The notes: generated by a model from the sequence alone, not told the origin. A DNA stretch of 64,000 nucleotides from Bdellovibrio sp. 22V (GCF_030169785.1 NZ_CP125854.1:3534001-3598000), one strand, 5' to 3'; positions 1 through 64,000 are shown, counted from the stretch's first letter. Translations and numbers: made by a program.

Positions 1-2249
1 GGCTGGTTCTTGTTAAAGCTGTCGACGGATCTTATCCCTTTTATGGAGAGCTGGAGTTAAACTCCGGCACCGTTATTCACAATGATAGTGAAAAAGAAAT
101 TCTTTCCTCCCGCACGGCGTGGATATATCCGGAGCTGAATTCGCAACTGGGTCTTGGGCCCGGAGACGAAATTAAATTAGGCAAGCTGCAGTTAAAAGTC
201 GCGGATCTCGTTAAAAAAGATGCGACACAAACCTTTAGAGCGGCGACGTTAGCTCCGCGGGTATTTATAAATCGCGAGCTTCTTGGAGAATCAGGACTTA
301 TTCAGTACGGAAGTACTTTTTCAATGGCGTATCTTCTGAAGTTCCCTGCAGGAATTCAGGAAGATGTTCTGCGTGAAAAACTTTATCAGGCGCTGCCGGA
401 CCCGCAAATCAATATTGAAACTCCGTCCTCGGCCGGCGAGGATTCGGGCCGTCAGCTTCGTTATCTTTCCGACTATTTGGGTTTGGTCGCGATTGTGGCG
501 CTTTTTATGTCGGCATTGGGTGCGGCTTATATTTATCGTCTTTTCCTTTCCACCAGAATGAAAGAAATCGCCATCTTGCGCAGCCTAGGTTTGCAAAGTG
601 GCGAAGCTGTGAGCGTGTACATCATTCAGGCGTCTTTGTTAGGATTGCTTGCAACAATACCAACACTCTTTTTCAGCCACATGGTGTTGCCGCTACTAAG
701 TAAAATTCTTTCGAACTTTACGCCGTTCGACTTAGAACCGCATGTAAATCTGGAAGCTTTTTTGGTCGCGTTGTTTATGGCGGTCTTTGGCAGTTTCGTA
801 GTCAGTCTTCCGTTTCTCGTAAAGATTTTCGACCTGAAAGCCGCGAAACTTTTTAGCGAAGAAAAATTTTCTGTCGGCGAAGGCCCGCGACGATTTTGGC
901 CTTTTCTTCCTAGCGTGATTTTATTTTACTTCCTGGCGGTCTATCAGTCGCACTCGTGGAGAATCGGAAGCTTGTTCACAGGCTCCATGGTCGCGGTGAT
1001 TCTGGCATTGATCCTTGTGGGGTTCCTGACGGTGAAAGCGGCGGGATGGCTTAAAGGTTTTCAGCGCTGGTTTTTGAAGTTCAGCTTTTTAAGTCTGTCG
1101 CGACGAGCGGGGGCAAGTCTTGCGATCTTTGTCGCCTTGGGCCTTGGCGCTTTGCTTATTAATATTTTGCCGCAGCTTAAAAATTCATTGCAGGCGGAAT
1201 TTCAAATTGAAGGACGCTCGAAAATTCCGTCGCTCTTTATGTTTGATATTCAGGACGAACAGCTCCCAGGTGTGGAAAAGGTTCTTGAAAAAAATCAGGT
1301 TCAAGCTTTGGGACTTTCTCCGTTGGTTCGCGCTCGTATTCTCAAGGTTAATGGCCAAGACTATGAGCGCAAGATCGAGTCACAAGGTTTTAAAACCCGC
1401 GAAGAAGAAAGAGAAGCCCGTTTTCGCAACCGTGGTGTGAATCTCTCTTATCGTCACGACTTATCCGGTTCAGAAACTCTTCTTGATGGCCGCCCTTTTT
1501 CCGGGAACTTTGATCCTGATAAGCAGACTCGCGCAGAGCTTTCTGTCGAAGTGCGCTTTGCCGAGCGCATGGGCTTTCACATCGGTGACGTCCTTGTTTT
1601 TGACGTGCAGGGTGTGGAGGTCGAAGGCGAGATTATCAACCTTCGCAAAGTAAAGTGGACCAGCTTTCAGCCTAATTTCTTTATTCTTGTACAAAACGGT
1701 GTTCTTAACGATGCGCCTAAAACTTTCATCGCGGCAATTCCGTTTTTGCATGAAGAAAAGCGGGCCCGTATCCAGAACGAGATCGCACAAGAGTTCTCAA
1801 ATGTTTCTGTTATTGATGTTGTGCGTACGGTGGATGAGGTTTTAAAAACGGCGGAAAAAATGAGCTGGTCGCTGGAACTCATGGCGGGTTTGGCTTTGCT
1901 CACGGGATATATTGTTTTGTTTTCAATCGTGCGCAGCCAGATAAAACTGCGCCGCTGGGAATTGAACATGCTTAAAATCCTGGGGGCTTCCGGCGGGGAA
2001 GTGGCGAGCTTTATCCTTACAGAATTTGCCTTCTTATCATTTATAGCGGCTTTCGTGGGCGCATTGCTTAGTATCGTGGTGAGTTTCTCGCTAAATGCAT
2101 TTATTTTCGACGGAGACTTTAAACTGACTTGGGCTCAACCTTTGGTCTCAGTTTTGGTCATAACAGGATTAAGCTTATTGATTTCTTTCCTTGCGAGCCT
2201 GGATATTGTAAAAGAGAGTGCTTTGAGTATCTTGCGCGAGGAAAAATAG
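1..2249 (+). CDS. FtsX-like ABC transporter permease (5' end missing)
   Basis: The reading frame is open from the first bases of the window (frame of base 3) to the stop at 2249, so the start lies upstream. About 749 residues are visible. The protein alternates membrane blocks and soluble blocks: a periplasmic-type segment first, then a helix cluster around the residues encoded by 470-850, more helices at 890-1170, a second soluble block at 1200-1850, and a final helix cluster at 1850-2240. This is the architecture of the YbbP-type permease (COG3127), with two FtsX domains, that works with a YbbA-type ATPase in export or release of substrates at the inner membrane. The motif of charged and small residues after the first helix (TRMKEIAILRSLG) and its counterpart near the end (LRRWELNMLKILGAS) are the typical FtsX cytoplasmic loops. 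The ATPase partner is not in view and may be upstream. Substrate unknown. Confidence 0.85.
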   Translation, partial: LVLVKAVDGSYPFYGELELNSGTVIHNDSEKEILSSRTAWIYPELNSQLGLGPGDEIKLGKLQLKVADLVKKDATQTFRAATLAPRVFINRELLGESGLIQYGSTFSMAYLLKFPAGIQEDVLREKLYQALPDPQINIETPSSAGEDSGRQLRYLSDYLGLVAIVALFMSALGAAYIYRLFLSTRMKEIAILRSLGLQSGEAVSVYIIQASLLGLLATIPTLFFSHMVLPLLSKILSNFTPFDLEPHVNLEAFLVALFMAVFGSFVVSLPFLVKIFDLKAAKLFSEEKFSVGEGPRRFWPFLPSVILFYFLAVYQSHSWRIGSLFTGSMVAVILALILVGFLTVKAAGWLKGFQRWFLKFSFLSLSRRAGASLAIFVALGLGALLINILPQLKNSLQAEFQIEGRSKIPSLFMFDIQDEQLPGVEKVLEKNQVQALGLSPLVRARILKVNGQDYERKIESQGFKTREEEREARFRNRGVNLSYRHDLSGSETLLDGRPFSGNFDPDKQTRAELSVEVRFAERMGFHIGDVLVFDVQGVEVEGEIINLRKVKWTSFQPNFFILVQNGVLNDAPKTFIAAIPFLHEEKRARIQNEIAQEFSNVSVIDVVRTVDEVLKTAEKMSWSLELMAGLALLTGYIVLFSIVRSQIKLRRWELNMLKILGASGGEVASFILTEFAFLSFIAAFVGALLSIVVSFSLNAFIFDGDFKLTWAQPLVSVLVITGLSLLISFLASLDIVKESALSILREEK

Positions 2250-2252
2250 TTC

Positions 2253-3272
2253 ATGATGTCGCCTGACGAGGCTTTGACAAAAGCGAAGAAAATTTTGGAA
2301 GAAGGGGGAGTTATCGGCTTTCCCACCGAAACCGTGTATGGTTTGGCGGCACGAATTGATATCCCTTCTGCTATCGAAAAAATCTTTCTGACCAAAGAGC
2401 GCCCGTTTTTTGATCCTCTCATCGTGCATGTCGCGTCGATTGAACAAGCGAAGAAAGTAACGGCTTATTGGGCTCCTGCTTCACAAGCATTGGCTGAAGT
2501 GTTTTGGCCCGGTCCTCTCACAATGGTTCTTCCCCGAGATCCTTCCGTAAACACGATGATCACGTCAGGTTTGGAATCGGTGGGTATTCGTATGCCTAAT
2601 CACCCGTTGGCATTGGAGCTTTTACAGCAGGTCGGCGTGCCTTTGGCGGCGCCAAGCGCGAATAAATTTGGCAGAACTTCGCCAACTTCAGCGACACATG
2701 TGCGCGTTGAGTTTAAAAACGAGAATGTTTTTGTCGTCGATGGGGGTGACTGCCAAATTGGCATCGAGTCGACTGTTTTATTGGTTCGTCAATTGCCAGA
2801 TGATAAAGTCCGCCTTTCTATTCTACGACGTGGGCATATTTTAAAATCCGACATCGCTCGTGTTCTGACGGAAAAAGGATTTGAGTTTGAGTTTATTGAA
2901 CAAGTCGATAAACGCGAATCTCCAGGACATATGAAGCACCATTATATGCCTCCGGTGCCATTGATCGTTTGTCAGGACAGTGGGCGTTCTCAGGAAAGCG
3001 TGCTGCAGGAAGTGAACGAAAAGATCACGCAGCTTCCGGATGAAATCGAAAGTATCAAAATCATCAAGCCTAAAGGCGGGATTCACTCCGTATCGATTCT
3101 TAAACTTTCAGACGATCCGCTGCTGGCGACACGCGAGTTTTACGGAAAGTTGCGCGATGTAGCCGCCGAAGGTGCCGATTGCATTCTCTTTTATAAGGAA
3201 GCGCATCAGGCGGGGGAACGCTGGGAATCTCTCTTTGATCGTTTAAATAAAGCAGCTTCTTTGATTCTCTAA
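2253..3272 (+). CDS. L-threonylcarbamoyladenylate synthase, Sua5 type
   Basis: Predicted cytoplasmic enzyme that makes threonylcarbamoyl-AMP from threonine, bicarbonate and ATP for the t6A37 modification of tRNA. At 339 residues it is the long Sua5 form rather than the short TsaC form. The YrdC domain occupies about residues 5-200 and shows FPTETVYGLAA, TKERPFFDPLIVH and the SAN motif in APSANKFG. The conserved linker SPGHMKHHYMPP (about residue 224) leads into the C-terminal Sua5 domain. The start ATG lies 3 bases after the permease stop, suggesting co-transcription; a GAGG sequence sits inside the end of the upstream gene. An ATG one codon later is an equally possible start. Confidence 0.93.
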   Translation: MMSPDEALTKAKKILEEGGVIGFPTETVYGLAARIDIPSAIEKIFLTKERPFFDPLIVHVASIEQAKKVTAYWAPASQALAEVFWPGPLTMVLPRDPSVNTMITSGLESVGIRMPNHPLALELLQQVGVPLAAPSANKFGRTSPTSATHVRVEFKNENVFVVDGGDCQIGIESTVLLVRQLPDDKVRLSILRRGHILKSDIARVLTEKGFEFEFIEQVDKRESPGHMKHHYMPPVPLIVCQDSGRSQESVLQEVNEKITQLPDEIESIKIIKPKGGIHSVSILKLSDDPLLATREFYGKLRDVAAEGADCILFYKEAHQAGERWESLFDRLNKAASLIL

Positions 3273-3362
3273 ACTTATTTCCGACACAATCTTAAGAGAC
3301 TTCTGACAATTTTTCTTTTTAAAGGTGGTTACACTGAAGTTGATCGAAAGGGGAGGGGCCTG

Positions 3363-4238
3363 ATGATCAACTCACTTGCATACGCCAGCTTAGAAAGAGT
3401 TTCTTTAAATCTTCAATCCTTCTATCAGTTGCGACTTAATCGCATTCATAAGTTTCGAGCTAAGATCGAACTTCATAGCGAAGTCGGTCCCTTTATCATG
3501 AAAACCGTGACCGACGCGGAAGAACTCAAAGAGGCTTTGGCTTTGCGCTACGAGGTCTTTCATAAAGAGATGCTCGGCAAAAAAGCCTCTCGCGGTGTCG
3601 ACGTCGATCAATTCGACTTTGACTGCGATCATTTGATTATCAAAGACAAAAGATCCGACAGAATTGTTGGAACATATCGTTTGAATTGCTCACTCTTCAC
3701 GGACAATTTCTATTCGTCCCAAGAATTTATGATGTCGTCCCTCCTGAATCAGCCCGGCGTTAAACTTGAACTGGGACGCGCATGCATTCACAAAGATTTC
3801 CGTCGCGGTGTTTTGATTTCCCTTTTGTGGCGTGGAATCGCGGAATACATGGCGGCTTCCGAAGCAAAGTTATTATTTGGTTGTGCGACTGTAAAAACAG
3901 ACGATCCGCGAGATGCGGCTCTTCTGACACGTTATTTTGAAGAACAAGGCCGTATCTTGAGCGGATACAGAACACGCCCGACGCTCAGTTATACGATGCC
4001 GATGCTTAGTTATTTTATGGATGAAGTCCGAGGCCCTCTCACGGAGACTCAGAGAGCTGAAGCTGAGGAACTTCTTCCTCCTCTTGTAAGATCCTATTTG
4101 AAAATCGGCGCTTCTATTGGAGGCGAACCTGCGTGGGATAAAGAATTCCAGTGCATTGATTTTCTGACAATCCTTCAGCGCGAAGATTTAAATCGCACTT
4201 TGTGGAAAAAGTTTAAATTAGAAGAAACCCAAGCTTAG
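3363..4238 (+). CDS. OlsB-like GNAT acyltransferase (COG3176)
   Basis: 291 residues. The region from about residue 45 to 200 resembles the ornithine/lysine acyl-ACP N-acyltransferase family often annotated as putative hemolysin: a YEVF motif after an EELKEALALR helix, a DVDQFDFDCDHLI strand-turn, then VGTYRL and a LELGRACIHKDFR stretch that matches the acyl-donor binding strand of these GNAT enzymes. Members of the family transfer a fatty acyl group from ACP to an amino acid amino group, the first step of amino-acid lipid synthesis. Start ATG is preceded by a strong AGGGGAGGGG ribosome binding site. The next step enzyme OlsA belongs to the PlsC family, and a PlsC-like gene lies 6.5 kb downstream at 10758, but that link is only inference. 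Confidence 0.75.
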   Translation: MINSLAYASLERVSLNLQSFYQLRLNRIHKFRAKIELHSEVGPFIMKTVTDAEELKEALALRYEVFHKEMLGKKASRGVDVDQFDFDCDHLIIKDKRSDRIVGTYRLNCSLFTDNFYSSQEFMMSSLLNQPGVKLELGRACIHKDFRRGVLISLLWRGIAEYMAASEAKLLFGCATVKTDDPRDAALLTRYFEEQGRILSGYRTRPTLSYTMPMLSYFMDEVRGPLTETQRAEAEELLPPLVRSYLKIGASIGGEPAWDKEFQCIDFLTILQREDLNRTLWKKFKLEETQA

Positions 4239-4258
4239 GTCCATTGTTAAGTTGCATC

Positions 4259-4287
4259 GGGGCCCGTGAGATTTATCACGGGTCCCC
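4259..4287 (+). terminator. Hairpin terminator after the OlsB-like gene
   Basis: GGGGCCCGTGA pairs with TCACGGG-T-CCCC, an 11-pair stem with a one-base bulge and a loop of about six bases, followed by TCTAAATTTT. It separates the OlsB-like gene from the Ku gene. Confidence 0.6.
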
Positions 4288-4316
4288 TCTAAATTTTGTG
4301 TCTCTCTTCTTTCCCG

Positions 4317-4332
4317 TTTACTTTGAAGTAAA
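4317..4332. promoter_or_regulatory. Inverted repeat in front of the Ku gene
   Basis: TTTACTT-TG-AAGTAAA, seven-base arms with a two-base spacer, immediately upstream of the GGGGAGG ribosome binding site of the Ku gene. The position suits an operator or a short mRNA stem. It is not the TTAC-N3-GTAA LexA box because the spacing between TTAC and GTAA is six bases. Confidence 0.35.
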
Positions 4333-4344
4333 GGGGAGGAAGAT

Positions 4345-5196
4345 ATGCGCTCAAATATTTGGAAAGGGAGCATTAGCTTCGGACTTTTGAATATTCCCGT
4401 GTCCCTGCAAACTGCACAGGAAGACAAAGATCTGCATTTTTCGATGCTGGATAGTAAAGACCTCGCGCATATTAAATTCCAGCGCATCAACGCCAAAACC
4501 GGCAGGCAAGTTCCTTATGATCGCATCGTGAAGGGCTATCAGTATGCCTCTGGCCAATATGTTGTGATGAGTGACGATGACTTTAAAAAAGCCAATCCTG
4601 TGGCCAGCAAGACGATCGACATCGAAGATTTCGTTTTGCTAGACGAACTCGACACAATGATGTTTGAAAAACCTTATTATTTGGCTCCGCAAAAGGGCGC
4701 AGAAAAAGGTTACTTCCTGTTGCGGGAAGCGTTGGAGAAAACTAAAAAAGTCGCTATCGGAAAAATCGTCATTCGTACCAAGCAGCATCTGTGCATGATT
4801 ATGCCCAAAGGGGATTACCTGATTTTGGAACTTTTGCGTTTTGCTCATGAAGTGCGGGCTGTCGACGAGGTCGATTACCTTCGTGAAGTTAACAAAAGCG
4901 TTAAGTTTTCCACGCGAGAACTGCAAATGGCGGAAGATCTTATCAAAGGTATGACTTCGAAGTGGAAGCCGGAAAAATACAAGGACACTTATTACGATGA
5001 CTTGATGAAACGAATTCAGGCGAAAGTTAAACAAGGTAAAGGAAAATACGTGGAAGAGCCCGTCAAAGAACCGCGTATTGAAGAAGCCTCCAACGTTGTC
5101 GATTTGCTGCCCTTATTGCGTAAAAGTATTGAGGCGCGCGGCGGTAAGAAAACCAAAGCTCCTGCGAAGAAAGTCGCAAACTCAGCAAGGAGATAA
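4345..5196 (+). CDS. ku: Ku homodimeric DNA end-binding protein
   Basis: 283 residues, the usual size of bacterial Ku. The N-terminal core begins with the family signature MRSNIWKGSISFGLLNIPVSL, followed by the LHFSMLDSKDLAHIKFQRI strand and the GYQYASGQYVVMSDDDF segment that builds the ring around DNA ends. The last 20 or so residues are rich in Lys and Arg (GGKKTKAPAKK), the basic tail that helps Ku recruit LigD and slide on DNA. The gene ends 3 bases before ligD, so the two end-joining partners form one operon. Together they allow non-homologous repair of double-strand breaks when no second chromosome copy is available, which would fit a non-growing attack phase, although that is inference. 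Confidence 0.96.
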   Translation: MRSNIWKGSISFGLLNIPVSLQTAQEDKDLHFSMLDSKDLAHIKFQRINAKTGRQVPYDRIVKGYQYASGQYVVMSDDDFKKANPVASKTIDIEDFVLLDELDTMMFEKPYYLAPQKGAEKGYFLLREALEKTKKVAIGKIVIRTKQHLCMIMPKGDYLILELLRFAHEVRAVDEVDYLREVNKSVKFSTRELQMAEDLIKGMTSKWKPEKYKDTYYDDLMKRIQAKVKQGKGKYVEEPVKEPRIEEASNVVDLLPLLRKSIEARGGKKTKAPAKKVANSARR

Positions 5197-5199
5197 AAG

Positions 5200-7725
5200 A
5201 TGGCCACTTTGCGGGAATATACAAAGAAGCGGAATTTTAAAATCACTCCAGAGCCGGGACCGAAAGTAAAAAAGGCGACTAAAAAAAGTAAAAACGCGGC
5301 GCTGATGTTCGTTGTTCAGGAGCATCATGCTTCGCGCCTGCACTGGGATTTTCGTTTGGAATTAGATGGCGTTTTGAAAAGCTGGGCCGTCCCTAAAGGT
5401 CCTTCACTGGATCCTAAAGTAAAACGCCTTGCCGTCGAGACAGAAGATCATCCTTATTCTTATGGTTCTTTTGAAGGAACAATTCCCGAAGATCAATATG
5501 GCGCCGGCGAAGTTTATCTTTGGGATACAGGAACCTGGGAACCGGTCGGCGAGCCCCATGCTGGACTGAAAAAAGGACACCTTGAGTTCAAGCTCAAGGG
5601 GAAAAGATTGCACGGTCAATGGTCTCTTATCAGAACTGGAAGACCTGCCAGTGGCTCTAAGTCACAATGGCTTTTGTTCAAAAGAACCGATCAATTCGCG
5701 ATCACGGGAAACGAAGCGGAAGTCATTGGTGAAGATGTCAAGCCGCGAAGATCGCACGCCAAGAAACAAAGCGAAGCCCTGGTGAAGGCGAAAGCTGCGC
5801 CTAAAAAAAAAGCCCTCCGCGCGATAAAAGGCGCGGAACGCAAGCCTGACTTTATCCCTCCTGAACTTGCGCAGTTGGTGAAGGAACCTCCTGAAGGCGC
5901 CAAGTGGGTGCATGAAACCAAGTTTGACGGCTATCGCATGCAAGCTCATGTAGAAAGAGGCAAGGTCTCGTTTCATACAAGGACCGGGCTTGATTGGTCG
6001 AAATATTTTCCTTCGATTCAAAAAGCTCTGGAAAATCTAAACGCCGTGAATGCGATTATTGACGGAGAGGCGGTTTGGCTCGACGACGAAGGCCGAAGTA
6101 ATTTTCAGAAATTGCAAAATGCCATGAAAGCGCACGATCCTCATCGAATCATCTACTACGCTTTCGATCTTTTATTTCTCGATGGCGAAGATCTTCGACC
6201 TTTGCCTTTGAAGGAACGCAAACACCGGCTGGAAAAACTGATTAAATCACTGAAAAGTCCTTTAATCCGCTATAGCGATCATATCGAAGGACATGCTCAG
6301 GCGATGTTCAAAGCAGTCTGCGACTATAAACTCGAAGGTTTGATTTCTAAAAATCAAGAGAGCGCCTATCGTTCCGGCCGCGGAGGCGATTGGCTTAAAA
6401 CCAAATGCAAGATGCATCAAGAGTTTGTCATCGGCGGATTCTCGGAAGGAAGTGGCAGTCGCGCTGGTGGATTCGGTGCTTTGCTTTTGGGTGTTTATGA
6501 AGGTGATAAACTTCGTTACGCAGGCAAAGTTGGCACAGGTTTTACCGAGAAAACTTTAAAAGAGCTCTATCAGAAATTCAAAAAGCTCGAAGTCAAAAAA
6601 TCCCCGTTTGATTTAAAATCCCCGAAAGAAAAAGGCTCGCACTGGTTAAAACCGGTTTTGGCCGCTGAAGTCAGTTTCGGCAATTGGACGGATGAAGGCA
6701 TTCTGCGCACGCCGGTTTTTCATGGCCTGCGCGAAGACAAACCCGTTAAAGACATTCAATTAGAAGAAAAAAAACCGCTAAAAACGGTTTTGAAAAAAAC
6801 AAAAAGTCAAAAACAGGAGGAGCCGGAGATTCAAGAGCCTTTGGCTCTGACGAATCCCGATCGTCTTCTTTACGAAAAGGAAAAGATCACAAAAAAACAA
6901 GTCGCGGAATATTATCAGGAAATCTCTAAATGGATTCTTCCGCATATTGCGGATCGACCTCTGGCTTTATTACGTTGCCCCGAAGGCACCAGCAAGGATT
7001 GTTTTTTTCAAAAACACATCGCGGGAAAAATTCCTCCGGATGTGACACCCATTTCTATTAAGGAAAAAGAAAAATTAGAAAACTATCTGACAATTGATTC
7101 CAAAGAGGGACTGCTGTCGCTTTCCCAAATGAGTGCCTTTGAATTGCATGCCTGGGGTTGTCGCAGCGACCGTATTGAAAATCCGGATTTGATTGTAATG
7201 GATTTTGACCCGGGGCCAGGCCTGGGTTTTAAAGATGTGATCGCCGCGGCGGTCGAGCTGCGGGACCTCTTGAAGGATCTGCGTTTGAAAAGTTTTGTTT
7301 GTGTTTCCGGAGGAAAAGGACTGCACGTTCATATTCCCGTCGAACCCATTTATAGCTGGGAGCAAATAAAATCATTCTCGCAAACTTTGGCCAGAGAGAT
7401 GGCGTCCCGCAATCCGGATCGCTACACTGTGAATATGTCGAAGAAGGTCAGGGACAAAAGGATCTTTATAGATTATCTTCGCAATGGCCGTGGCTCTACA
7501 GCGGTTGTTCCTTATTCTTTGCGCGCCAGAAAAATCAGTGCCGTTGCTATGCCGGTCCACTGGGAAGACCTGACGAAACTAGAAAGTCCCAGTCAGTTCA
7601 CTTTGCCAAAGGCATTGCAGTACTTGCGAAAAAGAAAAACCGATCCTTGGAAAGACTATTTTAAAGCGAAACAAAAGATATCGATTCTTAAACCCACATT
7701 GTTTGAAGAAAGTTCAGTCGCATAA
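5200..7725 (+). CDS. ligD: ATP-dependent DNA ligase D (phosphoesterase-ligase-polymerase)
   Basis: 841 residues with three domains in the order seen in Pseudomonas LigD. First, the 3'-phosphoesterase domain (about 30-160) with EHHASRLHWDFRLE and the WAVPKGPS turn. Second, the ligase domain (about 210-520), where Lys241 in ETKFDGYR is the expected AMP-accepting lysine and DGEAVWLD, YYAFDLLFLDG and EGLISK follow as further nucleotidyltransferase motifs. Third, the primase-like polymerase domain (about 545-825) with VMDFDPGPG near residue 666 carrying the metal-binding Asp pair and SGGKGLHVH as the nucleotide-binding segment. Partner of Ku in break repair: it trims, fills and seals ends. No domain is missing or truncated. 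Confidence 0.97.
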   Translation: MATLREYTKKRNFKITPEPGPKVKKATKKSKNAALMFVVQEHHASRLHWDFRLELDGVLKSWAVPKGPSLDPKVKRLAVETEDHPYSYGSFEGTIPEDQYGAGEVYLWDTGTWEPVGEPHAGLKKGHLEFKLKGKRLHGQWSLIRTGRPASGSKSQWLLFKRTDQFAITGNEAEVIGEDVKPRRSHAKKQSEALVKAKAAPKKKALRAIKGAERKPDFIPPELAQLVKEPPEGAKWVHETKFDGYRMQAHVERGKVSFHTRTGLDWSKYFPSIQKALENLNAVNAIIDGEAVWLDDEGRSNFQKLQNAMKAHDPHRIIYYAFDLLFLDGEDLRPLPLKERKHRLEKLIKSLKSPLIRYSDHIEGHAQAMFKAVCDYKLEGLISKNQESAYRSGRGGDWLKTKCKMHQEFVIGGFSEGSGSRAGGFGALLLGVYEGDKLRYAGKVGTGFTEKTLKELYQKFKKLEVKKSPFDLKSPKEKGSHWLKPVLAAEVSFGNWTDEGILRTPVFHGLREDKPVKDIQLEEKKPLKTVLKKTKSQKQEEPEIQEPLALTNPDRLLYEKEKITKKQVAEYYQEISKWILPHIADRPLALLRCPEGTSKDCFFQKHIAGKIPPDVTPISIKEKEKLENYLTIDSKEGLLSLSQMSAFELHAWGCRSDRIENPDLIVMDFDPGPGLGFKDVIAAAVELRDLLKDLRLKSFVCVSGGKGLHVHIPVEPIYSWEQIKSFSQTLAREMASRNPDRYTVNMSKKVRDKRIFIDYLRNGRGSTAVVPYSLRARKISAVAMPVHWEDLTKLESPSQFTLPKALQYLRKRKTDPWKDYFKAKQKISILKPTLFEESSVA

Positions 7726-7727
7726 CA

Positions 7728-10058
7728 ATGAAACAAGTTTTACCAAAAGAACTCACAAGTCTTGTAAACTGGTCTGTGACCGAACTTGGAAAAGTCATTG
7801 CAGAAAAATTAGGCCAGAAAGGCTACACACGCATCGAGCGTATTCGCCGCTTTGTTAAATCACCCGAAGGGCAAAAGAAGGAAGGCCTTTTAAAGCTGAA
7901 AAAGGATCTTGAAAAATTATCGGCCGTCGATCAGTACGCTATCGCACACGCATTTTCTTTGATGTTAGAACTGATTAATTCTTGCGAGTCGGCCTATCGA
8001 ACATATCGGCTACAACAAGAGGAAACGGCGGCTCAAGAAGCGCCTTATGGAATGATCATCCATGTACTGACGGCGCATCCTACAGAATCACGCAGCTCAG
8101 ACATTATTTACTATTTTGCGAAGATTCAGAAACTTTTAACAAACCGTCTTAAAAGGCCGGAAGATGGTGACACTGACTTACTGCATATTTATTTAAACTG
8201 GGTTTGGCATCTGCCGATGTCAAAGCAGCGCAAGCCTTCCGTGATGGATGAAGCCGAATACATTTACTCTTTAGCGCTTAAGAACGAGACTTTAAAAGTT
8301 TTTATTCAACAAAGGGAACTCAAACAGCCTTTTTATATTCGCACCTGGGTCGGGGGAGATAAAGACGGGCATCCCGGCGTCGACGAAAAAACCATGCTCG
8401 GCAGCTTGCAATTGTCGCGAGGTTTTCTTTATGAGTGGGTCCAAACTAAGTACAAGCAGTATCTGACGGATTTAGTGCCCTTGGCCCATTCCTCTTATGA
8501 CAAAAAGGATATTCGCCGGCTCTTGGGAAAATCGAAAAGCTTGCTTACTATCATTAAAAGCATCCGTAAAATTTCCCACGGAGATGCACCTCGCGTACAT
8601 AAGCTTCGTGAAAGTTTTGATCATATTTCCAAAGAGTACAGGTCTTGTTTCGGAGTTGATGCGCCTGCTTTACACGAGATTCGTTCACTCATAAGAGTTT
8701 TTCCGGGTCTTGTCGTGCCTTTGGAATTTCGCGAAGACAGTTCGTTAGTTCACGAAGCTCTGAAAGGACATAAGTCGTCCAATATCGTTCGAATGCTGAA
8801 GTCTCTTGATAAAATCTCGCCTCATCATGATCCGCGGTTTTATGTGCGGGGTTTTGTGCTGAGTAATACGGAGTCAGCCGAAGATATTGCGGCAGGAGTT
8901 TTGCTAACAAAAAAATATTTGAAAGAGTGCCGCATACCTGTGGTCCCGCTTTTTGAAAGTGCCGCTGGTCTGGAAAACAGTGTGGCGATCATTAATACCT
9001 TTTTAGCTCTGCCTCGACAGTTGCAGGTTATAAAAAAGTTTTGGTCGCGCCGTCTGGAGGTGATGGTCGGTTATTCGGATTCTGCAAAAGAAAACGGTTC
9101 GCTTCCGTCACGCGTGCTTATTGAAACCGCCGTTAATGACCTCGAGAAAACGATTCAGTCCTACGATCTTGAACCTATCTTTTTTCATGGCTCGGGTGGA
9201 AGTATCGAGAGGGGCGGAGGATCGGTTCAAGAACAAACGGCGTGGTGGCCGGCATCCGCTCTGAATGTCGTGAAGGTTACTGTGCAAGGGGAAATGATTT
9301 ACCGAAATTATTCCTCTTCCGAAATTCTCCAAAGACAGTTGCAAAGATTCTGCGAGTCGCGAAGGGATTTGTCCCCCAGAAGAACAAAGACCGATGCAAA
9401 AACCAAAAAGCTTCTTCATCATATGGCTTCCGAAGTCCGCGCTTCTTATCAGGGCTTGGTGCAGAATCCTGATTTTTTAGATTTGATAGAGCACGCAACA
9501 CCTTACGTGTTCTTAAAAGATTTAAAAATGGGCTCGCGGCCTGCGAAACGCCAGGGAACGGTGAATTTGCGAAGTCTCCGCGCAATTCCCTGGGTGCTAT
9601 GTTGGACGCAAACGCGGATTTTGTTTCCTACCTGGTGGGGTGTGGGATCGTTTTGGCAATCGCTAACACCAGCTCAGAAGAGCGCCTATAAGAAAGCTTT
9701 CCGTGAGGCGCCGGTGTTTCGCTCTTACATCAAGGCCTTGGGTTTCACGTTGGCAAAAATCGAATTGCCTGTTTTTGAAATGTATCTGTATTCTTCTCCG
9801 CTAGATCGGGAGGTTGTTGAATCATTTCTGACGTCTTTTCATTCAGAGCTTCGACTTTGTCACAAAGCTTTCGTGGAAATCACGGGACAGAAAAAGCTTC
9901 TTTGGTATCGCGAATGGCTGGAGGAGAGTATTCATCTTCGTTCGCCTCTTATTCATCCTTTGAATGTGTTGCAACTCATTGCACTCAAGAATAGGGACAT
10001 TCCACTTTTGCGGGAAACGGTGACAGGTGTGGCCAGCGGCATGCTAACAACAGGCTAA
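7728..10058 (+). CDS. ppc: Phosphoenolpyruvate carboxylase, divergent, with Arg-to-Ser in the HGRGG motif
   Basis: 776 residues, about 100 shorter than the E. coli enzyme. Family motifs are in order: LTAHPTE with the catalytic His, WVGGDKDGHPGV (usually GGDRDGNP), EVMVGYSDSAKENG, FFHGSGGSIERGGG, LRAIPWVLCWTQTR and the C-terminal GMLTTG (usually GM-N-TG). In E. coli the fourth motif reads HGRGG and its Arg587 is catalytic; here the equivalent residue is Ser489 (codon TCG at 9192-9194), while the second Arg of the motif is kept. The normal role is anaplerotic carboxylation of PEP to oxaloacetate. Whether this variant carboxylates is uncertain. It starts two bases after the ligD stop with no clear terminator, so it may be read through from the ku-ligD operon. 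Confidence 0.88.
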   Translation: MKQVLPKELTSLVNWSVTELGKVIAEKLGQKGYTRIERIRRFVKSPEGQKKEGLLKLKKDLEKLSAVDQYAIAHAFSLMLELINSCESAYRTYRLQQEETAAQEAPYGMIIHVLTAHPTESRSSDIIYYFAKIQKLLTNRLKRPEDGDTDLLHIYLNWVWHLPMSKQRKPSVMDEAEYIYSLALKNETLKVFIQQRELKQPFYIRTWVGGDKDGHPGVDEKTMLGSLQLSRGFLYEWVQTKYKQYLTDLVPLAHSSYDKKDIRRLLGKSKSLLTIIKSIRKISHGDAPRVHKLRESFDHISKEYRSCFGVDAPALHEIRSLIRVFPGLVVPLEFREDSSLVHEALKGHKSSNIVRMLKSLDKISPHHDPRFYVRGFVLSNTESAEDIAAGVLLTKKYLKECRIPVVPLFESAAGLENSVAIINTFLALPRQLQVIKKFWSRRLEVMVGYSDSAKENGSLPSRVLIETAVNDLEKTIQSYDLEPIFFHGSGGSIERGGGSVQEQTAWWPASALNVVKVTVQGEMIYRNYSSSEILQRQLQRFCESRRDLSPRRTKTDAKTKKLLHHMASEVRASYQGLVQNPDFLDLIEHATPYVFLKDLKMGSRPAKRQGTVNLRSLRAIPWVLCWTQTRILFPTWWGVGSFWQSLTPAQKSAYKKAFREAPVFRSYIKALGFTLAKIELPVFEMYLYSSPLDREVVESFLTSFHSELRLCHKAFVEITGQKKLLWYREWLEESIHLRSPLIHPLNVLQLIALKNRDIPLLRETVTGVASGMLTTG

Positions 10059-10132
10059 TTTGACTCTGGCATTTTCTTTGAATAGGAAGTCTTGTGGTAG
10101 CAAAAGGCTCCACTTCAACCACCGGAGGATTT

Positions 10133-10696
10133 ATGCAAAAAAGCTTTCTTGTTATGACCACTAGCCTTCTTATCGCGTTTCAAGCTCAAGCCCTCGAAAT
10201 AGGTTCTGTTGAGATCGCCGGGAATGCTTGCGAGGCTCCCGTTGGCACCCATGAACTGGTTGAAAAAGGCACCACAGGACGTTTTGAAATTCCGACGGGA
10301 CTTTACGTAAAGAAAGACGAAGATAAAAAAGTCGCGCGTGGCGTCTGTACGTTCGCGCTCAATCTGCAGGCTTCCTCGGGAAAAAAGATTTTGGTGACAG
10401 ATTCTTATCAAACGGCAAGTTTGCGCGCTTATCCGACGCAAACGAAAGCTCGCGCGGAGCTTGAAATTTTCGCGGCAGGTGATCAAGGCGATAAACAAGT
10501 CCTTGAAGTCGAGGCCGTGGATCAATCTGCAAAGCTGAGTAAGTCTTTGGGTCAACAAGGTGTTCTTGTTGAAACAGCTTGCGGTGGTGCAGCTCTATTG
10601 CGAGGAAATCTGGCGGCGACCCTTATTGGCAGCGGAAAAGGGCGCGTTTTCACTAAGAATCTTCATATAGGAATTACTGAGGTGGACTGCCAATAG
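10133..10696 (+). CDS. Exported protein of unknown function
   Basis: 187 residues starting at the ATG that has a GGAGG ribosome binding site seven bases upstream; a GTG 39 bases earlier is in frame but has no such site. The N-terminus [20 protein letters not shown] is a Sec signal peptide with cleavage expected after AQA. The mature protein has three Cys (ACEAP, GVCTF, ETACGG) plus one near the C-terminus (VDCQ), which could form two disulfides in the periplasm, and it is rich in strand-forming segments. No family recognised. Confidence 0.7.
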
Positions 10697-10757
10697 GTCC
10701 AAGGAAGCGATGAATCTGACCTTGCAATTTTCGCGAGCGACGCCTTAAAGTAAAGAA

Positions 10758-11594
10758 GTGGAAGAAATACAAACCGTCGTTCGCGGAACGTTTAGACTGA
10801 TTCTTTTTGTTCTTATTATCTCGACCTTTTTGCTTTGGTCCTTTCTGTGTCACTTCGCTCTTCGCGACACACAAAAAAGATTGAAACGTTTTTCGCGCAA
10901 TTCGCAGTTTTTTTCAGGTTTGATGCTGAAAGTTTTTAACTGTGATTTGAAAGTTATTAATAAACCCGCTCCGGATGAGAAATTTCTTCTTGTCAGCAAT
11001 CACATGGGTTTCGTCGACATTCTGATGCTGGCATCCGCCTCACCGATGTTGTTTGTTACTTCGAATGAAATGCGTGAAACGCCATTCTTGGGTTTGCTTA
11101 CGGAAATGGGCGGCTGTATTTACGTTGAACGCCGCAGCCGCACCCGCATTCTTGATGAGATGAAAACGATTGTGGCGGCTTTGCGAAATGGTTTTCGCAT
11201 CGTTTTGTATCCAGAGGCCACCTCCACAAATGGCGAGCGCGTTCTGCCTTTTAAGAAAACTCTGATGATGGCGGCAGCGCACGCGGGCGTTCCTATTCAG
11301 CCCGTCGTAGTGAATTTTAAAAGTATTAACGACGAAGATTTTTCTTTAAAATGGCGAGATCACGTTTGTTGGTACGGCGACATTCCGTTTGTCACTTCCA
11401 TGTGGCGTTCCCTTTCTTTAAAATCAGTGAAAGCGGAAATCGAATTCTTAGAGCAAATTCATCCCACGGTTGAGGACGATCGCGGAGTGATCGCTGACAA
11501 GGCTCATTCTTTAATCGCTGCTAAATTTAGACCGGTGAAAGGCCTTCCTGTCGAGGCGCAACCTCCTGTTGAAATGGAAACAGATCCTACTTGA
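10758..11594 (+). CDS. 1-acylglycerol-3-phosphate acyltransferase family protein
   Basis: 278 residues of the PlsC family. An N-terminal membrane helix (about 9-32) is followed by the acyltransferase block: the HX4D catalytic motif in SNHMGFVD (about residue 81), GGCIYVERRSR as the second block, and YPEATSTNGERVLPFK as the glycerophosphate-binding block. The family esterifies lysophosphatidate to phosphatidate at the inner membrane; some members instead act as OlsA on lyso-amino-acid lipids, which would pair with the OlsB-like gene at 3363. The start is a GTG at 10758; no strong ribosome binding site is visible, so the start is less certain than the rest. Confidence 0.85.
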   Translation: MEEIQTVVRGTFRLILFVLIISTFLLWSFLCHFALRDTQKRLKRFSRNSQFFSGLMLKVFNCDLKVINKPAPDEKFLLVSNHMGFVDILMLASASPMLFVTSNEMRETPFLGLLTEMGGCIYVERRSRTRILDEMKTIVAALRNGFRIVLYPEATSTNGERVLPFKKTLMMAAAHAGVPIQPVVVNFKSINDEDFSLKWRDHVCWYGDIPFVTSMWRSLSLKSVKAEIEFLEQIHPTVEDDRGVIADKAHSLIAAKFRPVKGLPVEAQPPVEMETDPT

Positions 11595-11626
11595 TTTCCT
11601 GTATTTGATATGTAAATAATGTGTAA

Positions 11627-12697
11627 ATGAGGAAGATCATCCACATTGACATGGACTGCTTTTACGCGGCCGTTGAGGTTAAATACAATCCTTCACTTAA
11701 AGGGAAACCTTTAGGTGTGGGTGGGCCGCCTAACACTCGCAGTGTACTGACGACGGCTAGTTATGAAGCACGTAAGTTTGGTGTTCGCTCGGCTATGCCT
11801 TCTTCGCAAGCGGTGCGCCTGTGCCCGCAGTTGATTCTTATTCCTCCGCACTTTGACTTATATAAAGCCGAAAGCAGAAAAGTGCGCGAAATACTTGAAA
11901 GATTCACAAACAAAATCGAGCCGCTTTCCCTAGATGAAGCTTACTTAGACGTGACAGAGTGCGAGCAATTTGGCGGCAGTGCGACTTTGATTGCGCAGGA
12001 AATTCGCCGATTGATTTTTACAGAGCTGAAGTTGACGGCTTCTGCTGGAATTGCGCCGAATAAGTTTCTCGCTAAGATCGCGAGTGACTGGAACAAACCT
12101 AACGGACAATTCGTAGTGCGCCCGCAAGACGTTGCGGGTTTCGTCCAAGATCTTCCGGTGGAAAAGATTTTTGGAGTCGGCAAAGTAACAGCGCAAAAGA
12201 TGCACGAGCTCGGCCTGCGCACTTGCGGAGACATTCAAAAGTACACCGTGCTGGAATTGCAACATTGGTTCGGCTCCCGTGCGCATGAACTTTATGATTT
12301 TGCTCGAGGTATTGATCAGCGTGAAGTCGTAACAGAGTGGGAGAGAAAATCTTTAACGGTCGAAGAAACTTTCAATCGCGATTTGCAATCGCTTGAAGAT
12401 TGCCGAAAAGCCATTCCTGATTTGTACAAAGATTTTATTCGTCGCCTTGAGAGAGGTGAGTATCAGGATCGCATTCGCGGCCTGGTCGTGAAGTTGAAGT
12501 TTTTTGATTTTAAACAAACGACGCATGAAGAAGTTTGCCAAGATGTTCCTACCATCAAGGACTTTGAGCGTTTGTTGGAAAAAGCATGGAATCGTCGTAA
12601 CGTGCCCGTGCGTCTCGTGGGTCTTGGAGTTCGCCTCGGATCGAATAAAAAGCCTTCTCGTCGCGATGATTCATCGCAGCTAAAGTTCGCAATCTAA
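11627..12697 (+). CDS. dinB: DNA polymerase IV (Y family)
   Basis: 356 residues with all catalytic motifs: HIDMDCFYAAVE at the N-terminus with the first Asp, YEARKFGVRSAMP in the finger, SLDEAYLDVT with the Asp-Glu pair, then a helix-hairpin-helix region (VGKVTAQKMHELG) and the little finger domain. It copies past lesions and slipped primer ends. No TTAC-N3-GTAA site is visible in the 40 bases before the start, so unlike the imu cassette at 46465 it shows no sign of LexA control here. Confidence 0.95.
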   Translation: MRKIIHIDMDCFYAAVEVKYNPSLKGKPLGVGGPPNTRSVLTTASYEARKFGVRSAMPSSQAVRLCPQLILIPPHFDLYKAESRKVREILERFTNKIEPLSLDEAYLDVTECEQFGGSATLIAQEIRRLIFTELKLTASAGIAPNKFLAKIASDWNKPNGQFVVRPQDVAGFVQDLPVEKIFGVGKVTAQKMHELGLRTCGDIQKYTVLELQHWFGSRAHELYDFARGIDQREVVTEWERKSLTVEETFNRDLQSLEDCRKAIPDLYKDFIRRLERGEYQDRIRGLVVKLKFFDFKQTTHEEVCQDVPTIKDFERLLEKAWNRRNVPVRLVGLGVRLGSNKKPSRRDDSSQLKFAI

Positions 12698-12797
12698 AAT
12701 ATCGAGTGGTGCACTTTTTTCTGGCACTGCCGTTGCTTAAGTACGGCTTGCTCAAACTTGGTGTCAATCAGACATCAGAAAAAAGAAAGGACCACTT

Positions 12798-13421
12798 ATG
12801 AAGAAGATTATTTTATCAGGGCTTCTTATCACCACCTTGTTTTGTAATACAGGCTGTGACTCTTCGGATATTGCAGCAGGAGCTATCGGGATTGCCATCG
12901 GCATTGGCATTGGTTCCAGCGACCATGGCCATCATCACGGGCATGATCGTCGTCCTCCACGTTATCGTCAATGCGGAAGACATCGCTGTTACGAAGCCAA
13001 CACTCAAATCGATGTGGGAACAAGCCCGCAAGTTGTGGAGTTCGCACAACGACATCAAATAAGTCTGGCAGCCGCTGAACAAATCGACGCCGCTTTTGCA
13101 GCCGTTCCCAACGAAGGATTGAAAGCTTTTGCACAAGTGGGACTCTCTGAAAGAGACCTCAAAGACATCAGCAAAAGAAGTCTTCCAGAGCCAGCAAGTA
13201 TTGCGAAAGTAGCAACGAAGTTGGATATGTCTCAAGCGCAAGCTCGTGATCTGTTGAAAGAAATTATCGCAGACTTCGATGTGCAAGCTTCCGATGTGCA
13301 GAGCCCTTACTGGAAAGCGTGTATGGCGAAAGGAAAATGGAAAACTCCATCTAACAGATACTGCAAAAAAACTTTCTGGCCTGGCTGTTCTCCGGAAACA
13401 GGCGCGACACGTTGTATTTAA
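12798..13421 (+). CDS. Probable lipoprotein with a His-rich segment
   Basis: 207 residues, preceded by an AAAGGA ribosome binding site. The leader MKKIILSGLLITTLFCNTGC ends in a plausible lipobox (NTG-Cys20), so the protein is probably lipid-anchored. Next come a hydrophobic Gly/Ile-rich stretch (AAGAIGIAIGIGIGSSD) and a His-rich cluster DHGHHHGHDRRPPRYRQCGRH that could bind Zn, Ni or Cu. Residues 70-165 are Ala/Gln-rich helices (HQISLAAAEQIDAAF, LDMSQAQARDLLKEI). The C-terminal 35 residues carry four Cys. No family recognised. Confidence 0.65.
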   Translation: MKKIILSGLLITTLFCNTGCDSSDIAAGAIGIAIGIGIGSSDHGHHHGHDRRPPRYRQCGRHRCYEANTQIDVGTSPQVVEFAQRHQISLAAAEQIDAAFAAVPNEGLKAFAQVGLSERDLKDISKRSLPEPASIAKVATKLDMSQAQARDLLKEIIADFDVQASDVQSPYWKACMAKGKWKTPSNRYCKKTFWPGCSPETGATRCI

Positions 13422-13431
13422 ATTTCCCCAG

Positions 13432-13460
13432 ATTAGAGAAGGTGTTGGGCCTTCTCTAAT
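13432..13460. terminator. Bidirectional hairpin shared by converging genes
   Basis: ATTAGAGAAGG pairs perfectly with CCTTCTCTAAT around a seven-base loop. The right arm contains the TAG stop codon of the MscS gene on the minus strand. It lies between the lipoprotein gene and the MscS gene; a clear T-run is lacking on both sides. Confidence 0.55.
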
Positions 13461-14583
13461 GCTCTAGTTCGCGAACCCCGCCATTCGCGTCTTTGGCGGC
13501 AAGTTCCTTCGGCCAATGTTCTAAATCCAAACTTTGTCTTGGAATTGCAATCGACACTTTTTCTTCACGCATTTTCTTAAGCAAATCTAAAAGCACTCTT
13601 TGTTGAATATCCATGTGTAAATTGAAATCGGGATTTTTGACCCAGTACACAGTTTCGTAATTCAAAGAATAGCTTCCGTAACTGGCAAGATGACAGCGCT
13701 CAAATTCGATGTCGCTGTGCTTGCCAACGGCCTCTTTCATCCATAAAGGAAGAGCTTCGAGTTTCGCTGCATCTAGGTCGTAGGGTACCCCGAAACTGAG
13801 AACGACCCGGCGTCTCCACATACGTTTGAAATTTTGAATGCGACTTTCTAACAAATCTTTATTCGAGAAAATCAATTCTTCTCCGGATAAGGCACGCACG
13901 TGTGTCGTTTTAATTCCGATGGTTTCAACAGTTCCCATTTGTTGGCCTACGGTGATGAAATCTCCAACGACGAAAGGCTTATCTAACACGATGGAAAGCG
14001 AGGCAAACATATCACCTAGAATATTTTGCGCAGCCAAGGCGACAGCGATACCGCCGATTCCTAAACCAGCAATCAAAGCTCCAATATCAACTCCGAGATT
14101 GCTTAAGCAAACAAGTGTCAACGCAAGAATCAAAACTCCGCGTAACATTGTCGAGACAAGTCCAAGAGCCGAAACCGCGCTGGGGTCGTTGCCCATTTTC
14201 TTTTGTAAGTAATTGTCCTTCCAGCGTGTGATTGCGTGCATGCCCCAGATGCCCACTTGAATAAGCGTCGTGATTAAAAATACGGCGTTGAGCACTTTAA
14301 GAACTTGAGGCTCCGCCTTAAAGGAATGGGTCATCGGCACAAAAAGCCAAACGAAAATCACCCAGCGGCGAGTGTGCCCTAAAGCGCTGACAAGCATGTC
14401 GTCAAACTGACTTCTTGTTCTTTTTGCCAGTCGCAGCAGTTTCTTTTCTATAAATTTCAATACTGTTTTTACAGCGAGAGATAAAACGATCGCAAAAGCC
14501 AGAACGATGAGCCACTTCCAGGGACCATCCATAAGTCGTTCGACGGTCTCACCAAAGTCTGAGTATTTGATATCCTCCAACAT
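13456..14583 (-). CDS. Small-conductance mechanosensitive channel, MscS family
   Basis: 375 residues. Helices at about 19-40, 70-90 and 95-115 come before the pore helix, which has the Gly/Ala-rich pattern of MscS TM3 (LGVDIGALIAGLGIGGIAVALAAQNILGDMFASL, about 165-200). The beta domain follows with KPFVVGDFITVG and GTVETIGIKTTHVR, then the C-terminal alpha/beta vestibule. The channel opens under membrane tension to release solutes after osmotic downshock, a useful function when leaving a prey cell. A GGAG site precedes the ATG. Confidence 0.93.
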   Translation of the reverse strand: MLEDIKYSDFGETVERLMDGPWKWLIVLAFAIVLSLAVKTVLKFIEKKLLRLAKRTRSQFDDMLVSALGHTRRWVIFVWLFVPMTHSFKAEPQVLKVLNAVFLITTLIQVGIWGMHAITRWKDNYLQKKMGNDPSAVSALGLVSTMLRGVLILALTLVCLSNLGVDIGALIAGLGIGGIAVALAAQNILGDMFASLSIVLDKPFVVGDFITVGQQMGTVETIGIKTTHVRALSGEELIFSNKDLLESRIQNFKRMWRRRVVLSFGVPYDLDAAKLEALPLWMKEAVGKHSDIEFERCHLASYGSYSLNYETVYWVKNPDFNLHMDIQQRVLLDLLKKMREEKVSIAIPRQSLDLEHWPKELAAKDANGGVRELEH

Positions 14584-14725
14584 TCCATCTCCTGAATATG
14601 AAGAATTTCATTTTCGTATAGAGAATTCACTGGAGTCATACTGATTTATGACAGGGATGAGGGAGCGCTTCCCTGTCGAGACCAAAAGTGCGGTACAATA
14701 AGACGTGCTACGAAGGAGGCTTCGT

Positions 14726-14881
14726 ATGATCAGCTTATCAGTTGTTATTCTTTATTTGGTTCTGGTGTTCGCGGGGGTTTATTTTGTTTATAGGATGAAC
14801 AGAAATGGGGTCCTTAAAAAAAGCCCTCTCAAACAAAGTCATAGCGAACGCCGTCACCACCATTCGCCTCCGAAAGCCTAA
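14726..14881 (+). CDS. Small membrane protein (51 residues)
   Basis: A short gene with a perfect AAGGAGG ribosome binding site six bases before the ATG. It encodes one hydrophobic helix (residues 3-22, ISLSVVILYLVLVFAGVYFV) followed by a basic, His-containing cytoplasmic tail (MNRNGVLKKSPLKQ, ERRHHHSPPK). The positive-inside rule places the N-terminus outside. It is divergent from the MscS gene and ends at a bidirectional terminator. Function unknown; size and layout resemble regulatory microproteins that bind larger membrane proteins, but this is only analogy. Confidence 0.6.
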   Translation: MISLSVVILYLVLVFAGVYFVYRMNRNGVLKKSPLKQSHSERRHHHSPPKA

Positions 14882-14906
14882 GGATTTAATTTTTCTCTGT
14901 TACAGG

Positions 14907-14935
14907 AAAAAGGCGTTTCGTTAGAACGCCTTTTT
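14907..14935. terminator. Strong bidirectional terminator
   Basis: AAAAAGGCGTT and AACGCCTTTTT form an 11-pair perfect stem with a seven-base loop and T-runs on both strands. The loop contains the stop codon of the ArsC-like gene on the minus strand, so the left and right genes share it. Confidence 0.8.
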
Positions 14936-15280
14936 CCATTCGTCTTCTTTGAAGCTAACCAGGTGAGTGTCATCGCCGATTACAAACGGACGTTTCACCA
15001 ACTTGCCATTTTCGGAAAGAAGTTTAAGGGCTTCAGCTTCCGTCATAGTCGGAAGTTTTTCGCTTAACTTCATTTCCTTATATACAAGACCGGATGTATT
15101 AAATAAATTTCTGATACTGCCGCCACGTTCTTTAAGGGCCGCCAGCATTTCTTTAAGTTCCTTTTGTGAAGGCGCTTTATCTACGATCGGAAGTTTGTCG
15201 TATTTCACTTTCTTCGCGTCTAAAAACTTTAAAGCCTTCACGCATGTGGAGCACTTTGCGTATTCGTAAACCTTAAGCAT
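14921..15280 (-). CDS. ArsC/Spx-family (YffB-like) thioredoxin-fold protein
   Basis: 119 residues, the normal family size. It has the redox motif CSTCVKAL at residues 10-17 (CXXC, as in Spx/MgsR) and the conserved Arg of the family in LVKRPFVIGDD near residue 96. Members are arsenate reductases or thiol-dependent regulators; sequence alone does not decide, and no other arsenic gene is nearby. Its ATG overlaps the end of the arginase-family gene by eight bases, which implies translational coupling. Confidence 0.8.
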   Translation of the reverse strand: MLKVYEYAKCSTCVKALKFLDAKKVKYDKLPIVDKAPSQKELKEMLAALKERGGSIRNLFNTSGLVYKEMKLSEKLPTMTEAEALKLLSENGKLVKRPFVIGDDTHLVSFKEDEWKKAF

Positions 15281-16328
15281 TGCTCTTCACCAACCAACCG
15301 CACATTTTATAAAGAATACGAGCGCCGACGTTGCCGTCCCACTCGACTTCATGCTCTGCCAAACCACCCGTGGAGACTTCGTTCAAATCAAAAGCGATGA
15401 TTTTTCTTCCCGAGTTGTGCAGCTCGCGGAAAAGGAAAAACACTTGATCGACACTCAAGCCGCCAGGCACCGGAGTTCCCGTGTGCGGGCAGAACGCAGG
15501 ATCAAGCCCATCAATATCAAAAGAGATATAAACGTTTTGCGGAAGTTCCTTGATCACGTCTTGGCAAACTTTTTCCCAGGTTTCGCCTTTGAGCAAACGG
15601 CGCTTCAAATCCAAATCATAGAATGTTTTGATATCTTCGCGAGAATTGCTGAAGTCGTACTCTTCTTCACAGAAATCGCGAATGCCGATTTGCACAAGTT
15701 TTTTTGGTTTTTTCGCATCTGTCATGACGTTGTACATGATCGAAGCGTGAGATTGTTTGAAGCCTTGATAAGCTTTGCGCAGATCCGCGTGTGCATCGAT
15801 GTGCAAAACACCGAAGTCTCCTTTAAACTTATCGCTCACTGCGCGAATAGCTCCAAGAGGAGTGGAGTGGTCACCGCCGACCAGACCCAGAAGTTTGCCT
15901 TTTTTCAAAACGTCGGAGCATTGATCGTAAACCCACTGAGTCATCTCTTCGCAAGCTTCATTGACCTGACTCGCTAACGAGTTCATTTTCTTTTCATCTT
16001 CGCTGAGGTTTGTTCGCATTTCGATCAATTCTTGTGCCACGGCTTTGAATTTATCGTTCATCGCGCAAAGATCCTCTGGGAAATCACGCATGTGATAGCC
16101 GACCTCGTAGGCTTTACCCACTTCGATGTCGAAAAGATCAATTTGTTCACTGGCTTGACGAATGATTTGCGGGCCGCGTGAAGCTCCTTCGCCGTAGGAC
16201 GTCGTGACTTCCCAAGGAACTGGGACCAAAACGACCTTGGATTCCTCTTCTGTCATAGGGATGCCGAAGATACCGAATTCGGCGGAAATAGTAGTAGTTG
16301 GATCGAATTTTGGTGTCGTCTCTGACAT
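15273..16328 (-). CDS. Arginase/agmatinase-family ureohydrolase
   Basis: 351 residues. Metal-binding motifs of the dimanganese site are all present: GGDHSTPLGAI (about 161), HIDAHADLRKAY (about 187) and SFDIDGLDPAFCPHTGTP (about 269). The family hydrolyses guanidino groups to release urea. Agmatinase activity would complete a putrescine route with the arginine decarboxylase SpeA at 20997, but the insertion of about 40 residues before the second motif makes the exact substrate uncertain. First gene of a two-gene unit with the ArsC-like gene, divergent from the peptide-importer operon. Confidence 0.85.
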   Translation of the reverse strand: MSETTPKFDPTTTISAEFGIFGIPMTEEESKVVLVPVPWEVTTSYGEGASRGPQIIRQASEQIDLFDIEVGKAYEVGYHMRDFPEDLCAMNDKFKAVAQELIEMRTNLSEDEKKMNSLASQVNEACEEMTQWVYDQCSDVLKKGKLLGLVGGDHSTPLGAIRAVSDKFKGDFGVLHIDAHADLRKAYQGFKQSHASIMYNVMTDAKKPKKLVQIGIRDFCEEEYDFSNSREDIKTFYDLDLKRRLLKGETWEKVCQDVIKELPQNVYISFDIDGLDPAFCPHTGTPVPGGLSVDQVFFLFRELHNSGRKIIAFDLNEVSTGGLAEHEVEWDGNVGARILYKMCGWLVKSNA

Positions 16329-16476
16329 CTCATTTCTCCTTGAAAATTCTACGTGTTATAGCATTTATCCGTTGCGTCAATCGAGCAATAACTTGATTAT
16401 TTTTCCTGCATATCCCATTTTAAGCCCACTTTGGGAACCATGTAAATTCCCAGCGAAATTCTTTGGAGGAAACACA

Positions 16477-18099
16477 ATGAATATGAAGGGTCTCCTAGCT
16501 CTTGTTTTGAGCTCAGCTTTGACAGCTCCCGCTTTAGCAGCAAAACCAAATCCGAATGCTCCTAAGGGCGGCAATTTCGTTTTCAACCTTGGTGGCGAGC
16601 CTCCAACGGTTCATCCAATTACGTCGACAGACACATACTCACGTGCAGTGCAAAACTACGTGTGTGATGGTTTGGCAACACGTGATTCAGAAACTTACGA
16701 GTGGAAACCTCGTTTGGCTGAAAAATGGGACATCTCCAAAGATAATAAAGTATTCACATTCCACCTTCGCAAAGACGCTGTTTTCCATGACGGCACTCCA
16801 GTGACTGCGGATGACGTTAAATTTTCTTTCGACGCGATCTTTGAACCGAAATACGAAGCGGCTCATTTGCGCCCTTACTACGAAGGTTTGACGAAAGTCG
16901 AAGTTTTGGATCCTCACACTGTGCGTTTCACAGCTCGTGATCTTTACTTCAACAACTTTGAATCTGCAGCGACATTGACTGTTATTCCAAAGAAGATCTA
17001 CAGCGACGTAGAAAAATCTAAAAAAATGAACCGCCAACTTATGTGCGCGGGTCCTTACGTTCTTTCTAAATTTGATCGCGGCCAAGTGATCACTTTGAAA
17101 AAGTTCGACAAGTGGTACGGTCTTAAAGACGCCGCTTTCGCTGGTATGTACAACTTCGACACAATCACTATGCGCTTCTACAAAGATGAAAACGTAGAAC
17201 TTGAGCGCGCGAAAAAAGGTGAGTTGGATTACCTTGATCTTCGTGTTGAAGCATTCATGAAGAAAACTGAAGGCGCTCCTTGGGGCAAAACCATCATCAA
17301 GCACAAAGTGCAAAACAGCGCTCCGAAATCTTACGGTTTCATCGGCTGGAACTTCCGCAAAGAATTGTTCCAAGACAGAAACGTGCGCGTAGCTTTGGCT
17401 CATCTTCTTAACCGTGAAGAGATGAATAAGAAATTCCGTTACGGAATGTCTGATCTTGCAAACGGTGCGATCTATTTGCGTTCTGAATACAACCCAGGCA
17501 ACAAAGCCCTAGAATTCAGTCCGAAAAAAGCTCAAGAGCTTTTGGCTAAAGCGGGTTGGACAGATAAAGATAAAAACGGTGTTCTTGAAAAAGAAGTGGG
17601 CGGTAAAAAAACTGAGTTCAAATTCACTTTGATCTACCCATCTAAAGACACTGAGAAATACTACACTATGTATCGTGAAGACCTTAAAAAGGCCGGCATC
17701 GATATGGAATTGAAGTATCTTGAGTGGAACTCATTCTTGAAGCTTGTTGACGAAGGTAACTTCGACGCCGTGACAATGGCGTGGGGTGGCGGTTCCGTAG
17801 ATCCAGATCCAAAACAAATCTGGCACTCTGCTGGCGCAGTTCCTGGTGGATCTAACTTCATCGCTTACAAAAACCCTGAAGTAGACAAATTGATTGACGA
17901 AGCTCGCGTTGAGCCAAACAAAGCTAAACGTGTTGCAGCTCTTAAGAAAGTTTACGCAAAAATCGCTGAAGACGCTCCTTATGCGTTCCTTTTCAACGAC
18001 AAGTATGCATTTTATGCAAACTCATCTCGTATGGGAATGCCAGCCGAGACATTTAAATACGAAATTGGTAGAGACTACTGGTGGTTGAAGGCTGAATAG
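16477..18099 (+). CDS. Extracellular peptide-binding protein of a YejA-like ABC importer
   Basis: 540 residues from the ATG that follows a GGAGG site; upstream in-frame starts would run into the divergent gene and lack a site. The leader MNMKGLLALVLSSALTAPALAA is a Sec signal peptide cleaved after ALA. The mature protein belongs to SBP_bac_5: PKGGNFVFNLGGEPPTVHP opening, LAEKWDISKDNKVFTFHLRKDAVFHDGTPVTADDVKFSFD as the family signature (about 80-120), RNVRVALAHLLNRE in the middle. With the next two genes it forms an importer for oligopeptides; the permeases are closest to YejB and YejE, which in E. coli bring in microcin C and peptides. Confidence 0.92.
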   Translation: MNMKGLLALVLSSALTAPALAAKPNPNAPKGGNFVFNLGGEPPTVHPITSTDTYSRAVQNYVCDGLATRDSETYEWKPRLAEKWDISKDNKVFTFHLRKDAVFHDGTPVTADDVKFSFDAIFEPKYEAAHLRPYYEGLTKVEVLDPHTVRFTARDLYFNNFESAATLTVIPKKIYSDVEKSKKMNRQLMCAGPYVLSKFDRGQVITLKKFDKWYGLKDAAFAGMYNFDTITMRFYKDENVELERAKKGELDYLDLRVEAFMKKTEGAPWGKTIIKHKVQNSAPKSYGFIGWNFRKELFQDRNVRVALAHLLNREEMNKKFRYGMSDLANGAIYLRSEYNPGNKALEFSPKKAQELLAKAGWTDKDKNGVLEKEVGGKKTEFKFTLIYPSKDTEKYYTMYREDLKKAGIDMELKYLEWNSFLKLVDEGNFDAVTMAWGGGSVDPDPKQIWHSAGAVPGGSNFIAYKNPEVDKLIDEARVEPNKAKRVAALKKVYAKIAEDAPYAFLFNDKYAFYANSSRMGMPAETFKYEIGRDYWWLKAE

Positions 18100-18151
18100 C
18101 CTTCGACTGCGTTTCGTGATTTATATCGTTTAGTATTGGGAGAGTAAGGCT

Positions 18152-19180
18152 TTGATCGTTTACCTGATTCGCCGATTGTTATTGATGATCCCGACATTTT
18201 TCGGGATCACAGTTGTCACCTTTGTGTTGATTAACTTAGCTCCGGGAAGCCCTATCGAGCAGAAGCTGCAAGCAATCCGTTTCGGATCTGCAGGTGGCGG
18301 AGGCGGCGGTGGCGGCGTTAACACCCGCGGCGACACTTCCGTAAACGAAGAAGTTATCGAGGCTTTGAAGAAACAATATGGTTTCGATAAGCCTCTTCAT
18401 GAGCGTTACATCATTTGGGTTAAGAACTTGGCCCGCTTGGATTTTGGTGAGAGCTTTACTTATCAAGAGCCAGTGATTGACGTTATTAAAAGTAAGTTCC
18501 CTGTTTCTTTGCAGTTCGGTATCGCATCTTTGATCCTGACTTATATTGTTTGTATCCCGCTCGGGGTGCGTAAGGCCATTAAAGCGGGGGCCTCTTTTGA
18601 CCGCTTTACGACCATTCTTCTCAATTTAACTTATTCTATCCCGCCGCTCGTTTTGGGTATCTTCTTGATCGTTGTGTTTGCGGGTAAATTGAATATGTTC
18701 CCAATCGGCGGAATTCAGTCAGATGACTATGAGTCTTTGACTTCGATGGGTAAACTCTGGGACCGCATTCACCATTTCGTTCTTCCTTTGATCTGTTACA
18801 TGATCGGTGGTTTCACAGAGCTTTCAGTTCTTATGCGTAACTCGATGTTGGACGTTGTAAAGTCTGACTTCGTTCGTACAGCGCGCGCTAAAGGTCTTTC
18901 TGAAAATGTTGTGATCTTTAAGCATGCTCTTCGTAATGCTTTGATTCCTATCGCGACAGGCTTGGGTGGGTTCTTCGGAGCCTTCCTTGCGGGTTCCTTG
19001 ATTATCGAACAGATGTTCAATCTCGATGGTATCGGTTTGTTGGGATATCAATCCGTTCTTTCTCGTGACTATAACGTCATCATGGGATTGACCTTCATTT
19101 CTTCATTGCTGTTGATGTTCGGTCGCGTATTCAGTGACATCATCTACGTGCTTATTGACCCAAGGATTGACTTCAAATGA
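18152..19180 (+). CDS. YejB-like peptide ABC transporter permease
   Basis: 342 residues starting with TTG at 18152 (MIVYLIRRLLLMIPTFFGI). Six helices are expected. After the first helix the YejB-type extension APGSPIEQKLQAIRFGSAGG continues into a run of eight Gly before VNTRGDTSVNEEVIEALKKQYGFDKP; the Gly run is coded by GGN repeats prone to slippage. The EAA loop is seen in FVRTARAKGLSENVVIFKHALRNALIP (about 240), where the ATPase docks. The ending VLIDPRIDFK is typical of YejB. It follows the binding protein by 52 bases and overlaps the next permease by four bases (ATGA). Confidence 0.9.
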   Translation: MIVYLIRRLLLMIPTFFGITVVTFVLINLAPGSPIEQKLQAIRFGSAGGGGGGGGVNTRGDTSVNEEVIEALKKQYGFDKPLHERYIIWVKNLARLDFGESFTYQEPVIDVIKSKFPVSLQFGIASLILTYIVCIPLGVRKAIKAGASFDRFTTILLNLTYSIPPLVLGIFLIVVFAGKLNMFPIGGIQSDDYESLTSMGKLWDRIHHFVLPLICYMIGGFTELSVLMRNSMLDVVKSDFVRTARAKGLSENVVIFKHALRNALIPIATGLGGFFGAFLAGSLIIEQMFNLDGIGLLGYQSVLSRDYNVIMGLTFISSLLLMFGRVFSDIIYVLIDPRIDFK

Positions 19181-20205
19181 TGGATCCAATTCAAAAATAT
19201 CTTATTAAGAATGAGCTTACGCTTAAACGCTATAAGCGCTTTAAGCGCGACCGCGTAGCTGTGATCTCTGTTTGGGTCCTTCTTACGATGTTCTTCTTCA
19301 GCTTCACTGCGGAGCTTTGGGCGAACAACCATCCTCACGTTGTGAGCTACCAGGGTAAACTTTATTTCCCTCTTTTCGTGGATTACCATCCAACTGATTT
19401 CGGTCGTGACGATATCTATGTCATGGACTATCGCCAGCTTGAAATGAAAGAGGGCGACTGGTCTATATGGCCTCTTATTCAGTGGGACCCTTACGAGAGC
19501 AATAAAAACGTCGACACTTATCCATCTCCTCCAACCAAAGAAAACTGGATCGGAACGGATGAGAGTGGTCGTGACGTTATGACTCGTCTTCTTTATGGTT
19601 TCCGCTATACGATGATCTTTGCTTTGGGCAGTTGGATCGCGACTTACGTCCTCGGCATCACGTTCGGTTCTTTGATGGGTTACTTGGGTGGCAAAACGGA
19701 TCTTATCGGTCAACGTGTTGTTGAGATCGTGGAAAGTACGCCGATCTTGTTCGTATTGATCACGATCATTTCGATCTTTACGCCAAGTTTGCCTCTTTTG
19801 ATTATCTTCTTCGCGTTCTTTAGCTGGACGGGTATTTCTGCCTACATGCGTGCGCAGTTCCTTTCATTGAGAAAGCGCGAGTATGTTGAAGCGGCGAAAG
19901 CGATTGGTGCAGATCACAAGCGTATTATCGGTAAACACATTCTGCCGAATGGTTTGACGCCGATCGTGACATTTGCGCCGTTCTTTATCGCAGGTGGTGT
20001 AAATACATTGTCGTTCTTGGATTACTTGGGACTAGGTCTTGTTCCGCCAACACCAAGCTGGGGTGAATTGATGGCCCAAGCTCAAAAGTGGTTCACGATC
20101 GCTGAATGGCTCGTATGGGGCCCAATGGTAGCCATCGTCGTAACATTGACCGTCTTAATCAACATCGGCCTAGCAGTCCGCGACGCCTTCGACGCAAAAA
20201 TGTAA
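19177..20205 (+). CDS. YejE-like peptide ABC transporter permease
   Basis: 342 residues. Helix 1 spans about 28-48. The long periplasmic insert (YQGKLYFPLFVDYHPTDFG and later PSPPTKENWIGTDESGRDVM) is the hallmark of YejE/OppC permeases of this branch. The EAA loop is KREYVEAAKAIGADHKRIIGKHILPNGLTP (about 233-262). The ending VRDAFDAKM is followed by TAA, and the next base begins REP-like element A. The ATPases for this pore are not downstream; the only candidates in the window are the two at 36476 and 37444. Confidence 0.9.
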   Translation: MMDPIQKYLIKNELTLKRYKRFKRDRVAVISVWVLLTMFFFSFTAELWANNHPHVVSYQGKLYFPLFVDYHPTDFGRDDIYVMDYRQLEMKEGDWSIWPLIQWDPYESNKNVDTYPSPPTKENWIGTDESGRDVMTRLLYGFRYTMIFALGSWIATYVLGITFGSLMGYLGGKTDLIGQRVVEIVESTPILFVLITIISIFTPSLPLLIIFFAFFSWTGISAYMRAQFLSLRKREYVEAAKAIGADHKRIIGKHILPNGLTPIVTFAPFFIAGGVNTLSFLDYLGLGLVPPTPSWGELMAQAQKWFTIAEWLVWGPMVAIVVTLTVLINIGLAVRDAFDAKM

Positions 20206-20245
20206 GGTACCTGCTTCCCTTTCGTAACGAAAGGTGCACGGTACC
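20206..20245 (+). repeat. REP-like palindromic element A
   Basis: Begins directly after the TAA stop of the YejE-like gene. GGTACC is present at both ends. Inside, CCTTTCG (20218-20224) pairs with CGAAAGG (20228-20234) around a three-base loop TAA, and TGC pairs with GCA further out. The left arm carries the 12-base core GTACCTGCTTCC shared with elements B, C and D. Lies seven bases from the stop of the RAYT gene. Confidence 0.75.
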
Positions 20246-20251
20246 TCCGCT

Positions 20252-20890
20252 CTAATATCGATCCACTTCTAAATGATGAATAAAAGTTCCCGAGCTTCGG
20301 TTAGAAAATCCGAAGCTTGGTCGTTTTAAACTTTTCCGAATCGTTTCTTTGTCATTTTCTAAAGGCTTCGTGTTGAGCCAAGTTAATGTCGAGTGTGGCT
20401 TTTCTTCTAATAAAAGATCTGGCGCAAGCGGAATGACGCCATTTCGCAATCCGAGTCTTATCTGCAGAGTGCTGAACGGATAATCTTCAACCTGGGCGCA
20501 AATTTTTGCTTCCACAGGATTTCGATATACATATTTATAGACGTGTTCCAAGTGAAGGTCTTTGGTAATAACAGATCTAAAGTAACGAGATCCGTAGGTT
20601 TGATTTATTCTTCCGGAGCTTCTGGATATGACTCGAGAAGTTTCCCGCATGAAATAGTTCATCGCTTCTTGCATATTGTTTTCGGGAAACCGCGCAATCA
20701 AGTGGAAGTGGTTACTCATCAGAACGAACGCATGGATTTCCACTTTATAGGCTTGATGAATGAAGTAGAGATAGTTCGACATAATCTCCCAGACTTCATG
20801 GATGGGAAGATGGAACCATTCTTTATTGTGTGAGCGTGCTGAAAGGTGATACGGAAATTCGGCTGTGTAGATTTGTTTTTGTCTTGGCAT
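20252..20890 (-). CDS. REP-associated tyrosine transposase (Y1_Tnp superfamily)
   Basis: 212 residues from the ATG at 20890 (MPRQKQIYTAEFPYHLSARS, the common start of this family); a TTG five codons upstream is less likely. The HUH motif is SNHFHLI (about residue 61-67), with two His for metal binding. Tyr in the helix HVYKYVYRNPVEA (about 120) is the expected nucleophile. RAYTs are single-copy, domesticated relatives of IS200/IS605 transposases that act on REP palindromes through a short head sequence. This copy sits between two REP-like elements in inverted orientation (A and B), which supports the assignment. No insertion-sequence ends or target duplication are visible beyond those elements. 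Confidence 0.88.
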   Translation of the reverse strand: MPRQKQIYTAEFPYHLSARSHNKEWFHLPIHEVWEIMSNYLYFIHQAYKVEIHAFVLMSNHFHLIARFPENNMQEAMNYFMRETSRVISRSSGRINQTYGSRYFRSVITKDLHLEHVYKYVYRNPVEAKICAQVEDYPFSTLQIRLGLRNGVIPLAPDLLLEEKPHSTLTWLNTKPLENDKETIRKSLKRPSFGFSNRSSGTFIHHLEVDRY

Positions 20891-20908
20891 ATTGGATACG
20901 GACAAAGC

Positions 20909-20937
20909 AAAAAGGCTCCCTCAATGGGAGCCTTTTT
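20909..20937. terminator. Strong bidirectional terminator downstream of speA
   Basis: AAAAAGGCTCCC and GGGAGCCTTTTT make a perfect 12-pair stem with a five-base loop and T-runs on both strands. It lies between REP-like element B and the RAYT start, so it ends speA transcription and insulates the RAYT gene. Confidence 0.85.
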
Positions 20938-20965
20938 ATAAGTATATGGTATCCGATTTGACACT

Positions 20966-20997
20966 GTACCTTCCGTGACTGATCGGAAGCAGGTACC
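20966..20997 (-). repeat. REP-like palindromic element B
   Basis: On the minus strand it starts with the last base of the TAG stop codon of speA and reads GTACCTGCTTCC, then a loop, then GGAAGGTAC. GTACCTTCCG (20966-20975) pairs with CGGAA-GCA-GGTAC (20984-20996) with a three-base bulge. Same core as element A, opposite orientation, on the other side of the RAYT gene. Confidence 0.75.
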
Positions 20998-22901
20998 TAT
21001 TCGGCTTCTTCGAGGTAGGTGTAGCCTGAGAGGCCTTCCTCGTAGTGCTTGATCAGAAGTTTTGCTTCTTGTTTTGTGATCGAGCCTTTTTGGATGCTTT
21101 CTTCTGTTGCCTGACGAACATTGTCTACCATTTCCGAGCGGCCGTACTGAACGTAAGAAAGAACTTCCGTCACTGTATCGCCTGGAACGTAATGGTCGAT
21201 GGTGTAACCGACGCCGTTCAAAGAGATGTGAACTGCATCTGTATCTCCGAAAAGATTGTGCAGGTCGCCAAGGATCTCTTGGTAGGCACCCGTCAAGAAT
21301 ACGCCAAGGTAGTACTGTTGACCGTCTGTGAATTGATGCAAGCGGACCGTTTCTTTAGGCTCTCCTGATGCCGTGTCGATGAACTTTTCGATCACGCCGT
21401 CAGAATCACAAGTCAAATCCGCCAATGTGGCTTCACGTACGGGCTCTTCACCCAAGCGGTGAATTGGGATCACTGGGAACAATTGTCCCACTGCCCATGA
21501 ATCCGGTACGGATTGGAATACAGAGAAGTTCGAGAAATAAGTGTCGCAAAGCTCTTTAGAAAGGGCTGTCACGATGTCTTCGCAGTCCGGAGTGGCCCGA
21601 GCCAATTTCACCATCTTCGTAGCGATGGCGAAGTACATGCTTTCACACCAAGCGCGTTGTTCAAGACTCAAAACGCCGTAAGTGAAAAGCTGAAGAGTCT
21701 CTTGTTTCGCTTGCTCGAGGTCATTGAAGCACTCGTTGATATTGTCTTTGTTCACCTTCTCGTAAATGTACTGCATGTCTTGCATGATCGAGTGATCAGT
21801 CTTTAAAGCAGGACGAGGAGGTTCGTGACGATGAAGGTCGTTAATACCCATCACGTTGAAGACAAGAACAGAGTGATGCGCCACCAAGAAGCGGCCTGAC
21901 TCTGTCACGATGTCTGGATGAGGAACGCCTTTTTCGTCGCAAAGAGTTTGCAAAACAGACACGATGTCGTTCGCGTACTCTTGTTCAGAATAGTTTACGG
22001 AACTGTCAGAGTGGCCAGAACCATCGTAGTCAACGCCAAGACCACCGCCGACGTCGATGTACTTCAAGCCCGCGCCCATTTTCACAAGCTCTGTATAGAA
22101 GCGTGCGCCTTCTTTCAAAGAAGACTTGATGGACTGAATTTGTGGAACTTGCGAGCCAATGTGGTAGTGAAGAAGCTCAAGGCATTCAAGCATGCCTTCT
22201 TTTTTCAAGTACTCAACGCCCTCAACGATTTCCGTCGAAGTTAGACCGAATTTAGAGCGAGCTCCTGAAGAGTCCACCCACTTGCCGGCACCTTGAGTGT
22301 TTAATTTTGCCCGGAAACCGATCTTAGGACGCGCGTTGAATTTTTTTGCGCAGTCCACGATCATTTTTAATTCTTCTTTACGATCGACAACGATGATCGT
22401 GTTTCTTCCCAATTTTTGAGAAAGAATCGCCGTCTCGATGTATTCGGAGTCTTTGAAGCCGTTGCAAATGATGAGCGCATTTTCCGTGTTCATCAAAGCA
22501 AGAACAACAAGAAGCTCAGGTTTAGAACCCGCCTCAAGACCCATGGAGTAACCACGACCGTATTTCACCAACTCTTGAACGAGATGACGTTGTTGATTCA
22601 CCTTAATAGGGTAAACGCCACGGTAAGAACCTTTGTAGCCATGATCCGCGAAAGCTTTTTGGAAACAACCGTTCAAAAGCTCTACACGAGATTTAATAAT
22701 TTCAGGAAAGCGAATCATGATAGGAACGCGAATACCACGGTCCAAAAGATCTTGGGTCAATTCAAACAAATCCACTGTGGGACCGTTTGCGCCCATAGGA
22801 GTCACAGCAACGTTGCCGGCTCCGTTGATTCTGAAATAACCGTTGCCCCAGTTGTTAATCCCATAAAGCTCCGCGCTTTTTTCAGGACTCCAATTAGACA
22901 T
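20997..22901 (-). CDS. speA: Biosynthetic arginine decarboxylase
   Basis: 634 residues, close to the E. coli enzyme. PLP-binding Lys lies in GVYPIKVNQQRH (about residue 98). Other conserved blocks are GLEAGSKPELL, GFRAKLN, LLHYHIGSQ, YIDVGGGLGVDYDG and the ending GLSGYTYLEE. Converts arginine to agmatine, the first step of putrescine and spermidine synthesis through agmatinase; a possible agmatinase is at 15273. The TAG stop is joined to REP-like element B, and the terminator follows 60 bases on. The start ATG has an AAAGAG-type site. Confidence 0.96.
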   Translation of the reverse strand: MSNWSPEKSAELYGINNWGNGYFRINGAGNVAVTPMGANGPTVDLFELTQDLLDRGIRVPIMIRFPEIIKSRVELLNGCFQKAFADHGYKGSYRGVYPIKVNQQRHLVQELVKYGRGYSMGLEAGSKPELLVVLALMNTENALIICNGFKDSEYIETAILSQKLGRNTIIVVDRKEELKMIVDCAKKFNARPKIGFRAKLNTQGAGKWVDSSGARSKFGLTSTEIVEGVEYLKKEGMLECLELLHYHIGSQVPQIQSIKSSLKEGARFYTELVKMGAGLKYIDVGGGLGVDYDGSGHSDSSVNYSEQEYANDIVSVLQTLCDEKGVPHPDIVTESGRFLVAHHSVLVFNVMGINDLHRHEPPRPALKTDHSIMQDMQYIYEKVNKDNINECFNDLEQAKQETLQLFTYGVLSLEQRAWCESMYFAIATKMVKLARATPDCEDIVTALSKELCDTYFSNFSVFQSVPDSWAVGQLFPVIPIHRLGEEPVREATLADLTCDSDGVIEKFIDTASGEPKETVRLHQFTDGQQYYLGVFLTGAYQEILGDLHNLFGDTDAVHISLNGVGYTIDHYVPGDTVTEVLSYVQYGRSEMVDNVRQATEESIQKGSITKQEAKLLIKHYEEGLSGYTYLEEAE

Positions 22902-22997
22902 CTCTTTTGGCCCTCATCTCTTTGTGGTTTAGATTCACAAAGTGGTTATATAGTTTCTTGCTTGGCCCTAAAAGATTTGTTTTAAAAACTGGTCCTA

Positions 22998-23026
22998 GGG
23001 GGCCTTGCTTTAAGGCACCCCTTTTT
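22998..23026 (+). terminator. Hairpin between leuS and speA
   Basis: GGGGGCCTT and AAGGC-A-CCCC form a nine-pair stem with one bulged base, followed by TTTTT on the plus strand. The flanking genes both run on the minus strand, where leuS ends nine bases away, so it probably acts as the leuS terminator although the longer T-run faces the other way. Confidence 0.5.
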
Positions 23027-23033
23027 GGAATGC

Positions 23034-25430
23034 CTACTTCACGATCAAATTCAAAATCTTCCCGGCTTTGTAAATCACCTTATCGGGATTTTTTCCGCCA
23101 AGAACCGAAGACACCGCTGCAACAGCTTTCGCCGCCGTTACCGCTTCCTCTTCAGAAGCTGCAACGCCAATTTCGATCGTGCCGCGCATTTTGCCATTCA
23201 CTTGCACGCCGATAGTGACCGTGTCATCAGCGACGAGGGTACTATCATATTTTGGCCAAGGAGCCAAAGAGCAAAGTCCCTCTCCGTTCATTTTTTCCCA
23301 CAATTCTTCCGCCAAATGAGGAGCAAAAGGAGCCAGAATCTGGACGAGCGGTTTCAAAGCCTTTTCAGAGCGACATTCCGCCTTGTAGAGCTCGTTTACA
23401 AGGATCATCATCGCGCTCACAGCCGTGTTGAAACTCATAGTTTCGATATCGTCTGTGACTTTTTTAATCGTTTTGTGAACTAATTTCTCAATCTCAAGAG
23501 GTGGAGCGTCCTTGGTGACGACAACTTGGCCTTCATCGTTCGCAACCAAACGAGAAACACGGTCCAAAAAGCGTTTTACGCCGTCAATGCCGGTTGGAGA
23601 CCACGCTTTGTCTTTATCCAAAGGCCCCATGAAGCTGACGAAGGTGCGTACAGCATCGGCTCCATGCGTGTGGCAGATATCCAAAGCAGGGATGACGTTG
23701 CCGCGAGATTTCGACATTTTCTCACCATCGGGGCCGAGAACCATTCCTTGGTGAGCCAGTTTTTGGAAAGGCTCGTCGTGAGTCACCAATCCGCAGTCAA
23801 AAAGTACCTTCATCCAGAAGCGGGAATATAACAAGTGGCCGACGGTATGCTCAGGCCCACCGACGTAAAGATCCACCGGCATCCAATACTTTTCCGCATC
23901 AGGGCTGAAAGGCGCTTGATCGTTGTGAGGATCAATGTAACGCAAGAAGTACCAAGAAGAACCCGCCGCTCCCGGCATGGTGTCAGTCTCGCGACGTCCT
24001 TCTTTGCCGTCTTTGGAAACGTAACGAACCCATTCCGCGTTGCGAGCCAGTGGGGCCTCGCCTGTATCGGAAGGTTCATAATCTGCAACTTCCGGAAGAA
24101 CCACAGGAAGTTCATTTACAGGAACGCCGCGGCTGCCGTCCGCAAAATGCACGATCGGGAACGGCTCGCCCCAATAACGTTGGCGCGAGAACAACCAGTC
24201 ACGGAGTTTGTACTGAACTTCGCGTACACCCAATTTTTGCGCTTCAAGGTGAGAAAGCATTTTTTTGATGGCATCGGCTTTCGACAAACCATTCAAGAAA
24301 TCGGAATTCACCAAAGTCCCGTCGCCTTCGAACGGAAGAGCGTCGCCGCCCTCAAGAACGCGTTTTACAGGAAGTTGGAATTTTGTCGCAAATTCAAAGT
24401 CACGCGCATCGTGACCAGGAACGGCCATGATCGCGCCAGTCCCGTAGTCCATCAAAACATAATCAGCGATCCAGATCGGAGTTTTTTCCCCTGAAACAGG
24501 ATTCAAAGCATACGCGCCTGTGAAGACGCCGGTTTTATCTGTCGTCGCTTTACGATCGACCTCAGATTTGCGAGATGTCGTCGCGATATATTCTTCCACT
24601 TGTGATTTATGTTCGGAAGAAGTGATTTTTTTCACCAAAGGATGCTCGGGAGCCATCACCATAAACGTCACGCCAAACAAAGTGTCGGGTCGAGTGGTGA
24701 AAACTTCGAAAGTATCGCCTGTGCCGTCGATTTTGAAAGTGACACGTGCGCCTTCGCTTTTGCCGATCCAGTTGCGTTGCGCTTCTTTCGTGCGCTCAGG
24801 CCAATCGACTTTGTCGAGGTCGTTCAAAAGGCGCTCGGCATAGTCCGTAATTTTCAGCATCCACTGCTTCATTGGAACGCGAATGACCGGGTGACCGCCG
24901 CGCTCGGATTTGCCGTCGATGACTTCGTCATTGGCAAGAACCGTTTTCAAAGCAGGGCACCAGTTCACGGGAACTTCTTTTTGATAAGCAAGTCCACGCT
25001 CGTAGAGCTTTAAGAAAATAAACTGAGTCCACTTGTAATAATTCGGTTCACATGTGGAGATTTCGCGGCTCCAGTCGAAGCTGAATCCGAAAGACTGCAA
25101 TGTCTTTCTAAAACTCTCGATCGCTTTTTGTGTTGTGATTGCAGGGTGAATGCCGGTTTGAATTGCATATTGTTCCGCCGGCAAACCGAAGGCGTCATAA
25201 CCCATGGGATGAAGAACATTGAATCCGCTGGCTCTTTTATAACGAGAGATAATATCAGCAGGAGTGTACGAGGCGATATGGCCCACATGCAGTCCAGATC
25301 CCGACGGATAGGGGAACATGTCCAAAGCATAATACTTAGGCTTCTTGCTATTTGTCTCGGCTTGAAACGCTTTCGCCTCAGCCCATTTCTTTTGCCACTT
25401 ATGTTCGTACTCGGTGAAATTCATGCTCAT
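23034..25430 (-). CDS. leuS: Leucyl-tRNA synthetase
   Basis: 798 residues from the ATG at 25430 (MSMNFTEYEHKWQKKWAE), which has GAGG five bases upstream; longer in-frame starts lack a site. The HIGH motif is HVGHIASY in PYPSGSGLHVGHIASY (about residue 45). The CP1 editing domain follows (about 215-400), with TTRPDTLFGVTFMV and the GTGAIMAVPGHDARDFEF editing loop containing the conserved Asp. The KMSKS motif is GEKMSKSRGNV (about 573). Charges tRNA-Leu and hydrolyses mischarged products. Alone in its transcription unit and divergent from the diguanylate cyclase. Confidence 0.97.
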   Translation of the reverse strand: MSMNFTEYEHKWQKKWAEAKAFQAETNSKKPKYYALDMFPYPSGSGLHVGHIASYTPADIISRYKRASGFNVLHPMGYDAFGLPAEQYAIQTGIHPAITTQKAIESFRKTLQSFGFSFDWSREISTCEPNYYKWTQFIFLKLYERGLAYQKEVPVNWCPALKTVLANDEVIDGKSERGGHPVIRVPMKQWMLKITDYAERLLNDLDKVDWPERTKEAQRNWIGKSEGARVTFKIDGTGDTFEVFTTRPDTLFGVTFMVMAPEHPLVKKITSSEHKSQVEEYIATTSRKSEVDRKATTDKTGVFTGAYALNPVSGEKTPIWIADYVLMDYGTGAIMAVPGHDARDFEFATKFQLPVKRVLEGGDALPFEGDGTLVNSDFLNGLSKADAIKKMLSHLEAQKLGVREVQYKLRDWLFSRQRYWGEPFPIVHFADGSRGVPVNELPVVLPEVADYEPSDTGEAPLARNAEWVRYVSKDGKEGRRETDTMPGAAGSSWYFLRYIDPHNDQAPFSPDAEKYWMPVDLYVGGPEHTVGHLLYSRFWMKVLFDCGLVTHDEPFQKLAHQGMVLGPDGEKMSKSRGNVIPALDICHTHGADAVRTFVSFMGPLDKDKAWSPTGIDGVKRFLDRVSRLVANDEGQVVVTKDAPPLEIEKLVHKTIKKVTDDIETMSFNTAVSAMMILVNELYKAECRSEKALKPLVQILAPFAPHLAEELWEKMNGEGLCSLAPWPKYDSTLVADDTVTIGVQVNGKMRGTIEIGVAASEEEAVTAAKAVAAVSSVLGGKNPDKVIYKAGKILNLIVK

Positions 25431-25558
25431 AAAAACCTCTTCATATCTAAATATCGAAAACCCCAAGCCAATTCAATGAATATACTGTCGCATCAGAGAG
25501 GAGTTTAAGGCCGGGCGAAGGTCGCAACGGGGAAGTTTGTGAGGATCATTACGAGTGC

Positions 25559-25601
25559 GAGATCAAAGTCCAGAGTTAGACGTTAGAAGAGATTTGATCT
25601 C
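25559..25601. promoter_or_regulatory. Inverted repeat in the leader of the diguanylate cyclase gene
   Basis: GAGATCAAA (25559-25567) and TTTGATCTC (25593-25601) are perfect nine-base inverted arms separated by 25 bases, in the 226-base divergent spacer between leuS and the GGDEF gene. It could be a two-site operator or an mRNA stem. Nothing else is recognisable in the spacer. Confidence 0.35.
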
Positions 25602-25656
25602 AATAAAATCCCCTATTTAACCGAAGAGAAGAGCTGAAGTTACACTGGTATGTAAG

Positions 25657-26655
25657 ATGAGTTTTGAAGTAGGCATGAAACAACCCAGAAGTCGCCGTAT
25701 CCTTGTGATCGACGACGACAAAGACAGCTTAGAGATTCTATTGGAACCTCTGCGCTGGGAAGGCTATGACGCCCGTGGCGTGACCTCAGAAGCAGAGGCG
25801 CACGCGCTGGTAGAGTCATGGATTCCGCATGTCGTGATTCTGGATTGGATTGCTCCATCTATGGCAGGTTTGAAAATCCTGCGTGCTATGCGCGAGCGTT
25901 TGGCTCACGTTTCCTGCGTTTTCGTTTCAGAAAATTCCAGCACAGAAGCCATTATCGAAGCGCTCGACGCCGGAGCGGATGACTATATCGTCAAGCCGTT
26001 CGTGCCTTTGGAGCTTTTAGCGCGCATTCGTACCCAATTGCGTATCCGCGATTTGCATGAGCAGCTGCTTTTTGCCAATGAAAAACTGAAAGAGCTTGTG
26101 GATACGGATGACCTCACGGGTCTTTATAACATGCGCTCTCTGTATCAACGTCTGGACTTCGAGATGGAGCGTGGTCGTCGCTTCCACCGCGATGTCTGTG
26201 TCGTGATGATGGATATGGACTACTTTAAAACCGTGAATGACGGCCACGATCACTTATTCGGAAGTTACGTTCTGTCGGAAGTCGGTAAAATCATTCGCGC
26301 GAACACGCGCAATATCGATATTCCGGCTCGTTACGGTGGTGACGAATTCCTTGTTGTTTTGACGGAAACGAATCACGAAGGTGCGATGTACTTCTGTGAA
26401 CGCTTGCGTGAAAACATCCAGAAAACCACTTTCAAAAGTGGTGATGACTCAATCAAGCTGACGGCTTCCGTTGGTTTTGCGATTACAATTCCCGGCGAAA
26501 ATATTACGGCTCGGGAATTGGTTCGTCGTGCCGACCATGCCCTGTACGATGCCAAGCGCGGGGGACGCAATCAGGTTTGCTATTACAAGCCCGAACAAGC
26601 TCCCGTCGTCGAGCTCAAGACAGCCGCGCAAAAACGCCGAAAAGCAGCAGGTTAA
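25657..26655 (+). CDS. Response regulator diguanylate cyclase (REC-GGDEF)
   Basis: 332 residues. The receiver domain (about 14-130) has DDDKDSLE as acidic pocket, phospho-acceptor Asp in VVILDWIAPSMAG (about 69) and Lys in YIVKPF (about 119). A short linker leads to the GGDEF domain (about 150-315): DTDDLTGLYNMRSLYQRL, DMDYFKTVNDGHDH and an intact active site RYGGDEF. The product-inhibition I-site RxxD is present as RNID, five residues before GGDEF. So the protein should synthesise cyclic-di-GMP when phosphorylated and be feedback inhibited. Its kinase is not nearby. An in-frame ATG six codons later is an alternative start. Confidence 0.94.
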   Translation: MSFEVGMKQPRSRRILVIDDDKDSLEILLEPLRWEGYDARGVTSEAEAHALVESWIPHVVILDWIAPSMAGLKILRAMRERLAHVSCVFVSENSSTEAIIEALDAGADDYIVKPFVPLELLARIRTQLRIRDLHEQLLFANEKLKELVDTDDLTGLYNMRSLYQRLDFEMERGRRFHRDVCVVMMDMDYFKTVNDGHDHLFGSYVLSEVGKIIRANTRNIDIPARYGGDEFLVVLTETNHEGAMYFCERLRENIQKTTFKSGDDSIKLTASVGFAITIPGENITARELVRRADHALYDAKRGGRNQVCYYKPEQAPVVELKTAAQKRRKAAG

Positions 26656-26694
26656 TCGTTGACGAATGTAGGGTGATCTACGAAAACCCTGTAT

Positions 26695-27735
26695 ATGGCA
26701 AAATCTCTTTCCAATCCAGCTGACATCATTCGCAATCGTGCCGCTTGGATTTCTGCTATTGCCAGTCTTCTTATTTTTCTTCTTAAAATGGCAGCCTATC
26801 GAGTCACCGGATCGACAGCGGTTCTATCCGATGCGCTTGAAAGTATCGTGAATGTGATTGCTTCCGGTGTTGCTTTGTATGTCGTTCGTTTTGCCGCTCA
26901 GCCGGCCGACCATGAACATCCCTATGGGCATGGGAAAGCGGAATACTTTTCTTCCACATTTGAAGGCGGAATGATTTTCTTTGCCGCGGTCATGATTATT
27001 TATGAGAGTGTGAAAGCACTTATCTATCGCGAGCCAACGCAAGAATTAGAAATGGGTCTTTTGATTGTCGGGGGAGCGGCCATTCTGAACCTTGCTTTGG
27101 GCTTATACCTGCAGCGCGTGGGGAAAACTCATCAGAGTGACGCTCTGAAAGCCAGTGGCGCGCATGTTCTTTCCGACGTCGTTACCACGGCCGGAGTCAT
27201 GCTCGGTCTGTTATTGGTTTTAGTCACGGATTTGCAGTGGATTGACCCGTTGGTCGCGATCTTAGTGGGCCTTCAGTTGGCTTATTCGGGATACAAAATC
27301 ATGCGCGAGTCCATCGGCGTTTTGATGGATGAGCAAGATGAAGAGATCCTGCAAAATCTGACTAATGCTCTCGAAAAAAATCGCCATCCTGGTATTATCG
27401 ACATCCATCATTTGCGCACGATTCGCTCTGGGCGCTTCCATCACATTGATGCTCACTTGGTGGTTCCGGAATACTGGGATGTCGCTAAAGTTCATGAGTT
27501 TTCTCAAGATTATGAGAACAGCGTGGTAAAGGATTATGACTTTGATGGCGAGCTCGCTTTTCACCTCGACCCATGTAAAAAATCCTACTGCCGTGTCTGT
27601 GCGGTAGAGAATTGTCCGATCAGACAAAAACCATTTGAACTCCACAGACCATTCACTGTGAAAAGCTTGACCGATGGCCCGCGTCCGACTAATCAAGGGA
27701 CGTATGACATTCCAGGCTCCACGCAGACAAATTAA
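26695..27735 (+). CDS. Cation diffusion facilitator (divalent metal exporter)
   Basis: 346 residues of the CDF family. Six helices are expected in the first 215 residues. Metal-site residues are in STAVLSDALESIVN (about 45) and SGAHVLSDVVTTAG (about 155), giving the HD-DD pattern of Zn/Cd/Co exporters, with the HPYGHGKAEYFSS loop between helices. The cytoplasmic domain (about 215-300) follows, and the tail DPCKKSYCRVCAVENCPIRQKPF adds four Cys that could bind metal. The last 31 bases overlap trmB. Confidence 0.92.
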   Translation: MAKSLSNPADIIRNRAAWISAIASLLIFLLKMAAYRVTGSTAVLSDALESIVNVIASGVALYVVRFAAQPADHEHPYGHGKAEYFSSTFEGGMIFFAAVMIIYESVKALIYREPTQELEMGLLIVGGAAILNLALGLYLQRVGKTHQSDALKASGAHVLSDVVTTAGVMLGLLLVLVTDLQWIDPLVAILVGLQLAYSGYKIMRESIGVLMDEQDEEILQNLTNALEKNRHPGIIDIHHLRTIRSGRFHHIDAHLVVPEYWDVAKVHEFSQDYENSVVKDYDFDGELAFHLDPCKKSYCRVCAVENCPIRQKPFELHRPFTVKSLTDGPRPTNQGTYDIPGSTQTN

Positions 27736-28405
27736 CATTACGACAAATCTTCCTCATCAAAATGCTTATACTTTGGCGTTGAACGGCGAATACTCGCATG
27801 TGGCATTCGATGAAGTGCGCGCTCCGTTGAACAAAGGAAAATGGCGTTCCGATGTTTTTAAAGCGGACGCGTCGATGCCGATGGATGTGGAAGTGGGAAC
27901 TGGAAACGGAACTTACTTTGCGCACCACGCGCAAACGCACCATCAGCGTCTTTTGGTCGGTCTGGAATTGAAATACAAACCTCTGATCCAGTCCATTCGT
28001 AGAGCTATTAAAGCCGGTTGCAAAAATGCGGCGATTGCACGCTTCCATGCTTTCAATATCGATGAATTGTTCACGGAAGGCGAGATTGATAATGTCTATA
28101 TCCATTTCCCAGATCCTTGGACCTCGCCCAAAAAACCGAAAAACCGTTTTGTCTGCAAACAGAATTTAGAATTGTTGCATCGTCTGCAAAAGCCAGGATC
28201 GTTCATCAATTTTAAAACGGATTCTTTAGAGTACTTCTTGTGGGCGATGGATGAAATCCGCCAGGCTCCTTACAAAATCATTTTTGAGACGCAGGATTTG
28301 CATAATTCAGAAATGAAAGACCAAAACTTCGAAACGGCGTTTGAGAAAATCTTCCTGCGCGAAGGTATTAAAATCAATTTTGTTCGTTTGCAGAAGATCA
28401 CTTAA
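27704..28405 (+). CDS. trmB: tRNA (guanine-N7)-methyltransferase
   Basis: 233 residues from the ATG at 27704, which has AAGGGA upstream; an in-frame start 30 bases earlier exists. The SAM-binding motif is DVEVGTGNGTYFAHHA (about 60-76). The family signature FPDPWTSPKKPKNRFV is seen at about 142-157, matching FPDPWPKKRHxKRR. Makes m7G46 in the variable loop of tRNA. Overlaps the metal transporter gene at its start and the converging RMD1-like gene by eight bases at its end. Confidence 0.92.
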   Translation: MTFQAPRRQINITTNLPHQNAYTLALNGEYSHVAFDEVRAPLNKGKWRSDVFKADASMPMDVEVGTGNGTYFAHHAQTHHQRLLVGLELKYKPLIQSIRRAIKAGCKNAAIARFHAFNIDELFTEGEIDNVYIHFPDPWTSPKKPKNRFVCKQNLELLHRLQKPGSFINFKTDSLEYFLWAMDEIRQAPYKIIFETQDLHNSEMKDQNFETAFEKIFLREGIKINFVRLQKIT

Positions 28406-29474
28406 AGAAAAGCGGCACGACTTCGATCGCAATCAGCACAATGATGATGATTTCAAGAAGCTGGCTTTTCTTTTCGTGCGATTCGCTGACAAATAGACGC
28501 GAAACTTGCGCGATGCTGTTCAATTTCTTGTCGACACTTTCCTGCCAGTCTTTAAAGCGCAGACGCATTAGGGCTGCGCGAAAGATTTTCGCAAGATAAA
28601 AATCCCCCACCACTTTCATGCTGTTTTCGACACTTTCGATAGTGTCAGAGATTTCCAGGTAAATCTGTGCCGCCTCTTTAGAAAGTCGCACGTAATAGTT
28701 TTGAAAAATACTGGCTTTTTTCTTTTCAAGAGACGAGTAAAGGTACGTCAGTTTCTCGTCCAGGATGTCGTCGTAATAGCGCATTTCCAAGAGCTGGCAC
28801 AAAGCGAACTCAATCACGTCGGGAATGTCCAGAGATCCCGAGGGTTCGACGACAATGGCGGAGTTCCAGTCGATGATCGAAAGGTCGTTGCGACTGTATT
28901 GAAAAGTGCTCTCGGCGATACCTTTCTTGATGGACTCTGCAAGCATCTCGTTGTTTTCGGAAAGAATAAGACGATAAACGTCGTAACGTTCAAATATGCT
29001 TAAGGCACTTTGCTCGCATCCTTCGAGGTTTTTAAAGAAATAACAAATATAGTCTTCGTAGGTTTGCCAGCGAACGAAATCAAGACGGGACGGATCGAAG
29101 CTTTGCACGACTTGTTCGACTCGTTGTTTTGCCAACTCATGCAATTGCAGATCGTTCTCTAAAAAATTTCCCATTTCAATTAAGCGGTTCCAATCGATTG
29201 CCGATGGCAAACGCAAAGAAAGAGTTACGGAAAGCGCACCGAAATGCCAAATCTTGGCGGAGATCTCGAGATCCAGCATGTGACCTAGAACTTCATAGCG
29301 GGAGGTTTCCAGAAAAAGGGAGAGAGGAGCGTTGTTGATGATCATCGCTTTAGAGCGGCGATTCAAATGAAAGCGTTGGGCAAAAGTAGAACCTTCGAAT
29401 CGGCTCTGAGCTTTTTCCAAATCGACGTCTTTGCCTATATCAAAAACCCGATAAACGAGAATCCGACCTTCCAT
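28398..29474 (-). CDS. RMD1/DUF155-family protein with C-terminal membrane anchor
   Basis: 358 residues. The N-terminal half is alpha/beta. From about residue 230 the chain resembles the conserved end of the RMD1/RMND1/Sif family (COG1723): long helices (KLTYLYSSLEKKKASIFQNYYVRLSKEAAQIYLEI, SDTIESVENSMKVVGDFYLAKIFRAALMRL) and a final hydrophobic helix LLEIIIIVLIAIEVVPLFF. In eukaryotes the family sits in the mitochondrial inner membrane and supports translation. The bacterial role is unknown. The assignment rests on the C-terminal pattern, so it is moderate. Confidence 0.6.
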   Translation of the reverse strand: MEGRILVYRVFDIGKDVDLEKAQSRFEGSTFAQRFHLNRRSKAMIINNAPLSLFLETSRYEVLGHMLDLEISAKIWHFGALSVTLSLRLPSAIDWNRLIEMGNFLENDLQLHELAKQRVEQVVQSFDPSRLDFVRWQTYEDYICYFFKNLEGCEQSALSIFERYDVYRLILSENNEMLAESIKKGIAESTFQYSRNDLSIIDWNSAIVVEPSGSLDIPDVIEFALCQLLEMRYYDDILDEKLTYLYSSLEKKKASIFQNYYVRLSKEAAQIYLEISDTIESVENSMKVVGDFYLAKIFRAALMRLRFKDWQESVDKKLNSIAQVSRLFVSESHEKKSQLLEIIIIVLIAIEVVPLFFK

Positions 29475-29609
29475 CAGCGACCCCTCATTAAGAATACTTC
29501 GAGTGAAAGACGAAGTCAGTACGCCTTCAAGCGAGCTTTGGTCCAGCGTTAAACGGCAGTTTCAAGAAAAACGGAAAGAGGCATTTTATACTGAGGGACG
29601 GAGGTGCTT

Positions 29610-29912
29610 ATGACTTTCGTTAAAGTGACTCTTAGCATTTTGCTTATTGTGGGCGTCGGTGAATTTTCTTTAGCGGCAGTTTCAACGACAAGAGACTCTG
29701 ATTATTTGGCGCCTTCCGATGTCACCGTCACGCGTGGTTCGGTCACGACTTGCTACGATAGGAACCAAAAAGGCGAAAGATCTAATGCTTTGTTGCGAGT
29801 GTTTGGCGAAGCTTGTCCTGGCATGGGAACAACGGCTCGCCGTGCGGATCGACCTGAAGTCGAAACAGTCTCTCCTGGATTACCCTTCCAAAGCGATCAG
29901 GGGCTTGAGTAA
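29610..29912 (+). CDS. Small exported protein
   Basis: 100 residues from the ATG with GGAGG six bases upstream. Signal peptide MTFVKVTLSILLIVGVGEFSLA, then about 78 residues rich in Thr, Ser and Arg with two Cys (TTCYDRN, EACPGMG) that could make a disulfide. No family recognised. The TAA stop is followed directly by the stop of the converging ferredoxin gene, with no base between. Confidence 0.6.
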   Translation: MTFVKVTLSILLIVGVGEFSLAAVSTTRDSDYLAPSDVTVTRGSVTTCYDRNQKGERSNALLRVFGEACPGMGTTARRADRPEVETVSPGLPFQSDQGLE

Positions 29913-30200
29913 TTACCAATAAGTTGCGTCCACAGTCACATCGCCTAAAACCTGGGTTTGGCAACTGATGCGGGTGCCGCGTGGAATGTTGTTTTTTTCT
30001 TTCAGGAAGGCTTCGGTTTCATTTTCAGAAGAAAGATTTTCTTGGCCCTCGATGATCACGATTTTACATTTAGCGCACACGCCATCACCATCGCAGCTGG
30101 AGGCGACCGGCAAACCTGCATCAAGAAGAGATTTCATCAGGTTTGCGCCCTCTTCCACGCTATAAGCAGGTCTATTTTTTATAAACGAAATCAAAGGCAT
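29913..30200 (-). CDS. 2Fe-2S ferredoxin
   Basis: 95 residues. The four cluster ligands follow the adrenodoxin/plant pattern: C-X5-C-X2-C in SCDGDGVCAKCK (about 36-45) and the fourth in RISCQTQ (about 79). Transfers single electrons in the cytoplasm. The 84-residue core is intact. It is divergent from trxB; no redox partner is adjacent. Confidence 0.92.
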   Translation of the reverse strand: MPLISFIKNRPAYSVEEGANLMKSLLDAGLPVASSCDGDGVCAKCKIVIIEGQENLSSENETEAFLKEKNNIPRGTRISCQTQVLGDVTVDATYW

Positions 30201-30308
30201 GGCTCATTGTAGCTGACGCAGTCCAAAACGTGCAAAGAACTAATGAAAAGGGCTGTGTTTATTGATAGCCTGGGAGCGTTTTATTGCTGTTTTTATACGA
30301 GGTATTCT

Positions 30309-31253
30309 ATGACTCAAGATCAAAAAGTTGAAAATGTCATCATCATCGGTTCAGGTCCTGCGGGTTTGACGGCGGCTGTGTACACAGCTCGTGCGAATCT
30401 GGAGCCCTTCATGATCGAAGGTGAGGAAGCTGGCGGTCAGTTGATGACAACGACGGAAGTGGAAAACTTCCCGGGCTTCGAACACGGAATCACAGGTCCT
30501 GATTTGATCACAGTCATGAGAAAACAGGCCGAGAGATTTGGTACGCGTTTTCTTACTCGCAACGTAACAAAGGTAGACCTTTCACAACGTCCTTTCAAAG
30601 TATGGGTTGGTGAAAAGCTTTATCTGGCGAAGTCGATCATTATCTCTACCGGCGCAAGTGCAAAGTACTTGGGCCTTCCTTCGGAAAAACAATACGCGAA
30701 CCGCGGTGTTTCCGCGTGCGCGACTTGTGACGGCGCCTTCTTCCGCAATCAGGAAATCGGCGTTGTTGGCGGTGGTGATACAGCGATGGAAGAAGCACAA
30801 TTTCTTACACGCTTTGCTTCCAAAGTTTATTTGATTCACAGACGCGATCATTTCCGTGCGTCTAAAATTATGGCGGAACGTGTTTTCAAAAATCCAAAAA
30901 TCGAAATTTTGTGGAATACCGAAGTTGAAGAAGTTTTGGGTGATGGCAAAAGCATGACAGGTGCAAAAATCAAAAGCGTTACCGATGGAGCTGTTAAAGA
31001 GCTTCCTATTACGGGCCTTTTCTTGGCCATTGGTCATAAGCCGAATACAGACCTTTTCAAAGGAATGTTGGATATGAATGAGACAGGCTATTTGGTAACT
31101 CAACCAAATACCACATATACTAATATTCCAGGTGTCTTTGCTGCCGGAGACGTGCAAGATCATGTATACCGCCAGGCTATCACAGCGGCGGGAACGGGTT
31201 GTATGGCGGCGATTGACGCTGAAAGATGGCTCGAAGCTCAAGCATCTCACTAA
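30309..31253 (+). CDS. trxB: Thioredoxin reductase
   Basis: 314 residues from the ATG that follows an ACGAGG site; the 22 residues that could precede it look non-coding. FAD-binding GSGPAGLTAAVYTARANL at the N-terminus, redox-active disulfide CATCDGAFF (about 135), NADPH-binding VGGGDTAMEEA (about 154) and the closing FAAGDVQDHVYRQAITAAGTGCMAA. Reduces thioredoxin with NADPH. The next gene, a receiver protein, starts eight bases after the stop. Confidence 0.96.
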   Translation: MTQDQKVENVIIIGSGPAGLTAAVYTARANLEPFMIEGEEAGGQLMTTTEVENFPGFEHGITGPDLITVMRKQAERFGTRFLTRNVTKVDLSQRPFKVWVGEKLYLAKSIIISTGASAKYLGLPSEKQYANRGVSACATCDGAFFRNQEIGVVGGGDTAMEEAQFLTRFASKVYLIHRRDHFRASKIMAERVFKNPKIEILWNTEVEEVLGDGKSMTGAKIKSVTDGAVKELPITGLFLAIGHKPNTDLFKGMLDMNETGYLVTQPNTTYTNIPGVFAAGDVQDHVYRQAITAAGTGCMAAIDAERWLEAQASH

Positions 31254-31260
31254 GGAATGT

Positions 31261-31758
31261 ATGAAGGATAAAAGAATCAACACCAAGGATTTAATCGATA
31301 AGATCGAGAAGATGACGAAGGCACGCATCGCGAGCCAGGAAGTCGTACCTCTCGATCAATTCCGTGAAGCCAAGAAGAAGTTGGATCCAAAGGTCATTCT
31401 TGTGATCGAGGACGACGAGACAATGCGCTTAGCGATGAAGAGAATCCTTGAAAGTGAAGGTTACGTGACGAAGCTTGCTGCTGACGGAACGGAACTTTCT
31501 ACAGCGTTGGATGATCATCCTGTTGATTTGATTCTGATGGACGTGGGGTTGCCGTGGATTAACGGTTTTGAACTCGCGCAACTTCTTAAAGAACACAAAG
31601 ACCTCAAGAAAATTCCTCTGGTCTTCGTTTCAGGAAAAGCAGCCGAAGAAGACATGAAAAAAGCCTTCGAGATCGGCGCTGACGACTATATCAAAAAGCC
31701 TTTCGACGTCGAAAAATTGAAGAAGACGGTCGAAACACTTCTGAAGCTAAACGCTTAG
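31261..31758 (+). CDS. Stand-alone receiver-domain response regulator
   Basis: 165 residues from the ATG with AAGGA upstream. The first 45 residues are a charged helix (KDKRINTKDLIDKIEKMTKA), then a receiver domain: acidic pair in VIEDDETMR, phospho-acceptor in LILMDVGLPWINGFEL (about 98), Ser/Thr switch in VFVSGKA and Lys in YIKKPFD. No output domain, so it should act by protein contact, as CheY or Spo0F types do. Its position right behind trxB suggests co-transcription. Confidence 0.88.
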   Translation: MKDKRINTKDLIDKIEKMTKARIASQEVVPLDQFREAKKKLDPKVILVIEDDETMRLAMKRILESEGYVTKLAADGTELSTALDDHPVDLILMDVGLPWINGFELAQLLKEHKDLKKIPLVFVSGKAAEEDMKKAFEIGADDYIKKPFDVEKLKKTVETLLKLNA

Positions 31759-31774
31759 TTCTCTTTAGAAACTG

Positions 31775-31800
31775 AAGGCGCCGGTCAAGGCGCCTTGACC
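31775..31800. terminator. Hairpin / palindrome after the receiver gene
   Basis: AAGGCGCC (31775-31782) pairs with GGCGCCTT (31789-31796) around GGTCAA. The overlapping GGTCAAGGCGCCTTGACC (31783-31800) is a perfect 18-base palindrome, so two structures compete. Probably the end of the trxB unit; there is no T-run. Confidence 0.45.
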
Positions 31801-31906
31801 TAAGTAGTGTTCCATTTTGAGATTCGATGGAGCTTCCATACTTTCCCAATAATTCTACAAGAAAATAGTAAGATGAAAGGCCTTTTGCTGGTTAAAATAA
31901 AAGCTC

Positions 31907-32623
31907 ATGGCACGTCGGTCTGTGGTTCTTTTCATTCTTATTATCTGTGGCGTATTAGGCGCTTTTTATTTTGTTCGGCCGAACAAGAGCGTTGTTGCTA
32001 ATGATGTCAATTCACTAAAGACGAGTGCCTTGAACTCTTCTTCCGCGACGGAAGAAGCAGAGTCTGGACAGCAAGCCGCTGCAGAAATTTCAAAAGTCTT
32101 AAACTCTTCCGCTCCAAAAGAAAGAACTATCTCCAACGCGAGGTTGGGAAAAAATGACGTCCTTACAATTGATGAAAAGACTTTGGAAAGCTCCGCTCTT
32201 TTCACGGGCACGCGCTGGAAGATTCTAAAGAATACGACAGCACTGCAAAAGGGTGCGGGCGAACCGAAACAAAAGATTCTGAGTGAAGTGACAGGTTATT
32301 ACCTTGTCGAAGACAGTCAGGAAAATGATCCTCGCCAGTTTTACTTTAGTCGTCCTCTAGTCGCCTATGAATCTCGTTTGGATGTTGTGGGCGTTGTGAC
32401 AGGGACTTTTACGGTGACTCTTCGTGAAGGATTCAATGAAGAAGTCCTGCATGGTATCGAAGGTCTCAAGGTTTTGAGCAGCTCTCCAGAGATTCGGACT
32501 TATTACGTCACTGCTGCGCAAGAGCCCTTTAGTCTTTTGGAACTCCAAGAGGTTTTAAGAAAAGAACCTAGTGTGGAAAATGTTAGAATTGAGATTTTAA
32601 GCCGACGTTATGAAAAGAATTAG
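31907..32623 (+). CDS. Membrane-anchored protein, probable propeptide/inhibitor partner of the protease at 32610
   Basis: 238 residues. An N-terminal membrane helix (about 5-23) is followed by a Ser/Ala-rich linker. The C-terminal 90 residues have the shape of a subtilase propeptide (I9/S8-pro): YYLVEDSQENDPRQFYF, then VTLREGFNEEVLHGIEGLKV, and the closing LLELQEVLRKEPSVENVRIEI, where subtilase propeptides usually read L-x-x-x-P-x-V-x-x-V-E. It overlaps the start of the protease gene by 14 bases. The protease itself lacks an obvious propeptide. I infer that this protein folds or inhibits the protease in trans; sequence similarity is by pattern only. Confidence 0.5.
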   Translation: MARRSVVLFILIICGVLGAFYFVRPNKSVVANDVNSLKTSALNSSSATEEAESGQQAAAEISKVLNSSAPKERTISNARLGKNDVLTIDEKTLESSALFTGTRWKILKNTTALQKGAGEPKQKILSEVTGYYLVEDSQENDPRQFYFSRPLVAYESRLDVVGVVTGTFTVTLREGFNEEVLHGIEGLKVLSSSPEIRTYYVTAAQEPFSLLELQEVLRKEPSVENVRIEILSRRYEKN

Positions 32624-34313
32624 TAAGCGCTTTAAAATTCTTTTGTCTTTGGGTGTGGTCGGCGCGACGACGGCGGTCTTCTTTACGAATTGCGCGAAAA
32701 GCACGTTGAGTGCTCCTGAAATCCAGGGGATGGATAGCTACGATTCTTTATTAGAATATGCGTGGCATATCAAAAACTCGGGCCAGAATGTCTTTGCGTC
32801 TACGCATGCGTCCCCTGGGGTTGATTTAAATCTTATTAACACCTGGTCTTCAGGCGTGAGCGGTGCCGGAATTAAAATTCTGATTTCTGACGACAGTGTG
32901 GAAGATACTCACGAAGATCTTAGCGCAAACTTTCTGTCAGGTTCTTCGAAAGACTACACTTTGGCGAGTCCTTGGACCTCGGCTGTGTCGCGTCCCCGAA
33001 CGGCGGACGATAATCACGGGACGGCCGTTGCGGGTCTCGCCGTAGCTGTTGCCGGCAATGGCGTGGGAACAAAGGGTGTCGCGTTCGATGCGCAATTCTC
33101 TGCGACCAACTTTTTATCTTCTGCGGTTTCGGCCACGGAAGCCATGCTGGACGATCAAGCTAAGGGAAATTTCGATATCTTCAACATGAGTTGGGGTTCG
33201 AAACAGAATACATTGATTGGAATCGTGCCGACCTTTCATGCTCAAATGGCTTATGGTGTGACCTTTGGAAGAGCCAACAAGGGTTCGATCTATGTGAAGT
33301 CCGCCGGAAATAATTTTGTTGTTGAATGCCGAGGATCTTCTTCTGATCCATGTATAGGCAATGCGAACTTCGACGCTGATAATGTGACACCTTACACTGT
33401 TCTTGTGGGGGCCATGAATGCAAGCGGATACGCGGCTGAGTATTCCTCGCCGGGTTCTAACTTGTGGATCTCCGCCTTTGGAGGTGAGCAAGGTTACGAT
33501 TCTCCCGCAATGGTCACAACGGACCGCATGGGATGTTCTAACGGTTTTTCGACGTCGACAGTTGCAAGCAAGGTGACTTTTGATCGCGGGTACAACGGCA
33601 ATACAAGTTGCAATTATACGGTGACCTTTAATGGAACCTCGGCAGCAGCGCCGACAGCTTCGGGAGCTATTGCTCTTTTGCTGCAAGCAAATCCCAATCT
33701 TACGTGGCGAGATGTGAAATACATCTTAGCAAAGACGGCATATCCTGCGGATTGGGGTGTGGGTTCTTACCGTCACCCACTGGGGGAATCACTTCCCTCG
33801 GGCGCAATCTGGGAACAAGCGTGGGTCACGAATACGGCAGGATTTAAATTTCATAACTGGTATGGCTTTGGAAAGATCGATGTTGATAAAGCTGTGGCGA
33901 TGGCGAAGAACTACACGTCTTCTTTCGGTGCTTTTATAAACACTAACTGGATTCATGATCGCTCCGGTCTAAGCTTGGCAATTCCTGATAACAGCGCCAC
34001 CGGTGTCAGCGATACGATGGTGGTGAACGAGAATTTAAAAATCGAAGGCGTGCAGTTACAAATCTGGGCGACTCACACAAACCTTGCAGATCTCGCTTTG
34101 GAGTTAAAGTCCCCTTCAGGAACAAAAAGCATACTGATAAATATGAACAATGCTCTTCGCGGTCTTACCGACTATGAAGGAGAAATCATGTTATCAAACG
34201 CGTTCTATCAGGAACGCGCGCAAGGGACATGGACATTGAAAGTAATCGACGGTAAGTCCACGCATACAGGAACTGTGACTCGCTGGCGTCTTAACTTCTT
34301 TGGAAGTTATTAA
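32610..34313 (+). CDS. Subtilisin-like lipoprotein protease with C-terminal P domain
   Basis: 567 residues. The leader ends TTAVFFTNC with a possible lipobox at Cys28. The peptidase S8 domain spans about 75-400 with the triad Asp in ILISDDSVEDTHEDL (about 94), His136 in DDNHGTAVAGL and Ser344 in FNGTSAAAPTASGA; the oxyanion Asn is Asn234 in SAGNNF. From about 435 a P/homoB domain follows (SLAIPDNSATGVSDTMVV, LADLALELKSPSGTKSIL, GTWTLKVIDGKS), as in kexin and furin-type convertases. It should act outside the inner membrane. Little room (about 45 residues) exists for a propeptide, which is apparently supplied by the overlapping upstream gene. Confidence 0.92.
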   Translation: MKRISKRFKILLSLGVVGATTAVFFTNCAKSTLSAPEIQGMDSYDSLLEYAWHIKNSGQNVFASTHASPGVDLNLINTWSSGVSGAGIKILISDDSVEDTHEDLSANFLSGSSKDYTLASPWTSAVSRPRTADDNHGTAVAGLAVAVAGNGVGTKGVAFDAQFSATNFLSSAVSATEAMLDDQAKGNFDIFNMSWGSKQNTLIGIVPTFHAQMAYGVTFGRANKGSIYVKSAGNNFVVECRGSSSDPCIGNANFDADNVTPYTVLVGAMNASGYAAEYSSPGSNLWISAFGGEQGYDSPAMVTTDRMGCSNGFSTSTVASKVTFDRGYNGNTSCNYTVTFNGTSAAAPTASGAIALLLQANPNLTWRDVKYILAKTAYPADWGVGSYRHPLGESLPSGAIWEQAWVTNTAGFKFHNWYGFGKIDVDKAVAMAKNYTSSFGAFINTNWIHDRSGLSLAIPDNSATGVSDTMVVNENLKIEGVQLQIWATHTNLADLALELKSPSGTKSILINMNNALRGLTDYEGEIMLSNAFYQERAQGTWTLKVIDGKSTHTGTVTRWRLNFFGSY

Positions 34314-35446
34314 TCCGCCGCCTCTGTGGGATCTGTTCCGACAGTCATTGACGAAATACACTTCGTATCAATTCCATAATTATAGAAGGGCACAGTTCCA
34401 GAACGTGTGAGGACCTCTGAATTGGCTGTTCCGATTTTTGTGGCATCATAACTGAATTTTTCAATCGCATAGTTCACGACGGTCGTAGCATTTGAAATCG
34501 CTGTGGCCACGTAAAGCGTGTTTGTCTCTTCATCCAAAGTCATAGCTGAGATTCCAAAAAGAAGATAGTTGTATGTCGACGGGGAAGCATTGGCATCGTA
34601 AATGACTTGGTCGTTGCTGATGGCGCCGGTACTTTCGTCAAAGTCATAAGCGTGGATGCTGTTAACGTTCGCTGCAGTCGTTGCACCCGCATAAGCGACG
34701 ATAAGCTTTCCATTGGCTTTATCAAAAACTAAATCCGTTGCATAAGTCGCCGCGGTTGGTGCCGCCAGTCCCGCAGAGCAACTGCCGCTGGCACCCGCCG
34801 CCGGAACGCTGATGACACGATTGTTTGGCGATGCGGCTCCGTTGGCAGTGATAATTCGGCCTGTACTCGATATCGCCATATTCGTCAGATAAGTATTTGC
34901 CGTGCCGCAGGTGGCTCCCAAGTTGCTGTTTACATACGGTGTGTTCTGACGAACTCCGGTGGAATTTATTTTTTCGATGAAACCCGTGCGAATCATTAAA
35001 AGACCGCCGTCAGAACTTTTGATCATTCCTTTAGGCGCCGTGGAAATGATCGTCGACATTGCCGGGTTCGTTCCGAAAATATTTCTGTCGCCGCCTAGTT
35101 TTGGCAGCGTCTGCAAAGATCCGGCGTTAACATTACGTACGAACACGACAAGATTTTCATCATCCCAGTTTACTATAGATATCGGAGTGTCTCCGGCTGT
35201 GGCAGGAAAAGCAGAGAAGTCGGCGATGATGGATTCGCGAACACCGGTTGCAGTGTCTATTTTGTAAACCAAGTTGGAGGCCGTCGCAGCAGTGAATGTC
35301 GTAATGCCGGGACCTGAGTAACAAAGTCCACTCGAGACGTACAAGTAACGATTTGCAGTCGTCGAAGCTTCCTCAAGAGGCTGTTGGCAACCCATAACAA
35401 TAGTCAGCGCGCATCCCAACGCAACCAAGCACTTCAATGTACTCAT
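34310..35446 (-). CDS. Probable lipoprotein, beta-propeller-like
   Basis: 378 residues. The leader MSTLKCLVALGCALTIVMGC ends in a lipobox (VMG-Cys20). The rest is a series of strand-turn-strand blocks (NLVYKIDTATGVRESI, GKLIVAYAGATTAANVNSIHAYDFDESTGAI, NTLYVATAISNATTVVNYAIEKFSYD) that resemble propeller blades, with five further Cys. No enzyme motifs. Converges with the protease gene and overlaps its stop by four bases. Confidence 0.65.
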   Translation of the reverse strand: MSTLKCLVALGCALTIVMGCQQPLEEASTTANRYLYVSSGLCYSGPGITTFTAATASNLVYKIDTATGVRESIIADFSAFPATAGDTPISIVNWDDENLVVFVRNVNAGSLQTLPKLGGDRNIFGTNPAMSTIISTAPKGMIKSSDGGLLMIRTGFIEKINSTGVRQNTPYVNSNLGATCGTANTYLTNMAISSTGRIITANGAASPNNRVISVPAAGASGSCSAGLAAPTAATYATDLVFDKANGKLIVAYAGATTAANVNSIHAYDFDESTGAISNDQVIYDANASPSTYNYLLFGISAMTLDEETNTLYVATAISNATTVVNYAIEKFSYDATKIGTANSEVLTRSGTVPFYNYGIDTKCISSMTVGTDPTEAAD

Positions 35447-35525
35447 TTTGGTCTCCTAACGTTCTTCATAAAGGAGATCGGCGCATTGTTAAGAACTCTT
35501 GACTTAATTTGATGCAATCCGAGCT

Positions 35526-35547
35526 AAAAATGTTCCATTCGGGAACA
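35526..35547 (-). terminator. Terminator of the PilZ gene
   Basis: On the minus strand TGTTCC-CGAAT-GGAACA is followed by TTTTT, a six-pair stem with five-base loop and T-run, about 40 bases after the PilZ stop. Confidence 0.65.
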
Positions 35548-35588
35548 GCCAAGACTTTCGTTGAGTGGTGGAAGCGATTTTTAAGAAA

Positions 35589-36422
35589 TCAACCGGCACT
35601 TTGGCGCAGTTGATTTTGATAAGCCACGTAGGCTTTAAGCAAAGCATCCAAGCGCAACGTCATCGCCACGTCTTGTTCGATAAACATCAAACGACGAGGA
35701 TCCGTCAGGTCACCCACAATTTTCGCTCTGAAAAGCAGGCGTGCTTTCGCGGGATCTGATTCGAAAGGATTGACGATGATCAAATCGAAGGGCTTGTTCA
35801 AAAAGTCTTTAGGGATTTCATCTTCAAGCATTGTTCCGCTTAAAGAGATATTCTTAGAGTATGTTCTGAAAGAACGAATCTTTGAAACCAACACCACTTC
35901 AATTTTGAAGTTGTGACGAGGGTCGCGACGGCGATCTGCTCCGGATGGTTCCGCTTTTTGTTGTGGCTGAGCAGCGGACTCCGTTTTTTTCTTTGTCGCC
36001 TCGGGCTTCATCTTTTTAATTTTTGCTAAATCCAATTCGTCGCCATTGAAGTCTTTCGCGTGATAGCCACCGACTTCTGTAGGCTTGATAGGAAGGTCTC
36101 CCACGACGACTTGGGTGTAAGGACTGTCGGCCCCGCCATTCGTTGCCGGAGCATTGTGTGTTGCCGTCAGGGTGTTGTCTGAAACACCTGGCAACTCATT
36201 CGGTGCGGGCGGCTGGACAATAGCGAAATACTTCTGATCGGACTCCAAGAATTCGCGAACACAAACCCAGTTTTCCCAACCAGGCGTCCATAGAAAATAT
36301 TTACCGGGATCTTTGTTTGCTAAAGAGAGAAGCGCAACTTGGGCTTGAACGACAGACATTGGCTTTGTCTGCGTTTTGCTTTCGGCATCATAGATGATCC
36401 AAACTTTACCCTGCGTCTTCAT
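35589..36422 (-). CDS. PilZ cyclic-di-GMP receptor with N-terminal GYF-like domain
   Basis: 277 residues. The first 70 residues (VWIIYDAESKTQTKPMSVVQAQ, KYFLWTPGWENWVCVREF) resemble a GYF_2/DUF4339-type module. A Pro/Gly/Lys-rich linker runs to about 165. The PilZ domain (about 168-270) has both cyclic-di-GMP motifs: DRRRDPRHNF (RxxxR) and NISLSGTML (D/NxSxxG). It should bind the messenger and change a partner's activity. A hairpin at 36424-36452 covers its ribosome binding site. The diguanylate cyclase at 25657 is a possible source of the signal. Confidence 0.82.
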   Translation of the reverse strand: MKTQGKVWIIYDAESKTQTKPMSVVQAQVALLSLANKDPGKYFLWTPGWENWVCVREFLESDQKYFAIVQPPAPNELPGVSDNTLTATHNAPATNGGADSPYTQVVVGDLPIKPTEVGGYHAKDFNGDELDLAKIKKMKPEATKKKTESAAQPQQKAEPSGADRRRDPRHNFKIEVVLVSKIRSFRTYSKNISLSGTMLEDEIPKDFLNKPFDLIIVNPFESDPAKARLLFRAKIVGDLTDPRRLMFIEQDVAMTLRLDALLKAYVAYQNQLRQSAG

Positions 36423-36423
36423 G

Positions 36424-36452
36424 AAACTCCCTAGTACGATCCTAGGGAGTTT
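36424..36452 (-). promoter_or_regulatory. Hairpin sequestering the ribosome binding site of the PilZ gene
   Basis: On the minus strand AAACTCCCTAG pairs perfectly with CTAGGGAGTTT around a seven-base loop. The second arm contains AGGGAG, the only ribosome binding site, four bases before the ATG. The stem begins one base from the start codon and 23 bases after the upstream ATPase stop. No T-run follows, so it looks more like translational control than termination. Confidence 0.55.
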
Positions 36453-36475
36453 ATCGGAAAAACCTGGTTAGTTCT

Positions 36476-37444
36476 TTATACTCGGATACAAGCCGCGATA
36501 TGATCTTTGGATTTTTGTTCCAAAGGCGGGACGATAGTCTTGCAATCCTCGATCGCCATCGGGCAACGAGGGTGGAAATGACATCCTGATGGCGGGTTGA
36601 TTGGCGAAGGAACGTCGCCAGTCAAAATGATACGCTCGTCTTTGCGACGTGGATCTGGAACCGGAATCGCTGACATCAAGGCTTTTGTATAGGGATGTTT
36701 TGGATTGCGGTAAAGCTCTTCGGCTTCCGCCATCTCAACGATTTTACCCAAGTACATCACAGCCACTTTTGTTGAAACGTGTTCAACAACTTTCAAGTCA
36801 TGGGCGATGAAGATGTAAGTCAAACCGAGCTTCTGCTGAAGTTCCATCAAAAGGTTGATCACTTGCGCTTGGATCGAAACGTCCAAAGCAGAAACAGGCT
36901 CGTCACACACGATCAACTCAGGATTTACGGCCAAAGCGCGCGCGATTCCCACACGTTGACGTTGTCCGCCTGAAAACTCATGCGGATAACGGTTCAAATG
37001 TTCACGACGAAGACCCACAAGATCGATCAATTCATGAATACGATCTTGGCGGTCTTTCGCAGATTCATAAAGATTATGAATGATCAAAGGCTCTTCAAGA
37101 ACAGCCCCGATCGTCATACGTGGATTCAAAGAAGCAAACGGATCTTGGAAGATAATCTGCATTTTTTTACGCATATCACGAAGCTCTTCGCCTTGGATGT
37201 GCGTGATGTCTTTTCCGTTGTAAATAATCTTTCCAGAAGTCGTATCGTGAAGGCGGATCAAGCAGCGGCCCAAAGTGGACTTACCGCAACCAGACTCACC
37301 CACAAGACCCAAAGTTTCGCCCTTCTTCAATTCGAAGGAAATACCTTGAACGGCCTTTACGCTGGCTACTTCACGACTGAAAATGCCTCCGTAAATCGGG
37401 AAGCTCTTCATCAGATTTTCAACTTTAAGTAGTGGAGTGCTCAT
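36476..37444 (-). CDS. Peptide ABC transporter ATPase, OppF/DppF type
   Basis: 322 residues. Walker [13 protein letters not shown] (about 45), Q-loop [10 protein letters not shown], signature [15 protein letters not shown] (about 152), Walker [13 protein letters not shown] and switch His in [11 protein letters not shown]. The C-terminal oligopeptide-type Cys block is [17 protein letters not shown]. It forms a pair with the next gene; TAATG links the two. With the Yej-like permeases at 18152-20205 it could make a complete importer, in which the fused YejF of E. coli is replaced by two proteins. Confidence 0.92.
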
Positions 37445-38433
37445 TATTTTACCTCCTCAGAAAGAGGGTGGAAGCAAGCCACTTTGTGGATGCCACGGAG
37501 GTTTTCAATGTTCGGGTAAGAGGCACGGCAATCATCTTGAGCGTAAGGACAACGATCCGCAAAACGGCAGCCCACGGGAAGATTGTAAAGGCTTGGCACC
37601 ATGCCTTTGATTGTTCTCAACTGATCCAGCTTGTGACCTGTTTCAAAGTGTGGAATCGAATCCAAAAGACCCTTTGTGTAAGGATGTTTCGGACGATAGA
37701 AAATATCTTCAACAGTTCCGAACTCAACAATACGGCCGGCATACATCACGGCAACTTCTTGGCACATCTCTGCCACCACACCCAAGTCGTGCGTGATCAA
37801 AATCATTCCGGCGTTGAAGTCTTTTTGCAACTTGCGCATAAGATCGAGGATCTGAGCTTGGATTGTTACGTCCAAAGCTGTCGTCGGTTCATCGGCAATA
37901 AGAAGTTCAGGGTTGCAAGAGATCGCCATCGCGATCATCACACGTTGTCTCATACCGCCTGAAAGTTGGTGCGGATATTCGTGGAAACGTTTCTCGGGAG
38001 CAGGGATACCTACTTTGCGAAGCATTTCGATCGCGCGCTCACGAGCTTGTTGTTTATTAAGATCTTTTTGGTGCAAGAGAATCGCTTCTTCGATTTGGTC
38101 ACCGATCGTATAAACCGGATTCAAAGACGTCATCGGCTCTTGGAAAATCATCGCGATTTCGTTTCCGCGGATGCTACGCATTTGCGAATCAGAAGCTTCA
38201 AGAAGATCCTTCCCTTTGAACATGACCTTTCCAGATTCAATGTTCCCAGGTTTTTGGATCAAGCGCATAACCGAAAGAGAAGTTACGGATTTACCGCAAC
38301 CAGATTCACCAACGATTCCAAGGGTTTGGCCTTTTTTTACGGAAAAGTTAACGCCATCAACTGCGAGGAAAGAACCCTCGTCGGTTTTAAAGCGTGTCTT
38401 AAGATTCTGTACGTCTAAAAGAATATCACTCAC
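37444..38433 (-). CDS. Peptide ABC transporter ATPase, OppD/DppD type
   Basis: 329 residues from the GTG at 38433, which follows GAGGGGG; an ATG nine codons upstream has no ribosome binding site. Walker [15 protein letters not shown] (about 40), [12 protein letters not shown] as Q-loop, signature [14 protein letters not shown], Walker [13 protein letters not shown] and ITHDLGVV. The C-terminal Cys block is [16 protein letters not shown]. Its stop overlaps the start of the OppF-type gene by one base. No permease or binding protein is adjacent. Confidence 0.92.
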
Positions 38434-38532
38434 CGGAGATGACCCCCTCGAAAGCTTCATCTTATAGAGGACACGCCGCCCTGAGGCAAGCCCCCAGACA
38501 GACCTCTGGTCCTTTTTTCTAGCGAATGTGCG

Positions 38533-39195
38533 TCATGCTCTGATTGAGAGGCGATCCACGAGCTGATGAAGCTCTTCATAGTGGTTCAGAACTCCTCGGG
38601 GCTCATATTTTTCGAGCAGCGAAAGAGACGTGTAGCCAAAGCCTATGGCAATAGACGGAACACCTGCGCGCAGAGCCGACAAGACATCGGGAATGCCGTC
38701 GCCGATCATGAAAGTATTCGCCGGTGTGTGTCCTGCAAGCTGCATCGTCGTCTGTAAAGGCAGAGGACTTGGCTTTCTTTCATCCAAAGAGTCCGCGCCA
38801 AAAACACTGACCCAAGGATAACGATCCAGGCCAAGGTGTTTGATAATCGTTTTTGCGGGAAGTTCATTCTTGTTGGTGATGATCGCTATCGGACCGTCAT
38901 AAGATCCGAGAAAATTTTCGACACCGGGAAAGGGCGTGGTTTTTTTCAACATCTCTTCCTGATAGATGCGCAGAAATTCCATCTCAACATCAATGGTTTC
39001 TGCCGGATCCAAATTATCTTCAATGAAAAGATCAGCGATCAGTTTTTTGAGGCCTTCACCGATATGCGCGACAATCACATCGTCAGCGAGAGTTCTTTTG
39101 CCGTGCAAACTGAGTGTGCGATTTACCGCCGTAATAATATCAGGTGCAGAGTCAATCAAAGTTCCGTCGAGATCAAATGCGAGTAGTGGCTTCAT
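38533..39195 (-). CDS. HAD-superfamily phosphatase, phosphoglycolate phosphatase-like
   Basis: 220 residues. HAD motif I FDLDGTLIDSAPDI at the N-terminus with nucleophile and acid Asp, motif II IITNKN (about 106), Lys in ERKPSPLPL and motif IV MIGDGIPDVLSALRAG (about 170). Closest in layout to Gph, which removes phosphate from 2-phosphoglycolate formed during DNA repair, but close relatives act on other small phosphates. The start overlaps the OmpA-like lipoprotein gene by four bases (ATGA). Confidence 0.85.
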   Translation of the reverse strand: MKPLLAFDLDGTLIDSAPDIITAVNRTLSLHGKRTLADDVIVAHIGEGLKKLIADLFIEDNLDPAETIDVEMEFLRIYQEEMLKKTTPFPGVENFLGSYDGPIAIITNKNELPAKTIIKHLGLDRYPWVSVFGADSLDERKPSPLPLQTTMQLAGHTPANTFMIGDGIPDVLSALRAGVPSIAIGFGYTSLSLLEKYEPRGVLNHYEELHQLVDRLSIRA

Positions 39196-39728
39196 TGCAG
39201 TTCATCTTGCCCATTTTCTCGACCTTCCACAATCTCAAAATCGACGCGACGGTCGCGGGCTCTTTCCGAGGGAGTTGCTTCCGGGCTTGATAACACTTGG
39301 CCTTTTCCAATAGCCGCTAACTTGTCGGGTGCAACGCCACGAGCGATCAAGTAGTTGCGCACTTTTTCCGCGCGCTCGGTTGAAAGTTTAAGATTGCGTT
39401 CGCTGTCACCGCTGGAATCGCTGAGGCCGTGAATGCGAATCAGACTGAAAGTGTCGACGGCTTTGTTTATTTCAGGGACCATCTCGTTCAGTGTGCGCTT
39501 CGCCGAGTCTGTAAGCTCTGCACTGCCGGCATCGAACAGAATATTTTGCGAAAGCGTCGTGAACTTCCGATTGTTTGTCAGACTTTTTGAAGCTTGAGAG
39601 AGCACATCCGCAGCTGACGTTTCTAAAGGCAAAGGACCGCGTGAGGCAGGGCTTCGTTCATTTGTCGAAGTGCAAGCGACGAAGAGAAGAGCGGAAGCCA
39701 AGGTCAATAACTTTGCCTGGGATGCCAT
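39192..39728 (-). CDS. OmpA-family lipoprotein, Pal-like
   Basis: 178 residues. Lipobox LLFVAC at Cys19. The OmpA C-terminal peptidoglycan-binding domain lies at about 60-165, with ILFDAGSAELTDSAKRTL, the IHGLSDSSGDSERNLKLSTERAEKVRNYLI core holding the diaminopimelate-binding Asp and Arg, and ATPSERARDRRVDFEI at the end. Anchors the outer membrane to peptidoglycan. It is coupled to the HAD gene. Confidence 0.9.
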   Translation of the reverse strand: MASQAKLLTLASALLFVACTSTNERSPASRGPLPLETSAADVLSQASKSLTNNRKFTTLSQNILFDAGSAELTDSAKRTLNEMVPEINKAVDTFSLIRIHGLSDSSGDSERNLKLSTERAEKVRNYLIARGVAPDKLAAIGKGQVLSSPEATPSERARDRRVDFEIVEGRENGQDELQ

Positions 39729-39808
39729 TGTTACCTCCGTCTAAAATGAAATTATTGAATCTGAGTTTCGGGTGCGCAAATTAACTTCCTGTTAACTTCG
39801 CTGCTTGA

Positions 39809-40486
39809 ATGTGCGATGATATGAGTATGCGTGAAACGGTGCTAAGCAACAAAGAGCAGTATATGGGTTCTCTTCTTCCTGAAGAGAGTCGTCCTAAACA
39901 ATTATCTCGTCAGTTCGCGGAAGAGCTGGGCTTGGCCCGCATCAGTATTTCGCCTGCAGAAGCGCAACTCATTAAAACTTTGATTCGTCTTCATGGCGCG
40001 AAAAAAGTCGTCGAGATCGGGACCCTGACGGGTCTGTCCGCTCAATATATTTTTGAAGCTCTCCCCGAGGGAGGAGAACTTTGGACGCTCGAGAAAGATC
40101 CCAAACACGGCGAAAAATCCACAGAGGTCTTTTCGCATCTAGATCAGTCTGAAAAGAAAATACATTTGGTGATGGGCGACGCCCGTGAAGAGCTCGAGAA
40201 ACTTTCGCTGCAAGGTCCTTTCGATGCTGTTTTCATCGACGGCAATAAAGCAGCCTATTTAGATTATCTTTTGTGGTCGGAAAAAAACCTGCGCCAGGGA
40301 GGCCTTGTTCTTGCTGATAATATTTTCCTCAGCGGCTCTGTCTGGGGAGACAAAACTTTGCAGCGGTTCTCCGATAAACAAGTGGCAATCATGCAAGAGT
40401 TCAATAAAAGACTTTCGGATCCGAATCTTTATGAAGCGGCGATTGTGCCAAGCTTTGAGGGACTTTTCGTCGGTCTTAAGAAGTAA
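39809..40486 (+). CDS. SAM-dependent O-methyltransferase
   Basis: 225 residues of the caffeoyl-CoA/catechol O-methyltransferase family. SAM-binding KKVVEIGTLTGLSAQYI (about 66), WTLEKDPKHGE, metal-binding Asp in PFDAVFIDGNKAAYLDYL (about 140) and LVLADNIFLSGSVW (about 168). Substrate unknown. Several in-frame ATG codons (39809, 39821, 39827) are possible starts and none has a strong site. Its end overlaps the converging gene by 11 bases. Confidence 0.87.
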   Translation: MCDDMSMRETVLSNKEQYMGSLLPEESRPKQLSRQFAEELGLARISISPAEAQLIKTLIRLHGAKKVVEIGTLTGLSAQYIFEALPEGGELWTLEKDPKHGEKSTEVFSHLDQSEKKIHLVMGDAREELEKLSLQGPFDAVFIDGNKAAYLDYLLWSEKNLRQGGLVLADNIFLSGSVWGDKTLQRFSDKQVAIMQEFNKRLSDPNLYEAAIVPSFEGLFVGLKK

Positions 40487-41294
40487 ACGCTTCGACTTTC
40501 ATTTCAATGGAATACTCTTTTGAGGCTTCTTTTAAAGGGGCCAAGAGCCAATTCCATTCTTTTATTTTTTTGAATCCTTCGAATGAAACCGGATAGTGAC
40601 CTTGATAAATAACTTCATTCTTGGGACTGCGATAAGTGACCTCGCGGTCGGCATAAACTAATTTTTTTCCGGAACATTTTTGCAGATTCTGTAAATGAAT
40701 TTCGGCGAAGGCCGTGCAGATCTGATCTTTTTCTTCAAGACTCAAATTTCTTTTAATTTTCTTCTCTAAAGTTTCCATGGGAAGAAGTGCCAGTTGCGAT
40801 AAAAGATTTCCGGAAACGATCAGATCAGCCTCAAAATGGAAAAGAGTTTTTTGCTTTAACTCTTCGATCATTTTATGAAAGTCCGCTAGAGAATGCAGAT
40901 CATCAAGTTTTTCTAAGCTCTGGGACAGATCCTGAGTGATCAGTTTTAGGCGAGGATTCTTTTTCGCTAAAGCATGGTGTCGGTAAGGATGAAGAACGTC
41001 GACCAAAGTGATCTGCTCAAAGTTTTCGACAAGAAGATGCAAAGGAATTTCGTGCAAATGAGCACTTCCCAATACGATAACAGATTTTTTTTGAGGCAGT
41101 TCACGCGCGGTTTGCAGAAAAAGATCCTGACAGTTTTTTAAATGCGGCAACCAGGCTTTTTTACATCTTTCATAGCGATGCTTTAAAGAAATGGATTGGT
41201 AAAGAAATCCGTACTTTTTGGCGAGGGGAGTTGTCGGTGTTAGAAAAAACTCAAAAGCTTCGCGAATCACGTCTAGGCACTTCCTTTTCTGCAA
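40476..41294 (-). CDS. Unknown protein downstream of dnaE2, Rossmann-like
   Basis: 272 residues starting at a TTG. The central part has a strand-loop of Rossmann type (KKSVIVLGSAHLHEIPLHLL, then QITLVDVLHPYRHHALAK about 30 residues on) that resembles a SAM-binding fold, although the usual GxGxG is absent. A conserved-looking LIVSGNLLSQLALLP segment follows. It lies 39 bases downstream of dnaE2 on the same strand, so it could belong to the LexA-controlled imu cassette. The start is uncertain. Confidence 0.55.
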   Translation of the reverse strand: MQKRKCLDVIREAFEFFLTPTTPLAKKYGFLYQSISLKHRYERCKKAWLPHLKNCQDLFLQTARELPQKKSVIVLGSAHLHEIPLHLLVENFEQITLVDVLHPYRHHALAKKNPRLKLITQDLSQSLEKLDDLHSLADFHKMIEELKQKTLFHFEADLIVSGNLLSQLALLPMETLEKKIKRNLSLEEKDQICTAFAEIHLQNLQKCSGKKLVYADREVTYRSPKNEVIYQGHYPVSFEGFKKIKEWNWLLAPLKEASKEYSIEMKVEAFTS

Positions 41295-41321
41295 AGAACA
41301 TAGTTCTTTTTGTGAACAAAG

Positions 41322-41334
41322 GGAAGCAGGTACC
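41322..41334 (-). repeat. REP-like element C (core only)
   Basis: The core GTACCTGCTTCC follows directly after the TAG stop of dnaE2 on the minus strand, sharing its G. The second arm is degenerate: CTTT and AAAG flank TTCACAA, and the outer GGTACC is missing. Confidence 0.65.
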
Positions 41335-44300
41335 TATTGGAGAGGGAGGACTCTTTCGGCACGGATGTTGATAAGTTCTCCGACTTTCTCAATAGTTCCA
41401 TGAACTTCAAGAAGAGAGCGGCCGTAAATAGCCATCCGGTCTTTTTGATAAACGTCGGGATGAATCACGATATTCATGAAACCGAACTCGTCTTCCAGAG
41501 TGATGAAACACATGCCTTTGGCTGTCGGGGGTCTTTGGGTCACCGAAACAAGTCCCGCTAAACGCACCTTACACTTGTTCTTCATCTTGGGGAGATCGGC
41601 AGAATTGAAATAAGGCACGTAACGTTTGGCGACCAGTTCGCTGCTTTTGCTTTTCAAGTAAGAGCGCAAAACTGACAGAGGATGTGAATCCACCGAGAAA
41701 CCTTTGCTGTCATATTCGCGGCGCAAGCGATCCCAGTTGGATTCAAACGGCAGATGCTCCGGTTCGTCGTCTTGATCTTCTAAGCTGAATTGTTCTTTCG
41801 GATGTCCCCAGAGGAAACTTTCCTGATCCAGGCTTAGACTTTCCAAATGCCAAATCAGCTCGCGCACATTGGTGTTAAAACATGACAAAGCTCCCGCGCC
41901 GGCGATTTTGACCAAAGCGGCTCGTGGTAACTGAGTCCGGCGGATGAAATCGGCAAGATCTTTGAATTCGCCGTCCTGTCTGCGCGACTCTTCGATACGT
42001 CTTAACAAAACTTCAGGCACCCCGTACAGAGAGCGCATTCCCACACGCAAAGCATGACCTACTAAATTTGTTTCTAAAGTATAATCGTAATCAGAGTGTT
42101 GAATGCAAAGAGGACGAACCTCCACACCATTGCGCTGAGCCTCGGCGATCAAAGTGCGAGGCGCATAAAAACCCATGGGCTGACTGTTCAGCAAACCACA
42201 GGCAAAAACGTCGGGATAATGATGTTTTATATAGCAACTGGCGTAAGTGAGAATGGCAAAGCTCGCCGCATGACTTTCCGGAAAACCGTAGTTCGCGAAA
42301 CCTTCGATGGTTTTATAAATCTGTTCGCCATACTCAGGCGTGATTTCATATTTGGCAAATCCCGCAAGAATGCGTTGTTTGATGCCTTCCATAGTGGAAC
42401 GTTTGCGCCAAGCCGAAGACATAATTCTTCTCAGCTCATCGGCTTCTCCCGGAGTGAAGTCCGCAACTTCAATAACGATCTTCATAACCTGTTCTTGAAA
42501 GATAGGTACGCCGAAAGTTTTTTCCAGAATAGGTTTCAGGCGGTCATGCGCATAATGCGCTTTTTCCAAACCCTGGCGTCGACGTAGGTAAGGATGCACC
42601 ATGCCCCCTTGCAAGGGACCTGGGCGTACAAGAGCCACTTCGATCACCAAGTCATAAAAATCTTTGGGCTTCATTCGTGGCAACGTTTGCATTTGCGCGC
42701 GCGATTCAATTTGGAAAACTCCAACAGTATCCGCGCGACCAATCATTTCATAAGTGGGTTGGTCGTTAGCCGGAATGGTATGCAATTCCAGAGGACGGTT
42801 TTTATGAGTCTTCAAAAGATCGAAACACTTTTTCAAACACGTGAGCATTCCCAAACTTAAAACGTCAATCTTCATGAGCTTGAGTGTTGCCACATCGTCT
42901 TTATTCCACTGAATGACATAGCGGTCATTCATCGTAGCTTTTTCCACGGGAACCATTTCTGTAATAGGGTCTTGCGTGATAAGAAATCCGCCCGTATGAA
43001 TTCCAAGATGGCGTGGAAACCCATGCAGCTGTTGAGCCATAGCTAGAAATAATTTCCACTCATGGGGAGCTAAACCAAATTTCTGTCCCACTTCCGGTTC
43101 AAGCAGACGGCTCATTCCGTCCCGGCCCATAAATTTAATCATTTCGTTGATCTTGGAAAGAGGAATACCAAAAACTTTGGCGGTTTCACGAATAGCCATG
43201 CGCGAGCGATAACGAATGACAGTACAAACCATGGCGGCGTGCCGTTCATTGTATTTTTCGTAAATATGCTGAATGACTTCTTCGCGACGGTTGTGTTCGA
43301 AGTCGATGTCAATATCCGGAGGCTCCCGGCGTTCGCGTGAGATAAAGCGCTCAAAGAGTAAATCAATCTCGTTCGGATTCACCGACGTCAAGCCAATACA
43401 AAAACACACGACAGAGTTCGCCGCGGAACCTCGGCCTTGATGAAGAATGTCTTTTTCCGTCGCGAAATCGCAAATTTCCTTCAGAGTTAAAAAATAATCC
43501 TCATACTCAAGCTCTTTAATAAGAGCGAGTTCGTAATCAATCATCTTGCTGACTTTTTCAGGAATGCCAGAGGGGAATCTTTTCTTTGCGCCCTCCCAAG
43601 CCAGATTGCGCAGATGTTCCGAGGGAGTGAGTCCTTGCGGAAGTTGTGAGTGCGGATAGCGATAACGAATTTCATCCAAAGAGAACTTCACTCGTGCGGC
43701 GATCTCCACAGTTTTTTCCACAAGATCCAGGCGGTCTTGCCAAAGAAAGGAAAGATCTTCGAGGCTTTTCAAACAGCGCTCGGCATTTTGAATCAGTTTG
43801 TTTTTCGCCTCTTTCAAAGTGGTGTGGTGCAAAATGCAAATGAGCACATCGAAAAGATATTTGCGCTCCGGATGATGCATAAAAGGTCGTTGTGTGACAA
43901 AAAGACGGGCTTGATATTTTTCTTCCAAGGCAAAAGCACTTCGGCAATGTTCGTGCGATTCCCAGGTCAAATCTCTCCAAACGGGAAGATAAAGACGGTC
44001 GTCGAAAATTTTTTCCAGGCGTTCATAGCGTTCGTCAGTCCAAGGCGGCAAAGCCAAACACAAAAGACCTTGATTGTATTTTTCAACTTGCTCCAGAGTG
44101 AGTTTGGAAAAGCCTTTGGCTGCTTGTCGTTTTCCTAAAGTTAGAAGTTCGCAAAGATGTGAATAACCCTGCTTGTTTATAGGAATCAACGTGATGGAGG
44201 TTTCATCCGTCAACGTCAGTTCGGAACCAATGAGATAATGAAAACCTTCTTTGGCTTTCTTTGAAGCCTTAAAAAGGGACGGCGACTGCATCGTTTGAAA

Positions 44301-44552
44301 ACCGCGCACGACGCCGTAAAGACCGTTCAGGTCGCAGACGCCGATGCCGTCATAGCCGTGAACAATGGCTTCCGTGACCATCTCTTCGGGATGGGAAGCT
44401 CCCTGCAAAAAAGAAAAATTCGTGCGGGCCATGAGCTCGACGAAACCTCGCGCTCGCACCGCAGGTACGGACGAGTTTTTTTGCGTGGTCTGCATGCCCG
44501 ACATGCGCGAAGGCAGATTTATTTTTTTCTGACCGTTAATCGAAATACCCAT
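41334..44552 (-). CDS. dnaE2: Error-prone DNA polymerase III alpha (DnaE2/ImuC)
   Basis: 1072 residues, the DnaE2 size (DnaE1 is about 1160). The PHP domain opens with FVELMARTNFSFLQGASHPEEMV. Polymerase acids are in EPPDIDIDFEHNRREEV (about 405), and GRGSAANS, RPGPLQGGMVHPYLRRRQG, GFANYGFPESHAASFA and the OB-fold end VRLAGLVSVTQRP are all present. DnaE2 is the catalytic part of the ImuA-ImuB-DnaE2 mutasome that copies past lesions. Its start overlaps imuB by 17 bases. The stop TAG (41334-41336) is joined to REP-like element C. Confidence 0.95.
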   Translation of the reverse strand: MGISINGQKKINLPSRMSGMQTTQKNSSVPAVRARGFVELMARTNFSFLQGASHPEEMVTEAIVHGYDGIGVCDLNGLYGVVRGFQTMQSPSLFKASKKAKEGFHYLIGSELTLTDETSITLIPINKQGYSHLCELLTLGKRQAAKGFSKLTLEQVEKYNQGLLCLALPPWTDERYERLEKIFDDRLYLPVWRDLTWESHEHCRSAFALEEKYQARLFVTQRPFMHHPERKYLFDVLICILHHTTLKEAKNKLIQNAERCLKSLEDLSFLWQDRLDLVEKTVEIAARVKFSLDEIRYRYPHSQLPQGLTPSEHLRNLAWEGAKKRFPSGIPEKVSKMIDYELALIKELEYEDYFLTLKEICDFATEKDILHQGRGSAANSVVCFCIGLTSVNPNEIDLLFERFISRERREPPDIDIDFEHNRREEVIQHIYEKYNERHAAMVCTVIRYRSRMAIRETAKVFGIPLSKINEMIKFMGRDGMSRLLEPEVGQKFGLAPHEWKLFLAMAQQLHGFPRHLGIHTGGFLITQDPITEMVPVEKATMNDRYVIQWNKDDVATLKLMKIDVLSLGMLTCLKKCFDLLKTHKNRPLELHTIPANDQPTYEMIGRADTVGVFQIESRAQMQTLPRMKPKDFYDLVIEVALVRPGPLQGGMVHPYLRRRQGLEKAHYAHDRLKPILEKTFGVPIFQEQVMKIVIEVADFTPGEADELRRIMSSAWRKRSTMEGIKQRILAGFAKYEITPEYGEQIYKTIEGFANYGFPESHAASFAILTYASCYIKHHYPDVFACGLLNSQPMGFYAPRTLIAEAQRNGVEVRPLCIQHSDYDYTLETNLVGHALRVGMRSLYGVPEVLLRRIEESRRQDGEFKDLADFIRRTQLPRAALVKIAGAGALSCFNTNVRELIWHLESLSLDQESFLWGHPKEQFSLEDQDDEPEHLPFESNWDRLRREYDSKGFSVDSHPLSVLRSYLKSKSSELVAKRYVPYFNSADLPKMKNKCKVRLAGLVSVTQRPPTAKGMCFITLEDEFGFMNIVIHPDVYQKDRMAIYGRSLLEVHGTIEKVGELINIRAERVLPLQ

Positions 44553-45858
44553 GCAAGTACACCTGTGAATTTATGCGATCCTTGAAAACCCACAGAAGCT
44601 GACCTTGATGAGAGAGCGCAAAATAATAATCTCTGTTTTTTAAATCTTGAACTGATATCTGCCACCACGAGGACTCAATACGCTCGCTAGGCAAAGAAGA
44701 AACAAAACGTAATCTTTGAACTTCCGCAGAGCTTAAAGCTTGCGGTTTTTCCAAAAGCAACGCGGGTCGGGGACTGGCGGAAAGCCCCTTTGCATACACT
44801 GATTTGATTTGCAGAGCATCGTTTTGTCGTTCGACCAAGTCGTGTGCCTTGAAGTCTTCGGGCCAATCCGTCACCAGGCGAAAACTTTGCTCCGGGAAAT
44901 GACTGGCTTCCACTTGTAAAAAGCCCATTTCGCATTGAGCTTGTTTGGCAAAGCTGATCAGACGGCGCCAACGGTCTTCGGTATTGTCACGGGGTTCGAA
45001 AAAATCGAGTTGTTGGATTTTTTCGGGAACATCGAAAATAGAAATTTCAAACTCACGAATGGGATTTTCCAAAGTGAGCTGGGACATTTTCTTTTCCAGC
45101 AAATCGGCGAATAACTCTTGGTCGCGCGTGGGACTGACGGGCTCAATGCTCAATGGATATTTTTTATCCGAGTATTCACAGTGAAGAATAACGTCCATTC
45201 TTTGCGCATAACGGGAAAGCCCCATCAAACGCGCAAAAAGAATATCCATGTGCGGTTTCAGTCGCGCCATTAAAAGCGGCACAGATCCTAAGGGATCGTC
45301 AAAGTAACCATAGCCCACAAGAGGGTCGCGAGGAACAAGAGGTGAAATGACCTGAGCGTCTTGAGAATGCAAACGATTCCAAAGTAAAACACCGAAATCT
45401 CCCCATCTCTCGCGAAGCGAGTTAAGACGAAAGTTCACAACATCTTCAAGGCCATGCACGCCCAGCGTGTGAAAAAACGCAATCATATGTTCAATAGGTC
45501 TTTTCTGCGGCCAAGGCTGTAGACCTTCTAAATCTTTCAAAGCATCCAGACCGAGACCGCGAAAACTTTCCTGCTCTTTTCCTCTGGCGGCGATGTGGGA
45601 GGGGCGCCATTTGGAAAGCATTTGCGCTGCTGCCGACGTGTCAGCAATCGCCGCCGAGACATCTGCAGAAAATTTGCGTGCGATTTCAAGAGCTTTTTCC
45701 AAAGCTCCTCGTTCTCCGCCGAAAAAGTGGGCCGTAGATTCAATTTCCACAAAAATCCATTGTGGAAAGCGAAACTGCACACGCGGACTTAATACTAAGA
45801 AGGCTTCAGCTGATGAGCTTTCTTGCGGTGTCTTTAAATTGATGCATAAAGTTCGCAT
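44536..45858 (-). CDS. imuB: ImuB, inactive Y-family polymerase subunit
   Basis: 440 residues from the ATG at 45858 (MRTLCINLKTPQ), which has GGGAG upstream. It has the Y-family layout (IFVEIESTAHFFGGERGALEKALEIARKF) but the catalytic acids of DinB are absent. ImuB proteins bridge DnaE2, ImuA and the beta clamp; a clamp-binding type sequence QQLDFFEP is visible at about residue 267. The gene overlaps imuA by about 53 bases. Confidence 0.85.
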   Translation of the reverse strand: MRTLCINLKTPQESSSAEAFLVLSPRVQFRFPQWIFVEIESTAHFFGGERGALEKALEIARKFSADVSAAIADTSAAAQMLSKWRPSHIAARGKEQESFRGLGLDALKDLEGLQPWPQKRPIEHMIAFFHTLGVHGLEDVVNFRLNSLRERWGDFGVLLWNRLHSQDAQVISPLVPRDPLVGYGYFDDPLGSVPLLMARLKPHMDILFARLMGLSRYAQRMDVILHCEYSDKKYPLSIEPVSPTRDQELFADLLEKKMSQLTLENPIREFEISIFDVPEKIQQLDFFEPRDNTEDRWRRLISFAKQAQCEMGFLQVEASHFPEQSFRLVTDWPEDFKAHDLVERQNDALQIKSVYAKGLSASPRPALLLEKPQALSSAEVQRLRFVSSLPSERIESSWWQISVQDLKNRDYYFALSHQGQLLWVFKDRINSQVYLHGYFD

Positions 45859-46465
45859 GAACCATACTCCCGGAAATATTAAATGGTGTCGGACGGTGAA
45901 GAGCACGTTGGACGGTGATGAAGTCTCTTTGAAAATTCACCATCAAACTGTAAAGAGGATTGATAAACTTTGTCGGTTTTTGATTTACGAAAATCAAAGC
46001 GACTTTATGTAGACGGCACAGCCGTTTTAATTTCTGCAACTGATGATTTTTAAGAAAGAGTTCCTTTAAGTGACAACCGATCACTTCAAAAAGAGAACTT
46101 GTGATCAACTCTTGAAGAAGCCAGAAAAGTTGTTCGGTTTCTTTCGGCTCTTTCACCACTAAAAGTTTTTTTAGATTTAATTTATGGTGTGAGAGATGCG
46201 CGGGGAAAAGCTGGGAGTCGCTGCCATTGACCCAGGCTGCCCATTTATTCTGAGCATGCACATTTTGGACGATTCGCACCCATACGGAAGTAGCTCCGGT
46301 GCCGGGAAGACCTTGGAAAAGACTCAAGTCTCCTTGCGGGATGCCTCTCCATAAAAGGAAATCATCGAAAACGCGAACGCCTGTGGGCAGACCCGCCGGC
46401 GGTTGCAGATTCTCTGCAGAGACAAAAGGGATGTTAGCAAGTTCGGGAAGGGCGAGGGTGCTCAT
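45806..46465 (-). CDS. imuA: ImuA, RecA-like mutasome protein
   Basis: 219 residues. PTGVRVFDDFLLWRGIPQGDLSLFQGLPGTGATS is the RecA/SulA-like opening; the Walker A Lys is replaced by Ala, as expected in this family. Later segments WAAWVNGSDSQLFPAHL and VALIFVNQ correspond to core strands. ImuA works with ImuB and DnaE2 in damage-induced mutagenesis. GGAGAG lies before the ATG, and the LexA site is centred 28 bases upstream. Confidence 0.85.
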   Translation of the reverse strand: MSTLALPELANIPFVSAENLQPPAGLPTGVRVFDDFLLWRGIPQGDLSLFQGLPGTGATSVWVRIVQNVHAQNKWAAWVNGSDSQLFPAHLSHHKLNLKKLLVVKEPKETEQLFWLLQELITSSLFEVIGCHLKELFLKNHQLQKLKRLCRLHKVALIFVNQKPTKFINPLYSLMVNFQRDFITVQRALHRPTPFNISGSMVHANFMHQFKDTARKLIS

Positions 46466-46476
46466 AGGCTCTCCAT

Positions 46477-46509
46477 TTACATATAAATTACTATGTAAAT
46501 TATATGTAA
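46477..46509 (-). promoter_or_regulatory. LexA operator of the imu cassette inside a 33-base dyad
   Basis: TTACTATGTAA at 46488-46498 is a perfect TTAC-N3-GTAA box, the binding sequence known for Bdellovibrio LexA. It is nested in a larger dyad whose arms TTACATATAA (46477-46486) and TTATATGTAA (46500-46509) are perfect inverted repeats. On the minus strand a TATAAT (46499-46504) overlaps the outer arm and a TTGACT (46509-46514) touches it, so LexA binding would block transcription start. Confidence 0.8.
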
Positions 46510-46552
46510 GTCAAAGAGCCTAATGTGAATATGGACTAAAGTTTTAGTTTGA

Positions 46553-46591
46553 AAATAGCCAAGTAAAATCAATGGTTAAACGTGGCTATTT
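46553..46591 (-). terminator. Terminator of ogt
   Basis: On the minus strand AAATAGCCA (46591-46583) pairs with TGGCTATTT (46561-46553) across a 21-base loop, followed by T. It lies 14 bases after the ogt stop and keeps ogt separate from the imu cassette. Confidence 0.45.
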
Positions 46592-46604
46592 GGCGGCACC
46601 TTGT

Positions 46605-47099
46605 TTAGTCAGCCAGCGTTTCAGCGAATAATAATTGCTGTTTTACCTTCGGTCCCCAGTGATATTTAAACAAGTTCGAATTTTTGCCCACGACACGATG
46701 GCAAGGGATCCAATAGCTGATGGGATTTTTGGCAACAGCAGAAGCAACGGCGCGAACCGCAGAAGGCTTGCGCAATTTTTTCGCGAGATCCGAGTAAGTG
46801 ACCGTTTCTCCGTGGGGAATTTTGAGAAGCTGCAACCACACTTTCATTTGAAACTCAGTGCCTTGCAGTTTGATTTTGTGCTTCGTATTCCAGAAGTTGC
46901 CTTTTTTCCATTTCGCCGGAGTGAAGGAGCCTACAGCAAAACCATAGTTTTTATGGAAAAGTTCCGCCAAATCTCCTTCGACAAGTTTTTTACCCAAGCC
47001 ATATGAGCCCAAGAAGATCAGCTCGTCGTTTTCAAACGCTGCCAACCAGTCGCCGAATTCGGAAGAAACTTTATAAACATTGAATTGAAGCTCGCCCAT
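46605..47099 (-). CDS. ogt: Methylated-DNA-protein-cysteine methyltransferase
   Basis: 164 residues. The suicide Cys lies in NPISYWIPCHRVVGKN (about residue 134), with the helix-turn-helix segment TVTYSDLAKKLRKPSAVRAVASAVAKNP before it. Removes methyl groups from O6-methylguanine by irreversible transfer. It is upstream of imuA on the same strand, and both act on DNA damage, but the terminator and LexA operator between them suggest separate control. Confidence 0.95.
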   Translation of the reverse strand: MGELQFNVYKVSSEFGDWLAAFENDELIFLGSYGLGKKLVEGDLAELFHKNYGFAVGSFTPAKWKKGNFWNTKHKIKLQGTEFQMKVWLQLLKIPHGETVTYSDLAKKLRKPSAVRAVASAVAKNPISYWIPCHRVVGKNSNLFKYHWGPKVKQQLLFAETLAD

Positions 47100-47143
47100 A
47101 ATGCACCTCGATTATGGGCACAGCTCTATCTTAGATTGGGACT

Positions 47144-47563
47144 TTACACAACTTCTTCTATGTAAAGCGGAGTGAAATAGCGGATGTCATAGGCTTCTGT
47201 TCTTTTGAAGACGGCAATCGCATCGTCTTTATCTTCTTCTTTCGGAGTGGGAACGCAAAGAAGAATATGACCGTTTCTAATTTCCTGATCCGCTTCGTGC
47301 AAAAAGCGCCACTCGGCAGAGTCTGAAAACTTTATAAACTTCCGCATGAACTTTTCGAGAAGAGTATGATGAGTGCCTTCGATATCGACTGCATCGACAC
47401 CTTGATCGCCTTCAAAAATATTAAAATCCTCTTCGGTGAATCCCAGCTCCTCAAGCTGCTCAATGGCTTTTTCGGCAGCCTCGGCATTTTCAAAAAAAGC
47501 CGCCGTATAGTGATTGGGATAGGGCAAATATTCCGGATGAGGCAATTGTTCCAATGAAACCAT
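47144..47563 (-). CDS. Uncharacterised small protein
   Basis: 139 residues with a TCAGTCAT-AAGGAG-type site before the ATG. Residues 16-50 (NHYTAAFFENAEAAEKAIEQLEELGFTEEDFNIFEG) have the look of the strand-helix module of the YflT/general stress domain, in which a flavour of ferredoxin-like fold is used for binding. The C-terminal part ends IRYFTPLYIEEV. No enzyme motif. Acidic and cytoplasmic; function unknown. Confidence 0.55.
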   Translation of the reverse strand: MVSLEQLPHPEYLPYPNHYTAAFFENAEAAEKAIEQLEELGFTEEDFNIFEGDQGVDAVDIEGTHHTLLEKFMRKFIKFSDSAEWRFLHEADQEIRNGHILLCVPTPKEEDKDDAIAVFKRTEAYDIRYFTPLYIEEVV

Positions 47564-47583
47564 GACTGACTCCTTGCTTTTTA

Positions 47584-48573
47584 TTATTCAAACATTCCAT
47601 CCATGGTGATGTACTTCGCGTTTTTCGCGGTCATGCGCAGAGATTCATAGAAACTCTTTTGACACTGGCCACGCAAAATAGCGTCGACGCCGCCGATCAT
47701 CGCCGTGAAGACTTCGTCCACATTAAGAACGTCCAAAGAGGTGATAATTCCCGAATGAGGCGCTACAGTGCGAATGCGCTTTAAGAAATGATCGCGCGAA
47801 GCACACGACATCAAACCGATAATAGGCGCTTGCTTGTCCCCGGAAAGTGCATTCAACATGCGTTTGGTCCCAGGACGTTTTGCTTTATAGTATCCCGCAT
47901 AGTCCAATTTGTTACGTCCATCGATAAAAACGGGAGGCGCAAAGTCCGGACCTCCGCCATTGCGTGAATGGCCGAAATAAAAAACGGCGTCAGCCTCTTG
48001 CAGTGCCATCGTAAAAAATCTTTCCGCATAAGCTGTACGTGCTTCTTGTTGTGAGCGGTATTTGCCAAGATTGGAATTCAGATATTCCGTCGCTGAAGAA
48101 AATTGGATCTCTACACGGGCTGTATATGTTTTCCCGTGAATTTGTACAGCTCGCGAAAAGCGGTACATATTTTTAGGATCTTGTTTGAAACCGCAAAAAC
48201 GCGCGCGCCCTTCGCAAGAACGCAGCAACATATTTTTAAGGGAAGAAAAAGCGCCGATGTCCATGGAAGGACTTAGGCCATAGTTGCCGCCACTGTGATA
48301 GACAGGGCTTCCCGTTGTCCAGTCGAAATATCCCAAGGCAATACGAATGTCGACAAGACCGTCATCAAGAATGCCTTTATATCTTTGCAAACACATGTCT
48401 CTTTTTTCAGAAGGAAGGTTCGACAAAACATCCGTGCTTTTGTCGGCGAGACGATCGATATATCTTTCGCCCATGTGTCGGAAAAGAGATTCGTAAAGAT
48501 AAGTGCTGCGCGCCTCTGCGCTGGAAAATGAAAAGAGAAGAGCAAGAAAGAAAAACGTTCCGACGAAGTTCAT
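47584..48573 (-). CDS. Exported caspase/gingipain-like protein (putative clan CD cysteine peptidase)
   Basis: 329 residues from the ATG at 48573, which follows GGAGGG. Signal peptide MNFVGTFFFLALLFSFSSAEA. The second half shows the clan CD pattern: a hydrophobic strand ending in a catalytic-type His202 (ADAVFYFGHSRNGGG), about 50 residues later a second strand ending in Cys257 (APIIGLMSCASRDHFLKR), then SGIITSLDVLNVDEVFTAMIGGVDAILRG. Cys61, Cys120 and Cys127 in the first half may form disulfides. The fold call is from the pattern of strands and the His/Cys pair, not from overall similarity. Last gene of a unit with the TIGR02147 regulator. Confidence 0.55.
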   Translation of the reverse strand: MNFVGTFFFLALLFSFSSAEARSTYLYESLFRHMGERYIDRLADKSTDVLSNLPSEKRDMCLQRYKGILDDGLVDIRIALGYFDWTTGSPVYHSGGNYGLSPSMDIGAFSSLKNMLLRSCEGRARFCGFKQDPKNMYRFSRAVQIHGKTYTARVEIQFSSATEYLNSNLGKYRSQQEARTAYAERFFTMALQEADAVFYFGHSRNGGGPDFAPPVFIDGRNKLDYAGYYKAKRPGTKRMLNALSGDKQAPIIGLMSCASRDHFLKRIRTVAPHSGIITSLDVLNVDEVFTAMIGGVDAILRGQCQKSFYESLRMTAKNAKYITMDGMFE

Positions 48574-48631
48574 AAATCCCTCCATGAGTATGAAGGATAT
48601 TTATGAACCTCTTTTTAATCCAGTAACGAGA

Positions 48632-49474
48632 TTATGATTTACCACAAAGGAAAACTTCGTGAACTGTGTCGCCTTTATCGTCTTGATATTGATCTAAAAC
48701 GGAAAGAATCGCTTCGCGGAGTTTTTCTTTAAACTCGGGAAGTTGATGGCTCTGTATTGAAAAAGCCGTGTAAAATAAGGAGTTTTTCGTGTCCGCCGCG
48801 ATCGTGCTTGCATCCACTTTGATTTGATTGCACAGCGTGCGAGTCAGATCTGCAAGCACCATGGGTTCTGACAGTTTTAAGAAATCAATCTGATGTGAAC
48901 GGACATAGAAGCGTCCTTCACGGGATGTGATCGCTCCTTCATTGATCAAAACATGCAGAGAATCCACCACAGATTCCGAACTCAAATTCGTGCGCGCCAC
49001 GATTTCGTTTAAGTTCGCGCCTTCATCTTCCGTTCCCAAAGCCGCGAAGACACGAAACAAAGTGGGGCGAGTGATCAAACGATTCGGATCTTTAATCTGA
49101 GTCAGCGCTTCCGCCTGACGGGCCACGGAAACTTTAATCGAATGAACTTTTTTGTGAATATCGTCGTGAGTCAGTTTTTTCGTTAAAAGCTCAGGCTGGT
49201 CTTTACCTACAAGAAGGGAAAAGAGTTCCAGATAAGGTTTCGGAAGTTTTAATGCGGTCTTAAGTTGACCGACACTTTCTTTGGAAAGACCTTTTTTTCC
49301 AGCCAAATACTCGGATAAAAAACTGCGCGAAGAAAATCCCGCACGGCGAGAAAAGTCAGCCAGATTGATTTTGCCTTTTTTGCGATAGCGAACTTCCAAA
49401 GCTCTTCTTAAAAAAGCACGGGCATCATGAATCTCAAGGAGTTCGTTATAATTGCCATCCAATGGTGTATTCAT
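48632..49474 (-). CDS. TIGR02147-family regulator
   Basis: 280 residues. The family opening is ARAFLRRALEVRYRKKGKINLADFSRRAGFSSRSFLSEYLAGKKGLSKESVGQLKTALKL (about 18-78) with a helix-turn-helix of the lambda-repressor type. From about 135 a winged-helix region follows (LFRVFAALGTEDEGANLNEIVARTNLSSESVVDSLHVLINEGAIT). The family is common in Bdellovibrio and Fibrobacter and is little studied. Two bases separate it from the exported-protein gene upstream, and the caspase-like gene follows 58 bases later, so it may control that unit. Confidence 0.8.
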   Translation of the reverse strand: MNTPLDGNYNELLEIHDARAFLRRALEVRYRKKGKINLADFSRRAGFSSRSFLSEYLAGKKGLSKESVGQLKTALKLPKPYLELFSLLVGKDQPELLTKKLTHDDIHKKVHSIKVSVARQAEALTQIKDPNRLITRPTLFRVFAALGTEDEGANLNEIVARTNLSSESVVDSLHVLINEGAITSREGRFYVRSHQIDFLKLSEPMVLADLTRTLCNQIKVDASTIAADTKNSLFYTAFSIQSHQLPEFKEKLREAILSVLDQYQDDKGDTVHEVFLCGKS

Positions 49475-49476
49475 GA

Positions 49477-49932
49477 CTAGTTCCCTACAGAGATGCGCGG
49501 TTGAGGAATCGCGATACGATCATAAGTGATGTCGCCGCGTTGATAACATATAAGACGCTCAATCCAGATGCTGCCCGGTCCGTCTTTAAGCAGGCCGAAA
49601 GAAGCCACGGCGGCTTGGCCGTCGCGATAGCGAACAGTGAGCTTCATGTCTTGTTTCGCTGTCTCGAAAACTTGCTCTTTATTTTCCCAATACATGTTCA
49701 CGGGAATTTCTTTGATAAGGCGTGTGCTTTGATCATCGTCACTGTGATAAACAACAACCATCATATAGTGATCTTTACGGCTGAAAGGCACGATGCCAAT
49801 TTCATACCACTGATCGCCATCATCTTGTTCGCAGGAAATATAAGTTTTTACAGTAAATTCAGCGATTGGTGTGTTCGCGGAAGCTGACAAGGTCACTAGA
49901 GTCGCAAGGAGTCCCAAGGCAAATTGCTTCAT
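49477..49932 (-). CDS. Exported protein upstream of the TIGR02147 gene
   Basis: 151 residues from the ATG with GGAG upstream; an ATG four codons earlier is weaker. Signal peptide MKQFALGLLATLVTLSASA. The mature part is a beta-rich domain with FTVKTYISCEQDDGDQWYEIGIV at its start and IERLICYQRGD near the end, giving two Cys that could pair. No family recognised. First gene of a three-gene minus-strand unit. Confidence 0.65.
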   Translation of the reverse strand: MKQFALGLLATLVTLSASANTPIAEFTVKTYISCEQDDGDQWYEIGIVPFSRKDHYMMVVVYHSDDDQSTRLIKEIPVNMYWENKEQVFETAKQDMKLTVRYRDGQAAVASFGLLKDGPGSIWIERLICYQRGDITYDRIAIPQPRISVGN

Positions 49933-50076
49933 ATAAATCTCCAATAAAGCGGTTCAAGAGAACGCCAGATGTATAAAAGGGCCCTTTTCGTATGTAAACG
50001 TAATTACTATGTTTAAGGGCGCAATTTGCTCTCTTAGCGAACATTTTTGAATTATTTATATGCGTTTTTTGCGGAC

Positions 50077-50736
50077 TTATGAGGTGTATATGGAGAAGTG
50101 TTCAAAGTGCTGGGGCGTAACGACTTCCGCCAACCAGGGATGATCTCTATGAATAAGAAAGCGCGAGAGTCTTCCCCGGGCTACCACGCGAACGGAACGT
50201 GCGCTTGCAACAGCCTTAAGGTCCTCAAGAGTTTTCTTTACAGCGGCTTCTGTTCCGTAGTCAAAGATGAAATAAACATCTGCGGCGGGAGCCTTGAAAC
50301 TGAGAGCCGACAAATCCTGCGGCAGTATTTTTATATCTTGGGAACTTTGCGGTCCCAAAACACGAAGAGCTTCAAGTACACGTTCTTTCTCTAATTCATA
50401 TCCCGTGAATTGCACGCCCTGAAAATGTCTTAGGATTAAAAAAGCCATGCGCGCGTAAGCGCATCCTAGATCGACAATATGATCGCCCGGTTTAAGCGTA
50501 AGCAGTTCAAGAATATTACGAAGTTCAATGTAAGGAGTTTGAAAGGCTTGTTCTGACAGGTGCTCCCAGTTTTGCTGCTCTGGGAGTTTGTTTTGACGAC
50601 GAATGTTTTCCTCTGTCGCCGAAATTTGAAAGCCCAGCCATTCATCCGCGATGACAGAGTGATTTTGCGCTTCTTTGTAAGAGTAAGAGCCCAGGGTGAG
50701 AAGTGGAAAAGGATCTTGGCTGCTAAAAATGATCAT
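50077..50736 (-). CDS. SAM-dependent methyltransferase
   Basis: 219 residues. Motif I HIVDLGCAYARMAFLILRHF (about 92), motif II FTGYELEKERVLEAL and post-I ADVYFIFDYG (about 156). The arrangement of a PYIELRNILELLTLKPGDHIVDLG lead-in is common to DOT1-like and ribosomal-protein methyltransferases. Substrate unknown. The ATG overlaps the hydrolase stop (ATGA), so the two are coupled. Confidence 0.8.
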   Translation of the reverse strand: MIIFSSQDPFPLLTLGSYSYKEAQNHSVIADEWLGFQISATEENIRRQNKLPEQQNWEHLSEQAFQTPYIELRNILELLTLKPGDHIVDLGCAYARMAFLILRHFQGVQFTGYELEKERVLEALRVLGPQSSQDIKILPQDLSALSFKAPAADVYFIFDYGTEAAVKKTLEDLKAVASARSVRVVARGRLSRFLIHRDHPWLAEVVTPQHFEHFSIYTS

Positions 50737-51500
50737 AATGGCGTCGCTACGCCATTGAGAAACTTTTCAACCATAGGTGCGTACTCTTGTTTAAAGTCAC
50801 GCAAACCAGTGAGATGGCCCGCTTCAGGTAATGAAAGTTTTGTCCAATGAAGCTGAGCATGGGGCTCAAAAACTTCATCAATATGTTCCGGCGGAATAAG
50901 CAGATCTTTCCAGCCGCGGATAGAAAGAACTCGAAACCCCTCAGGGAAAGTGTTGAGATCTTTATGTAAGTCTTTATGAAAGAAAGGACTCCAGCCGACA
51001 CTCAACAGAGGCGTTAAAAGCATTCTTAAAGGCATCGGCCCCAGTTTGTATTCGTGAGTATAAAGATTGTAAGCCGAAGGAATAAAGCGCGCTGTAGGGC
51101 CGCTGTCACAGATAAGTGCTATCGTATCAGAGCAATGTCTTCGCGCCATAGCTTCAATGGCGGCTGCTGTGGGATTGGAAAAAGAGAAGATGATTTTGTT
51201 TCCCGGAATCATGTTAAGCAAAGCTTCAATCTGATCCGCGTAAATATGCTTCGCCCCAAAACCGCCATGGGCGCTGATCGGGAGCCGCATAGAAAAAATG
51301 TCTTTATGAGTGCCGCGCAGATGAAATGCGAAAGCATCAAAGCCCAGCTCATTGACAAGCTTGATATGGCGAAGAAGCTGCTTTTTGCTGCCTTCATAGA
51401 AGTGAACAAAAAAGACGAGCTCTTTAAATCTTTTGTTCCTCGCAAAAAAGAACTCCCCTTCAAAGGGGAGTTCTTGCTGAGCTATTTCTCTGTAATTCAT
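50733..51500 (-). CDS. Alpha/beta hydrolase-like protein with degenerate nucleophile elbow
   Basis: 255 residues. The fold is indicated by ELVFFVHFYEGSKKQLLRHIKLVNELGFDAFAFHLRG (about 27-65), the acid loop SIRGWKDLLIPPEHIDEV (about 203) and the His loop LPEAGHLTGLRDF (about 234). The nucleophile elbow GxSxG reads FSFSNP (about 105), keeping a Ser but losing both Gly. Activity is therefore uncertain. The start overlaps the AceE-like stop (TAATG). Confidence 0.7.
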   Translation of the reverse strand: MNYREIAQQELPFEGEFFFARNKRFKELVFFVHFYEGSKKQLLRHIKLVNELGFDAFAFHLRGTHKDIFSMRLPISAHGGFGAKHIYADQIEALLNMIPGNKIIFSFSNPTAAAIEAMARRHCSDTIALICDSGPTARFIPSAYNLYTHEYKLGPMPLRMLLTPLLSVGWSPFFHKDLHKDLNTFPEGFRVLSIRGWKDLLIPPEHIDEVFEPHAQLHWTKLSLPEAGHLTGLRDFKQEYAPMVEKFLNGVATPL

Positions 51501-54310
51501 TAATGTTTTTGTACCGGAGTTTTAGCTGGCCACAAATCTGTCCAGTGCCCCGCGCGTCCCTCTGCTTGATGAGCTTCGCCCAAAGCATTTTCGGACACAA
51601 TGACTTTCTCCAGGGCCGTTTCAGCCAACACTTTACCGCAAGCTTCAACAACAGATTCTGCGTCGATGCCATGATAAGCGTAGATTTCAGAAGGGCGACC
51701 ACACTTCGAGTGCTTGCGCACTGCCAAAGTCTCTTGGCGAACACCAATGATAGAGCCGATATTATCTAGCAAACCAGCTTCACCGTCGAAGACAGCAACA
51801 GCAGGGATGCGTTTACCAGCAACCGTGATCAAATCACCTGTGGTCACTTCATCCGCTTTTCTCAAGTACAAGTTTGAATTCACGCCAAGACCGTTTTTCA
51901 AGTATTCGTAATCTGTTTCGTGAGCTTGAATACCCACAAGAAGATCTGAAGAAGTCACAACGATCACGTTTGCGTAAATACCACGAGCCAACAAAGCTTC
52001 TGATGCTTTGATTGCTTCCGTTACAAGGGAACCCATCGCGAATACGTTCACCACGTTGTCGCCGGGTTCGAAACCTGCGTAACCACGGTAATCGATCAAG
52101 TAGTAAGCGCCCTTCAAAACGTCTTCACGGATCGCAGACATGATTTGTGCTTCGTCCATGGATGCAACGTCTTCTTCGTTCAAAGCACCAGCAACAGGGA
52201 ACTCGGCGCGTGCCAAAGAACCTTCAAGACCCGCTTTGAAGCGAGCTTGTTTTTTCAAGTAATGAAGCATGTCTTTTTGTTCCGCACCACGAGTCACAAG
52301 TCGCAACAACGTTCCTGTTCTGCCGGCATTGTCGTTCAAAACGTGACGTTTGATAGTGTCACAGAGGATCCAGTCAAGTTCTTGGCAGAAGAACGGTTCC
52401 CAGGTGATTTGGTTGGGGATCTGGATGTCAGACTTCCAACCGTGTTGCGCACCTTCAGGAGACAACGTCACACCTGATGGAGTGCCCACGCAAATGAACG
52501 AGCTCTTCCAATAAAGGTTGTAGAAGTATTGATCTAACGCACGTTTGATGAAGAAGTCATAGACCGTCATCAAAGGAATGATTGGAATACCCAAAACATC
52601 ACGCATTTTTCCGAATGCGCCCACGCAAGACATCACGTTGCCTTCGGCGATTTCGAAGCGCAAGAAGCGGTCTGAAACGTCTTCGCCAGGAACAAGGTCA
52701 GGAAGCTTGTGGTCTTTAACGCCCAATTCCGTTTCCAAGTCTTGAACAACAGGAGCACCGAAGATCTTACCGTCCATCGCAGGATTCAAGTTCGTTGAAG
52801 TTCCCACGTCCGGAGCCATAGAGATGAACAATTCACCAGGAAGTTTGAATGGCTTCTCGAGATCTGTCAGAGGTTTTTGTTTTTCAGAAAGTTTTGATTC
52901 ATCCAGCGGAGTGTTCGCAATACGAGTCAACTTCGCTGTCAACTGACCCAACATCCATTGTGTGTGCGGATAGCTTGTCATTTTTGTGTTGATATCCAAA
53001 GACTGAGGAATATCACCGAATTCAGTCAACTTTTTCAAGAAGTAGTCTTGGTTCTTCGCTTTCAAAGCGTGTTGCGCTTTGATTTCAGAGTAAAGTTTTT
53101 CTCCGCGCGCAGCCAAGAATTTACCTTCTACAGAATTCGCTGCAAAACGCTCATAAAGCTTATCGCCTTTGATGCCTTGTTTTGCTTTCAATTCCATCAC
53201 TTCTTCTTCTTGTGGCAAAGAAGAGTGGTTGCCCGGTTGAGCAGCCGCTTTCAAGCCCCAACCTTTCAAAGTGTGAGCAATGATGATTGTTGGTTTGCGC
53301 TTAGATTGTTTTGATTTCTCCATCGCCTCGGCAAGAGCCAACATGTCGTGGCCCCCGAAGTCGCGGATCGCATCGAACAACTCTTCATCGGTGATGCTGT
53401 CCATGAATTTCTTCATGTTTGGATGTTCTTTTGCGATGCCTTTTTTAAGCGCCTTCATGTCTTGAACAAGAAGAAGCGCTTGAAGTTCGTAGTCTTCCAA
53501 TTCTTTTTCTAGGAAGTTTTTGAAAAGCTCGCCGTCTTTCTTTTTGAACAAAGCTTGGCGTTTAGCGCCGTGACGAACTTGAATGACTTCCCAGCCGTTG
53601 GCAGCCATTGTGCGCTCAACGCGGTCTGCATCCGTTCCATTCATGATTTCTTTGTTCGTGATACGATGACCATCCAAAGATTGACGGTTGTAGTCCAAGA
53701 TCCAAGTCAATGAGCCCAACTCGCGCTCTGCAAAGTCAGGAACCGCTTCGTACATAGAGCCTTCGCGGAATTCAGAGTCACCGCACACAGCCCAGAAGTG
53801 AGCATCTGGCACTTCATAGCCGTGCTCGCGCGCATAGCGATAAGCCAAAGCCATGTAGCCCGCTTCAACAGGCGGAATACCCACTGTTCCAGACGGGAAG
53901 AAGTTGTGATGATCAGGATCGTAAGCAGAGTGGTAAGATTGGAATACGAACTCACTGCCGTCAGTAAACTTACGTAAACCGTTCATTGCTTGGTCTGCTT
54001 GTTCTTGAGTCAGCTTAGAAAGATCGTTCTTCAACAAAAGATCCAAAAGATAGTTGTAAGAGTGATCTGTTGGGGAAGCATGCGGCTTGTTTGCAATGTG
54101 GTCGAAGCTGGATTTCACAAGCAAGTGCAATGCACCCATGATGTGAAGCGAACTTGCGGATGCAGCCGGATGGCCACCGATCTTTGGATCGCCTTTTTCT
54201 TTGTCAGGGCGATGATTGGCTTGCCAGATCATTTGCGTAGCCAAGTAGTGAGCACGTCTAGCGATAGAATCTAGAACCTCAGGTTTGACGTTTTTAAAAG
54301 AATTATCCAA
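51500..54310 (-). CDS. AceE-like homodimeric pyruvate dehydrogenase E1 / transketolase family
   Basis: 936 residues. The thiamine diphosphate motif is GDSEFREGSMYEA (177-189) with its partner Asn in WILDYNRQSLDG (209), a spacing like that of AceE. GGHPAASASSLHIMGALHLL at the N-terminus, and the pyrimidine-domain segments RFLRFEIAEGNVMSCVGAFGKM and CVGTPSGVTLSPEGAQHGWKSD, match the homodimeric E1 group. It should decarboxylate a 2-oxo acid and hand an acyl group to a lipoyl protein, but no E2 or E3 is nearby, so the substrate is unproven. Heads a three-gene unit with the hydrolase and methyltransferase. Confidence 0.85.
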   Translation of the reverse strand: MDNSFKNVKPEVLDSIARRAHYLATQMIWQANHRPDKEKGDPKIGGHPAASASSLHIMGALHLLVKSSFDHIANKPHASPTDHSYNYLLDLLLKNDLSKLTQEQADQAMNGLRKFTDGSEFVFQSYHSAYDPDHHNFFPSGTVGIPPVEAGYMALAYRYAREHGYEVPDAHFWAVCGDSEFREGSMYEAVPDFAERELGSLTWILDYNRQSLDGHRITNKEIMNGTDADRVERTMAANGWEVIQVRHGAKRQALFKKKDGELFKNFLEKELEDYELQALLLVQDMKALKKGIAKEHPNMKKFMDSITDEELFDAIRDFGGHDMLALAEAMEKSKQSKRKPTIIIAHTLKGWGLKAAAQPGNHSSLPQEEEVMELKAKQGIKGDKLYERFAANSVEGKFLAARGEKLYSEIKAQHALKAKNQDYFLKKLTEFGDIPQSLDINTKMTSYPHTQWMLGQLTAKLTRIANTPLDESKLSEKQKPLTDLEKPFKLPGELFISMAPDVGTSTNLNPAMDGKIFGAPVVQDLETELGVKDHKLPDLVPGEDVSDRFLRFEIAEGNVMSCVGAFGKMRDVLGIPIIPLMTVYDFFIKRALDQYFYNLYWKSSFICVGTPSGVTLSPEGAQHGWKSDIQIPNQITWEPFFCQELDWILCDTIKRHVLNDNAGRTGTLLRLVTRGAEQKDMLHYLKKQARFKAGLEGSLARAEFPVAGALNEEDVASMDEAQIMSAIREDVLKGAYYLIDYRGYAGFEPGDNVVNVFAMGSLVTEAIKASEALLARGIYANVIVVTSSDLLVGIQAHETDYEYLKNGLGVNSNLYLRKADEVTTGDLITVAGKRIPAVAVFDGEAGLLDNIGSIIGVRQETLAVRKHSKCGRPSEIYAYHGIDAESVVEACGKVLAETALEKVIVSENALGEAHQAEGRAGHWTDLWPAKTPVQKH

Positions 54311-54513
54311 GTGATTCTCCTTCGGATTTAGTACTTTTCTAGCGTCTGGGAACCTAGCACTCTAGAGGGGAAAGGTCCATGCATTTAAGCCCTGCGGCAA
54401 GAGTTCTGGCTCTATTTTGGACAAAAGGGGTACAGAGGGACTTTAAATACGAGCCCCTAGGTAAAATAGTGAAAATTTTGGTGCCTTTTAGAAGGAAATT
54501 CCTCGTGTAAAGG

Positions 54514-55464
54514 TTAGGTTTCGAGGACGAAGTCCCAGCGGATTTTGACGGTGCCGTCGCCTTCGACGATACCCTTGGGAGGATTCGGGAATGGAGCGGC
54601 CGCGCGGAACGCTTCAATCGCAGCGTCATCAAGATCGCGAACACCCGAGTCGCTCAACACTTGCACGCGAACTAAAGTGCCTTTGTCGTTCAAAACGATC
54701 ATCAACTTGGTGATACGGTCTTTGTTTGTTGCTGCAGGGGAGCGGCCTTCTTTGAACATCTTGGAAAGTTTTTCGCGCACGCGGCCTTCCCAGTGTTGCG
54801 CCAACTGTTTACGAATGCGGTTGTAGTAAGAGTAGTATTTAAACTCGCGCGTATTCAGTACAGTTTCGAGACCCGTTTCGACATCTTTGATGTAGTCGTT
54901 CGTTTGACTCTTTTCCGCGCCGGTGCCGGTATTCTGTTCACCGTTGCCTCGACCTTCGCCAAGACCGGAATCATTCGCCGCTTGTTTTTGACGTTCCAAG
55001 GCCTCACTCGCATCAAATCCCTTGAAAAGATTTTTCGCGATTTCTTTTTTTGCTTCTTCAGATTTAGCTACAGACTTCGCTTTACCGTCACCCTTAGGTC
55101 CAGTTTTTTCTGCCGAAGGTTTCTTTGTGTTTTGGAATTGTCCGCGCTCTGCAGCGACGGTCTGTTTCTTCACGACCTGATTTTTTGCGCTCAAGAAGCG
55201 TGAATTTTCAGGCACTTCTTCACTGGATGAAGTCTCGCTCTGTTCCACGATTTGATTGTTTGGCGAATAAGCTTTCTTTTGAAGAGCTTGCTCGGCAGCA
55301 GCTAATTTTTGAAGGTCTTCCGGGCTCAGAAAGTTGATGCTTACTGTTTCCTTTTTCGGAGCATCAGGGGTCAAGTTGTCAATCAAGAGAAGCGTTCCCA
55401 CAACTAGAAAGTGGAATACTAGCGAAAGCAGTACATACATTCTGAAAGACGGTGACTTCATCAT
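54514..55464 (-). CDS. TonB-family energy-transducer-like protein
   Basis: 316 residues. One membrane helix near the N-terminus (MYVLLSLVFHFLVVGTLLLI, about 9-28). A long Lys/Glu/Ser/Gln-rich linker (about 35-190) spans the periplasm. The C-terminal domain (about 205-316) has YYSYYNRIRKQLAQHWEGRVRE, KLMIVLNDKGTLVRVQVLSDSGVRDLDDAAIEAFRAAAPFPNPP and KIRWDFVLE, the pattern of TonB/TolA C-termini. Transmits inner-membrane proton energy to outer-membrane transporters or motors. ExbB and ExbD are not adjacent. Confidence 0.85.
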   Translation of the reverse strand: MMKSPSFRMYVLLSLVFHFLVVGTLLLIDNLTPDAPKKETVSINFLSPEDLQKLAAAEQALQKKAYSPNNQIVEQSETSSSEEVPENSRFLSAKNQVVKKQTVAAERGQFQNTKKPSAEKTGPKGDGKAKSVAKSEEAKKEIAKNLFKGFDASEALERQKQAANDSGLGEGRGNGEQNTGTGAEKSQTNDYIKDVETGLETVLNTREFKYYSYYNRIRKQLAQHWEGRVREKLSKMFKEGRSPAATNKDRITKLMIVLNDKGTLVRVQVLSDSGVRDLDDAAIEAFRAAAPFPNPPKGIVEGDGTVKIRWDFVLET

Positions 55465-55568
55465 AAGACCTCACCCCTTTCTATCGGTAGTATGACACCT
55501 TAAATGAAGGGATTGGTAAACGCGTCCGCAAGAATGCGACTCTGGTCCAGGACCAGACTTTGACTCCT

Positions 55569-56324
55569 ATGTCAGAGTTGGGTGAAAATGAAACATCTAT
55601 GAAATTTGACTCGTGGTATCTGACAGATAAAGGGCTTCGGCGTGATTCAAATCAAGATTCGTGTCTGATCAATAGAGAGCTTGGCCTCTTTATCGTGGCA
55701 GATGGAATGGGAGGGCACTCCGGCGGGGAAGTGGCTTCCAGTATGGCGGTGGAAACCGTCGAAGAAATCATGTTGCAACCGGATGCGCAAAAAAAATCTC
55801 CGCGCGAATTGATTCTTCAATGCTACGAAGAGGCATCCAAACGCATTTTCGATAAAGCGGCGAATGAACGGCCGGAGCTGGCGGGGATGGGCACCACGAT
55901 GGTGATGGCTTATATTCGCGGCAAACATCTTTACGTTGGAAACGTCGGTGACTCTCGCTGTTATTTATTCAAGCGTCCTTATCTTTGGCAGATCACCGAA
56001 GATCATTCCTTGATCAACGAGCAATTGCGCGCTGGCGTGATGAGTGAAGAACAAGTTCGTCAATTTGTGGGACGAAACGTCATCACTCGCAGTGTGGGAT
56101 ACGAGCGCGATGTGTATCCCGATATCATTGAGAGAGAGATTTTTCCTGGAGAAATGTTCTTGATGTGTTCCGATGGACTCTCGGGTCTTGTGGAAGATGG
56201 GCGCATCTCTGAAATTTTAAATCAAAATACACCTGACAAATCAGTCAAAGCTTGTGTAGAACAAGCCCTAGCAAATGGCGGAGACGACAACGTCACAGTC
56301 ATGCTGCTGCATTTTCACGAGTAG
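55569..56324 (+). CDS. PP2C-type serine/threonine phosphatase
   Basis: 251 residues from the ATG at 55569; a TTG nine bases earlier and an ATG at 55599 are alternatives. PP2C motifs in order: RRDSNQDS, FIVADGMGGHSGGE with metal-binding Asp (about 46), GMGTTMVMAY, YVGNVGDSRCY, ITEDHSLI, LMCSDGLSGLV (about 203) and GGDDNVTVML (about 237). All metal ligands are present. Removes phosphate from Ser/Thr in proteins and counters Hanks-type kinases; no kinase gene is near. It is 19 bases upstream of the M23 gene and likely co-transcribed. Confidence 0.93.
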   Translation: MSELGENETSMKFDSWYLTDKGLRRDSNQDSCLINRELGLFIVADGMGGHSGGEVASSMAVETVEEIMLQPDAQKKSPRELILQCYEEASKRIFDKAANERPELAGMGTTMVMAYIRGKHLYVGNVGDSRCYLFKRPYLWQITEDHSLINEQLRAGVMSEEQVRQFVGRNVITRSVGYERDVYPDIIEREIFPGEMFLMCSDGLSGLVEDGRISEILNQNTPDKSVKACVEQALANGGDDNVTVMLLHFHE

Positions 56325-56343
56325 TTCTTAAGGAGCCCTGGAG

Positions 56344-57348
56344 TTGGATAAAAAGAAAGTCACGCTGTTTATTGTGAGCAATCAGACGGGTAAGACCCGT
56401 AAGATTGTGCTCTCGGCTGCATGGCTGAAAGCGATTTCTTTTATCTCGGCGGTGGTGATTATTATTTTCGCCGCGGGTCTCGTGGATTATTTCGGTTTGC
56501 TTTTGCAGGCGATGGAAAATAAACGTCTGAAAGCTGAAAACGCGCAACTCATTAAGCAGTTCCAAGTCGTTGAAAGTAAAGTTAGCGCTCTTGAAAATTC
56601 CTTAGAGCGCGTGAAAACATTTACAACCAAATTGAAATTGATCACGAATGTCGATGCGGAAGACCGTATCACGAAGCTGACGATGGGACCAAAGCCGGCA
56701 GCAGGTCAGCAGGTTGAAGAATACGAACCAATGGAAGCTCGTGTTGAAGGTGAAGTACTTGAAGAGCAAGATGAAGTCTTTGCGAACAAACGTCCATTGA
56801 ACGATCAAGTGGGTGAGCTGGCCGACGAAGCGGCTGATAAAGATTACGCCTCTTTGGTGGTGCGAATTGATAAAGCTGTTAAAGAGACTCAGTTGAAAGA
56901 ACAAAGTGTCATCGATCTTTGGGAAAGTTTGTCAGAACGCCAAAGTTTGTTGAACTCGACACCGAATATGAAACCGGCAAAAGGCTGGATTACGTCACGC
57001 TTTGGTTATCGTGTGTCTCCGTTCTCGGGTAAAACAGCGTTGCATGCGGGACTGGATATCGCGGCGGCTCCGGGGTCTCCGGTGTATGCGCCTGCGGATG
57101 GTGTCGTGGTGTTTGCAAGTTACGATGAATCTTACGGTAAGTTGATTACGATCGATTACGGTTATGGCGTGACCACACGTTTTGGTCACTTGTCGCAAAT
57201 TTACGTTCAAGTAGGTCAGCGTGTCAGTAAATGGGACGTTGTCGGAGCGGTCGGTAACACGGGACGTTCGACAGGGCCGCACTTGCACTATGAGGTGCGT
57301 ATTAACGGGACGGCCGTTGATCCTATCAACTACATCCTTGATGAGTAA
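56344..57348 (+). CDS. M23-family peptidoglycan endopeptidase-like protein
   Basis: 334 residues, starting at TTG with an AAGGAG site nine bases upstream. One membrane helix at about 24-50, then a coiled coil (LKAENAQLIKQFQVVESKVSALENSLERVKTF). The peptidase domain (about 212-334) has SRFGYRVSPFSGKTALHAGLDIAA, with the Zn ligands His and Asp of HxxxD, and GRSTGPHLHYEV, with the HxH ligand. It should cut peptide cross-links of the wall from the periplasm. The PP2C upstream gene may share its mRNA. Confidence 0.92.
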   Translation: MDKKKVTLFIVSNQTGKTRKIVLSAAWLKAISFISAVVIIIFAAGLVDYFGLLLQAMENKRLKAENAQLIKQFQVVESKVSALENSLERVKTFTTKLKLITNVDAEDRITKLTMGPKPAAGQQVEEYEPMEARVEGEVLEEQDEVFANKRPLNDQVGELADEAADKDYASLVVRIDKAVKETQLKEQSVIDLWESLSERQSLLNSTPNMKPAKGWITSRFGYRVSPFSGKTALHAGLDIAAAPGSPVYAPADGVVVFASYDESYGKLITIDYGYGVTTRFGHLSQIYVQVGQRVSKWDVVGAVGNTGRSTGPHLHYEVRINGTAVDPINYILDE

Positions 57349-57423
57349 TGACATAAAAACCGTCATTTGACTGGAATCTCCCTTTTCATCTCGCGAGAAT
57401 AGAAGTGAAGAGCGAGGTGAAAA

Positions 57424-58023
57424 ATGACAATCTTCATATTCCCTTTCATTCTGCTTTTATTTGCGTGGAATTCGTTGGCGGCTCTTCCTCCTCAGTTTTC
57501 TGAATGTTTTGTCGAGAACAGCTCGACGAATCTTTCCGTCACGGATCTTAAAGACATCGCGCGTGTTTCTAAAGTCACGTACTGCCAAAACCAGGTAGGA
57601 CTTGTCGGTAAGCCAGAGACTTTGGATCTTTTGCGCAGTCCGAATATTCAAGTGGGAATTTCTGTGTCCCGCACAAGTTATACGGCCACTGATTTTGTTG
57701 ATTTGGCGCGAGCGGGTTCTTACGTGCTTTATGTCGATGGAACGCGGCTGCCTTTAGCGGATCTTATTACGATCGCGAACGCCGGCGCTCAGCTGGTTGT
57801 TGTCTCTGCGTCTGCGGGCCTTTCCAAAGCCGACTTGCTGGCCCTTGCGGCGGCAAAACCTTTTATTCTTAATGTGAACTCTCTGCTCACGCGAATCGAT
57901 CTGCGAGACTATGTGACGGCAGGAATTCAAGTGGTGATTCGCGCATCGCAATCAGGTCTTTCGCGCGCTGATATCATGGAAGCGGCCCAAGCAAATGCCA
58001 ATATGGTCACGCTGATGCCTTAA
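57424..58023 (+). CDS. Exported protein with about 23-residue solenoid repeats
   Basis: 199 residues with a GAGGTG site. Signal peptide MTIFIFPFILLLFAWNSLAA. The mature part has a repeated pattern D-L-x-x-L-A-x-A-G-x-x-V-x-V. The D of each unit is at about 41, 68, 90, 113, 137, 159 and 183, so the repeat length is 22-27. Examples are DFVDLARAGSYVLYV, DLITIANAGAQLVVV and DLRDYVTAGIQVVIR. This suggests a short leucine-rich-repeat-like solenoid used for binding. Two Cys near the N-terminus may pair. Confidence 0.65.
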   Translation: MTIFIFPFILLLFAWNSLAALPPQFSECFVENSSTNLSVTDLKDIARVSKVTYCQNQVGLVGKPETLDLLRSPNIQVGISVSRTSYTATDFVDLARAGSYVLYVDGTRLPLADLITIANAGAQLVVVSASAGLSKADLLALAAAKPFILNVNSLLTRIDLRDYVTAGIQVVIRASQSGLSRADIMEAAQANANMVTLMP

Positions 58024-58027
58024 AGAA

Positions 58028-58055
58028 AAAAGGCCGACCGTGCAGTCAGCCTTTT
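58028..58055. terminator. Terminator after the repeat protein gene
   Basis: AAAAGGC (58028-58034) pairs with GCCTTTT (58049-58055), with GAC/GTC pairing inside after a mismatch. T-rich on the plus strand; it also faces the converging gene. Confidence 0.55.
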
Positions 58056-58076
58056 CCGGAGAGAAGTTAGGAAAAA

Positions 58077-58116
58077 GGTACCTGGTACCTTTTTCATACG
58101 AAAGGAAGCAGGTACC
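58077..58116 (-). repeat. REP-like element D
   Basis: On the minus strand, after the TAG stop of the 725-residue gene it reads GTACCTGCTTCC, the stem CCTTTCG-TATG-AAA-AAGG, then GGTACC twice. The last base of the TAG is the first G of GGTACC. The arrangement matches element A. Confidence 0.75.
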
Positions 58117-60293
58117 TATTGGTTCATCACTGAAACAGCAGGCATTGGACATTGCAAAGCTTTGAGCTTTTGGCTCACGAGGTTTGCATCAGCTTGATAA
58201 CCTTTTCTGATCAATGTGTCTTTCGCTTGGTTCACGACAGATTTCACGTAAGTCGTGCCGTTTAATTGCGTCATGCCACGGCAAGCGTTAACGACAGAAG
58301 AATCCATTTTCACGTCCAACACAGGGTCGATCATGTCACAGAAGAACTGGACAGCACCCAAGTGATCGATAGAAGCAGACCAATCCAACCAAGCGGACTC
58401 AAGCTGTTGGCAGGCGATTTCGTGTTCGCGAGATCCCATCTCTAGGTTTTTCAAATTGAAGTTACCAAGAGCTTGAGAAATCTTTAGGCTGTCCGTTTGA
58501 ACTTTTGGATCTGTGTAAGGCATACCGCTGATCGTGTATTTTGTCGCTTTGCCACGACCCGCCTCCGTCAAGCTGTAAGAGCCGTTGCGAAGAGCGCGCA
58601 TACCCGTGATAAATGCAGAGATAGCTTGGTCATGCATTTTCTTCGTATGATCAATCCAAGCAAGCACTGGCGGATTGCCGAAGCCCCAAGCGCTGCGTGA
58701 ACCGAAAAGACCGGCTTTCAAATTCACCATACGTTGCGCAAGTTCAGAGCGATCGATGATCGAGTTGTCTTTAGAAAGTTCTTGCATCGCTTTTTCAACA
58801 CGTTTGATCGTTACTTTTTCAACTTCAATACGAGCGTATTGAACTTTCCATTGACGGTACTCTGCACTTCTTGAAAGTTCGCTTTCAAGATCCGCTTTTC
58901 CTTTATTAACAACAGAGCTTGTCATTGCAATAGCCTGACGAACGCCCGACAACCATGAACGACCCGCGTTTGCACAAGATTTAAGAGCGGATTCGTCTTC
59001 AGTCGCTTTGACAGCCAAAGAAGCGATCTTCTTCATCGAGTTCACATGCAAAGTGCTCATTGTCACGGCCTGAAGTTTTTGCGCGCGATCACCTTGCGCT
59101 GTTGCTGCCGACAAGTTCAAGAAAGCAGAAGAAGGGAATGTCTTGCCATCTTGCGCCCAGTTCACAAGCTCATTCGACAACATACAAACCATCAAATCGT
59201 CGCTGTTCTGAGCGATTTGCGTTTCAACTGTCAGCAAGTCCGCGCGATCGTTCACCATTTGATTTTCGATAGCGAGAGTCACTTTTGTCGCCGTGTCTTT
59301 ATATTTCAAAAGAGCAGAAAGTTCGCGTGATGGCGTACCGAATTTAGCATTGTAAAGCTCGACATTTTGCTCAAGCTCTTGCGTGATCTTGTCGATCTTT
59401 CCACTTTGAGCCAGTTGCATGAAACGAACTTTCTTAGCCACCTTCGTGAATTGACATGTGTTCTGAAGAACCGCTTTACGGTGTTCAGGGTTTGTCATAT
59501 CCAAAGTATTCTGATCGATCATTTTCGCAATCGCAGAGATCCCGCTTGTTGCAACCGCGCCACCGATAACGAATGGCAATGCCGGAGCTAAAGCCGCATT
59601 CATAGAAACCGCGAAAAGAGCGTAAGGCGCAAGACCGTTAATGACGTCGTTCAACGCCAAAAGCACTTTACCTGTCGACATTGTTTGACGACCGCATTTT
59701 GAATTGAGGAAGTTGTTATTATTAACAATGTCACCCAAGTTTCCAACTGCGGTAAGTGCCGCCGTGATTGTCGGTTCGATTTGCGCCGTATTCACAGAAG
59801 CAGCGTCTTGTGAAGCCATCAAAGTTTGAAGAGCGGAAATACTTTCTTTAATAGTCTTACCATTGTCTTCTAAAGACTTCGCAGACGGAGAACCCGTACA
59901 TTCTGGAGAAGCCTTCACTTCTTTATTTAAAGAATCGATCGCCGCGATTAATTCTGCGTGAGGACGATTGTCAAACAACGGACAGCTATAAGCCTCGGGA
60001 ACTTTCGCCGCATTCATTTTTGCGCCAGAAGTAGACTGAGGACGCGTTGTATTGCGGTTGCTGTTATTATTGCCGGAATTATTATTGTTTCCGGTCTTCC
60101 CTGGCGCCGGAGTTACCGGAGTGGTGGGAAACAAACCTGTATCGTCTTTGTCGTTATCCTCTGGAAAAAGATCGAGAGGGAAAGACGCCGTTCCGGTATT
60201 TGCCGCCATCGCCACATGAGGGACGTGGGGCAAAATGAAACTTGCGGAGATGGCAAATGCCATCGCACTTCTCTTTACGTACTTCAGTTTCAT
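58116..60293 (-). CDS. Large exported protein of unknown function
   Basis: 725 residues from the ATG at 60293, which has TGGAG upstream. Signal peptide MKLKYVKRSAMAFAISASFILPHVPHVAMA. A low-complexity Asn/Pro/Ser/Thr stretch follows (about 35-95, TPGKTGNNNNSGNNNSNRN). The rest is mainly alpha-helical (long Ala-rich segments from about 125 to 720), with about nine Cys including a CQ-rich C-terminal region. Hydrophobic segment ALAPALPFVIGGAVATSGI at about 240 may be membrane-associated. No family recognised. The gene ends in a TAG joined to REP-like element D. Confidence 0.65.
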   Translation of the reverse strand: MKLKYVKRSAMAFAISASFILPHVPHVAMAANTGTASFPLDLFPEDNDKDDTGLFPTTPVTPAPGKTGNNNNSGNNNSNRNTTRPQSTSGAKMNAAKVPEAYSCPLFDNRPHAELIAAIDSLNKEVKASPECTGSPSAKSLEDNGKTIKESISALQTLMASQDAASVNTAQIEPTITAALTAVGNLGDIVNNNNFLNSKCGRQTMSTGKVLLALNDVINGLAPYALFAVSMNAALAPALPFVIGGAVATSGISAIAKMIDQNTLDMTNPEHRKAVLQNTCQFTKVAKKVRFMQLAQSGKIDKITQELEQNVELYNAKFGTPSRELSALLKYKDTATKVTLAIENQMVNDRADLLTVETQIAQNSDDLMVCMLSNELVNWAQDGKTFPSSAFLNLSAATAQGDRAQKLQAVTMSTLHVNSMKKIASLAVKATEDESALKSCANAGRSWLSGVRQAIAMTSSVVNKGKADLESELSRSAEYRQWKVQYARIEVEKVTIKRVEKAMQELSKDNSIIDRSELAQRMVNLKAGLFGSRSAWGFGNPPVLAWIDHTKKMHDQAISAFITGMRALRNGSYSLTEAGRGKATKYTISGMPYTDPKVQTDSLKISQALGNFNLKNLEMGSREHEIACQQLESAWLDWSASIDHLGAVQFFCDMIDPVLDVKMDSSVVNACRGMTQLNGTTYVKSVVNQAKDTLIRKGYQADANLVSQKLKALQCPMPAVSVMNQ

Positions 60294-60634
60294 AGAATCT
60301 CCATTGTTTAACTTTTCTCCAAGTAACCATTTACGCGTGTCAATTTGAGGCACTCAAACAATCGCAGCGAAACCTAACTCGCTAGAATCACTGCAATTCA
60401 TCTAAACTCCGCACATAGACCCACTACTTCGCGTGGACCTAAGTGCAAAGACAGTGCTCACCTGACTCGATTTGAAACAGGTACATGGGCCTGTCGCAAA
60501 ATTCCGTCACTTGCGTGGACGGTAGACGCCTTTTGCCCCTTTTCGAAAGATTCTTTTGTTATTTGCTTATTATCTCGAAATTAAAGGGACCTTGTCCGCG
60601 GGGCATGGAACGCTCTTTGAATAGGATCATAGGT
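60294..60634. other. 341-base divergent spacer
   Basis: Lies between the oppositely oriented exported-protein genes and must hold both promoters. Short near-repeats ACTTCGCGTGGAC (60425) and ACTTGCGTGGAC (60511) are visible. No terminator, tRNA or clear small gene was found. Confidence 0.4.
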
Positions 60635-61180
60635 ATGAAATGGATCATGTCGATCTTCTTATCTTTAGGTTTTACCTGCGCTTGCTGGGGCAAAGTGGAT
60701 ATCAGAACCACGAAGCGCCTCATTATTCCTAAAGATACGGTGACACCTAAACTGACGAAAGAAGATGTGGCGAAAGTCATTCCTCTGGATATTAAAGAGG
60801 GCGACAGCACAGGCCAGGTCATGAATCGTATTGCAGACCGCTCATTTAATCTTTGGTTTAATTCTTCTGCCGTTAAATCCAGTGCTATCGGTCGTCTGGC
60901 TGAAGAAACTCAAGAAAAATTAAAAACAGATGTCGTGGTTCCTGCTTCCACTGCGAAAGGAATCAGTCACAAATTTTCTTTCCGTATTGAAGCTTTCCAA
61001 GCATTAGCAAAAATCGAATATACGGGCTGGTTGAAAGCGGCTGTCAACTACGACGCAAAATCATCAGAAACAAATATTTTCTTTAAAGAAAAAGTTCTTG
61101 AAAACAAAGACCTCATCGTGAGCCATAAGGCAGATAAGACCCAAGGCCTCTCGATGGTCGGTCTAGCCTGGTCATTCTAA
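60635..61180 (+). CDS. Exported protein of unknown function
   Basis: 181 residues from the ATG at 60635, chosen because MKWIMSIFLSLGFTCACWGKVD is a good signal peptide and the residues coded further upstream are unlike it; ATGs at 60605 and 60485 are alternatives. A TAGGATCATAGG stretch gives a weak ribosome binding site. The C-terminal half is beta-rich with repeated Lys/Asp turns (KFSFRIEAFQALAKIEYTGWLKAAVNYD, DKTQGLSMVGLAWSF), which resembles an outer-membrane strand pattern with a terminal Phe. Function unknown. Confidence 0.6.
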   Translation: MKWIMSIFLSLGFTCACWGKVDIRTTKRLIIPKDTVTPKLTKEDVAKVIPLDIKEGDSTGQVMNRIADRSFNLWFNSSAVKSSAIGRLAEETQEKLKTDVVVPASTAKGISHKFSFRIEAFQALAKIEYTGWLKAAVNYDAKSSETNIFFKEKVLENKDLIVSHKADKTQGLSMVGLAWSF

Positions 61181-61232
61181 ACGCGTGTCTTTTATCCTTG
61201 TGTCCTTGGTCTTGTGCGCCTACGCTTAATTC

Positions 61233-62414
61233 ATGGAAAAAATCGTTTTTATCTCTGGAAAAAGAACTCCTTTTGGGGCCTTTGGCGGATCTCTTAAGGA
61301 TGTATCAGCAACAGATCTTGGTGTGGTTGCCGCCAAAGCCACTCTTGAACAAGCCGGTCTCTCTCCTGAAAAAATTGATCATGTGATTTTCGGCAATGTC
61401 GTCCAGTCGAGTGCGGATGCCGCGTATCTTCCTCGTCATATCGGTTTGAAGACCGGAGTGCCTGTGAATGTGGGCGCTTTTGCCGTCAATCGTCTGTGTG
61501 GCAGCGGTTTTCAATCGTGGGTGAATGCATTGCAAATGATTCAATGTGGGGAAGCGTCTGCGGTTCTTGCCGGCGGCGTTGAGCAGATGTCATTGATTCC
61601 TTACGTCGCTCGCAAAGTGCGTTTCGATGGTATGCGCATGGGGAACTTTGAACTTGAAGATCTTATGACTTCCGCATTGACGGATGCCTACGCGAAAATG
61701 CCGATGGCGATCACCGCAGAAAACTTGGGCGAGAAGTACGGCATCACGCGCGAACAGTGTGACAAGTACGCGATTCAATCGCAACAAAGATATAAAGCGG
61801 CCAACGACAAGGGATACTTCGCGCAAGAAATTGCACCTGTGACGGTTGAAGGACGCAAAGGAACAGTTGTTGTCGACAAAGACGAACATCCGAAACCGGA
61901 TTCGACTCTTGAAAAATTGTCGACACTTAAATCTCTCTTTAAGAAAGACGGACTTGTAACGGCGGCCTCGGCTTCTGGTATTGTTGACGGAGCGGCTTGT
62001 TCGCTTCTGATGAGTGAATCTAAAGCTAAAGAATTAGGTTTAAAGCCGATGGCACGTATCGTGAGTTATGCTTCCGTAGGCTGTGATCCGACGATTATGG
62101 GGATCGGTCCTGCCGGAGCCGCGCGCTTGGCTTTACAACGCGCGAATATGACGTTGGAGCAAATGGATTTAGTGGAAGTGAATGAAGCCTTTGCCGCTCA
62201 ATATCTTGCGGTGGAAAAAGAACTCAAACTGAATCCGGCAAAAACAAATGTGAACGGGGGCGCGATTGCCGTTGGTCATCCCTTGGGAGCTTCCGGCACA
62301 CGCATTATGAATCACTTGGTTTATGAGCTTCACCGTCGTAACGGAAAATACGCGCTGGGCTCGGCCTGTATCGGTGGCGGTCAAGGCATCGCGATTATTA
62401 TTGAAAGGCTCTAA
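61233..62414 (+). CDS. Thiolase (acetyl-CoA acetyltransferase)
   Basis: 393 residues, the typical size. Nucleophile Cys is in NRLCGSGFQSW (about 89), the His/Cys site in VGHPLGASGTRIMNHL (about 347) and the closing CIGGGQGIAIIIERL (about 378). MVEVNEAFAAQ is represented by LVEVNEAFAAQYLAV. It condenses or cleaves acyl-CoA by two carbons. The next gene begins on the stop (TAATG), so both are made together. Confidence 0.95.
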   Translation: MEKIVFISGKRTPFGAFGGSLKDVSATDLGVVAAKATLEQAGLSPEKIDHVIFGNVVQSSADAAYLPRHIGLKTGVPVNVGAFAVNRLCGSGFQSWVNALQMIQCGEASAVLAGGVEQMSLIPYVARKVRFDGMRMGNFELEDLMTSALTDAYAKMPMAITAENLGEKYGITREQCDKYAIQSQQRYKAANDKGYFAQEIAPVTVEGRKGTVVVDKDEHPKPDSTLEKLSTLKSLFKKDGLVTAASASGIVDGAACSLLMSESKAKELGLKPMARIVSYASVGCDPTIMGIGPAGAARLALQRANMTLEQMDLVEVNEAFAAQYLAVEKELKLNPAKTNVNGGAIAVGHPLGASGTRIMNHLVYELHRRNGKYALGSACIGGGQGIAIIIERL

Positions 62415-63172
62415 TGGAAAACGGATTTAATCTTCGCGAACGAACAGCTTTGATCGTCGGGCCTTTTACGACGACTGTGCAAAGTTTGATGATGGGCCTT
62501 ACACAAATGGGTTCGGATTGCGTACTGCTGGATTTTGACAATGTGGCAAGCCAGCGCTTTTGCAATCAAATCAACGACGCTCGCGAAATTAATCCAAAGT
62601 TTGGGCGTGCGATCAGTATCAAATCTCCTATGAAAACTCCCGAAGACATCAAAGACGCCGTGGGATCCGCGGCGCACTCTTTCGGCAGTGTGGATTTGTT
62701 CATCGATGCGCAAGCTTACAATAAACCGAATCGTTATAAAATCGGTGATCCCTTAAGCTACTTAGATGATGAAGTTCAGCATAACTTCAAAAGTACGGTG
62801 ATGTTGACTCACGCCGTTTTGAATTTTCTCAAGAACCGCAAAAGAGGCCGTATCCTTTATCTTTTAAACGAAGTGTATCCGGATCCGATTCTGGCGGGCG
62901 CACGGGGAGCTCTTGTTCCCTTTGCTCAGTCTTTGGCAAAACAAGTAGCCGAGCACAACATCACAGTGAACGTTCTGAAATTGGGACTAACGGAAGAGTA
63001 CATCTTGGCGATGCATCCGGAAGCAAAATCCATTAAAGAAGCTGTCGAAAAACTTAAAGAGAAAGAACCGCATCTGAAAATCACGGAGCCAGAGAAGATC
63101 ACAAATACTGTGACCTATCTCGTGAGTCAGTATGGTTCTGCCGTCAATGGCCAAGTCATCTCTTTGTCTTAA
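62414..63172 (+). CDS. Degenerate short-chain dehydrogenase (FabI-like layout)
   Basis: 252 residues. The fold follows SDRs: ALIVGPFTTTVQSLMMGL where TGxxxGxG is expected, FGSVDLFIDAQA (about 95), RGRILYLLNEV (about 140), and FAQSLAKQVAEHNITVNVLKLGLTEEYI (about 175). The Gly-rich cofactor motif is missing and the YxxxK pair reads LAGAR (Tyr to Leu, Lys to Arg). So it may be a non-catalytic partner or have a different function. It overlaps the thiolase gene by one base and the converging HD gene by four bases. Confidence 0.75.
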   Translation: MENGFNLRERTALIVGPFTTTVQSLMMGLTQMGSDCVLLDFDNVASQRFCNQINDAREINPKFGRAISIKSPMKTPEDIKDAVGSAAHSFGSVDLFIDAQAYNKPNRYKIGDPLSYLDDEVQHNFKSTVMLTHAVLNFLKNRKRGRILYLLNEVYPDPILAGARGALVPFAQSLAKQVAEHNITVNVLKLGLTEEYILAMHPEAKSIKEAVEKLKEKEPHLKITEPEKITNTVTYLVSQYGSAVNGQVISLS

Positions 63173-64000
63173 AGCTTAAGGCCTTTCAAGATTTGATCGC
63201 CTTTTGCGAAATTCTCTGGCGCGACGTAGATTCTGTCGATGATACGAGCGCCTTCGTAACGCTGGAAGATTTCTGTTGTCTGATTGATCGGCGCAGGTTG
63301 AGCCCAGCGGTCATACTGATCCACAACGTAAATTTGCAAAGCTCTCTCTTCCGGAGAAGCCGTATGATACTTCGAAAGACGTGCTTTCGAGCTTGTGCGA
63401 ATTACTTCAATACCTTCCGCTTCCAAAGCTTTCTTAATAAGCTCCGGTCTTTCAGATTCTGAAGTGTTGTGCTGCTCGATCAAAACTTTGAACGGTTTTC
63501 GTTGCGCAATTCTTTGCGCCCACGGATTGGCCGCGCTCGTAAGATGTTCATGCAGACGATAGTCATTATAACGTGTGTATTCGTTGATATCTCCCGGCAA
63601 AACGAAAGTGCAATCCGGGGACGTTAAATAACGATTGAGCATCTCTTCGTAAATGATGCTTTTGTGATGGCAGTACACCATCAAGTGCATATGATGGCGC
63701 GAAATCAAAAAGTCGTCGAATGAATAAAGCGCGCGGCGATTCAACGCTAAATACATTTTGTTATCGCGGCGGTGGAAAGTCATATTCTGGATCAGCCATG
63801 AAAGATCAATTTTTCCGTAGTTTGTTCCGCAGAAATAACTGTCTCTTTCCAAATAATCCATGCGGTCGACATCCAGCTCGCTGGATACCAACTGACTTAG
63901 GATAGGACGAAAGTCCACGCCGCCATCGACGAAGAAATCATCAGGGCAGTGCAAAGACTTATCGATCAGACATGCGACGTGAATCGGTTCAATGTCGGGG
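63169..64000 (-). CDS. HD-superfamily phosphohydrolase (COG1078), 5' end missing
   Basis: The frame stays open to the window edge on the minus strand, so only the C-terminal 276 residues are seen. The family signature is clear: QLVSSELDVDRMDYLERDSYFCGTNYGKIDLSWLIQN, the SAMHD1/YwfO-like segment with the Asp of the HD site. The metal-binding HD motif itself lies upstream of the window. Relatives hydrolyse dNTPs or other nucleotides. The C-terminal domain ends EGARIIDRIYVAPENFAKGDQILKGLKL. The stop overlaps the SDR gene stop by four bases. Confidence 0.88.
   Translation of the reverse strand, partial: PDIEPIHVACLIDKSLHCPDDFFVDGGVDFRPILSQLVSSELDVDRMDYLERDSYFCGTNYGKIDLSWLIQNMTFHRRDNKMYLALNRRALYSFDDFLISRHHMHLMVYCHHKSIIYEEMLNRYLTSPDCTFVLPGDINEYTRYNDYRLHEHLTSAANPWAQRIAQRKPFKVLIEQHNTSESERPELIKKALEAEGIEVIRTSSKARLSKYHTASPEERALQIYVVDQYDRWAQPAPINQTTEIFQRYEGARIIDRIYVAPENFAKGDQILKGLKL

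Follow-up and report, generated by a model that had tools for sequence, protein, structure and literature searches.

REP-like repeats joined to stop codons and their RAYT gene in Bdellovibrio sp. 22V

In the genome of Bdellovibrio sp. 22V, a RAYT gene (REP-associated tyrosine transposase, TnpAREP-like) lies between two inverted copies of a short repeat, and each copy abuts the stop codon of the neighboring gene. This arrangement raises two questions: whether the repeats are the REP elements of this RAYT, and why they are joined to stop codons. We analyzed a window of 64,000 nucleotides (bases 3534001-3598000 of the single-contig 3.6 Mb genome, labeled G000), the rest of this genome, and 40 related genomes. 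Gene calls followed a simple longest-ORF rule, under which 5′ ends are uncertain and 3′ ends certain.

A RAYT gene between inverted repeats

The 12-mer GTACCTGCTTCC occurs four times in the window, at the positions and on the strands given in the initial annotation. Each copy abuts the stop codon of the gene named there, as TAA-G-GTACC behind the YejE-like permease gene and as TAG-GTACC behind the genes for SpeA, DnaE2 and a large unknown protein (Table 1). For this last host the gene had been identified correctly but its length had not, since the ORF listing gives 745 aa from a GTG start and not 725; searches of Pfam and NCBIfam returned no match for this protein. The names SpeA, DnaE2 and YejE-type permease are backed by Pfam/NCBIfam, and at 89-96% identity the relatives of SpeA come from Bdellovibrio and Bdellovibrionaceae records, B. 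bacteriovorus strain kdesi among them. Two copies flank the RAYT gene as an inverted pair, as had been noted, and the three hairpins that had been described do fold (z of -5.6 for the copy at 20206, -2.4 at 20996 and -4.1 at 58115), with the copy at 41333 leaving its two ends unpaired. Allowing up to 2 mismatches to the 12-mer, we found 11 matches in the window against 2.9 expected.

Table 1. Coordinates of the repeats, genes and terminator-like hairpins in the window.
Feature	Position	Strand	Description
YejE-like (oligopeptide/microcin C type) ABC permease gene	19177..20205	+	stop joined to element A
REP element A	20206..20245	+	GGTACCTGCTTCC and hairpin ending GGTACC; abuts TAA of the YejE-like permease gene
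RAYT gene	20252..20905	-	HFH motif and YKYVYRNPV region
Terminator-like hairpin AAAAGGCTCCCTCAATGGGAGCCTTTTT	20910..20937		lies 60-90 nt past the speA stop; separate from the REP; T-run; read directly off the sequence
REP element B	20966..20996	-	GTACCTGCTTCC and hairpin ending GGTAC; abuts speA TAG; inverted partner of A
speA (biosynthetic arginine decarboxylase)	20997..22901	-	TAG joined to element B
REP element C	41300..41333	-	head only, 3′ part degenerate; abuts dnaE2 TAG
dnaE2 (error-prone DNA polymerase)	41334..44552	-	TAG joined to element C
Terminator-like hairpin, then TTTTTT	58036..58051	-	downstream of element D
REP element D	58077..58115	-	GTACCTGCTTCC...GGTACCAGGTACC hairpin; abuts TAG of the 745-aa ORF
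745-aa ORF	58116..60353	-	TAG joined to element D

The RAYT gene, with a likely start at the ATG at 20890, encodes a Y1 HUH transposase with the HUH motif and a tyrosine in the YxxNPV region. Its product matches Pfam Y1_Tnp above the cut-off, and the sole match in a PDB sequence search was the solved TnpAREP 4er8 (E 3e-7), in an alignment that spans the HUH and YIYINPV region. Against a link between this gene and the repeats, the score with the NCBIfam model for REP-associated transposases (NF047646) was 65.3 bits, under the cut-off of 80 bits.

Across the whole genome there are 7 exact 12-mers in 6 elements (0+1 for the reversed control), and the reversed-pattern control led us to reject a chance origin of the copies. 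The initial annotation had proposed this search, and each of the six elements with the exact head begins 0-4 nt after a stop. At 74145 the sixth forms a palindrome of 38 nt in the gap between convergent genes, 4 nt from one stop and 2 nt from that of the facing gene, and folds with a z of -9.3 (-2.8 for the consensus element). The genome also has about 10 variant heads, GTACCCGCTTCC and GTACCAGCTTCC, five of them at most 3 nt from a stop. The sequence TAGGTACC occurs 22 times in the genome contig, as opposed to 131 times for its reversed control; eight of the 22 are at stop codons, and all eight are these elements, their variants or parts of them. As a separate observation, five of the six exact-head elements are found in a stretch of about 120 kb that spans the contig ends (G000:C1:74145 and 3554207-3592115), with C-variant heads scattered elsewhere. 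We considered local hopping near the RAYT and dropped it, as the copies of a related genome (G018) are spread over contigs.

The repeats are short, palindromic, mostly extragenic, multicopy and inverted around a RAYT gene, as in REP families. When two 12-mers lie less than 200 nt apart they are nearly always inverted (20 of 21 pairs, spacings 26-160), which is the arrangement of a REPIN. Covariation in the hairpin was weak, as judged by ungapped alignment columns, and we place no reliance on it. In 90 copies, the three bases before the head read AAG 52 times and TAG 22 times, and the tetranucleotides at this border include AAAG (42), ATAG (15), TTAG (5) and GTAG (1). Members of the GTAG REP superfamily carry GTAG or GTGG at the 5′ foot; with GTAG in a single copy, we do not file the elements as GTAG REPs of Di Nocera et al. 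(PMC3733652), and this also counts against a RAYT-linked origin. In REP systems that have been tested, the GTAG motif helps to choose a CT cutting site, and its AG is proposed to pair across with the CT (PMC8266576). The constant AG of the border described here would fit such AG-CT pairing.

Repeats and RAYT genes in related genomes

We counted the 12-mer in the 40 related genomes, with the reversed pattern as control. There are 7-18 copies in each of G000, G001, G003, G008, G018, G019 and G020 (10-18 in the six other than G000) and 0-2 in the other 17 congeners (0-1 for the reversed control). A close RAYT (at least 64% identity) is found only in G000, G008, G018, G019 and G020, and in all five the gene occupies the interval from yejE to speA, with inverted heads on its two sides. 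It is thus single-copy and vertically kept, and not a multicopy IS, with one close RAYT per genome at the yejE-speA locus of five species and relics elsewhere. In G000 and G019 the gene points away from speA, and in G008, G018 and G020 it points towards speA (L036-L040, L102, L108), from which we conclude that the cassette flipped between its inverted repeats.

Copies in species without this RAYT had been named as evidence against the link, and they do occur, in G001 and G003. In G003 both flanking heads are kept around a RAYT fragment. G001 has neither the RAYT nor the heads at yejE-speA, yet it holds 17 copies elsewhere, which counts against a RAYT-linked origin; many of these copies are at loci common to G018 and G008. 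Given the relic with both heads in G003 and the shared loci of G001, we explain the copies in both genomes by loss of the RAYT. Decayed RAYT genes, with heads intact or variant, are present at the yejE-speA site of G003 (L210), G014 (L215; a broken gene with a variant head) and G013 (L208). In G032, which belongs to another family, there are nine exact heads (L008, L024, L032, L066-L069); the interior of these elements differs, and the genome has no close RAYT.

The pairing of RAYT and repeat extends beyond this clade. Each of the order's 30 best RAYT loci lies between inverted repeats, whose head is GGTRCC-like in nearly all cases, and the head sequence tracks the RAYT tree, in which the five RAYTs with GTACCTGCTTCC form one clade (support 100/99). 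The genome of Bdellovibrio sp. 22V has a second RAYT (G000:C1:2024710-2025315), about 50% identical to the one in the window and flanked by GGTGCCTGCTTCTTT (L241-L250, L251-L280). There are 23 exact copies of GGTGCCTGCTTCTTT in this genome. It is likewise abundant in further genomes with RAYTs from the clade of the second RAYT; G008, where the second RAYT has a different head, lacks it. The co-occurrence of repeat and gene, the inverted flanking copies in five species and the agreement of head and RAYT tree support the earlier description of the repeats as REP-like elements of this RAYT.

Stop codons, gene ends and the position of the repeats

To describe the joining to stop codons we pooled counts from several genomes. 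Among extragenic copies, 31 of 78 start 0-3 nt after a stop; with orthologous sites counted once, 19 of 57 distinct loci are stop-joined. The number of stop-joined copies expected is 1.5 for random non-coding positions at the same loci and 5.7 for positions that follow AAG or TAG, and in 20,000 draws neither null reached the 31 observed. Repeats of the second family are also often stop-joined (13 of 30 within 4 nt), mostly as TAAAAGGTGCC. The coupling is real, common to two families and far from universal. Joining to stops in every case, as first described, holds for the exact copies of this genome but not for the family across genomes. A majority of copies away from stops had been given as grounds to abandon the idea; 60-67% are indeed elsewhere, but the coupling is still strongly non-random. 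To call it unusual was too strong, since REP termini that provide TAG stops, and the clustering of REPs behind genes, have been reported (PMC3733652).

We propose that the elements are very probably a RAYT-linked REP/REPIN family, that is, non-autonomous repeats dispersed by the RAYT, with stop-joining arising from the WAG border and selection. In this mechanism A(A/T)AG together with GTACCTGCTTCC would be the recognized head of a single-stranded hairpin, and the RAYT, an enzyme of the HUH/Y1 type, presumably carries out cutting and joining close to the A(A/T)AG border, which may hold the guide role that GTAG has in enterobacterial REPs. A TAG or TAA(A)G stop could double as the (A/T)AG border. 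Insertion right behind a stop would harm no gene, and insertions at most other positions in a dense genome would be purged. The (A/T)AG at the end of the border and the tolerance of insertions behind a stop would together account for the joined stops.

The enrichment at stops exceeds what positions preceded by WAG predict, so selection or something more specific must be added to the border effect. We favor selection as the probable cause of the remaining excess. It is quite unlikely that the repeats are placed or kept at stops beyond such tolerance, either by a RAYT that prefers stop contexts or by a hairpin that regulates termination or turnover of the host mRNA, a reading suggested by two repeat families that are stop-joined in a third or more of their copies. 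That the RAYT or its relatives actively target stop codons or gene 3′ ends on insertion is very improbable. The roughly five-fold excess over WAG-preceded sites and the occurrence of stop-joining in two RAYT/repeat families of the genus are consistent with such targeting, but selection against other positions yields the same pattern, and just 33-43% of copies are at stops. We also know of no HUH enzyme that targets stop codons or gene 3′ ends.

It had also been suggested that the element supplies the stop codon, in which case insertion would create or move the end of the gene. In each of the 24 congeners SpeA ends at the same codon, whether the element is present or not. The 745-aa protein has the same end in almost all of 17 orthologues, none of which carries the element, with TAA or TAG as the stop, and DnaE2 orthologues end alike with TAA, TAG or TGA. 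At three more stop-joined loci, for which G008 and G020 served as the comparison, the position of the stop is kept, and the empty sites of G020 have TAG at one and TAA at two. As these genes end alike whether or not they carry the element, the C-terminus is not set by it, and for the position of the stop the suggestion is largely refuted by the six genes. The identity of the stop codon is another matter. The speA stop is TAG in six genomes that bear the element and mostly TAA at empty sites, and at L012 the carriers have TAG where the empty relative G020 has TAA. The element may therefore have changed TAA to TAG at some sites, although several relatives have TAG without an element (for speA, G001, G012 and G016). 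The one exception for position is an L,D-transpeptidase-like (LDT) gene of G020, which runs into its element and ends inside it. The termini of GTAG REPs often provide a TAG stop (PMC3733652), which also speaks for supply; even so, we consider it decidedly improbable as an explanation of the pattern.

A hairpin directly behind a stop could instead be the transcription terminator of the joined gene, and the 38-nt palindrome at 74145, which fills most of a convergent gap, has the place of one. Most copies are without a T-run after the hairpin, and downstream of the element both speA and the 745-aa gene carry a hairpin of their own with a T-run (Table 1), which argues against termination as a general role. 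A pattern scan for a G+C-rich stem followed by a T-run called no element of the window; it also missed the obvious hairpin behind speA and so carries little weight. Taken together, a terminator is a highly improbable function for these repeats.

Among the functional readings, we regard as possible but unlikely an RNA element at the 3′ end of the message, in which a hairpin at most 15 nt from the stop is retained for its slowing or modulating effect on translation termination and mRNA decay. The strong enrichment at stops would fit this, as would the speA stop junction GAATAGGTACCTGCTTCC, which is identical in five species with a differing element interior, and in E. coli, REPs at under 16 nt from a stop are reported to lower translation (reported in PMC12306157). 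Against it, most orthologues of the host genes have no element, over half of the copies are not at stops, and element C is unfolded. Conservation is in the head and not in the stem, as recognition by a protein would give, and the presence of an element is not kept between species, save at the RAYT locus and a few loci of close relatives.

Relation to known REP systems

Among the papers searched, we found no description of REPs or RAYTs of Bdellovibrio. The locus resembles the REPtrons of E. coli, Pseudomonas and Stenotrophomonas, in which a Y1/HUH gene is flanked by an inverted short hairpin repeat that recurs extragenically, mostly behind genes, with a head specific to the RAYT clade. It differs from them in its border, A(A/T)AG and not GTAG, in its head, GGTACCTGCTTCC, and in having about 10 copies and not hundreds. 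TIRtrons/TIRYT (Di Nocera 2013, PMC3733652) likewise join a RAYT-like gene to non-GTAG inverted repeats, some of them in moderately abundant dimer families, although their shared TIR motif, GGGGWSAS, differs from the GGTRCC-like head found here. The elements therefore stand closer to RAYT genes with non-GTAG inverted repeats (PMC3733652) than to GTAG REPs. As in REPINs (Bertels and Rainey 2011, PMC3116915), two copies that lie close together are inverted and form a single hairpin, whereas singlets are commoner here and very short palindromes of 38 nt are present. The E. coli REPs within 15 nt of stops (Liang et al. 2015, as reported in PMC12306157) share the hairpin repeat directly behind the stop; for those a translational effect was measured.

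This is an ordinary RAYT/REP system with a domesticated transposase gene, documented in a little-studied group. It adds a clean case of co-diversification of a RAYT and its repeats in Bdellovibrio-type predators and, for one RAYT cassette, provides orthologous sites in the occupied, decayed and empty state. It also puts numbers on how often such repeats fuse to stop codons, and supports a simple cause, border plus selection, for a pattern that resembles functional coupling.
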